Source of the DNA: a virus
Virus record (IMG/VR): IMGVR_UViG_3300020478_002014
Coordinates: 1-25,906 of that record
DNA: 25,906 bases
Strand: one strand, 5' to 3'
The position numbers were made by a program, and so were the translations under genes. Below the pieces are notes generated by a model. The model ran no database searches. It had not been told where the DNA came from and was given only the letters and a program-made list of their open reading frames with translations. Position 1 is the stretch's first letter. The number at the start of each line of letters is the position of its first letter. Shown in pieces: positions 1-25,906 of the stretch.

Positions 1-519
1 ATGCGCGTAAAACTCAGTCAAAACTTTTACCTCGACGAATTCACGCGCTCGCAAACTGCAGCGCGTTTCGGTATTGATAACAGCGCCCCGCCAGCTCCTA
101 GCATCCGTTTAATGCGTCTCTGCCGGAACCTGCTGCAACCCCTGCGCAATGAGATCGGCCCGATTCACATCAGCTCAGGCTATCGCAGCCCGGCGCTGAA
201 TAAAAAGATCGGCGGCTCGAAAAATTCACAGCACCCCCTGGGTCTCGCTGCAGACATCACCGCCACCGGCAAAACTCCTCACCAGCTCGCTGCCTGCATT
301 CATGCGCGCGGAGGTTACGATCAGCTCATTTTAGAATTCGGTGAATGGGTGCATGTATCTATTCCAGAGAAAGGCGGCATTGCGCGCGGCGAGATCCTGA
401 CCGCAGTCAAAGTCCCTCGCCCATTCCGTAAGCCCAAAACCGTCTACGTTCCGGGCCTGCTATCACAAGAAGACGCCCTGAAAATCGCGCTGAAAAAATC
501 GCAAGGCGGTGCGGCATGA
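1..519 (+). CDS. Endolysin, M15-family peptidoglycan peptidase
   Basis: Predicted 172-residue zinc peptidase that cuts peptide cross-links of peptidoglycan at lysis. The core reads SGYRSPALNKKIGGSKNSQH at residues 59-78. The visible metal-ligand pattern is His78, Asp85 and His118, with Glu115 three residues before His118 as likely catalytic base (EWVH), as in M15 peptidases. There is no signal peptide or membrane segment, so export should depend on the holin encoded next, whose ATG overlaps this stop codon. The ORF starts on base 1 of the window, so an upstream start cannot be excluded, but the N-terminus looks natural for this family. Mu has an endolysin gene in the same place, ahead of the head genes. 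The family call is firm; the exact bond cut is inferred. Confidence 0.9.
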   Translation: MRVKLSQNFYLDEFTRSQTAARFGIDNSAPPAPSIRLMRLCRNLLQPLRNEIGPIHISSGYRSPALNKKIGGSKNSQHPLGLAADITATGKTPHQLAACIHARGGYDQLILEFGEWVHVSIPEKGGIARGEILTAVKVPRPFRKPKTVYVPGLLSQEDALKIALKKSQGGAA

Positions 520-767
520 TCCCAGCAATGCGCGACACTCGTGGGCGCGAATCCAAAACCCTGACCTTTGTTGCCATCAGCTGGGCGGCCCTGGTCGCCA
601 AGTTCCTGGCCGCTGGTGTGGATCTCGGCGCGTTGGGTAAACAGCCGCCCATGTCCGGTACCGAATTCGGCAGCGCCGTCAGTGTTGTGCTCCTTATCTG
701 GCTGGGCCGCGAATGGACAGAAAAGCGCAAGCCCGAGGCGCCAGCAAGTGGGGGCAAAAATGACTGA
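516..767 (+). CDS. Putative holin, two membrane segments
   Basis: An 83-residue protein with two hydrophobic stretches, about residues 15-37 and 48-67, separated by a short polar loop and ending in a charged tail (REWTEKRKPEAP). This is the size and shape of a small class II-type holin, which would open the inner membrane to release the endolysin. Its ATG overlaps the endolysin stop (ATGA), with an AAGG-type ribosome site just upstream. A second ATG at 528 is possible. The call rests on topology and on position between endolysin and spanins; I do not recognise a specific holin family. An antiholin or a generic small membrane protein is the alternative. Confidence 0.6.
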   Translation: MIPAMRDTRGRESKTLTFVAISWAALVAKFLAAGVDLGALGKQPPMSGTEFGSAVSVVLLIWLGREWTEKRKPEAPASGGKND

Positions 768-1011
768 AAAAATCCTCGGCTTTCTCGCTGCACTCGGCGC
801 CATCTTTGCGCTGGTATTCCGTGCCCGCGCTGCAGAAGAACGTGCCGAAAAAGCAGAACAGACCGCTGACCGGTCGCAAGCTATTACCCGCAATTACGAA
901 CGAATCAACACCGCCCGCGCCAGGCTGCGCGAGCAACATGCAAAGGAGGACGCCGCGTATGCTGAAGCACAAAAAGCTGGCCGCCGCGATCACTTTACTG
1001 GCCGTTACTAG
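760..1011 (+). CDS. Inner-membrane spanin (Rz-like)
   Basis: An 83-residue protein starting at the ATG at 760, which overlaps the end of the holin gene. The same frame is open further upstream to 568, but that extension overlaps the holin and is not protein-like. An N-terminal hydrophobic anchor (ILGFLAALGAIFALVF, about residues 4-19) is followed by a long charged Ala/Glu/Arg-rich helix (residues 20-75) expected to form a periplasmic coiled coil. This is the i-spanin layout: a type II anchor and coiled coil that pairs with an outer-membrane lipoprotein to fuse the two membranes at lysis. The last 53 bases overlap the start of the lipoprotein gene in another frame, a classic Rz/Rz1 arrangement. 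The family is inferred from architecture, as spanins diverge too far for motif calls. Confidence 0.72.
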   Translation: MTEKILGFLAALGAIFALVFRARAAEERAEKAEQTADRSQAITRNYERINTARARLREQHAKEDAAYAEAQKAGRRDHFTGRY

Positions 1012-1225
1012 TACCGGCTGCGCCACTCGCACCGAGTATCAACTGGCCCCGCTACCGCTGCCGCCACGTCCAGAGCTGCCGACCATCCCTGCCGATGATC
1101 TCGCGTGTCTGAGTGACAGAACCTATGACGCACTAGCGCAACGTGACAAAGCCCGCCGCCAATACGCCGACGAGCTAGAGGTCATCATCAAAACATCGCA
1201 CCTGGAGTACCTGGATGGCCGATGA
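959..1225 (+). CDS. Outer-membrane spanin lipoprotein (Rz1-like)
   Basis: An 88-residue lipoprotein beginning at the ATG at 959 inside the i-spanin gene. The N-terminus MLKHKKLAAAITLLAV is a lipoprotein signal peptide, and TSTGC places the lipidated cysteine at residue 21. The mature part opens with a proline-rich stretch (APLPLPPRPELPTIP) typical of Rz1-type o-spanins, then a short charged helix. The frame is open further upstream to 806, but only the 959 start yields the signal peptide. An AAGGAGG-type ribosome site (943-949) precedes it within the i-spanin gene. Together with the i-spanin it would disrupt the outer membrane. Its end overlaps the next gene by 11 bases. Confidence 0.78.
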   Translation: MLKHKKLAAAITLLAVTSTGCATRTEYQLAPLPLPPRPELPTIPADDLACLSDRTYDALAQRDKARRQYADELEVIIKTSHLEYLDGR

Positions 1226-1442
1226 CATCGACCGCGCACACGAACTCGAAGAGCTACACCGGGCAGCGGCCCTTAAAGCCCGTTTAACGCGCAAGCCATA
1301 CCCGCCACAAGACATCGAATGCGGCAAAGTCTTCTGCATCGACTGCGGCGACGAGGTGCCACCGGCGCGCCTGAACGTAGAACCAGAAACCCCCTGGTGT
1401 GTCGAGTGCCAGGGTTATCACGAATTAAAGGATCGTTGCTGA
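1215..1442 (+). CDS. TraR/DksA-type C4 zinc-finger protein
   Basis: A 75-residue protein with an N-terminal charged helix (MADDIDRAHELEELH) and a C-terminal C4 zinc finger formed by Cys41, Cys44, Cys62 and Cys65 (CIDC and CVEC). Small TraR/DksA homologues of this size are common in Mu-like phages at this position. Family members such as F-plasmid TraR bind RNA polymerase through the secondary channel and alter promoter choice. Whether this one does so is inference. It overlaps the o-spanin gene by 11 bases, and its stop overlaps the next start (TGATG). Confidence 0.82.
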   Translation: MADDIDRAHELEELHRAAALKARLTRKPYPPQDIECGKVFCIDCGDEVPPARLNVEPETPWCVECQGYHELKDRC

Positions 1443-1828
1443 TGGCATTAGACCAGATCAAAGAATGGACGTTTTACATGCAAGCGGCGCAGTTCGTGAT
1501 AATGATCGCGGGTTTCATTTGGGTTGCTCTCAGCAATAAACAAAAGGCCAACACCGCCGCGATCGAAGACCTGACCAAAGTCACCGCCACTGCGATCAGC
1601 GACCTGCGCAAAGACGTCGACGAAGAAACCGAAAAGCTCGGCAATCGCATCACCAAGCTCGAAACCAAACTCGAACACATGCCCGGCCATGAAGATCTCG
1701 GCGATATACACAGCCGCGTTAACGAAGCCGCGCAACGCCTGACCAGCATGGAAGGCGAGTTAAAGCAAATGAACAACACCATGCACCTGATGCACCAGCA
1801 TTTGATGAACCGAGGGGAGAAATCGTGA
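1442..1828 (+). CDS. DUF2730-family protein (Mu gp25-like)
   Basis: A 128-residue protein starting at the ATG at 1442, in a TGATG overlap with the zinc-finger gene. The frame is open back to 1319, but those residues run inside the previous gene. An N-terminal membrane segment (about residues 13-30, AAQFVIMIAGFIWVAL) is followed by a long heptad-like helix rich in Glu, Lys, Leu and Met (residues 35-125). That matches DUF2730 proteins found between the lysis and terminase genes of Mu-like phages. Their function is not established as far as I know. The membrane anchor plus coiled coil would suit a role in lysis timing or membrane association. Confidence 0.75.
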   Translation: MALDQIKEWTFYMQAAQFVIMIAGFIWVALSNKQKANTAAIEDLTKVTATAISDLRKDVDEETEKLGNRITKLETKLEHMPGHEDLGDIHSRVNEAAQRLTSMEGELKQMNNTMHLMHQHLMNRGEKS

Positions 1829-2118
1829 GCTATAAAGACATCATCAACGGCGATCAGCGTCTCGTTATTCTGCGCTTTCTCTCAGAAAACCAGGGCACAG
1901 CAAACGAGTCCGTGATCAATAAAGTGCTGGAAAGCTACGGCCACAAAATCAGTCGTGCCCAGGTTAAAACCCATCTTTATTACTTGGTCGAACAGGATCT
2001 GATCGAACTCGAAACCGTACTCAATACAGACGTCGCCCACATTACCGATCGCGGCGTCGACGTCTCTGCAGGTCGTGCCAAAGTGCCCGGCGTCGGCGTG
2101 CCGTCGGTAGGTCGCTGA
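1825..2118 (+). CDS. Mu gp26-like phage protein (VpaChn25_0724 type)
   Basis: A 97-residue protein with a GTG start at 1825 overlapping the previous stop, preceded by a good ribosome site (GAGGGGAG, 1812-1819). The sequence has a winged-helix look: DQRLVILRFLSENQG, then NKVLESYGHKISRAQVKTHLYYLVEQDLI, then a strand with HITDRGVDV. This is the pattern of the small conserved protein just upstream of the Mu small terminase gene. DNA binding is plausible from the fold but its role is unknown. It lies one base upstream of the small terminase gene. Confidence 0.75.
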   Translation: MSYKDIINGDQRLVILRFLSENQGTANESVINKVLESYGHKISRAQVKTHLYYLVEQDLIELETVLNTDVAHITDRGVDVSAGRAKVPGVGVPSVGR

Positions 2119-2119
2119 T

Positions 2120-2695
2120 ATGAGCGGATCAAAGAAGGTCACGCGGGGCCGAGGCTCGAAGATCGAACAGCTGCCCGACGAGGTCAAAGGCTTTCTCGAT
2201 GCCATGCTGCGAGATCGTGAATACTCACAGCAGGACATCCTCGCAGAGGTCAATAAACAGCTCGAAGCGCTGGGCCTCGAAGACGAAAAAATCAGCCGCT
2301 CTGGTCTGAATCGCTATTCCACAAAGTTGGCGAAGATCGGTCAGAAAATGCAAGAGCGCCAGCAGATGGCCAATGCCCTGACCAGCAAACTCGGAGAAGT
2401 GCCCCAGGGCGACATTGGCAAACTGCTGATCAACATCACCCAGTCCCTCGCGTTCGACATCCTGTCAGACGCTGCAGAAAACGACGAACCCGCCAGCCTC
2501 GGCATGCTGAAAGATCTGTCCCTGTTAGTGCGCCGCTTAGAGAGCGCCAACATGGACAGCATCAAACGCGAGAAAGAGATCCGCAAAGCCGTCGCGGAAG
2601 AGGCCGCCAACACCGCCGAAGCCGTTGCCAAGCAAGCGGGCCTGACAGCCGAAGCCGTCGCCACGATTAAAGCCGATATTCTAGGGATCGCATAA
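2120..2695 (+). CDS. Terminase small subunit, DUF3486 (Mu gp27-like)
   Basis: A 191-residue protein of the DUF3486 family. The N-terminus SKKVTRGRGSKIEQLPDEVKGFLDAML, followed by SQQDILAEVNKQL and SRSGLNRYSTKLAKIGQKM, is the helix-turn-helix region typical of this family. The remainder is helical and ends in an Ala/Glu-rich tail (residues 165-190). Small terminases recognise phage DNA and regulate the large subunit. In Mu packaging begins near the left end of the integrated genome. The gene begins one base after the gp26-like stop and its stop abuts the large-subunit ATG, which indicates cotranslation of the two subunits. Confidence 0.85.
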   Translation: MSGSKKVTRGRGSKIEQLPDEVKGFLDAMLRDREYSQQDILAEVNKQLEALGLEDEKISRSGLNRYSTKLAKIGQKMQERQQMANALTSKLGEVPQGDIGKLLINITQSLAFDILSDAAENDEPASLGMLKDLSLLVRRLESANMDSIKREKEIRKAVAEEAANTAEAVAKQAGLTAEAVATIKADILGIA

Positions 2696-4267
2696 ATGAC
2701 CACCCAGACAGAATCGAAAGAGCTACCGCTCGGCGCGATCGCAGAACGCGACTTTCAGGATCTGCAACAGTTCGACAGATCAGAGATTCTGCTGGGCTAT
2801 CAAAAGCGCTGGATCGCTGACCCGGCCCCTCTGAAGATCGCAGAAAAAAGCCGCCGTACTGGTTTAACCTGGGCCGAAGCTGCAGACGCAACGCTCTGCG
2901 CCGCTGCCGCTAAAAACGCAGGCGGTACCAATCACTTTTACGTCGGCAGTAATAAAGAAATGGCCCGCGAATTTATCGAAGCCGTGGCCATGTGGGCCAA
3001 AGCATTCGATAAAGCCGCAGGCGAAATTAACGAAGAAGTACTGGAAGACGAAGACAAAGACATCCTGACCTTTGTCGTCTATTTTCCGTCGGGCTTCAAA
3101 GTCCAGGCGCTCAGCTCAAACCCGAGCAACCTGCGAGGCATGCAGGGCAATGTCACCATCGACGAGGCGGCATTCCACGAACGCCTGGCCGAAGTGCTTA
3201 AAGCCGCGTTGGCACTCACAATGTGGGGCGCGAAAGTCCGTTTAATCAGTACCCATAACGGCGATGAAAACCAGTTTAACGAACTGATAAACGACAGCCG
3301 AGCGGGCAAAAAAGAATACAGCGTTCACCGCATCACCCTCGACGACGCATGCCGCGAGGGGCTTTATAAGCGCATCTGTCAGCGCAAAGGTACAGAGTGG
3401 AGCCAGGAAGACGAAGACGACTGGAAAGCGTCCCTGCTGCGCAACACAGCGAGCGAAGAGGATGCCCTCGAAGAGTATTTCTGTGTACCCAAATCCGGCG
3501 GCGGTGCTTACCTGTCCCGCGTCCTGATCGAAGCCCGAATGACACCGGCCCCGGTTCGGCGCTTTGCCGGTACCAGCGAATTCAACCAATGGCCCGAACA
3601 CATCCGCGAAGCCGAGATGCGCGACTGGTGCGACCAGCAGCTGCAGCCCGTACTCGCCACCCTCGACCCTAAACTGCACCACAGTATCGGCGAAGACTTT
3701 GGCCGCGTGTCCGACTTAACCGTGCTGGCACCTATGGCGATCGGTCAGGATCTGATCCGGCGCGTGCCCTTTATCGTCGAGCTGCGCAACGTACCCTTTA
3801 AACAACAGGAACAGGTGTTTAACTACATCGCCGATCGCTTGCCTCGCCTGAACAGCGGCGCACTCGATGCGCGCGGTAATGGTCAGTACCTCGCCGAGCA
3901 GGCGGGCTACCGCTACGGCGCGGGCCGCATGGAAGCCGTCATGCTGTCGCAGGGCTTTTACCTGGAGCACATGCCGAAATTCAAAGCCGCGTTTGAAGAC
4001 GACAAGATCCGCATACCGCAAGACGCCGACATCCTCAGCGATCTGCGCGCACTGCAGGTCATCAAGGGCGTACCGAAGCTGCCGGACAGTAAAACCGACA
4101 GCAAAAAAGAACGACACGGCGACGCCGCGATCGCGTTATTCCTTGCGTATTACGCCACACTGATGGAAATCGAAGAATTCGCCTACCACAGCGCCCGCGC
4201 CACGCCTTCAAGCAAACACCACCGAACCATACGCACCACCGGCGCTTTCCGCCGGGGCTGCCTGTAA
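2696..4267 (+). CDS. Terminase large subunit (Mu gp28-like)
   Basis: A 523-residue packaging ATPase-nuclease. The N-terminal ATPase has a Walker A-like EKSRRTGLT (residues 50-58), a Walker B VTIDEA (153-158) with the catalytic acid pair, and a coupling motif STHNG (185-189). The C-terminal RNase H-like nuclease has acidic candidates Asp334 (GEDFG), Asp391 (LDARGNG) and Asp476 (RHGDAAIAL). It would drive headful packaging through the portal encoded next. The length and motif order fit a complete gene. The stop codon is part of a TAAGGAG sequence that also serves as ribosome site for the portal gene. Confidence 0.95.
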   Translation: MTTQTESKELPLGAIAERDFQDLQQFDRSEILLGYQKRWIADPAPLKIAEKSRRTGLTWAEAADATLCAAAAKNAGGTNHFYVGSNKEMAREFIEAVAMWAKAFDKAAGEINEEVLEDEDKDILTFVVYFPSGFKVQALSSNPSNLRGMQGNVTIDEAAFHERLAEVLKAALALTMWGAKVRLISTHNGDENQFNELINDSRAGKKEYSVHRITLDDACREGLYKRICQRKGTEWSQEDEDDWKASLLRNTASEEDALEEYFCVPKSGGGAYLSRVLIEARMTPAPVRRFAGTSEFNQWPEHIREAEMRDWCDQQLQPVLATLDPKLHHSIGEDFGRVSDLTVLAPMAIGQDLIRRVPFIVELRNVPFKQQEQVFNYIADRLPRLNSGALDARGNGQYLAEQAGYRYGAGRMEAVMLSQGFYLEHMPKFKAAFEDDKIRIPQDADILSDLRALQVIKGVPKLPDSKTDSKKERHGDAAIALFLAYYATLMEIEEFAYHSARATPSSKHHRTIRTTGAFRRGCL

Positions 4268-4279
4268 GGAGCTGCAGAC

Positions 4280-5923
4280 ATGGCAGACAGCCCGATCCTC
4301 GACCACAACGGCCAACCGTTTAAGAAAAAAGAACTCAGCACCGAGATAGCAAACGCCAGCCTGACCGGCGTGCGCTCCGTCTGGAACTACGGCAGCGAAG
4401 CCGAACACCTCAGCCCCGAGCGTCTGGCCCGCATACTGCGCGATGCCGCCGAAGGCGAGGCCGATGCCTATCTCACGCTCGCCGAAGAAATGGAAGAGCG
4501 CGACCCGCACTATGGCTCAGTGTTGGGCACACGTAAGCGGGCACTGTCCGGCCTGCCGGTCATGGTCGAAGCCGCCACCGACGACACCCACGACGTCACG
4601 CTCGCAGACGCAGTCCGCGAACTGGTGCGCCGCCCCGAATTCGGCGACATGGTCGACGACCTGCTCGATGCCCTGGGCAAAGGCTACAGCGTCGTAGAAA
4701 TTAACTGGGATCTGAAACACTTACCGTGGGAACCGCGCACCCGCAACGAGCGCCAGACCAACGGCGAATGGCGCGAGCGCGAGGCCTACACCTGGCGCGA
4801 TCCGCGTTTCTTTAAATACGATCGGGAGCAGGGCCAGCAGCTGCGCTTAATCGACGAAGCCGACATGCTGAACGGCATCCCGCTGCCGCCGCATCGCTTT
4901 ATCGTGCATCGCCCGCGCCTTAAATCCGGCTTGCCGATCCGTTCTGGCCTAGCCCGTCTGGTCGCGGTTGCTTATATGTGCAAGGCCTATACCGTGACCG
5001 ACTGGATGGCCTTTGCCGAAGTGTTCGGCATGCCGCTGCGTGTGGGTCGCTATGGCCCAGGCGCAAATGAAAACGACATTAATACCCTGATCAACGCCGT
5101 GGCCAATATCGGCACCGATGCCGCTGCAGTGATTCCCGAATCAATGCGCATCGACTTCGAGGCACCCGGCAGCGCCCAGGGCGGCCCGGACATGTTCTTA
5201 AAATTGGCCGAATACCTCGACAAACAGATCAGCAAGGCGGTGCTCGGCCAGACCGCAAGCACCGAAGGCACCCCCGGCAAACTGGGCAGCGACGACGCGC
5301 AAGACGATGTGCGCATGGACATCCTCAAGTCCGACGCCCGTCAGCTCAGCAACACACTGAACAAATACCTGGTGCGTTCGTTTGTCGACCTGAACTGGGG
5401 GCCGCAGGAGCAATACCCACGCATTGAAGTGCAGGCGACCGATCCCGAAGACGTCACCGCCCTGATCGACAACGTCACAAAGTTGATCCCCTACGGCCTC
5501 AAGGTCGAGCGCAGTGTCATGGCCGACAGGCTCGGTCTGCCAGATCCGGCAGACGATGCCGAGCTGCTGCTCGCACCACAGCAGCAGGTAAACCCCGCCC
5601 CCGCACTGAATCATCAGCAGCCCTGCGGCTGCGGTCAGTATCACACCGCACTGAACCAGGACGGCGGCCAGATCAGCACCACAGACAGCGCCCTCGAACA
5701 GTTAGAGGGCGCGGCACTCAGCAACTGGCGCAGCCAGATCGACCCAGTTCTGCAGCCCATCCGCGATCTGCTCGATGCCGTCGACACCGCCGAAGAATTC
5801 GCCGCAGGCCTTGAGGATCTGCTCGACGATATGGACGACACCAACGTCGTGCGCGATCTTGCCGCCGCCATGTTCCTGGCCAATGGTGCAGGAGATGGTG
5901 CGGGCGATGGTTCTGCTGACTGA
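4280..5923 (+). CDS. Portal protein, DUF935 (Mu gp29/H-like)
   Basis: A 547-residue Mu-type portal. Diagnostic stretches include YLTLAEEMEERDPHYGSVLGTRKRA (residues 64-88), the GKGYSVVEINW segment (134-144) and DWMAFAEVFGMPLRVGRY (241-258). It forms the dodecameric ring at the capsid vertex through which DNA passes. The C-terminus carries a Cys-rich turn (PCGCGQYH, 448-455) flanked by two ALN motifs (442-444 and 457-459), then an acidic helical region and a GAGDGAGDGSAD tail. The ALN motifs resemble peptides repeated in the protease and scaffold and may be processing sites. The ribosome site AAGGAG overlaps the terminase stop. The stop overlaps the MuF start (TGATG). Confidence 0.93.
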   Translation: MADSPILDHNGQPFKKKELSTEIANASLTGVRSVWNYGSEAEHLSPERLARILRDAAEGEADAYLTLAEEMEERDPHYGSVLGTRKRALSGLPVMVEAATDDTHDVTLADAVRELVRRPEFGDMVDDLLDALGKGYSVVEINWDLKHLPWEPRTRNERQTNGEWREREAYTWRDPRFFKYDREQGQQLRLIDEADMLNGIPLPPHRFIVHRPRLKSGLPIRSGLARLVAVAYMCKAYTVTDWMAFAEVFGMPLRVGRYGPGANENDINTLINAVANIGTDAAAVIPESMRIDFEAPGSAQGGPDMFLKLAEYLDKQISKAVLGQTASTEGTPGKLGSDDAQDDVRMDILKSDARQLSNTLNKYLVRSFVDLNWGPQEQYPRIEVQATDPEDVTALIDNVTKLIPYGLKVERSVMADRLGLPDPADDAELLLAPQQQVNPAPALNHQQPCGCGQYHTALNQDGGQISTTDSALEQLEGAALSNWRSQIDPVLQPIRDLLDAVDTAEEFAAGLEDLLDDMDDTNVVRDLAAAMFLANGAGDGAGDGSAD

Positions 5924-7446
5924 TGCCTGATTATCGTTTCCCGTCCGAGCCACCCGCAGACGCCCTCAAATGGTTCCGCGCCAAAGGCTTTCAACCAGGC
6001 TTTGACTATCGCGACGTCTGGCAAAGCGAACACGCCCAGGCATTCACCGTCGCCAAAGCCATGCGCATGGACGTCCTGACCACCATTCGCAGCGCCTTCG
6101 ACGAAGCACTGGCCGAGGGCAAAACCCTGCAGCAGTTTCGTGCCGAACTCACACCCACGCTGCAGCGTCTGGGATGGTGGGGCCGCTCTGATGAAATTGA
6201 CCCGGCGACAGGCAATATCGTCGACGTCCAGCTCGGCAGCCCGCGCCGCTTAAAAACCATTTACCGCACCAACATGCGCACAGCTCGCGCCGCCGGTCAG
6301 TGGCAGCGCATCGAACGCCGCAGCATGACGCACCCATACCTGGTCTATGAACTCGGGCCGTCAGAGCAGCATCGCGTGCAACATGTCGGCTGGGCCAGGC
6401 TGATCCTGCCTGCTGATGACCCGTTCTGGTCGACCCATTACCCGCCCAATGGCTGGGGCTGTAAATGCCGCGTGCGTCAGATCACCAGACGGGAAAAAGA
6501 TCGCCTGATGAAAACCGGGCGCTATAGCGACACCGCGCCCCCGATCCGCACGACCGAATACATTAACGACCGCACCGGCGAAGCGATCCAGGTGCCCAAC
6601 GGCATCGACCCCGGCTGGGACTACAACCCCGGCCAGGCACGCGGAGCAGCTGTACAGCAGCACCTGCAGCAAACCGAGAAGGAATTCGCCACCACTATGG
6701 CGAAGCCGGTACCGGCAGAAGGCGTGCAGGTGTTCCCGTCAGATCTCACGTTCAGCACCTGTAAGCACGTCACACAAGACGGCGTGCAACAGATCCTGAC
6801 ACAGATCCCAGGGATCGCACCTCAACTTGAAAAGTTCGCCCGGTATATGGAAGCGCACCCGACTAAAACGCTCTTTTTAAAGCAGACAGAGCAGGGGCGC
6901 GGGCGCAATGCCGATAAGCTCGCCGAACCAGTCGGGCAGTTCCTCGGCATGCCGCCCCGGCAAGCGCGCAGCGCGTACTACATGCCAAATGCAAGACGAG
7001 CCAACGGCTGGACACCGCTGGTGTTCGATTATGTGGTGGTAAAAGCGAAAGCCTCAGATAAGCTGTCTAATATAGATCCTGACATCATGGCCGCCGCTGT
7101 CGACGCTGCGGCGCGTGCCCACGCGGTTGGTGATTCGTCGAGATTCTTCTCTTTACGGGCGACCTATGATGCCCTGGTCGGTGAGTCGCACGCTGGGCTG
7201 GTCAATACCTGGATACATGAAATCGGGCATCAAGTGCATACCTGGGCGGAGCTGCCACAGCCACCGACGACCAAGGCACTTACTCGGTATTCATCTGCAA
7301 ACAGCTATGAATGGCACGCTGAACACTTTACGGCTTGGCTGCTTAACCGTGAACGATTGGCGCAGTGGGATGAAGGCATCGCATTGTACTTTGATAAACT
7401 GATAGAGGATGCGATCCGATCCGATCGCAAACCACCAAACATATGA
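5923..7446 (+). CDS. F: MuF-type minor head protein fused to a metallopeptidase-like domain
   Basis: A 507-residue two-part protein. Residues 1 to about 240 are a phage Mu F-like head morphogenesis domain: FPSEPPADALKWFRAKG at the start, then IYRTNMRTARAAGQW and the hallmark PPNGWGCKCRVRQI with Cys180 and Cys182. MuF proteins sit near the portal inside the head. Residues about 265-507 are not part of that fold. They contain NTWIHEIGHQVH, an HExxH zinc motif at His432-Glu433-His436, and downstream SYEWHAEHFTAWL with Glu467 or Glu463 as third ligand. This pattern resembles gluzincins of the anthrax lethal-factor type (HExGH plus an E..AE.F helix). The 3' part of the gene uses a visibly more AT-rich codon mix. 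It is probably an injected effector or toxin domain, though processing of head proteins is possible. Confidence 0.85.
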   Translation: MPDYRFPSEPPADALKWFRAKGFQPGFDYRDVWQSEHAQAFTVAKAMRMDVLTTIRSAFDEALAEGKTLQQFRAELTPTLQRLGWWGRSDEIDPATGNIVDVQLGSPRRLKTIYRTNMRTARAAGQWQRIERRSMTHPYLVYELGPSEQHRVQHVGWARLILPADDPFWSTHYPPNGWGCKCRVRQITRREKDRLMKTGRYSDTAPPIRTTEYINDRTGEAIQVPNGIDPGWDYNPGQARGAAVQQHLQQTEKEFATTMAKPVPAEGVQVFPSDLTFSTCKHVTQDGVQQILTQIPGIAPQLEKFARYMEAHPTKTLFLKQTEQGRGRNADKLAEPVGQFLGMPPRQARSAYYMPNARRANGWTPLVFDYVVVKAKASDKLSNIDPDIMAAAVDAAARAHAVGDSSRFFSLRATYDALVGESHAGLVNTWIHEIGHQVHTWAELPQPPTTKALTRYSSANSYEWHAEHFTAWLLNRERLAQWDEGIALYFDKLIEDAIRSDRKPPNI

Positions 7447-7673
7447 CACCAACACTCGACGAACTGATCAAACGCAACCAGGCAAGCGCACCCAGCCCCG
7501 CATTCACCAAAGCGCAGCAACTGCTGCGCGCCGATCCAGCGCCTGCAGACCTCGAAGATCAACTGCTGACACTAGAACAGCAAGTCCGCCCGAACGAGCG
7601 CGATCAGTTTGGTGATCTCTGGTCGACCTTCATGCTCACGCACACGCCCACGCTACCCTCTGACGATCAATAA
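7443..7673 (+). CDS. Small unknown protein downstream of MuF
   Basis: A 76-residue acidic protein with no family I recognise. Its ATG overlaps the MuF stop codon (ATGA), so the two are probably co-translated. The sequence is mostly helical, with SPAFTKAQQLLR, DLEDQLLTLEQQV and DQFGDLWSTFML, and has a Pro-rich acidic end. There are no signal peptide, membrane segment or cysteines. Its base composition is phage-like, unlike the genes after it. Two readings are open: a conserved small head-related protein, or a partner or inhibitor of the metallopeptidase-like domain encoded immediately upstream. It is the last gene before the accessory block. Confidence 0.6.
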   Translation: MTPTLDELIKRNQASAPSPAFTKAQQLLRADPAPADLEDQLLTLEQQVRPNERDQFGDLWSTFMLTHTPTLPSDDQ

Positions 7674-7678
7674 AACCT

Positions 7679-7700
7679 AAGCCTCTGTGAGGGTCTTTCT
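7679..7700 (+). terminator. Weak terminator-like hairpin after the MuF pair
   Basis: The arms AAG-CCTC (7679-7685) and GAGG-(GT)-CTT (7689-7697) can pair around a 3-base TGT loop, with a 2-base bulge, and run into a T-rich end (TTTCT). The stem is short and interrupted, so it is at best a weak intrinsic terminator. It sits just after the last phage-like gene and before the accessory genes. Confidence 0.25.
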
Positions 7701-7745
7701 GTGCTCTTATGGCACGGTGGCATGGAATAAAGGCGAAAATGGCTA

Positions 7746-7759
7746 TTAAACGCGTTTAA
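7746..7759. promoter_or_regulatory. 14-bp perfect palindrome, possible operator
   Basis: TTAAACGCGTTTAA is a perfect palindrome within the 218-bp non-coding gap 7674-7891, which otherwise holds no ORF I can support. It lies about 130 bases upstream of the first accessory gene. Its position and symmetry suit a binding site for a dimeric regulator, but no regulator gene is visible in the window. It could also be chance in an AT-rich stretch. Confidence 0.35.
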
Positions 7760-7824
7760 ACGGCAATTTACGGTACTGATCGGCAGGTTTGAGTGTTGTA
7801 ACTGTAAAGAAGACTGTCTGGCCA

Positions 7825-7853
7825 TTGTTTCTATGACCAGTGTTGTGTAAAAC
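7825..7853 (+). promoter_or_regulatory. Weak sigma70-like promoter candidate for the accessory genes
   Basis: TTGTTT (7825-7830) and TAAAAC (7848-7853) are separated by 17 bases and lie about 40 bases upstream of the ATG at 7892. Each box matches the consensus only partly. The support is mainly positional: this is the largest gap in the window and it precedes genes of different composition. Confidence 0.2.
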
Positions 7854-7891
7854 AAGCGGCGACTGACTGAGTACTACCTTAAGGGAATAAG

Positions 7892-8803
7892 ATGGCTTCA
7901 CATACAACTGATAACCCAATCGTCCGTGTAGATATGATCTTAGATGGAGAGGCCTACAAAGATCATGAAATACAAATTTTCACATTTGCACGAGCACTCA
8001 GGGATCTCGGGGATCTACTCTACGACTCAAGTGAAGAGTTAAATGGTGATAGAGATGCGATATCAGTGAAGGTGAACTCCGAGTTTATTGAAGGGTCTTT
8101 CGGGTTTGAAGTACTTGTAGAGCTTCTTCCTCACGCCACTAACGTCGTCGAGTATTTGGGGTTGGCTGGTGCCGCTGGCAGTAGTGCCGGAGGCCTGTTT
8201 GGGGTGCTGAAGTGGCTGAAGGGAGAAAAAATACAGTCAATATCTGAACTAACTGATGAGAAGAGCGAAAAGCGTCAAAGTGTGATCACTGATAAAAAAG
8301 GACGCACACTGAAGGTGCCGGAGCAGGTGGCGCGCCTAGCCGGGAGTCGTACCGTGCGCCGGAAGACTGATGACCTGATCAGGGGAGCTCTATTGACTGA
8401 GGGCACCTCAATACTCAAGTTTAAAGCGAAAAAATCAGGTGATGAAATAGAAGGTGAGAATAACCTGCCACCTGATCTGGTTCTCGATCATGAAGATACG
8501 GTCTCTTTCGCGGCCTTACGTCAAAAAGAGCTCTTAGACGAAAGTTATTCGTCGGAAGAGACTACTGTGAAGTTCATTTCCGCTACAATTAAAGGCAGGT
8601 CTGGCTGGAAAGTTGAAAGGTTGGGTAAAGAATATCCAGTGAAGATGGAAGATGAGCTATTCATAGAGAGACTTAAGTACTCAGATGATGCTCAAGTGTT
8701 TGGTAGGTCGTTCCATGTTCGTTTTGGTACTAGAAAAAGAATTAGTGGCGGCAAGGAATCCGTCACGTATGAAATTGAGAAGGTATTCTACGAAAAAAAG
8801 TAG
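7892..8803 (+). CDS. Unknown 303-residue accessory protein
   Basis: I do not recognise a named family. Residues 10-80 (VRVDMILDGEAYKDHEIQIF, then FARALRDLGDLL, then EELNGDRDAISVKV and FIEGSFGFEV) look like a compact alpha/beta domain. A Gly/Ala-rich hydrophobic segment follows (LGLAGAAGSSAGGLFGVLKWL, about 89-109), which could enter or touch a membrane. The rest is charged, with a likely beta-rich C-terminal domain (225-300). There is no signal peptide. The start follows an AAGGGA ribosome site. Codon use is clearly more AT-rich than in the flanking head genes, which suggests separate acquisition. It appears to be the first gene of a three-gene unit with two small hydrophobic proteins. A phage-exclusion or host-modifying cargo role is possible but not shown. 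Confidence 0.75.
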   Translation: MASHTTDNPIVRVDMILDGEAYKDHEIQIFTFARALRDLGDLLYDSSEELNGDRDAISVKVNSEFIEGSFGFEVLVELLPHATNVVEYLGLAGAAGSSAGGLFGVLKWLKGEKIQSISELTDEKSEKRQSVITDKKGRTLKVPEQVARLAGSRTVRRKTDDLIRGALLTEGTSILKFKAKKSGDEIEGENNLPPDLVLDHEDTVSFAALRQKELLDESYSSEETTVKFISATIKGRSGWKVERLGKEYPVKMEDELFIERLKYSDDAQVFGRSFHVRFGTRKRISGGKESVTYEIEKVFYEKK

Positions 8804-8824
8804 GTTGTTAGAGGAGGCGATGGT

Positions 8825-9058
8825 ATGGAAAATGTACTGCTTATAGCCAGTGTTATTATTGTTTTCTTTGCTAGTTTCTACCTCGTGGCGAAGATAGTTT
8901 TCTTCTGCCTTACATTCTTTTTGGGAACCAATTACACGCTAGTCATACACGACGAGAATGGTAAGACAAAAAAAATCAGACGACGGATAACGAATGATGC
9001 TGAGTTTGATAGTTTTGTAGACGAGTACGTAAATAAGGAAGGAAAGCTAATAGAATGA
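8825..9058 (+). CDS. Small membrane protein of the accessory unit
   Basis: A 77-residue protein of no recognised family. Residues 4-34 are almost entirely hydrophobic (VLLIASVIIVFFASFYLVAK, then IVFFCLTFFLG), enough for one long or two tightly packed membrane helices. The remaining 40 residues are polar, with a basic patch (KTKKIRRR) and an acidic end, so they probably face the cytoplasm. A strong GGAGG ribosome site (8813-8817) precedes the ATG. The gene is AT-rich like its upstream neighbour. Its stop overlaps the next ATG. Confidence 0.7.
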   Translation: MENVLLIASVIIVFFASFYLVAKIVFFCLTFFLGTNYTLVIHDENGKTKKIRRRITNDAEFDSFVDEYVNKEGKLIE

Positions 9059-9402
9059 CCCAAGAAAGTAGCTTGGCGAAGTCTGCAGGCAAAGGAACTG
9101 CTCGCGTAGCGATTGCTAGCGCTTTTGCCGCTCTCTATGCTTATTTACTTCAGGGTAATCTTGATGCCAAAGAGCTTATTACTCCCGCCGCATCTGCGCT
9201 AGGCATCATTACAAGTGAAATAGGCAATTGGTGTAACAAAGCATTTAGTGTAGATCCACGGAGGGTTAAGTTGGGAGTAATCGCTAGCTTGAGGCTTCGA
9301 CGTTTAAAAAAGCTGATGTCTGACCCCGGTGTTAATGATGCAACCAGAGAGAAGCTACAAGAAAAGTACCAGAAAATAATTTTGGTAAAAGCAGATCTCT
9401 AA
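9055..9402 (+). CDS. Unknown 115-residue accessory protein
   Basis: No family is recognised. The N-terminal half has two moderately hydrophobic helices (about residues 17-33, RVAIASAFAALYAYLLQ, and 41-55, ELITPAASALGIITS). The C-terminal half is basic and helical (RRVKLGVIASLRLRRLKKLM), then KLQEKYQKI. The protein may be membrane-associated. Its ATG overlaps the stop of the small membrane protein (ATGA), so the two are translationally coupled and probably act together. Composition is AT-rich, as for the rest of this unit. Confidence 0.7.
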   Translation: MTQESSLAKSAGKGTARVAIASAFAALYAYLLQGNLDAKELITPAASALGIITSEIGNWCNKAFSVDPRRVKLGVIASLRLRRLKKLMSDPGVNDATREKLQEKYQKIILVKADL

Positions 9403-9420
9403 CTTTAAATAAGGGAGTAG

Positions 9421-9939
9421 ATGTTGAAAGGATTCTCACTCACTCAACTGCTGGGCATGATTCTAATCGTCGCTGCCGTCGCCATCTTCGCCGGTATTCC
9501 AGCGCTCCAGGACATAGCCGAAAAGCCCGATCCGGTCACACCCGCAATCACAACTACCGCCACCAGTGATGACGAAGTCACGCAGCTGAATACCGCCGAT
9601 CTGTTACTGCAGGAATGCCCCGGCCTGGTAACGCACGGCGCAGACATCAAAGAGATCCGCATGACCCAGGGTGCCGCCAGTCTGACAGCCCAGCGCGAAA
9701 AACAATGGCAAACAGCGGTCAAAGCCACCGCGATCGTTAATGAAACAGTCACCAGCGCCCCGCAGCAATCAGCCGATCATCATTGCGAATACGAAGTTGG
9801 TATGACGCCGCTCGGCGAATACGGTTTTTACTGGAGCAAGGCGGTGTGTGCAGACCTCTGCGGTGTAAACGCCAATGGTCAGCGGTACGGCTACCACCTA
9901 ATCATGCACAGCATTGCGAGTGAAGAGGCCGCGCAATGA
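9421..9939 (+). CDS. Unknown membrane-anchored protein, cysteine-containing
   Basis: A 172-residue protein with a single N-terminal hydrophobic segment (residues 8-28, TQLLGMILIVAAVAIFAGIPA), a Thr/Asp-rich linker and a C-terminal domain carrying Cys66, Cys122, Cys143 and Cys147. It is most likely anchored in the inner membrane with a disulfide-bearing periplasmic domain. I do not recognise a family. The ribosome site AAGGGAG directly precedes the ATG. Unlike the three genes before it, the base composition is phage-like. Its stop overlaps the start of the next gene, which also encodes a membrane-anchored protein. Superinfection exclusion or envelope modification fits the topology but is only inference. 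Confidence 0.7.
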   Translation: MLKGFSLTQLLGMILIVAAVAIFAGIPALQDIAEKPDPVTPAITTTATSDDEVTQLNTADLLLQECPGLVTHGADIKEIRMTQGAASLTAQREKQWQTAVKATAIVNETVTSAPQQSADHHCEYEVGMTPLGEYGFYWSKAVCADLCGVNANGQRYGYHLIMHSIASEEAAQ

Positions 9940-10574
9940 CGGCGGAAGTGGAAGCAGCTAAAGAATTCGCGTTTAGTCTTAATGATCTATTGACCGGGCT
10001 TGCGGTACTTCTATCTTTGATTGCGATTTATGTTTCGCACTTTATGCGCTGGAGTAAAATAACTATCGCTCCAGCATTGACTCCCGAATCATTCACAACG
10101 GTGGGAAAGACTAAAGCTAGGTTCGCGGATAATTCTCAAGAAATTACAAAAGCCACGCTAGCCGTGAATTATGATCTGCTGGCATTTGCAACGGGAAATG
10201 CCTCTGTATTATTAGAATCTGTATCTCTGGTGCCGGACGACGATGCTATAGACAGGAGACGCTGGCCCGGCTGCAAAATCTCTGAAAGTTTAACGGCGGA
10301 CTCTGTGTCTGTTTTTAAAATGCAGATAAGGGGTGACGATATAAGTTCAAGACCGGAGCTACACGTCACCGACTTAAATGATGAGGTGTATGAATTTACG
10401 TTTAATGCAGATATATACACGCCTGACGGTCATTGCAAAAAAGTGGTGATACCGGTGAAAGTTTTTTTAATGAAGACAGGAAATGTCGAAAAAGTAGAGT
10501 GCTCCCGTTTTACTTTAAAATACCGCTCGCCGATACTGCCGCCCGGTCTTAAAGAATTCTTTACCGGCAAGTAA
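9936..10574 (+). CDS. Unknown 212-residue protein with N-terminal membrane helix
   Basis: No family is recognised. One membrane helix (about residues 18-36, LLTGLAVLLSLIAIYVSHF) is followed by a roughly 175-residue domain that looks mainly beta-stranded, with alternating strands such as ATLAVNYDLLAF, ASVLLESVSLVP and VYEFTFNADIYTP. It has no lipobox or clear cleavage site. The ATG overlaps the previous stop (ATGA). The gene is AT-richer than the head genes. It is the last gene of the accessory block, 56 bases before the protease gene. Confidence 0.7.
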   Translation: MTAEVEAAKEFAFSLNDLLTGLAVLLSLIAIYVSHFMRWSKITIAPALTPESFTTVGKTKARFADNSQEITKATLAVNYDLLAFATGNASVLLESVSLVPDDDAIDRRRWPGCKISESLTADSVSVFKMQIRGDDISSRPELHVTDLNDEVYEFTFNADIYTPDGHCKKVVIPVKVFLMKTGNVEKVECSRFTLKYRSPILPPGLKEFFTGK

Positions 10575-10608
10575 CCCACCGGAACGCACACCCCCGCCAT
10601 CCCTGAAC

Positions 10609-10630
10609 GTGGCCAGAACATACTGGCCAC
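10609..10630 (+). promoter_or_regulatory. Hairpin abutting the protease start codon
   Basis: GTGGCCAG (10609-10616) and CTGGCCAC (10623-10630) are perfect 8-bp inverted arms around a 6-base AACATA loop. The 3' arm ends on the base before the protease ATG at 10631. No purine-rich Shine-Dalgarno is present in the usual window; the hairpin occupies it. A translational control structure, an operator, or a processing or termination signal closing the accessory unit are all possible. Confidence 0.5.
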
Positions 10631-11680
10631 ATGAAAACACCAAACGCCCTTTATACCGCGCTCAACTCAGAAGCCGCACCGCAGATGGCGGAACAGCCGC
10701 ACCTGCTCGATGCGCTCTGCTTTGAACTGTCAGACGACGGCAGCATCCCCGAATGGGTGCCGCTGATCCCTGTCGGCACATTCACGGGCCGCGACGGGCG
10801 CACCTGGCACAACAATCAGCCAGACAATGTCATCCAGCTGACCACTGCCAGCAACCGCGAGCAGCCCCTCGACTGGGAGCACAGCACCGAATTGAAACGC
10901 CCCAAAGGCGAAGAAGCCCCAGCGGCTGGCTGGTTTACCGACTACCGCATCAACAATGGTCACATCGAGGGCCGCCTCGAATTTACCCCGCGCGGTCTGA
11001 AGTCCGTTCAGAACCGCGAATACCGCTATCTGTCGCCCGTGTTTCGCTACGACAGCGCAGGCAACGTCTACGACATCCGCAGCGCGGGCCTGACCAATAT
11101 GCACAACCTGCTGCTGCCTGCTCTGAATCAGGAGCAACACGATCACGCCCACTTAACCCCAGATCAGGAGTCCACCGACATGGATCTCAAAGCACTGCTG
11201 GCCGCAATTGCGACCGCCCTCAATACTGAAATCACCAGCCCAGAACAGGCGCTCGACGCAATCAAACAGCAGGCGACCGATCTGCAGACCGCGCTCAACA
11301 CCGAACGCCAGCCGGATCTGGCGTCCTATGTGCCGGTCGATACCCACAACCAGGCGCTGCAGCGTGCCCAGAACGCCGAGCAGGAACTCAGCAACCATCT
11401 AGCCACTGCACGCAATGCCGAGATCGACACCGCCATCGACGACGCCGTTGCTGCAGGCAAGATCGCTCCAAGCAATAAAGAGTTTTACCGCACCGCCTGC
11501 AACAGCGAAGACGGCCTGGCGAACTTCCGCAAGTTCGTCGCCAGCGCGCCAGTGATCGCCCCCGAGTCCAACCTCGACGGCAAAAAGGTCACAAACCACA
11601 AAACCGCACTCAACAGCGAAGAGCAGGCGCTGGCCGACATGTTCGGCAACACCGCCGAAGATCTCGCCAAGTACGCATAA
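10631..11680 (+). CDS. I: Head maturation protease with C-terminal scaffold (Mu I-like)
   Basis: A 349-residue Mu-type protease-scaffold. The N-terminal protease spans residues 20 to about 165: WVPLIPVGTFTGRDGRTW, then PLDWEHST with His84, and YRYLSPVF with Ser135 as candidate catalytic residues. The C-terminal part from about residue 184 is a helical scaffold rich in Ala, Gln and Asp. A peptide of the form TALN(S/T)E recurs at residues 9-14, 195-200, 220-225 and 325-330, with variants at 164-168 and 288-293. These may be self-cleavage sites. The ATG has no obvious Shine-Dalgarno and is preceded by a hairpin; no in-frame start lies between it and the stop codon at 10604. The protease would process scaffold and portal during head maturation. 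Confidence 0.9.
   Translation: MKTPNALYTALNSEAAPQMAEQPHLLDALCFELSDDGSIPEWVPLIPVGTFTGRDGRTWHNNQPDNVIQLTTASNREQPLDWEHSTELKRPKGEEAPAAGWFTDYRINNGHIEGRLEFTPRGLKSVQNREYRYLSPVFRYDSAGNVYDIRSAGLTNMHNLLLPALNQEQHDHAHLTPDQESTDMDLKALLAAIATALNTEITSPEQALDAIKQQATDLQTALNTERQPDLASYVPVDTHNQALQRAQNAEQELSNHLATARNAEIDTAIDDAVAAGKIAPSNKEFYRTACNSEDGLANFRKFVASAPVIAPESNLDGKKVTNHKTALNSEEQALADMFGNTAEDLAKYA
11180..11680 (+). CDS. Z: Nested in-frame scaffold protein (Mu Z-like)
   Basis: An internal ATG at 11180 lies in the same frame as the protease (its Met184) and is preceded by AGGAG at 11166-11170, nine bases away. It would yield a 166-residue protein beginning MDLKALLAAIATALNTE, consisting only of the helical scaffold part. 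Mu makes its scaffold in the same way, from a gene nested in phase in the 3' end of the protease gene. The ribosome site here is much better than that of the full-length protease, which fits a scaffold needed in far greater amounts. Confidence 0.75.
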   Translation: MDLKALLAAIATALNTEITSPEQALDAIKQQATDLQTALNTERQPDLASYVPVDTHNQALQRAQNAEQELSNHLATARNAEIDTAIDDAVAAGKIAPSNKEFYRTACNSEDGLANFRKFVASAPVIAPESNLDGKKVTNHKTALNSEEQALADMFGNTAEDLAKYA

Positions 11681-11694
11681 AGAAGTACAAGAAA

Positions 11695-11716
11695 AAGCGC
11701 GAATAAACGCGCGCTT
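11695..11716 (+). other. GC-rich hairpin between scaffold and decoration genes
   Basis: AAGCGCG (11695-11701) pairs with CGCGCTT (11710-11716) around an 8-base loop in the 72-base gap. There is no T-run after it, so it is not a typical intrinsic terminator. It may be an RNA processing or stability element ahead of the highly expressed capsid genes. Confidence 0.4.
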
Positions 11717-11752
11717 AATCCAGATTTAAAACCGCCTTAAAGGAGCACTCCA

Positions 11753-12154
11753 ATGGCACTCACTCAAGACCGAAATACGCCAAGCCGCGCAGGGGATCTG
11801 ATCTCTGTGCCAATGGCGGCAGGTGCAACGATTTACGCGGGCGCGATGGTTGTTGCCAACGCCTCGGGCTTTGCTGCACCCGGCACCACAGCCACCGGCC
11901 TGACCTACCTGGGCCGCGCTGAAAGCGCCGAGAACAACATCGACGGCAGTGACGGCGACATCGTCATGCAGGTGCGTCGTGGCTGTGCGTTCCAGTTCAA
12001 AAACGACGGCAGCGACCCTGTGACCCAGGCCAGCCTCGGCAAAGCCTGCTACATCGTCGACGACGAAACCGTCGCGGCTACCAACGGATCTTCCACCCGC
12101 TCAGCTGCTGGCACCGTGATCGCCGTCGGCGCAGATGGCGTGTGGGTTGAATAA
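11753..12154 (+). CDS. Capsid decoration (cement) protein, DUF2190-like
   Basis: A 133-residue protein between protease-scaffold and major capsid, the place of decoration proteins in many Mu-like phages. The sequence is a small beta-rich domain: MALTQDRNTPSRAGDLISVP, then AGATIYAGAMVVANASGFAAPG, then VMQVRRGCAFQF and a C-terminal GTVIAVGADGVWVE. The repeated small residues and GTTATGLTYLGRAE pattern match DUF2190-type cement proteins that stabilise the expanded head. AAAGGAG lies just upstream of the ATG, and TAAGGAG closes the gene and serves the capsid gene. The role is a family inference. Confidence 0.72.
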   Translation: MALTQDRNTPSRAGDLISVPMAAGATIYAGAMVVANASGFAAPGTTATGLTYLGRAESAENNIDGSDGDIVMQVRRGCAFQFKNDGSDPVTQASLGKACYIVDDETVAATNGSSTRSAAGTVIAVGADGVWVE

Positions 12155-12165
12155 GGAGCACTAAA

Positions 12166-13059
12166 ATGCTGATTAATAAAGATTCAATCGGAAATCTCTT
12201 CCGCAATATCAAAGCCACCTTTCACAAGGCCTTTGATTCTGCCCCATCTAAATGGCAACAGGTAGCGATGCGTGTGCCATCGTCCACCTCTGTCGAAGAC
12301 TACGCATGGCTGTCTAACTTCCCGAAAATGCGCAAATGGATCGGCGAGAAGTTCGTCAAATCTCTGTCCGCATTTAAATACACCCTCGCAAACGAACCCT
12401 ACGAAGCAACGATCGAAGTGCATCGCGATCAGATCGAAGACGATCAGATCGGCTTTGTCGGCCCTCAGGCCCAGGGCGCGGGATTCTCGGCCAAACAGTG
12501 GCCTGATGAGTTGGTGTTCGAGGCGGTCAATAAAGGCACCACAACTATCTGCCACGACGGTCAGTATTTCTTCGATACCGATCACCCGGTAGGCGATGGC
12601 TCAGTCTCTAACAAGTTCGCATATCCGCTAAGCATCGCCACGCTCGCCGCAGCTCAGGCGTCCTATGGCGCTGTGCGCTCTGCGCAAAAGATGCAGAAAG
12701 ACGAAGAAGGCCGCCCGCTGAACGTCAATCCGAACGTGCTGCTGGTTGCCACCAACATCGAAGACACCGCCAACACCCTGATGACCGTCGACAAGCTCGA
12801 AGACGGTAAGCCGAACCCATACAAAGGCACCGCCGAAGTGGTCGAGGCGCCGTGGCTCGATGACAACACCTGGTACCTGCTCGACACCACCAAGCCGGTT
12901 AAGCCGTTCGTCTTCCAGGAGCGTAAAGCACCGATGATGGTCAGCCTGACAGACCCATCCTCTGAATCAGTATTCAATACTGGCCTGTTTAAGTTCAGTG
13001 TCGAGGCGCGCGGTGCAGCGGGTTACGGATTCTGGCAGCTCGCGTTTAAAGGCAACTAA
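12166..13059 (+). CDS. T: Major capsid protein (Mu gpT-like)
   Basis: A 297-residue Mu-type major head subunit. Recognisable blocks are MLINKDSIGNLFRNIKATFHKAF at the N-terminus, WLSNFPKMRKWIGEK (residues 44-58), the YEATIEVHRDQIEDDQIG segment (79-96) and FDTDHPV (about 139-145). It has the expected length of this family, which has an HK97-type fold, and shows no cleaved N-terminal delta domain; scaffolding comes from the separate nested gene. The ribosome site is TAAGGAG, shared with the decoration stop codon. It should be the most abundant virion protein and is followed by a gap with terminator-like hairpins. Confidence 0.94.
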   Translation: MLINKDSIGNLFRNIKATFHKAFDSAPSKWQQVAMRVPSSTSVEDYAWLSNFPKMRKWIGEKFVKSLSAFKYTLANEPYEATIEVHRDQIEDDQIGFVGPQAQGAGFSAKQWPDELVFEAVNKGTTTICHDGQYFFDTDHPVGDGSVSNKFAYPLSIATLAAAQASYGAVRSAQKMQKDEEGRPLNVNPNVLLVATNIEDTANTLMTVDKLEDGKPNPYKGTAEVVEAPWLDDNTWYLLDTTKPVKPFVFQERKAPMMVSLTDPSSESVFNTGLFKFSVEARGAAGYGFWQLAFKGN

Positions 13060-13076
13060 CGCACGCCAGTAAAGAG

Positions 13077-13131
13077 TCGGCGGCACAGGGCAGCAGTAAG
13101 TACCGCCGATCGGGCAAGGACGCCCACCCTT
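13077..13131 (+). terminator. Two hairpins after the major capsid gene, possible terminator
   Basis: In the 100-base gap after the capsid gene, TCGGCGG (13077-13083) can pair with CCGCCGA (13103-13109). Just downstream GGGC (13112-13115) pairs with GCCC (13122-13125) and is followed by ACCCTTTT. The second hairpin with its T-run resembles a weak, partial terminator that could lower transcription after the capsid gene, or a barrier protecting the capsid mRNA 3' end. Strength cannot be judged by eye. Confidence 0.4.
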
Positions 13132-13159
13132 TTAAACCGAATTTAACAGGAGCCAGATC

Positions 13160-13489
13160 ATGGCATCGACAAAACCAGCGGCGAAAACCGCAACAGCTAA
13201 AGCAGCAGCAGACACCACTGCAGCGGCAGACGCAAAAGCAGCCGAAGCGAAAGCAGCCGAAGCGAAAGCACAAAGCGCCAAGCCAGCGGCAAAAGCCCCA
13301 GTCAAAAAGCCGGGCCTGATCGTCAGTACACGCAAGGGCGTGAAGAGCTTCCGCCGCGCGGGCCTGGCCTTCACCGAAGCCGAAACCACGATCGCCGCCG
13401 ATACGCTCAAAGCCGAACAGATCGAAGCTTTGAAGAGTGAACCAATGCTCACTGTGCGCGAACTCGACGACATTAGCGACAGCGAATAA
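13160..13489 (+). CDS. HI1506-like head protein (Mu gp35 position)
   Basis: A 109-residue protein in two parts. Residues 1-48 are a low-complexity Ala/Lys/Glu helix (ATAKAAADTTAAADAKAAEA, then a repeated KAAEA unit and a Lys/Pro stretch). Residues 49-109 hold a compact domain (PGLIVSTRKGVKSFRRAGLAFTEA, then ADTLKAEQIEALKSEPMLTV) that matches the HI1506/FluMu-type small protein found after the capsid gene in Mu-like phages. Its molecular role is not established. AGGAG at 13148-13152 gives a good start. Confidence 0.75.
   Translation: MASTKPAAKTATAKAAADTTAAADAKAAEAKAAEAKAQSAKPAAKAPVKKPGLIVSTRKGVKSFRRAGLAFTEAETTIAADTLKAEQIEALKSEPMLTVRELDDISDSE
13235..13270 (+). repeat. 15-bp tandem repeat, about 2.4 copies
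   Basis: The unit AAAGCAGCCGAAGCG occurs perfectly at 13235-13249 and 13250-13264, then AAAGCA of a third copy. It is in frame and encodes KAAEA repeats of the low-complexity N-terminal arm, so slippage would change arm length without breaking the gene. Confidence 0.85.
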
Positions 13490-13500
13490 GGCGACCGGGC

Positions 13501-13917
13501 ATGGCATACGCAACCCAGCAAGACATCATCGACCGTTACAGCCTCGACGAGCTGCTGATCCTGACCGACCGCGATCAGGACGACCAGCCCGACACCGCTG
13601 TCGTCGATCGCGCCCTGGCTGACGCAACCGCAGAGATAGACACCTATCTCGCTGCGCGTTACCAGGTGCCGCTGTCCAGCGTGCCCGATGTCCTGCTGCG
13701 GCTCTGCGTTGATATTGCCATCTATCGCCTGTCGACCGACCGCGCAGGCGGCACCGAAGAGCGCCGCACGCGCTACGAAGACGCCACCGCCATGCTGCGT
13801 TTAATCGCCAAAGGCGAGGTATCCCTCGGCCTGCCAACGCCACCAAAAAGCAGCAATGGTGCCGTACTGGTTGTGGGGTCTGAACGCAAGTTCAAGCGCG
13901 GGAGCTTCCGCCCATGA
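13501..13917 (+). CDS. DUF1320 protein (Mu gp36-like), head-tail connection
   Basis: A 138-residue DUF1320 protein. Characteristic features are YATQQDIIDRYSLDELL at the start, DRALADATAEIDTYLAARYQVPL (residues 37-59), then LRLCVDIAIYRL and RYEDATAMLRLIAKGE. The family is helical and related in arrangement to the head-completion proteins that extend the portal (gp6/gp15 type). The gene overlaps the next one by four bases (ATGA). The adaptor role is a family-level inference. Confidence 0.85.
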   Translation: MAYATQQDIIDRYSLDELLILTDRDQDDQPDTAVVDRALADATAEIDTYLAARYQVPLSSVPDVLLRLCVDIAIYRLSTDRAGGTEERRTRYEDATAMLRLIAKGEVSLGLPTPPKSSNGAVLVVGSERKFKRGSFRP

Positions 13918-14384
13918 GTCTGCAGATCACCGCCAACATCGACGGCATCGCCAAGCTGCCGCGCAGGCTGGATCAGCTCGCCGCATGGGAAAGGGCCGTC
14001 CTGCTCGAAGGCCTCGCCGCCGAGACAGAAAGCCAGACCCGTCGCCGTCTTAACGAAGAAAAGACCAGCCCCGACGGCACGCCCTGGGAGCAATGGTCTG
14101 ACCGCTACGCGGCAAAACGTCGCAGCGGTCACAGCTTGCTGATGGGCGAAGGCGATCTGCACGACAGCATCGAATCCGTGCCCCTCGACGATGACAGCAT
14201 CGCCGTCGGCTCGAACCTGATTTACGCCGCCATTCACGACCTGGGCGGCACAGAAGACATGGCCCCAGCACCTGCGGGCATCCCGCAGCGCCAATACCTG
14301 GGCTGGTCAGACGACAACCTCGACGACCTGCAGAACGTCGTCGACGACTTTATCGGCGACATAGTCCGGGAGGCCATGCAATGA
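13914..14384 (+). CDS. G: Phage virion morphogenesis protein (Mu G-like)
   Basis: A 156-residue tail-completion type protein. It matches the phage virion morphogenesis family: EEKTSPDGTPWEQWSDRYAAK (residues 49-69), SLLMGEGDLHDSIESV (76-91), VGSNLIYAAIHDLGGTE and IPQRQYLGWSDDNLDDL, the family's usual PxRxfLG-like end. Homologues are needed for stable head-tail joining. In Mu the G gene lies directly after F, before I. Here it lies after the DUF1320 gene. It overlaps genes on both sides by four bases. Confidence 0.88.
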   Translation: MSLQITANIDGIAKLPRRLDQLAAWERAVLLEGLAAETESQTRRRLNEEKTSPDGTPWEQWSDRYAAKRRSGHSLLMGEGDLHDSIESVPLDDDSIAVGSNLIYAAIHDLGGTEDMAPAPAGIPQRQYLGWSDDNLDDLQNVVDDFIGDIVREAMQ

Positions 14385-14935
14385 GTATCGACACCGCCCT
14401 GACCTCGATCGTCGACGGTATCAGAGCAGCACTGCCAGATCTCAAAACCTGCGAAAGCCACGATGGCCGTTTTGACCTTAACGAGCTGAAGCGCATCAGC
14501 ACCCAAGCCCCGGCGATATACGTTGCGGCACTAGCTACCGGATCGCTGCAGAGCGATACCGGCACCGAGGTGCCGGTCACGTTCGCCGCCTACGTCATCA
14601 CCCGTGATCAGCCAAAGTCGCCGCGCGACCGTCAGGCGCGCTTATTGGTCGATGCACTGCTGGCGCTGTTGAACGGCAATACCTGGAACGATGACAGCAT
14701 CATCGAAGCGCCGATGCGCGTGCGCAGCCAAAACCTGTACAGCGCAGGCAGCGATCGCAGCGGCGTCGCAATGTGGGCCGTTACGTTCACACACCAGGTG
14801 CGCATCAACGAATTCGACGCCAGCACACTGGACGACTTTTTAACCTTCGCCGGTACCAGTACAGACGGCGAAGAAAACACCTTGATAGAAACCACCGGCA
14901 CACTGGAGGCCGTCAATGCTCAAACTCAAAGTTAA
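14381..14935 (+). CDS. DUF1834 protein (Mu gp37-like)
   Basis: A 184-residue member of the Gp37/DUF1834 family that precedes the sheath gene in Mu-like phages. Supporting stretches are IVDGIRAALPDLKTCESHDGRF (11-32), APAIYVAALATG, EVPVTFAAYVITRDQ and MWAVTFTHQVRINEFD (about 128-143). The fold is probably that of a tail-terminator or neck protein; the precise role is inferred from position. It starts in an ATGA overlap with the G-like gene and overlaps the next gene by 20 bases. Confidence 0.82.
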   Translation: MSIDTALTSIVDGIRAALPDLKTCESHDGRFDLNELKRISTQAPAIYVAALATGSLQSDTGTEVPVTFAAYVITRDQPKSPRDRQARLLVDALLALLNGNTWNDDSIIEAPMRVRSQNLYSAGSDRSGVAMWAVTFTHQVRINEFDASTLDDFLTFAGTSTDGEENTLIETTGTLEAVNAQTQS

Positions 14936-15098
14936 GCCCGCCGCCGGTCTGCAGGTGCGCCACCCAGATGGCCGCATCATCGACGCCAACGGCGAAACCG
15001 TCCCGAACGAATCCTATTACCGCCGTTTAATCGCCGCCGGTGATCTGATCGACCTGAACGCGCCAGCAGAAAAAGCGCCGAAAAAAGGAGCTAAATAA
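14916..15098 (+). CDS. DUF2635 small protein (Mu gp38-like)
   Basis: A 60-residue protein of the DUF2635 family. The pattern LKVKPAAGLQVRHPDGRIID, then ETVPNESYYRRLIAAGDLI, then a Lys/Ala tail is the usual one for the short ORF directly ahead of the sheath gene. GGAGG at 14905-14909 gives a good ribosome site inside the previous gene, and its stop shares a base with the sheath ATG. The function is unknown. Confidence 0.82.
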   Translation: MLKLKVKPAAGLQVRHPDGRIIDANGETVPNESYYRRLIAAGDLIDLNAPAEKAPKKGAK

Positions 15099-16558
15099 TG
15101 CCTATTTCATTTGACGGCATCCCAGCAAGTCTGCGCACACCAGGTGCGTATATTGAATTCAACAACGAACTGGCCGGGGCGACGGTTAACGAGTATCACG
15201 CAGTGCTTGTTGCCCAACGCCTGGCAACGGGCACAAAAGCTGCCGCAGAGCCAGTCCTGGTCACAGACCCTGATCAGGCGGGCCAATACTTCGGCAACGG
15301 TTCACTGGCCCAGAAAATGGCCGCCCGTTTCCTCGCTGCAAATACCAGCATTCCGCTGACGGTCATCGCTCTGGATGACAACCCAGCAGGCACAGCCGCG
15401 ACCGGTACCATCACCGTCAGCAGTGCGCCCACTGCAGCCGGTACCGCGTACATTTATGTAGGTGGTGAATCCGTATCCGTAGGCATTGCCGCTGACGATG
15501 CCGTCGGCGATGTCGCGACCAATATTGCCGCCGCGATCAACGCCGCTGGCCGCCTACCGGTCACAGCGTCAGCCTCTGCCGCTGCTGTCACCGTGACTGC
15601 GCGCCATAAAGGCGAAGTATTCAACGGCCTGCAGTTGCATACCAGTTACTACAACGAACCGCTGCCAGCGGGGCTGGCGTTTACCTTCGCCAACCTGTCA
15701 GGCGGTGCAGGCAGCCCGGATCTGACCACCGCGATCGACGCGATGGGCGACACCTGGTTTAACTGGATCGGCAACCCCTACACTGACACTGCGAACCTGT
15801 CAGCGCTTAAAACAGAACTCGACAACCGCTGGGGGCCAACCGTCCAGCAGGGCGCGCGCGCTTTCTCAGCCGTCGCAGGCTCGCTGGCCACTGCTGGCAC
15901 GTTCGGATCGGCGCACAACAGCCCGCACCTGTCCGTGCTCGCAACCAATGATTCGCCGACCCCAGTTTATGAAGTCGCCGCGATCAATGCTGCCGTTGCC
16001 TCTGCAAATCTCAGTATTGACCCGGCGCGTCCTCTGCAGACTCTGGCCTTGCCAGGCATGCTGGCCCCAGCAAGTGCCGCAGCAACATGGAAGCGCGAAG
16101 AGCGCAATATTCTGCTCTATGACGGCATTGCGACGTACAGCGTCAGCGCCGACGGTACCTGCCGCATCGAGCGTCAGATTACCACCTACCAGACCAACGC
16201 CTCGAACCTGCCAGACGCCAGCTATCTGGACATTAACACCCCCGAAACCCTGGAGCGCCTGCGCTACGAACAGCGCGTGCGTATTGCGCAGAAGTACCCG
16301 CGCCACAAGCTGGCCGACGACGGCACCCAGTACGGCGCGGGTCAGGCGATTGTCACCCCGTCGCTCATTAAAGCCGAGCTGCTGGCCCTGTATCGCGAGT
16401 TTGAACTGCGCGGCCTGGTCGAAGACTTCGACACCTACAAGGCCAGTCTGATCGTCGAGCGCGACAGTAGCGATCGCAACCGCATCAACTGGCGCGACAC
16501 GCCGAACCTGGTTAACCAGGCGCGGGTATTCGCTGGTAAAACTCAATTCATTCTGTAA
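15098..16558 (+). CDS. L: Tail sheath protein (Mu L-like)
   Basis: A 486-residue contractile tail sheath subunit. The N-terminus ISFDGIPASLRTPGAYIEFNN is the Mu-type sheath start, with the first strand used for inter-subunit joining. Residues about 95-185 are an inserted Ala/Gly/Thr-rich beta domain. The conserved C-terminal core includes AATWKREERNILLYDGIATY, the ICRIER-like CRIERQITTYQ and TPETLERLRYEQRVRIAQKYPRHKL. The overlap with the DUF2635 stop and AAAGGAG upstream ensure translation. Sheath contraction drives the tube through the envelope. The next gene encodes the tube. Confidence 0.94.
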   Translation: MPISFDGIPASLRTPGAYIEFNNELAGATVNEYHAVLVAQRLATGTKAAAEPVLVTDPDQAGQYFGNGSLAQKMAARFLAANTSIPLTVIALDDNPAGTAATGTITVSSAPTAAGTAYIYVGGESVSVGIAADDAVGDVATNIAAAINAAGRLPVTASASAAAVTVTARHKGEVFNGLQLHTSYYNEPLPAGLAFTFANLSGGAGSPDLTTAIDAMGDTWFNWIGNPYTDTANLSALKTELDNRWGPTVQQGARAFSAVAGSLATAGTFGSAHNSPHLSVLATNDSPTPVYEVAAINAAVASANLSIDPARPLQTLALPGMLAPASAAATWKREERNILLYDGIATYSVSADGTCRIERQITTYQTNASNLPDASYLDINTPETLERLRYEQRVRIAQKYPRHKLADDGTQYGAGQAIVTPSLIKAELLALYREFELRGLVEDFDTYKASLIVERDSSDRNRINWRDTPNLVNQARVFAGKTQFIL

Positions 16559-16570
16559 GGAGTTTTGGTC

Positions 16571-16927
16571 ATGGCTAAGGTCTCTAAAAAACTGTTTTTC
16601 GACGTCGATGGCGTCGGTCGTATCAATGCCCGACCGGGCAGCACATTTAACCCCGGCGGCAGCAATCGCTCAGAAGAAATTGCCGACACCGGCGTCGTCG
16701 GCTTTTCAGAGGAGCCGGTCGCCCCGTCGATCAGTTGCACCATTCCCAACGATGGCACCGTCGGCATGGACGTGCTGCGCGACCTGACCGACGTCAATGT
16801 CACAGTGCAGGACGACAACGGTCAGATGTGGATCATCTCGGGCTGCTTCACGACCGAGCCGCCGGGCGTAAGCAATGGCGACATCACTCTCAGCATGATG
16901 GGTCGCACAGCGGATCGGGTGAGCTGA
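16571..16927 (+). CDS. M: Tail tube protein (Mu gpM-like)
   Basis: A 118-residue tube subunit. The ATG at 16571 is chosen over an in-frame TTG at 16565 because AAGGAG (16557-16562) is eight bases from the ATG but only two from the TTG. The sequence (KVSKKLFFDVDGVGRINARP, then STFNPGGSNRSEEIADTGVVG, then SCTIPNDGTVGMDVLRDLTD and WIISGCFTTEPP) matches the small Mu-like tube family with its two beta sheets that stack into hexameric rings. The position directly after the sheath confirms it. The stop is one base before the next ATG. Confidence 0.88.
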   Translation: MAKVSKKLFFDVDGVGRINARPGSTFNPGGSNRSEEIADTGVVGFSEEPVAPSISCTIPNDGTVGMDVLRDLTDVNVTVQDDNGQMWIISGCFTTEPPGVSNGDITLSMMGRTADRVS

Positions 16928-16928
16928 T

Positions 16929-17402
16929 ATGGCAACGATTAATGTACCGTTAAAGCACGGTTTAAAGGTCGGAAACGAGACTCAAAAAGTCGCAGTTCTT
17001 ACCGACCAGCTGACCGCTGGCCAGATCCTCGACGCCAAAGAGGCCGCCGAGAAAGTCGTCGCCTTTGCCGTAAACGGACGCACGGTGCCGGTCGTTGTTG
17101 AAAGTCCGGCTCGCTTCGGTGCGCTGCTGCTGTGCGAACAGATCAGGAGTATCGGCAAAATCACAGGCCCACTTGATAGCGATCAGCTGAACATGCTGCA
17201 CCACGAAGATCTCGACATCCTTAACGCGCACGCGGATCTGCTCGCCGGTGCGATCAGCACCAAAGAACTGGCCGACAAGCTAACTGAAAAAGGCCTCACT
17301 GCGTCTCCAGAGGTGACGCAACGGGGGCGAAGCGATAGCGACAGCGACCGAGCTGCAGCGCATGGAAACGACGCTGATCAAAAAGGGAATGACGATCACT
17401 GA
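16929..17402 (+). CDS. Tail assembly chaperone, short form (Mu gp41-like)
   Basis: A 157-residue protein lying between tube and tape measure, the place of tail assembly chaperones. The N-terminal 115 residues (INVPLKHGLKVGNETQKVAV, then LTAGQILDAKEAAEKV and LNMLHHEDLDILNAHADLL) are the Mu-type chaperone domain. The last 25 residues (QRGRSDSDSDRAAAHGNDAD and the end) are low-complexity and read like a default tail past a frameshift point. The chaperone coats the tape measure protein during tube assembly and is not in the finished virion. A longer form is made by frameshifting at 17322-17330. Confidence 0.85.
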   Translation: MATINVPLKHGLKVGNETQKVAVLTDQLTAGQILDAKEAAEKVVAFAVNGRTVPVVVESPARFGALLLCEQIRSIGKITGPLDSDQLNMLHHEDLDILNAHADLLAGAISTKELADKLTEKGLTASPEVTQRGRSDSDSDRAAAHGNDADQKGNDDH

Positions 17403-17454
17403 CGTGCTCGCTTTGCGCAACCAGCCGCTGCAATTTCTGCGGCGGTTGTCTTAA
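16929..17454 (+). CDS. Tail assembly chaperone, -2 frameshift product
   Basis: The zero frame reads CGG GGG CGA at 17322-17330. A two-base backward slip on GGGGG continues as GGC GAA GCG in a frame open from 17317 to the TAA at 17452-17454. The fusion has 133 residues from the zero frame plus 42 new ones: GEAIATATELQRMETTLIKK, then GMTITDVLALRNQPLQFLRR, then LS. The added tail is protein-like, while the zero-frame tail is not. Contractile and long-tailed phages conserve such a shift here, and Mu itself is reported to use -2. The second ORF has no good independent start, which also supports recoding. Confidence 0.75.
17322..17330 (+). promoter_or_regulatory. Slippery sequence CGGGGGCGA for -2 frameshifting
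   Basis: The Gly-tRNA on GGG at 17325-17327 can re-pair with GGG at 17323-17325 after a -2 slip. The next zero-frame codon, CGA, is a slowly read arginine codon that may favour pausing. The site sits 70 bases before the zero-frame stop and inside the overlap with the downstream frame. Confidence 0.7.
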
Positions 17455-17504
17455 CCAGACCATAAAAACCAACTAAGCAACATAACCAGGCCAGAGGGCA
17501 AGCA

Positions 17505-19289
17505 GTGAGCGAGTTACGCACCAGTGTCGTCATTGATTTAACCGGCAATCTGCAGCGCCGTGCGCAGCAGTATGGTCGGGCGCTGTCTGGTTTTTCTGAT
17601 CGTGGCCAGCGCGATATGTCACGCCTGGCGGCAGCGACAACCAGTGCAGGTCGTGGGCTGGATTCGCTCGCCAGTCGAACGTCTGCCGTGATTGTGGGGG
17701 CCGGTACCGCCTACGCCGCCAGCCGCCAGATCATCGACTCGGCACGCCTCGACAAAAAGCTGATACAGATCCAGCAAACCGCTGGGGCAACCGCCGAACA
17801 GTCAGCAGAATTACGCAAAGAGCTGCTGGCCATGCAACAGCAGACGGGCCAGTCCCTCGACAGCCTGCTGAATGGTTTTAATAACCTGGTGCAGGCGGGC
17901 CTCGACTGGGAAAAGTCCCTCGCAACGGTCAAGGCCATTAACCCGGCATTGGCTGTTACCGGCTCGCAGGCTGAAGTGCTTTCGTCAGCACTGACGGTCG
18001 CCGCCGAGGCCTTCGATTTTGATCTGTCAAAGATCAGCACCGCCACAGACCTGATCGACCAGATGACCGCCGCCGGTCGCCTGGGCAACGCAGAACTCGA
18101 AGACCTGTCGAGCATCTTTGCTCGCGTCGGCACAAACGCCAAGTCAGCGGGCCTGGAATTCGAGCAGACCCTCGGTCTGATCGAGCAGCTGTCACTGATC
18201 GAACGCAACCCCGAACGCCTGGCAACACTGGTCGACAGCACCTTACGCATCTTCACTAATCAGAACTACATGACCACCGCGCAAAAGACCACCGGCGTGC
18301 GTTTCTACGACGCCGAAGGCGAGCGCCGCGCGGCCCTCGATGTCCTCGATGACATCGCCGCAAAATTCCGCGAATTTGAAACCACAGAGCAAGGCAATGC
18401 CGCTCTCGGTACAGCGTTTGGGCAAGCCGATCAGGACACGATTAAAGGTCTGCGCATTCTGCTGTCAGGTGGCGCACTGCAGAACGCTCGCACAATGAGC
18501 AGCGAGATCCGCGACGCATCAGGCACCATCGCCCGCGACCTGCCTGGCGCACTTGAAAACAGCATCGACCAGGTCGGTCGATTAAAGGGCGCATTGCGAG
18601 ACGCTGCTGACGAATTTGCCCAGCCCGTCAACGACGCAATCGAAAGCGGCATCAAATACCTGCTCGATGAAAAGCAGCTCAGCGGCAAAGAGATCCTGGC
18701 CGGTGGTGCGGCGGGCATTCTCGGCGGTGCGTTGCTTATGAAAGGCGGCGGCAAGCTGCTGCAAAAAGCCGGTGGTCTGGGTGTGGGTGTCGCAGCAGGT
18801 AAGGCGCTCGAACAGGTCGCAGGCGTGCAGCCCGTCTATGTGGTCAATATGCCGGGCGATGGCTTCGGTATGGGTAATCTGCGCGCCAGACTGCCGAGCG
18901 GTCGTGGTGGCCGGTCTAATCTGCCGCGCTTGCCTGGCCCGGCGGGCGCAGTAGCGTCTGGCGGTGCAGCCGGAACCCTTGCCCGTGCCGGTGCATTCAT
19001 TGGCACCCGTGTCGTGCCCGTCGCAGCGGCTGGGGCTGCTGGTTGGGAAATCGGCGACAAGCTCATCAACCCAATGATCGAAGGCACAGAGATCGGTCAT
19101 CAGATCGGTCGTGTCACCGCGCAACTAATGGCGGCTCTAGGTAGCCAAACCGCCCGCGATGCGCTCGATGCCGAAGCGCGATCAAAAGCACAGCTCGACA
19201 TCCGCGTCAGCGACGATCGTGTCCGCGTCACGCCAACCTCTGACAGCATGGATCTGGATGTCTCCGGTTCCAGCATGCTGATGCCATAA
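17505..19289 (+). CDS. Tail tape measure protein
   Basis: A 594-residue tape measure that sets tail length. The GTG start follows GAGGG at 17494-17498. Residues 1-90 are a helical start (SELRTSVVIDLTGNLQRRAQ, then YGRALSGFSDRGQRD), followed by the TP901-type tape measure core (LIQIQQTAGATAEQSAELRK, then SLDSLLNGFNNLVQAGLDW and ELEDLSSIFARVGTNAKSAGLEFEQ). The second half has hydrophobic Gly/Ala-rich stretches (about 392-430 and 480-520), likely the parts that enter the host membrane during injection. Using about 0.15 nm per helical residue, the tail would be near 90 nm, a rough inference. The gene is preceded by its chaperone pair and followed by baseplate genes. Confidence 0.92.
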   Translation: MSELRTSVVIDLTGNLQRRAQQYGRALSGFSDRGQRDMSRLAAATTSAGRGLDSLASRTSAVIVGAGTAYAASRQIIDSARLDKKLIQIQQTAGATAEQSAELRKELLAMQQQTGQSLDSLLNGFNNLVQAGLDWEKSLATVKAINPALAVTGSQAEVLSSALTVAAEAFDFDLSKISTATDLIDQMTAAGRLGNAELEDLSSIFARVGTNAKSAGLEFEQTLGLIEQLSLIERNPERLATLVDSTLRIFTNQNYMTTAQKTTGVRFYDAEGERRAALDVLDDIAAKFREFETTEQGNAALGTAFGQADQDTIKGLRILLSGGALQNARTMSSEIRDASGTIARDLPGALENSIDQVGRLKGALRDAADEFAQPVNDAIESGIKYLLDEKQLSGKEILAGGAAGILGGALLMKGGGKLLQKAGGLGVGVAAGKALEQVAGVQPVYVVNMPGDGFGMGNLRARLPSGRGGRSNLPRLPGPAGAVASGGAAGTLARAGAFIGTRVVPVAAAGAAGWEIGDKLINPMIEGTEIGHQIGRVTAQLMAALGSQTARDALDAEARSKAQLDIRVSDDRVRVTPTSDSMDLDVSGSSMLMP

Positions 19290-19298
19290 GGAGCAACC

Positions 19299-20516
19299 AT
19301 GACAGACACCTGGCGCGATCGTTTACAGCCCGCATCCTTTCGGGGCGTGCCATTTCATGTCGACCGGTCATCTGGTAGCGGTGGGCGCCGTGTTGCTGTG
19401 CATGAGTACGCAGGTCAGTCTGGCTACGACACTGAAGATCTCGGCGGCAAGGCCGTCGAGCAAACCCTCAGCGCGTTTCTGATCGGCCCTGATTACGACA
19501 TCGCGCGCAGTGAATTGCTGCGCGCCATCGAGGCCGAAGGCGCAGGCACGCTGATACATCCGCACGATGGCACCATGAGCGTGCGCATCACAAACTACAC
19601 ATGGAACATCAGCACACGTCAGGGCGGCTTCTGTCGCTTCGATCTGCGCTTTGTTAAAGAGTCCCGCCGTCGCGCACCTGCAGCCAGCAACACAGCAGCC
19701 GCACTGGCAGCGGCTGCGGCAGATACGTCTGCAGTCGCGCAGACCGCATTCGCAGAAAAATTCGACGTCACCGGGGCTGACGCTGTGAGTCTGTCAGCCA
19801 CTGATATTCTCGGCGATGCACTTAGTGCGCTGCGCACGGTGAATGGTCGAATCAATGCGCAGGTCGCAGCCCTGCAGGGCGTCGCAGCCGACATCGACGC
19901 GATCGGCAACGAACTGTCAGACCTGATCCAGGCGCCCGCCACACTGATCAGCTCGGCGGCGTCTGTCGTCAGTTCGTTGATCGGTTCATATAGCAGTATT
20001 AAAGAAGCGTTTAACGCTTACGACAGGCTGCTCGCAGGCTTCCGCATCAGTCGCCCGATTAACCGCGCCGCTGCTAATGGTGTCGAAACCGCAACACGCA
20101 CCCGCATGGCTGAAAATCAGGCCGCGATCAGCGACGCCCTGGTCGTCGTTGCCGTGGTCGGCATGGCGGATCTGATCGCCAGCAGTGCGCAGCCGTTCGA
20201 GTCCTGGGAGCAGGCCGTCAGCATCCGCAATGCGCTACTCGACGAACTGTCAGACAAGGCAGCAGGCACGGGCATTACATGGGACGAATACAACGCCCTC
20301 AGCCGTCTGCAGAGCGCCCTGCATCAACGCATCGACGAAGTCGCCCCCGGCCTGCAGCGCATCGAGCAGGTGCAGGTACAGCGTTCGATTCCCGCCCTGG
20401 TGTTAGCCCATAAAGTGTACGGCGATGCCCGTCGCGCCGATGAGCTTGCCGCACGCAATGGCATCAGCAATCCGTTGTTTATGCCAGCTGGTAAAAATCT
20501 TGAGGTGCTGCAATGA
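19299..20516 (+). CDS. N: DNA circularisation/baseplate protein N (Mu gpN-like)
   Basis: A 405-residue protein with the DNA circulation N-terminal domain: WRDRLQPASFRGVPFHVDRS, then RRVAVHEYAGQSGYDTEDLGGKA, then FLIGPDYDIARSELLRAIEAEGAGTLIHP (residues about 66-94). The middle is Ala-rich and helical. The C-terminal end (VLAHKVYGDARRADELAARN, then FMPAGKNLEVL) is a LysM-like tail-end segment. In Mu, N is a baseplate hub or spoke protein required for tail assembly; the circularisation name is historical. TAAGGAG of the tape measure stop is its ribosome site. It overlaps the P gene by four bases. Confidence 0.88.
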   Translation: MTDTWRDRLQPASFRGVPFHVDRSSGSGGRRVAVHEYAGQSGYDTEDLGGKAVEQTLSAFLIGPDYDIARSELLRAIEAEGAGTLIHPHDGTMSVRITNYTWNISTRQGGFCRFDLRFVKESRRRAPAASNTAAALAAAAADTSAVAQTAFAEKFDVTGADAVSLSATDILGDALSALRTVNGRINAQVAALQGVAADIDAIGNELSDLIQAPATLISSAASVVSSLIGSYSSIKEAFNAYDRLLAGFRISRPINRAAANGVETATRTRMAENQAAISDALVVVAVVGMADLIASSAQPFESWEQAVSIRNALLDELSDKAAGTGITWDEYNALSRLQSALHQRIDEVAPGLQRIEQVQVQRSIPALVLAHKVYGDARRADELAARNGISNPLFMPAGKNLEVLQ

Positions 20517-21562
20517 CAGAGCTGGTATTGATCGCAGACGGTCGCGAGTATACCGGCTGGAAGACCGCCAGCGTCTTCCGGTCACTACAGCAAGGGCCGC
20601 ACGCGTTCGAGTTGGAAATCTCGCCAGAACAACGCGACGCAAACCTCTTTAATATCACCGACGGCATGGCCTGCGAACTCTGGTTTAAAGATGACTTAAT
20701 CAGCACAGGCGCGATCGACGACGTCCTGCGCAGCTACACCTCAGACCGTCATCAAATCAGCATTAAAGGCCGTTCAAAGGTCGCTGACCTGGTCGACTGC
20801 TCAACCAATGGCCAGCAGATCGTGCGCGGGCAGTCTCTGCAGGCGATCGCACGATCGCTCGCAGCGCCATTCGGTGTGTCTGTTGCCGTAGATAAGGCCG
20901 CCGCCAGTGCAGCGGCGCAAGCGTTCGAGGCCGTCGACGTGACCCTCGACCCTGGTCAACCTATATGGCAGCTGCTTGAAGAACTGGCGCGCCTGCGCGG
21001 TGTTATGCTCACCAGCGCGCCCAATGGCGACCTGGTCATTACCCGCACCGCTACGGGCGTGCCCCAGGGGAGTCTGGTTTATGGCGACAACATCCTCAGC
21101 GCAGAACTGCGCACCTCTCATCGTGAGTTGTTCAGCGAGTACAGCGTCTGCGGCATGCAGGCGGCATGGTCAGGCAGCGCCGAAGACAACTCCCAGTCAG
21201 CGGCCAGCGTCAAAGGCCGAGCTATTCGCCATCGTCCCTTTTTTCTGCAGGCCGAAGATCAGGCCGATGCTGCCGCCTGTAAAGCCCGAGCAGCCCACCA
21301 GGCCCGCGTGTCATACGGTCGCAGCCGTGCCGCTCAGGTTACGGTCAGCGGCTGGCGCGTTGACGGTTTTATCGGCCCGGTCTGGCAGCCTAATGCACTG
21401 GTCACGGTCGACGACGCCCGGCTGCAGGTCAGTGGCGATCTGCTCGCTGTCGACATCGTCAGCAGCCTGACCCGCGACACTGGCCACACCACCACCCTGA
21501 CGCTGATGCCTGCAGAAGCATTCGACCTGCTCGCCACAGAGAAAAAGGGGGCCGCATGGTAA
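20513..21562 (+). CDS. P: Baseplate hub protein P (Mu gpP, gp27/gpD-like)
   Basis: A 349-residue hub protein equivalent to T4 gp27 and P2 gpD. The N-terminus ELVLIADGREYTGWKTASVF, the phrase FELEISPEQRD, then HQISIKGRSKVADLVDCSTNGQQI (residues about 79-102) and a LARLRGVMLTSAPNGDLVITRT segment (about 158-179) are typical. It sits on the tail tube end and receives the spike encoded next. It overlaps both neighbours: by ATGA with N and by seven bases with gp45. Confidence 0.9.
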   Translation: MTELVLIADGREYTGWKTASVFRSLQQGPHAFELEISPEQRDANLFNITDGMACELWFKDDLISTGAIDDVLRSYTSDRHQISIKGRSKVADLVDCSTNGQQIVRGQSLQAIARSLAAPFGVSVAVDKAAASAAAQAFEAVDVTLDPGQPIWQLLEELARLRGVMLTSAPNGDLVITRTATGVPQGSLVYGDNILSAELRTSHRELFSEYSVCGMQAAWSGSAEDNSQSAASVKGRAIRHRPFFLQAEDQADAAACKARAAHQARVSYGRSRAAQVTVSGWRVDGFIGPVWQPNALVTVDDARLQVSGDLLAVDIVSSLTRDTGHTTTLTLMPAEAFDLLATEKKGAAW

Positions 21563-22170
21563 GCCGCAATCAGGCAATACAGATCGCCGCCAATCTGGTC
21601 GCCCCGGTATCCCGTCGCCTGCGCACCTTGCTGCGTCTTGGTGTCGTGCGCCTGGTCAAGTATTCAGGAAGCGTGCGCCTACTGCAGGTAAAGGTGCCCG
21701 GCGGATCGGTCCTGTCAGATCTCGAACACCTGGAGCCGTTCGGCTTCACCTCGCACCCAACTCCCGACGCTGAAGCCCTGGTGCTGTCGTTCGGCGGCAA
21801 TGGCTCGCACAGTGTTGCACTTATGGTCAGCGATCGTCGCTACCGCCTAACCATCGCAGAGGGCGAAGTTGCGCTATACAACGCCAATGGCGACAACCTG
21901 CACTTTAAAGCCGACGGCACGGCTGCCCTAAAAGCGGCAACTAAGGTCGAGATCGACAGCCCCGCCACAGAGATCAGCGGCACCTTAACTGTCTCGGGGG
22001 CGACCACGCTATCCAGCACGCTGGCTGTCACTGGTGCGACCACCGCCGCCGCGATTACGTCCGGTGCCATTAATGCCACTGCAGTGACGTCCGGTGGCGT
22101 AGCCTTTGACACTCATAAACACCCATACACAGACGACAGCTCTAACAAAACCACAGGAGGCCCGCAGTGA
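21556..22170 (+). CDS. Baseplate spike protein (Mu gp45, gpV-like)
   Basis: A 204-residue central spike. Residues 1-110 form the Mu gp45/gpV OB-fold region (LRLGVVRLVKYSGSVRLLQV, then PFGFTSHPTPDAEALVLSFGGNG). Residues 115-180 are a repetitive beta-helix shaft (GTLTVSGATTLSSTLAVTGA, then TTAAAITSGAINATAVTSGG). The apex carries DTHKHPYTDD with an HxH pair at His187 and His189, the metal-binding tip seen in P2 gpV and phi92 spikes. It pierces the outer membrane on contraction. The ribosome site is AAAGGGGG inside the P gene. Confidence 0.92.
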   Translation: MVSRNQAIQIAANLVAPVSRRLRTLLRLGVVRLVKYSGSVRLLQVKVPGGSVLSDLEHLEPFGFTSHPTPDAEALVLSFGGNGSHSVALMVSDRRYRLTIAEGEVALYNANGDNLHFKADGTAALKAATKVEIDSPATEISGTLTVSGATTLSSTLAVTGATTAAAITSGAINATAVTSGGVAFDTHKHPYTDDSSNKTTGGPQ

Positions 22171-22595
22171 TCGCTCTCGACTCAACAAGCGACAACGGCC
22201 TGACGCTGACCGATCAGGCAGCCACGCCATTGGCGCGCCTGCGCAATGCCGTGCTGATCTCATTATTTACAGATGCCCGTGCCCCTGCCGATCAGGTGCC
22301 GGACGGAATGGACAATCGCGGATTCTGGGCTGATATGGATCTGCCCAATGGCGAAAGCCTCGGCAGTACCCTCTGGACGCTGCAGCGCGAAAAGATCACC
22401 GCCCAGCTGCTGACCCGGCTGCGCGACCTCGCTACCAGCGCCCTGGCATGGATGATCGACGACGGTCAGCTGCAGGCAGTCAACGTCACTGTCGAGCGCT
22501 ACGGTCTCGACGGTGTCGCATGGCAGATCGACTGTCAGCTCCCTGACAACACCTGGCAAACCATCACAGCGGAGCAGACCGGTTATGGCGTTTGA
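22167..22595 (+). CDS. Baseplate protein GP46 family
   Basis: A 142-residue protein with GTG start overlapping the spike stop, with GGAGG at 22156-22160. The pattern ALDSTSDNGLTLTDQAATPL, then LRNAVLISLFTDARAPADQVPDG, RGFWADMD, then SLGSTLWTLQREKIT is that of the phage GP46 (gpW/gp25-like) family. These proteins join sheath to baseplate wedge and set off sheath contraction. The C-terminus overlaps the J-like gene by 11 bases. Confidence 0.88.
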   Translation: MIALDSTSDNGLTLTDQAATPLARLRNAVLISLFTDARAPADQVPDGMDNRGFWADMDLPNGESLGSTLWTLQREKITAQLLTRLRDLATSALAWMIDDGQLQAVNVTVERYGLDGVAWQIDCQLPDNTWQTITAEQTGYGV

Positions 22596-23634
22596 AAAGC
22601 CGACACTTAGCGAACTGAGTACCCGCATTGCGGCAGATATTGAACTCGCCAGCGGCGAAAAGGCATCCGGGCGAGGTGATATTTATTACCCCTTTGCGCG
22701 TGCGTTAACTGCTACCGCTCACGGGCTGCACATGCACCTCGACTACAACCGCGATCAGCTGTTTGACACTACAGCAGACGAAGAGCACTTGGTAAAACGC
22801 GCCGCTGATATGGGCATCTATCGCACAGCGTCGCAGCGGGCTGCGGGTACGGCAACGGTATCGGGCACCGACGGTGCTCAGATCCTCGAAGGCGAAGTGC
22901 TCGCGCTCGGTGACATCCTATACATAACCCGCGACGCAGCTGTTGTAACTGATGGCAGCGCATCGCTACCGATTCGCGCTGTTAATGCTGGTTCAGCGGG
23001 CAATCAGCCTGCTGGCACCACGCTGCGTCTGCAGCGCACGATTGACGGCGTCGATACCAGCGCCGCTGTTAACGAGTTGGCAGGTGGTGCCGACATCGAA
23101 GACATCGAACATCTGCGCGAACGCCTGCAGGAACGCCGTCAGAACCCACCAATGGGCGGGCGGCCATCCGACTATGTGCAGTGGGCAAAAGCCGCTCACC
23201 CAGACATTACGCGTGCCTGGTGTTTTAACAACGAAGACGGCGCAGGTACCGTCGTCGTGCGAGTCGTTACCGACGACCTCGAAAGCCGCATCCCATCGCA
23301 GTCGCACATGGACGCAGTAACCGCCTATATCGACGCAGAGCGTCCGGCGGGCATGGCGGGCTACCGTACCGGCTGGTTGGTCGAGGTGCCGATCAATATC
23401 ACATTTACCTACCTGTTACCCGACACCCAGGACGTGCGTGACCAGATCGAAGCCGAGCTGCTCGACCTGATCGCCAACGAAGTCGAGCCAGGCAAAACGC
23501 TGCCACTCTCGCGCATTCGTGAGGCCATCAGTTCAGCCGCAGGCGAGCAGGATCACGCGATCGACCTCGATGCAGACATACCCAGTGCCAGTCACGAACT
23601 GCTCGCGCTGGGCACGATAACCTGGCCAGCGTAA
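22585..23634 (+). CDS. Baseplate wedge protein J-like (Mu gp47)
   Basis: A 349-residue baseplate J/gp47 family protein starting at ATG 22585. The frame is open back to 22513, but that lies within gp46 and lacks a ribosome site. Diagnostic segments are FEKPTLSELSTRIAADIE at the start, then HGLHMHLDYNRDQLFDTTADEEHLVKRA, and in the middle ELAGGADIEDIEHLRERLQERRQNPPMGG (about residues 165-193) with SDYVQWAKAAHPDITRAWC. It forms the wedge that links hub to fibres. The stop is embedded in TAAGGAG, the ribosome site of the fibre-like gene. Confidence 0.93.
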   Translation: MAFEKPTLSELSTRIAADIELASGEKASGRGDIYYPFARALTATAHGLHMHLDYNRDQLFDTTADEEHLVKRAADMGIYRTASQRAAGTATVSGTDGAQILEGEVLALGDILYITRDAAVVTDGSASLPIRAVNAGSAGNQPAGTTLRLQRTIDGVDTSAAVNELAGGADIEDIEHLRERLQERRQNPPMGGRPSDYVQWAKAAHPDITRAWCFNNEDGAGTVVVRVVTDDLESRIPSQSHMDAVTAYIDAERPAGMAGYRTGWLVEVPINITFTYLLPDTQDVRDQIEAELLDLIANEVEPGKTLPLSRIREAISSAAGEQDHAIDLDADIPSASHELLALGTITWPA

Positions 23635-23645
23635 GGAGCCACAAC

Positions 23646-24368
23646 ATGGACTACCCAGTCAGCGACGAATTCGCAAAGCTGCACAACGGCAAGTTCACCG
23701 ACGGTGATCCCCAGAACAACATTCCGCCCAGTAAGAATTCAGCCACAAATATAAATACGCTATACGATGAACTGCTGGCGACGCTCAGCAGTGCAGGTAT
23801 AACCCCCGACGAAAACAACACAACACAGCTGGCCCAGGCCGTCGCGCAACTGATAACCAACGCTACAGCCGATAGCCAGCGGCGTGCCCAGTACACAGCG
23901 CAAGTAACAGGGTCAAGTTACGTTGAGTTTGTAATACCGTCCTGGGCCAGAGTCGTGACCTTAGATTTTACCGACCTGTCATTGGATAACAGTGGCGATT
24001 ACCCATTGCTTTACTTAGGGACAAGTGCAGGCATTGAGACAAACGGTTATGCAGCCTACAAACTTGAATTTTTTGAAGATCTAAACGGTAACGCGATCGC
24101 AAACGAGGAGCTGGGTACCGAACCTAAGTTGGTCAGGCAGAATCTCTATGACTCTGAGTCAGTATCTGGTTCGGCAAGGCTGGCGCTGGTTGATCCTGGT
24201 TCAGCCGCCTGGGTAATGAATGCTCAGATATTCAGACGAGGCGACGGCGTTGCAGGGAGCATGCACTACAATAAATCGCTGGCCGATGCGCTGGCGGTGG
24301 TAAGGCTTCAGACGAATAAAGGAATATTCGACAGCGGTTATGTCGGCGTGTCGATTGAGGGGTTGTGA
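23646..24368 (+). CDS. Putative tail fibre protein, short
   Basis: A 240-residue protein. Residues 1-75 (MDYPVSDEFAKLHNGKFTDG, then DPQNNIPPSKNSATNINTLYDELLATL, then GITPDENNTTQLAQAVAQLI) are the common tail-fibre start module NGKFTDGDP...TPDE..TQL. The remainder (about 85-240) is a beta-rich domain without recognised match, with clearly lower GC than the baseplate genes. It may be the receptor-binding part. The gene lies between gp47 and gp48, where Mu has no fibre gene. It overlaps the run-up of the gp48-like gene, which starts three bases after its stop. Confidence 0.75.
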   Translation: MDYPVSDEFAKLHNGKFTDGDPQNNIPPSKNSATNINTLYDELLATLSSAGITPDENNTTQLAQAVAQLITNATADSQRRAQYTAQVTGSSYVEFVIPSWARVVTLDFTDLSLDNSGDYPLLYLGTSAGIETNGYAAYKLEFFEDLNGNAIANEELGTEPKLVRQNLYDSESVSGSARLALVDPGSAAWVMNAQIFRRGDGVAGSMHYNKSLADALAVVRLQTNKGIFDSGYVGVSIEGL

Positions 24369-24370
24369 TA

Positions 24371-24964
24371 ATGAACTACACGGCGGCCCTGCTATCTCTG
24401 ATGCCTCGTGGCCTTATATGGTCACGATCACCCGACGGCGCGCTCGCAAAGCTGATGGCTGGCCTTGCGGTCGAGCTGCAACGCATCGACGATCGCGGCG
24501 GCGACCTGCTGGCCGAGTCGATAACAACGACGATAAGCGAGACCCTGGCGAACTGGGAGGCCGATCTAGGTCTAAGGAATCAACCTAGTGCTATAGATCA
24601 ACGCCTGGCAGCTGTGCGGCAAAAATACCGTTTGTACGGCAGCCAAAGCCGAGAATTTTTTCAGGCACTGGTCGAAGCTTTTGGCGTTACCGCCGAAATT
24701 CAGGAATACAAAGAAAGCACCTTTGGCGGTGACTTTGGCGAGTATTTCAGGGGACGTGACTGGGCATTTGTCGTCGATTTTGTAGTCGCCGAAGAAACAA
24801 CCGACGACCAGATAGACGTCCTTTCTGTCACCATTCACACATACTTGCACGCGCACAAAATCGCAATCGTGCGTAGAGAACTCAGTATCCCATATGCGCT
24901 CACTGACGATGGGGCTTTCTTGGCCGATGGTGGGCGTTACCTAATCAGCACTCCGAAGGAATAA
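24371..24964 (+). CDS. Baseplate-fibre connector (Mu gp48-like, YmfQ/DUF2313)
   Basis: A 197-residue protein of the gp48/YmfQ family. The N-terminus MNYTAALLSLMPRGLIWSRSPDG and the following LAKLMAGLAVELQRIDDRGGDLL, then ETLANWEADLGL (about residues 59-70) with QRLAAVRQKY are characteristic. The ATG at 24371 is preferred to a GTG at 24365 because GAGGGG at 24357-24362 is eight bases from the ATG. The family belongs to the baseplate edge where fibres attach. GC drops toward the 3' half. Confidence 0.88.
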   Translation: MNYTAALLSLMPRGLIWSRSPDGALAKLMAGLAVELQRIDDRGGDLLAESITTTISETLANWEADLGLRNQPSAIDQRLAAVRQKYRLYGSQSREFFQALVEAFGVTAEIQEYKESTFGGDFGEYFRGRDWAFVVDFVVAEETTDDQIDVLSVTIHTYLHAHKIAIVRRELSIPYALTDDGAFLADGGRYLISTPKE

Positions 24965-24969
24965 CAACC

Positions 24970-25836
24970 ATGACAACGACCATTGATCTGAGCAATGTCC
25001 CATTAGTAACTCTGGATCAGGCAGATATGATTCTTGCTAAAAATTCAGCCGATGAATATGTCTGGGTTGATCCTGCGAATATTGCTCAAAACTCAGGGAT
25101 TCCGTTTAATCAATATCTTGATCACCATCCAGATATAGTTGCCTATTGGTGGCCAGATCAGTGCGATGCGGGGCAGCTGCATAAGGCGGCATTACGATGC
25201 ACTGATTTTAATTCGCTCCAGGTTCCTATACTGCAGCAACGCGAGGGCGTTCGTGTATATGCGGCAGAGTCTGCTACTAATGAAAATTTAAGATTTTCGA
25301 GCACGCAAACCAATCAGGTAACTATCGAACGTACAGAGGTTGCGTTCGTTTATGTTGATCCAGCATTCGCAAGAAGCCCATATGATAGCTGTCAGGTTCA
25401 TTATTGTGCCTCATCAGCTAACTACGGAGGCTTTAGAATCACTTATATAAATGACTCGAATTCTGTCTGGGACATCGCAGCTGCAGCATATCCCTATAAC
25501 TCAGTTAGCCTTACGACTTCGCTCGGTGTAGATCAGCTACCCGCAGGCTGGGTGGCGATATACAGCACCCTTACTGAAGACCAAGCAGCTGAAAGCGGTA
25601 CCTTGATTGTTTCAGCGTTGGGGTTGGAAGCTGCCCCAACTGCCGGAGGTCGTGACGGTCATCTTACCAGGCCTCTCAGTACGTTTCGTATCTCTCCCAC
25701 TAGTTCGGGGGATGCCATTACATTTGCTGGGGCGGGCGTTTATCCTGCGTTTTTTTGTAAGTCACGAGTAGTCCTGTCTGAGGCTGACGTGCATGATTTG
25801 TTTTCTCGATTTAAAGCGCATTATGGCATTGAGTGA
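24970..25836 (+). CDS. Putative receptor-binding or tail fibre protein
   Basis: A 288-residue protein after gp48, the place of the Mu fibre gene S. The start (TIDLSNVPLVTLDQADMILA, then KNSADEYVWVDPANIAQ) is a short attachment-like region. The rest looks like a jelly-roll or lectin-like domain (VAYWWPDQCDAGQLHKAALR, then EVAFVYVDPAFARSPYDSCQVHY and STFRISPTSSGDAITFAGAG), ending in a short helix EADVHDLFSRFKAHYG. The last motif resembles the helix that ends many concanavalin-type phage tail proteins. Much shorter than Mu S and AT-richer than the baseplate genes. Sugar binding is inference. Confidence 0.65.
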   Translation: MTTTIDLSNVPLVTLDQADMILAKNSADEYVWVDPANIAQNSGIPFNQYLDHHPDIVAYWWPDQCDAGQLHKAALRCTDFNSLQVPILQQREGVRVYAAESATNENLRFSSTQTNQVTIERTEVAFVYVDPAFARSPYDSCQVHYCASSANYGGFRITYINDSNSVWDIAAAAYPYNSVSLTTSLGVDQLPAGWVAIYSTLTEDQAAESGTLIVSALGLEAAPTAGGRDGHLTRPLSTFRISPTSSGDAITFAGAGVYPAFFCKSRVVLSEADVHDLFSRFKAHYGIE

Positions 25837-25844
25837 GTCTATTC

Positions 25845-25906
25845 ATGGAGTGGAAATTACTAACCACAGCATGTCCGGTACTGCCCCATATCGCGGTCAG
25901 TGCTAA
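25845..25906 (+). CDS. Possible 5' end of a further gene, cut by the window
   Basis: An ATG at 25845, nine bases after the previous stop, opens a frame that runs to the window end (MEWKLLTTACPVLPHIAVSA, incomplete). The upstream GAGTGAG is a weak ribosome site. A fibre chaperone or further tail gene would be expected here, but 20 residues are too few to support a call. Confidence 0.3.
   Translation, partial: MEWKLLTTACPVLPHIAVSA

What the first reader, a model, noticed from the sequence alone, without database searches (positions are those of the whole stretch)
5923..7446. MuF head protein carrying a lethal-factor-like metallopeptidase domain
The N-terminal half is a MuF domain (GWGCKCRV). 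The C-terminal half has HEIGH at 432-436 and SYEWHAEHFTAWL at 461-473, the two-part zinc signature of gluzincins of the anthrax lethal-factor type. The 3' part of the gene is visibly AT-richer. MuF proteins with C-terminal toxin domains are known in temperate phages; a peptidase carried inside the head could be injected with the DNA and act on host or rival-phage proteins.
Basis: partly seen in the sequence, partly recalled or inferred. Interest (0 to 1): 0.75.

Follow-up and report, generated by a model that had tools for sequence, protein, structure and literature searches.

The report
Phage head protein carrying protease toxin
A phage that lives in bacterial chromosomes has fused a protease shaped like the anthrax lethal factor enzyme to one of its head proteins and keeps it next to a small acidic gene that is probably its safety catch, so the protein looks like a weapon or tool that the phage delivers with its DNA.

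Summary
ORF 5923-7446 (507 aa) is a Mu-type MuF head protein (PF04233, E 3.9e-15) of a Mu-like transposable prophage. Its C-terminal half is a separate domain without direct Pfam, PHROG or PDB sequence match. A model from 52 aligned sequences (pLDDT 94) matches the anthrax lethal factor catalytic domain best (Z 11.2), then Pro-Pro endopeptidases; the family profile finds lethal factor by sequence (E 5e-5). Six zinc-site residues are invariant in 103 of 103 distinct sequences. The domain is an optional cassette: of the 80 closest MuF relatives, 50 end right after MuF and 6 carry this peptidase; it also sits on distant MuF backbones. New here: a small acidic helical gene (7443-7673, 4-nt overlap) tracks the peptidase, found in 115 of 124 peptidase loci and 0 of 74 others, and its divergence follows the peptidase, not MuF (partial r 0.59 vs -0.07). 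Best reading: a head-delivered MuF polymorphic effector with an LF-type protease fold and a cognate inhibitor. Delivery, target, toxicity and inhibition are inferred. MuF-metallopeptidase fusions were reported in 2017, so this is a variant of a known kind.

The parts
4280..5923 (+). Mu-type portal gene directly upstream (context)
   Evidence: PF06074 E 2.3e-101
5923..6672 (+). MuF half, residues 1-250; PF04233 at residues 54-184 (nt 6082-6474)
   Evidence: PF04233 E 3.9e-15; phrog_220 E 2.4e-88 for this half alone
6694..7443 (+). C-terminal LF-type metallopeptidase domain, residues 258-507
   Evidence: AlphaFold2 model pLDDT 94.1, pTM 0.92; best PDB matches lethal factor Z 11.2 and Pro-Pro endopeptidases Z 8.5-9.5; profile hit to lethal factor E 5e-5
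7216..7230 (+). HEIGH (residues 432-436): first part of the zinc site
   Evidence: H432, E433, G435, H436 each 103 of 103 distinct sequences
7288..7290 (+). Tyr456, invariant, aligned with lethal factor residue 728
   Evidence: 103 of 103; alignment
7309..7323 (+). EWHAE (residues 463-467): Glu463 likely third zinc ligand, Glu467 also invariant
   Evidence: E463, A466, E467 each 103 of 103; aligned with lethal factor residues 735 and 739
7443..7673 (+). small acidic helical protein (76 aa, ATGA overlap with the MuF stop): candidate cognate inhibitor / immunity protein
   Evidence: homologue next to 115 of 124 peptidase loci (window included) and 0 of 74 non-peptidase MuF loci; 26 of 27 vs 0 of 47 with a second query backbone; co-divergence with the peptidase; model pLDDT 83.4, four helices

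Best explanation
This is a MuF-type polymorphic effector of a temperate Mu-like phage. The MuF half places a few copies of the protein at the portal inside the head. The C-terminal half is a zinc metallopeptidase with the fold and active site of the lethal factor / Pro-Pro endopeptidase group. It would leave with the DNA and cut one or a few proteins in the newly infected cell. The gene at 7443-7673 encodes a small acidic helical partner, made with it by translational coupling, that most likely binds and restrains the peptidase in the cell that builds the phage. SHOWN: domain anatomy, predicted fold, invariant zinc site, cassette behaviour, gene linkage, co-divergence, prophage type. INFERRED: activity, loading, injection, target, coupling and inhibition.
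For: MuF domain beside portal and terminase. Fold match to the lethal factor catalytic domain, Z 11.2, 3.7 A over 166 residues, then Pro-Pro endopeptidases; Foldseek fills its first 30 rows with the same two groups, at weak E-values (best 0.026). Profile hit to lethal factor, E 5e-5 to 0.007 for the six best entries. Six invariant site residues, 103 of 103. Cassette exchange: MuF halves 51-81% identical to the window's are followed by nothing, by this peptidase, by a PBECR2 nuclease or by other tails; the same domain sits on distant MuF backbones, L009, L010 and cyanophage L014. The small partner goes with the peptidase: 115 of 124 vs 0 of 74, 26 of 27 vs 0 of 47. Its distances follow the peptidase: partial r 0.59 given MuF, 0 of 5000 permutations as high; given the peptidase, -0.07 with MuF. 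Temperate Mu-like prophage: MuA-like transposase, AAA ATPase next to it, S24/HTH repressor, Mor. Published MuF toxins with adjacent protein inhibitors: Bxa/Bsi (passages of PMC11699363), Apk2/IapK (passages of PMC12226406); 89.4% of 191 MuF toxin genes but 25.5% of 952 short MuF genes are followed by an ORF under 150 aa (passages of PMC5576092).
Against: No activity, virion content or toxicity was measured. The window domain gets no Pfam ATLF hit, and the relatives that do score below the curated cut-off. 9 of 124 peptidase loci lack a detected partner: 4 have no ORF of 35 aa or more there, and 5 (L014, L031, L107, L108, L187) have one that the profile does not match, though four of these look similar by eye. 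A divergent MuF-peptidase, L280, has a different 54-aa ORF instead. The linkage counts include copies of the same phage. No promoter-like site lies on the + strand of 5600-9500, so the partner may be made only with the late genes and may not protect a resting lysogen. The opposite median charges (+9 and -8.5) do not hold for the window pair (-1 and -6).
Confidence: 0.65

Rival explanations
1. Head-maturation or self-processing peptidase: the domain cuts MuF itself or other head proteins during assembly, and the small gene is an assembly chaperone or timing factor.
For: The gene sits among head genes. A review of polyvalent proteins proposes autoproteolysis for some phage-carried metallopeptidases (passages of PMC5512222). 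A small chaperone would also co-diverge with its client.
Against: The phage already has a Mu-type head protease at 10631-11680 (PF10123 E 1e-52). 50 of the 80 closest MuF relatives returned have no such domain. At most 8 residues follow the domain match in 119 ORFs, so nothing behind it needs release.
Confidence: 0.15
2. A sub-case of the best explanation that overlaps it: an injected counter-defence or lysogeny-control protease rather than a growth-inhibiting toxin. It removes a host defence protein or a repressor (for example of a rival prophage) on entry.
For: Same anatomy. Jamet et al. suggest that weakly toxic MuF peptidases may guide lysis/lysogeny or resist host defence (section 13 of PMC5576092). 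Weak similarity to CapP, E 0.021 and 0.048.
Against: No target evidence. The CapP matches are short stretches around the zinc motifs. A linked inhibitor in the producing cell fits a generally harmful peptidase better.
Confidence: 0.3
3. The domain is a degenerate relic or a structural part with only the look of a peptidase.
For: No useful direct sequence match of the window domain.
Against: All six site residues invariant in 103 of 103 while median pairwise identity of the domain is 34% over 92 loci; absent from most of the close MuF homologues returned.
Confidence: 0.04
4. The small gene at 7443-7673 is an ordinary head-operon gene of this phage lineage, linked to the peptidase only by shared ancestry.
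For: The organisms named in the genome scan are nearly all Gammaproteobacteria, so the loci are not independent.
Against: Not detected downstream in 74 of 74 non-peptidase MuF loci, some of them 60-65% identical in the MuF half; present next to L009 on a distant MuF backbone; no residual correlation with MuF once the peptidase is allowed for.
Confidence: 0.1

Closest known systems
MuF polymorphic toxins of temperate phages (Jamet et al. 2017, PMC5576092)
   Same: Conserved MuF half next to the portal gene, variable C-terminal effector, temperate phage, small ORF behind it. 20% of their 191 putative MuF toxins have a metallopeptidase domain (section 7 read).
   Different: The sections and passages read do not say which metallopeptidases; the supplementary tables were not available. 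Their toxins are over-represented in Firmicutes; the named hosts here are nearly all Gammaproteobacteria. Their unknown Ct_MAD domain of Proteobacteria could not be compared.
Bxa/Bsi and Apk2/IapK
   Same: MuF-fused toxins whose adjacent small genes encode inhibitors that bind the toxin (passages of PMC11699363 and PMC12226406).
   Different: Their enzymes are an ADP-ribosyltransferase and a (p)ppApp synthetase, not proteases.
Anthrax lethal factor catalytic domain and Pro-Pro endopeptidases
   Same: Fold and zinc site.
   Different: About 16% identity over the structural alignment with lethal factor; here fused to a MuF head domain and, by inference, delivered by a phage head.
Tox-ALFMetallopeptidase of Zhang et al. 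2012 (PMC3482391, passages)
   Same: Lethal-factor-like peptidase used as a toxin domain in polymorphic toxins.
   Different: The table passage lists PVC and T2SS delivery, other phyla, and Imm-SuFu as immunity; not MuF and not gamma-proteobacteria.
Phage Mu F (gp30)
   Same: Same kind of MuF head protein.
   Different: Mu F is described as having a C-terminal, probably inactive, PBECR domain (passages of PMC5512222).

Membership tests
MuF head proteins (PF04233) | MuF domain above the curated cut-off, gene next to portal | tested here: met
   57 bits vs cut-off 29.6; portal directly upstream
MuF polymorphic toxins | conserved MuF half with exchangeable C-terminal domains | tested here: met
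   80 closest MuF relatives returned: 50 with at most 26 aa after the MuF region, 20 in one other cluster, 6 this peptidase, 4 singles
MuF polymorphic toxins | encoded by a temperate phage | tested here: met
   MuA-like transposase, AAA ATPase, S24/HTH repressor and Mor beside the window
MuF polymorphic toxins | small ORF directly downstream | tested here: met
   7443-7673, 4-nt overlap; family-wide linkage
MuF polymorphic toxins | toxic activity neutralised by the linked protein | not testable with these tools
   needs expression in laboratory E. coli
MuF polymorphic toxins | effector domain shared with other polymorphic toxin families | tested here: inconclusive
   of 119 ORFs with the domain, 115 match a Mu-type MuF half, L009 and L014 are PF04233 proteins, L010 has the same ORF length and scores as L009, L088 is cut; the literature lists related ALF domains elsewhere
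Lethal factor type (ATLF, PF07737) | curated Pfam score | tested here: not met
   no hit for the window domain; best relative L009 21.3 bits vs cut-off 27.4. So it is called LF-type in fold and site, not filed as a member
Lethal factor type (ATLF / M34) | fold of the catalytic domain | tested here: met
   predicted model only: top 23 rows lethal factor, Z 9.6-11.2; next 22 rows Pro-Pro endopeptidases, Z 8.5-9.5
Lethal factor type (ATLF / M34) | HExxH plus downstream Tyr and Glu zinc-site residues | tested here: met
   103 of 103; aligned to lethal factor positions
Lethal factor type (ATLF / M34) | zinc-dependent peptidase activity | not testable with these tools
   needs purified protein

The most novel reading that the evidence does not exclude
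The 7443-7673 family is a family of dedicated protein inhibitors of lethal-factor-fold metallopeptidases that has not been recognised before. Peptidase and inhibitor travel as one cassette between distant MuF backbones, and orphan inhibitor genes left in bacterial chromosomes (L284) protect against incoming phages.
Probability: 0.45. Interest if true: 0.75.

Novelty: new variant of a known kind. Interest (0 to 1): 0.58.

Why it matters
The papers seen here name no target of a MuF peptidase, and injection of MuF toxins is still a hypothesis there. A compact two-gene cassette with a clear active site makes the idea directly testable in laboratory E. coli. If the small protein is an inhibitor, it would show how phages hold this class of proteases in check.

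Tried and rejected
Family and PDB searches with the window domain alone found nothing useful; the family profile did. The weak FF_PRPF40A hit (E 0.026) covers the second-motif helix and was set aside. Search of the own genome with PF02914 for a Mu transposase was empty, but its controls did not ring either; Pfam on the flanking DNA found the transposase. A viral scan with the small-ORF alignment failed because no stretch was conserved enough; tblastn of the window's small protein against phages gave no match. Fold search with the small protein gave nothing under E 1. ATLF hits occur in 5 of 274 genomes of the class, 1 over the cut-off; the one I read (L285, 279 aa) looks, by recall, like an MtfA-type peptidase; the other four were not read. 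Foldseek E-values for the peptidase model are weak, so the fold claim rests on VIA-align, the profile hit and the site. Literature: lethal factor-like with phage and metallopeptidase gave one paper, the 2012 survey; ATLF domain with phage one unrelated paper; MuF with metallopeptidase, toxin domain and lethal factor (any three) 11, of which I took three as relevant from the listing; Mu-like phage, minor head protein, metalloprotease, injected (any three) one unrelated. Supplementary tables were not available, so an earlier listing of this exact fusion cannot be excluded.
Full report
Setting. It carries the late half of a Mu-like phage: endolysin, DksA-like protein, small terminase subunit, major head protein, tail sheath, tape measure and baseplate hub among 10 ORFs scanned, and large terminase, portal and Mu-type head protease. 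The flanking DNA adds a MuA-like transposase (Mu-transpos_C E 5.1e-20, rve, Mu DNA-binding domain), an AAA ATPase, an S24/HTH repressor and a Mor activator. It is therefore a temperate, transposable Mu-like prophage.

The protein. ORF 5923-7446 encodes 507 aa. PF04233 covers residues 54-184. PHROG phrog_220 covers residues 8-481 of the whole protein, but with the halves apart only the MuF half matches it. The C-terminal half has lower GC, 0.556 vs 0.620 (GC3 0.607 vs 0.720); the next small gene, 0.583 (GC3 0.618), resembles it in GC3. This fits a cassette of other origin but does not prove it.

Relatives. In phages the whole protein matches 294 records, 3 of them over at least 80% of its length. 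The C-terminal half has relatives in Pseudoalteromonas phage HS6, Vibrio phage ZX4290 and Mu-like prophages on Aeromonas plasmids, in 32 loci of the genome collection and in 180 stretches of IMG/VR, of which 80 were returned. Of 121 loci scanned on one strand, 119 gave an ORF with the domain (L001, the window's own locus, and L047 did not). The domain always ends the ORF (at most 8 residues behind it); 4 ORFs are cut by a contig end. In 115 of the 119 the front part matches the MuF half of the window or of HS6; L009 and L014 have a distant MuF domain (PF04233 E 2e-14 and 3e-15); L010 was not scanned but has the same ORF length and scores as L009; L088 is cut. Among sampled genomes the domain is rare: 2 of 93 relatives and 2 of 369 in the class, the window's own genome included each time.

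Fold and site. An alignment of 52 sequences gave a model with mean pLDDT 94.1 and pTM 0.92. VIA-align ranks lethal factor first (23 rows, Z 9.6-11.2; 4dv8: 3.7 A over 166 residues, 16% identity, chain residues 568-776), then Pro-Pro endopeptidases (22 rows, Z 8.5-9.5). Foldseek alone is weaker: the same two groups fill its first 30 rows, but the best E is 0.026. The family profile finds lethal factor by sequence in the PDB (E 5e-5 for 2l0r, 0.0067 for 1j7n), and CapP at 0.048. By that alignment His432, Glu433, His436, Tyr456, Glu463 and Glu467 fall on lethal factor 686, 687, 690, 728, 735 and 739 (numbers counted; their roles are recalled). All six are invariant in 103 of 103 distinct sequences; one search checks the search bias. 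Gly362 and Thr364 are also invariant.

A cassette, not a head part. Fetching by the window's MuF half alone gave 80 loci, a ranked cut of at least 599, 51-81% identical. Counted from the point equivalent to residue 250, 50 end at most 26 aa later; 20 share one other cluster, of which I scanned 5 and found no Pfam name; 6 have this peptidase; L148 has PBECR2 (E 2.5e-31); L124 has another HExxH domain with a faint ATLF match (E 0.06); L133 and L134 have other tails. MuF halves 60-65% identical to the window's thus carry different C-termini. Of 77 loci fetched with the HS6 MuF half, 27 have the peptidase, 45 have other C-termini, 2 are short and 3 are cut.

The small partner. The gene at 7443-7673 begins inside the MuF stop codon (ATGA overlap). 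An iterated profile seeded with it finds a homologue at the MuF stop in 115 peptidase loci, of 120 with any ORF of 35 aa or more there and 124 in all, the window included. It finds none in 74 non-peptidase loci, of which 32 have any such ORF there, nor further downstream among ORFs of 40 aa or more in the DNA held. With the HS6 half as query it is 26 of 27 (8 of them with an ORF start called 75 nt before the MuF stop) against 0 of 47, the 3 cut loci also without. These counts include copies of the same phage and a few contigs counted in both sets; 86 distinct small proteins were found. With two unmatched ones added by hand, median length is 68 aa and median net charge -9. L009, on a distant backbone, has it. 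For distances I used 92 distinct sets of MuF half, peptidase and small protein; cut loci, MuF halves under 180 aa and L009, L010 and L014 were left out. There the partial correlation of small protein and peptidase given MuF is 0.81, and of small protein and MuF given the peptidase -0.17. With 51 dereplicated sets the values are 0.59 and -0.07, with 0 of 5000 permutations reaching 0.59; within the two backbone groups 0.45 and 0.03 (10 sets) and 0.62 and -0.03 (41 sets), without permutations. The model has four helices (pLDDT 83.4) and no fold match under E 1. L187 has a 213-aa version that looks, by eye, like three tandem copies; Pfam does not know it. In 369 genomes of the class one further homologue was found, in G396, without peptidase or MuF sequence in the 9 kb read: a possible orphan inhibitor gene beside a RecQ-like helicase gene (named by eye).

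Mechanism. The best-supported reading is a MuF polymorphic effector: the head carries the peptidase, DNA ejection delivers it, it cuts proteins in the new host, and the small protein restrains it in the producing cell. Published MuF toxins behave in this way as far as toxicity and inhibition go; injection is a hypothesis there too (section 13 of PMC5576092). Because no promoter-like site was found on the + strand of 5600-9500 (weak evidence) and the gene overlaps a head gene, I expect it to guard the lytic cell rather than the resting lysogen. Which protein is cut is unknown.

Known and new. MuF proteins with metallopeptidase domains were counted in 2017 (20% of 191), and lethal-factor-like peptidases were listed among polymorphic toxins in 2012, with other delivery systems and another immunity partner. 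New here, as far as the searches show, are the LF-type assignment for this MuF family and the linked, co-diverging small protein family.

Noticed in passing
window 7892-8803: Gene of the LAPAL putative phage structural family (NF053583 E 2e-43) that also matches PADLOC candidate defence model PDC-S42 (E 1.5e-26), inside an AT-rich patch at about 7600-9550 (300-base windows at GC 0.39-0.51) with two further ORFs without clear matches.
   Followed up: partly
L124 4001-5527: MuF half 64% identical to the window's but with a different HExxH (HELAH) domain that keeps the same Tyr-Glu-Ala-Glu spacing; faint ATLF hit E 0.06. A second peptidase type on the same backbone.
   Followed up: partly
L187 5503-6144: 213-aa version of the small partner that looks like three tandem copies, by eye; its peptidase has a longer spacing in the second motif.
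   Followed up: partly
L280 277-1791 and 1788-1952: Divergent MuF-peptidase (PF04233 E 7.5e-14) followed by a different 54-aa ORF with several cysteines in place of the usual small partner.
   Followed up: partly
L284 1453-1695 (minus strand): Small-partner homologue without peptidase or MuF in 9 kb, downstream of a RecQ-like helicase gene and about 1-2 kb from a reverse-transcriptase-like ORF (genes named by eye).
   Followed up: partly
L013; L015: The same kind of MuF-peptidase sits in a Mu-like prophage on Aeromonas plasmids, one copy with a Qnr-family gene in the same stretch; a copy on another plasmid is annotated in pieces and was left alone.
   Followed up: no
L285 1384-2223 (minus strand): ATLF-profile hit in a genome of the same class is a 279-aa stand-alone protein that looks like an MtfA-type peptidase (name recalled) and has a HExxH and a downstream Tyr/Glu motif.
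   Followed up: no
window 9421-10574: Two ORFs (172 and 212 aa) between the AT-rich patch and the head protease without any Pfam, PHROG or NCBIfam match up to E 1.
   Followed up: no

Follow-up and report, generated by a model that had tools for sequence, protein, structure and literature searches.

A three-gene, low-GC cargo operon in a Mu-like prophage encodes a relative of MichelleMyBell gp29 and is a candidate anti-phage system

The gp29-gp30 pair of mycobacteriophage MichelleMyBell (MMB), listed in DefenseFinder as MMB_gp29_gp30, comprises a toxic protein and a putative membrane protein that together help to defend against lytic phages (PMC11856565). An MMB prophage reduces the plating of phage Tweety by 4-5 logs (PMC8549241), and the MMB and Phrann systems are both described as typical of abortive infection, with adsorption and injection proceeding normally (PMC6426606). 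MMB gp30 has 67 aa and two transmembrane (TM) segments, and its gene overlaps gp29 by 41 nt. The Phrann gp29-gp30 pair occupies the same cluster N niche under the same gene numbers and is easily confused with that of MMB; its gp29 is a putative (p)ppGpp synthetase (PMC9262239). A 2023 survey found the DefenseFinder system gp29-gp30 only in Actinobacteria and described it as a (p)ppGpp synthetase (PMC10482375), and it was therefore probably the Phrann system that was surveyed.

Here we analyse a three-gene unit, hereafter the trio, in a 25,906-nucleotide virus record (IMG/VR IMGVR_UViG_3300020478_002014), the whole of which we refer to as the window. The earlier note on this DNA recognised no known system in the trio, a statement that has to be revised, as MMB gp29-gp30 and the PADLOC candidate PDC-S42 are both known and related to it. 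The family of the main protein and a two-gene relative have already been described; for the three-gene form we found no description. Nor did the literature searched, outside of which lie most subscription journals, yield the spread of the trio through prophages and plasmids of Gammaproteobacteria, the merging of the four names under which the family is catalogued, or the alternation of a clamp-binding-like peptide with membrane partners that is set out below.

A low-GC operon in a variable slot between the F and I genes

The features of the window that are relevant to this analysis are as follows.

5923-7446: Mu-F-like gene, 507 aa
7443..7673, plus strand: 76-aa ORF, prophage flank and left border of the cargo slot
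7674..7891, plus strand: intergenic region upstream of the trio, 218 bp, GC 0.445
7892..8803, plus strand: gene 1, 303 aa, LAPAL_fam / PDC-S42 / phrog_3243, relative of MMB gp29
8531..8800, plus strand: segment of gene 1 (residues 214-303) with a predicted SSB/RPA-like OB fold
8825..9058, plus strand: gene 2, 77 aa, TM protein
9055..9402, plus strand: gene 3, 115 aa, hydrophobic hairpin
9421..9939, plus strand: 172-aa ORF with an N-terminal hydrophobic segment, phage-like GC3 of 0.63, outside the trio
9936..10574, plus strand: 212-aa ORF, membrane-anchored, outside the trio
10631-11680: I-like protease/scaffold gene, 349 aa
12166-13059: major capsid gene

The names F, I and capsid were assigned from gene order, from similarity to the genes of related prophages and from the first reading of the sequence, and the related Mu-like prophages were located by searching with the I protein of the window. 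Gene order in the window is F, the 76-aa ORF, the trio, the 172-aa ORF, the 212-aa ORF, I, a 133-aa ORF and major capsid.

The trio forms an operon between the F and I genes of a Mu-like prophage. Its GC content is low, at 0.439, compared to a window mean of 0.585 and a minimum of 0.492 among all other 1511-nt stretches of the window, and its GC3 of 0.38-0.44 contrasts with the 0.62-0.75 found in the flanking head genes. Ribosome-binding-like sequences precede all three ORFs. Exactly 218 bp lie between the 76-aa ORF, which ends at 7673, and gene 1. Genes 1 and 2 are separated by 21 nt, and genes 2 and 3 share 4 nt (ATGA), an overlap that recurs at 11 of the 12 trio loci measured. A sigma-70 consensus scan returned no convincing promoter within the 218 bp, with three promoter-like sites in the whole stretch against 3.4 expected. 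The description given in the earlier note, of three genes with their own upstream region that are AT-rich compared with their flanks, translationally coupled at two of the genes and inserted into the F-to-I gene order, is borne out by these data, with the addition that this interval also includes the 172- and 212-aa ORFs and that its content differs between related prophages.

More broadly, Mu-like prophages of this clade carry varying cargo between F and I (7674-10630 in the window), and the trio is one example of what this slot can contain. We regard the trio as cargo because sister prophages keep the flanks, with 66-68% identity in I and 77-79% in capsid, but change the slot. Sister phage L075 is 75% identical to the window in F, 57% in the 76-aa ORF, 68% in I and 79% in capsid, and its slot is occupied by a strongly diverged trio whose genes 1 and 2 are only ~26% identical to those of the window, and to which gene 3 of the window gave no significant match. 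In DNA alignments of these two phages the flanks align at 70-72% and the trio fails to align. L087, a prophage from the same genus as the host of the window, retains I (66%) and capsid (77%) and has a different pair of genes (334 and 202 aa) in the slot, which is occupied by still other genes in L088, L089 and L091. The trio is missing from L087, L088 and L089, all of which keep the flanking head genes. In L034, a more distant Mu-like prophage from the same bacterial family, a trio is found between a G-like gene and I.

The remaining ORFs of the interval differ in their conservation. The 172-aa ORF is kept in sister prophages with the trio (L075, 47%) and without it (L087, 27%). The 212-aa ORF is probably a further cargo gene, because its GC3 is low (0.425) and it is only 24% identical in L075, although I is 68% identical there. 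None of the other slot occupants (334 + 202 aa in L087, 232 aa in L088 and 333 aa in L091) matches Pfam, and they could represent additional defence genes. A DUF2971 protein (L034:11370-12233) lies in the same slot of L034, adjoining the trio of that prophage. Separately, the right end of the window (24365-25836) has a low GC content of 0.45-0.53 and possibly contains more cargo.

The gene 1 protein and its membrane partners

Gene 1 belongs to a family that is catalogued separately in several databases. Its product matches NCBIfam NF053583 (LAPAL_fam) with 148.8 bits (2e-43), above the curated cut-off of 60, PHROG 3243 at 1.2e-41, and the PADLOC PDC-S42 profile PDLC05015, for which there is no curated cut-off, at 1.5e-26 over residues 14-299. 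The connection to MMB gp29 came by way of two observations: gene 1 of the trio in Vibrio phage PE001 was labelled 'MMB_gp29_gp30__gp29' by the annotators of that phage, and gene 1 of the window has a significant structural match to BFVD A0A142K7V1, a 184-aa protein of mycobacteriophage Pipsqueaks that is perhaps a shortened relative. MMB gp29 (310 aa) itself matches the same three families (NF053583, 2.5e-53; PDC-S42, 1.6e-16; phrog_3243, 7.3e-81), and aligns with the gene 1 family alignment over 261 columns (hhalign 97.8%, E 1e-12). These profile comparisons indicate that gene 1 is homologous to MMB gp29 over nearly its full length, with gp29 being only ~16% identical to the family profile and forming a long branch on the tree. 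A family search gave no match between gene 1 and (p)ppGpp synthetases, and a PDB sequence search was negative. NuDC, TauE, SroA and YccS each appeared as a single weak family match and were judged to be chance.

An AlphaFold model of gene 1 built with 16 sequences (pLDDT 84, pTM 0.65) consists of an N-terminal beta-alpha-beta-beta unit, a weakly predicted Gly/Ala-rich hydrophobic segment, a second alpha/beta part and an OB fold that begins at residue 214. The hydrophobic segment, which the earlier note had already picked out in an otherwise soluble protein, spans residues ~88-108 of the 303. When the OB part was compared by VIA-align, Rim1/mtSSB was matched with a Z score of 8.0 and an rmsd of 2.5 over 80 residues and RPA70 with a Z score of 7.4, with Teb1 and ExoVII also recovered. 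We claim only the fold class for this predicted C-terminal OB fold because a Z score of 8 is a level reached by common arrangements and by models without true relatives; a Foldseek search of the gene 1 model against the PDB gave no significant match. From the model we infer that the OB fold may bind nucleic acid.

The product of gene 2 has an N-terminal TM segment (residues 4-22), another, weaker stretch of hydrophobic residues (24-42) and a short soluble C-terminal part, and one strong N-terminal TM segment followed by a soluble tail is found in gene 2 of every full trio. Gene 3 encodes two N-terminal hydrophobic helices that form a hairpin, followed by a C-terminal helical hairpin, and all full trios share this hydrophobic hairpin and helical tail. 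The hairpin is weakest in the window, where hydropathy analysis gives one segment of 1.41 (Kyte-Doolittle) and the model (P0003), itself weak at pLDDT 71 and pTM 0.37, gives two helices. Profiles of genes 2 and 3 showed no similarity to MMB gp30 by hhalign, a comparison in which the 67 aa of gp30 are too few for a strong test. Gene 3 of the trio in E. coli UPEC85 (L048:7138-7533) is named 'globin family protein' in RefSeq, which is probably a misannotation given that it is a hydrophobic hairpin protein.

Genomic contexts of the trio and of solitary relatives

The trio occurs, with gene order and direction preserved, in about eight different contexts (the window and loci L034, L075, L033, L026, L025/L039, L040/L041, L042, L043, L044/L045, L048, L067 and L047), with gene 1 being ~17-26% identical to the copy in the window. 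Besides the window, L034 and L075 are Mu-like prophages. In a Proteus prophage (L025/L039) the trio lies immediately ahead of holin and endolysin genes, and in a lambda-like prophage of E. coli UPEC85 (L048) it is flanked by a lysis protein on one side and the terminase gene nohD on the other. Further copies are on IMG/VR contigs (L040/L041, L042, L043 and L044/L045), those of L042, L044 and L045 being located right after lysis genes, and another is inside a prophage tail operon (L067). The remaining contexts are the tailless Vibrio phage PE001 (L026), where the trio adjoins the integrase gene, a chromosomal locus (L033) and a conjugative plasmid of Shewanella baltica (L047), where its neighbours are type I restriction-modification (RM), PIN and Fic genes and the vicinity is free of virion genes. 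The earlier note had proposed a survey of whether the three genes travel together, and they do so in many unrelated prophages and also on plasmids. A damaged version is present on a Vibrio tapetis plasmid (L046:6643-7778), where gene 1 is split, gene 2 is present and an IS6 transposase has replaced gene 3. Because of the plasmid, chromosomal and tailless-phage contexts we doubt the equivalog label of NF053583, 'putative phage structural protein', which looks wrong.

Several searches were uninformative. Searching phage records by tblastn with genes 1, 2 and 3 gave nothing usable because of sequence divergence, and scans of genome contigs found no relative. A gene 3 profile run against 398 genomes recovered only the window and one weak match; it also missed the trio of genome G568 in the same set, and therefore says little about the occurrence of gene 3 without gene 1.

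Along with these trios, we identified solitary relatives of gene 1, which are chromosomal and have no membrane-protein gene directly downstream. They match the PADLOC profiles PDLC05015-05016 with E-values down to 1e-113. Two distant members, L069 and L070, lie inside type I RM loci, and a third, L035, lies beside a GajA-like ATPase and a UvrD-like helicase that we named by reading their sequences. Close to the C-terminus, the solitary proteins carry peptides such as KQMSLF, KQLKLPF, RQIDLPF, QADLF and QIKLF, which resemble the beta sliding-clamp binding motif QL[S/D]LF. Using the revised clamp-binding consensus quoted in PMC13254535, we found a match in 6/15 solitary proteins and in 0/14 proteins with membrane partners, with 5 matches among 582 other ORF tails used as a control. 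A pattern written after we had seen the tails matched 13/15 and 0/14, respectively, the latter set including MMB gp29, and 7 of the control tails. Gene 1 of the window likewise ends without such a peptide. The solitary LAPAL/PDC-S42 proteins with clamp-like ends are L014, L015, L016, L035, L050, L063, L065, L066, L069, L070, L071, L019 and L020.

On an unrooted tree the members with membrane partners lie between two clearly separated groups of solitary members. The distribution fits a lineage that lost the clamp peptide and acquired membrane partners, with limited independence: the family members are related, such that a Fisher p value overstates the number of independent observations, and the two labels need two changes on the tree. 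We tentatively suggest that LAPAL/PDC-S42 may constitute one OB-fold defence family with two placements, in which solitary members would be brought to the sliding clamp by a C-terminal peptide of the QxxLF/QxxLPF type and prophage and plasmid members to the inner membrane by two co-encoded proteins. The same sensor could then watch either replicating DNA or the site of phage DNA entry.

A likely anti-phage role and comparison with known systems

We consider it likely that the trio is a prophage-borne anti-phage operon providing heterotypic defence, of the same kind as MMB gp29-gp30 but with three genes and anchored at the membrane, because gene 1 shares its family with MMB gp29, which is reported to protect lysogens. 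The conserved order of the trio, its cargo status, its location next to type I RM, PIN and Fic genes on the L047 plasmid and the defence neighbourhoods of the distant solitary relatives L069, L070 and L035 are consistent with this assignment. The comparison that the earlier note drew with exclusion and defence layouts, and its view of the trio as cargo, both gain from the range of contexts and from the gp29 homology. Counted against a defence role are the lack of detectable gp30 similarity in genes 2 and 3, the single membrane protein of the MMB system, the distance and long branch of MMB gp29 noted above, and the NCBIfam label.

The trio would probably act by abortive infection. As we envisage it, gene 1 would be kept inactive in a complex with the two small membrane proteins at the inner membrane. 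The trigger for its release or activation would be a product or intermediate of the incoming phage, plausibly a nucleic acid or nucleoprotein to which the OB fold binds, after which the cell would cease to support phage growth. The killing step may be an action of freed gene 1 on DNA or replication, or a disturbance of the membrane by the membrane subunits.

A more specific version of the defence reading, in which gene 1 is a sensor that activates gene 2/3 membrane proteins as an ion channel and so depolarises the cell, appears somewhat doubtful. The pairing of a soluble protein with membrane proteins recalls lambda RexAB and Sbash gp30/gp31, for which such a model has been proposed (PMC6426596), but gene 1 has no homology to RexA (hhalign 0.2%), and the membrane proteins of those systems, RexB and Sbash gp31, each contain four TM helices, compared to the one TM segment plus hairpin predicted here by hydropathy. 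In the absence of a RexA homologue and of a four-TM, RexB-like protein we rejected membership of the Rex family, though the trio may work like Rex.

It is unlikely that the trio is primarily a toxin-antitoxin or addiction module for prophage or plasmid maintenance, with gene 1 as the toxin and the membrane proteins as its inhibitors. Such a function is suggested by the toxicity described for MMB gp29 (PMC11856565) and by the plasmid copies, and is compatible with defence; conserved co-occurrence of the three genes could also serve plasmid or prophage maintenance. However, there is no short antitoxin-like gene upstream, and the trio is mostly phage cargo rather than a plasmid-maintenance gene.

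Superinfection exclusion at entry, in which the two membrane proteins and cytoplasmic gene 1 would block DNA injection by other phages at the inner membrane, is in our view quite unlikely. Every trio encodes two small inner-membrane proteins, the trio of the window is prophage cargo, and a membrane protein of the cluster N phage Charlie does block injection (PMC6426606); the MMB gp29 system, however, lets adsorption and injection proceed (PMC6426606), and an entry block has no need for a conserved 303-aa cytoplasmic OB-fold protein.

A virion or head-assembly role, suggested by the NF053583 name and by the position of the trio in the head-gene operons of the window and L034 and the tail operon of L067, is very improbable, as the trio also occurs on a conjugative plasmid without nearby virion genes and next to the integrase of a tailless phage, has solitary relatives in chromosomes and RM loci, is absent from L087, L088 and L089 and has a low GC3 unlike that of head genes. 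The family is thus neither restricted to virion clusters nor retained throughout the close relatives of the phage. Virion structural homologues, which the earlier note had named as evidence that would speak against its reading, are represented only by this name, and the contexts contradict it.

Collectively, the data presented here suggest that PDC-S42, the LAPAL_fam 'structural protein', PHROG 3243 and MMB gp29, which had been catalogued separately and without explanation, are one family, and call a misleading database name into question. Because Proteus, E. coli, Vibrio and Shewanella carry the three-gene form, it is testable in ordinary laboratory hosts, and the predicted OB fold and the clamp-binding-like peptide, the latter present only where membrane partners are absent, provide two handles on mechanism.

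With respect to the databases, gene 1 matches PADLOC PDC-S42, which is listed as a single-gene candidate, whereas here it is part of a conserved three-gene unit, and the solitary PDC-S42 members carry a C-terminal clamp-binding-like peptide that gene 1 of the trio lacks. Gene 1 likewise exceeds the cut-off of LAPAL_fam, whose name denotes a phage structural protein, but the contexts oppose this. The trio resembles lambda RexAB and Sbash gp30/gp31 in being prophage cargo that encodes a cytoplasmic protein together with one or more membrane proteins, and differs in that RexA is not homologous to gene 1 and in the four-TM membrane subunit of those systems (PMC6426596). The trio resembles MMB gp29-gp30 in several respects: both have a main protein of the gp29 family with at least one small membrane protein encoded directly downstream, both have overlapping genes, and gp30 is a small two-TM protein much as gene 3 has a hydrophobic hairpin. 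MMB gp29-gp30 is cargo beside lysis genes, as are the enterobacterial trios, and the trio of the window, in its variable F-to-I slot, is also accessory cargo of a temperate phage. In contrast to the MMB pair, the trio has three genes rather than two, with an additional one-TM gene 2 and a cytoplasmic helical tail on gene 3, and its examples come from Gammaproteobacteria.
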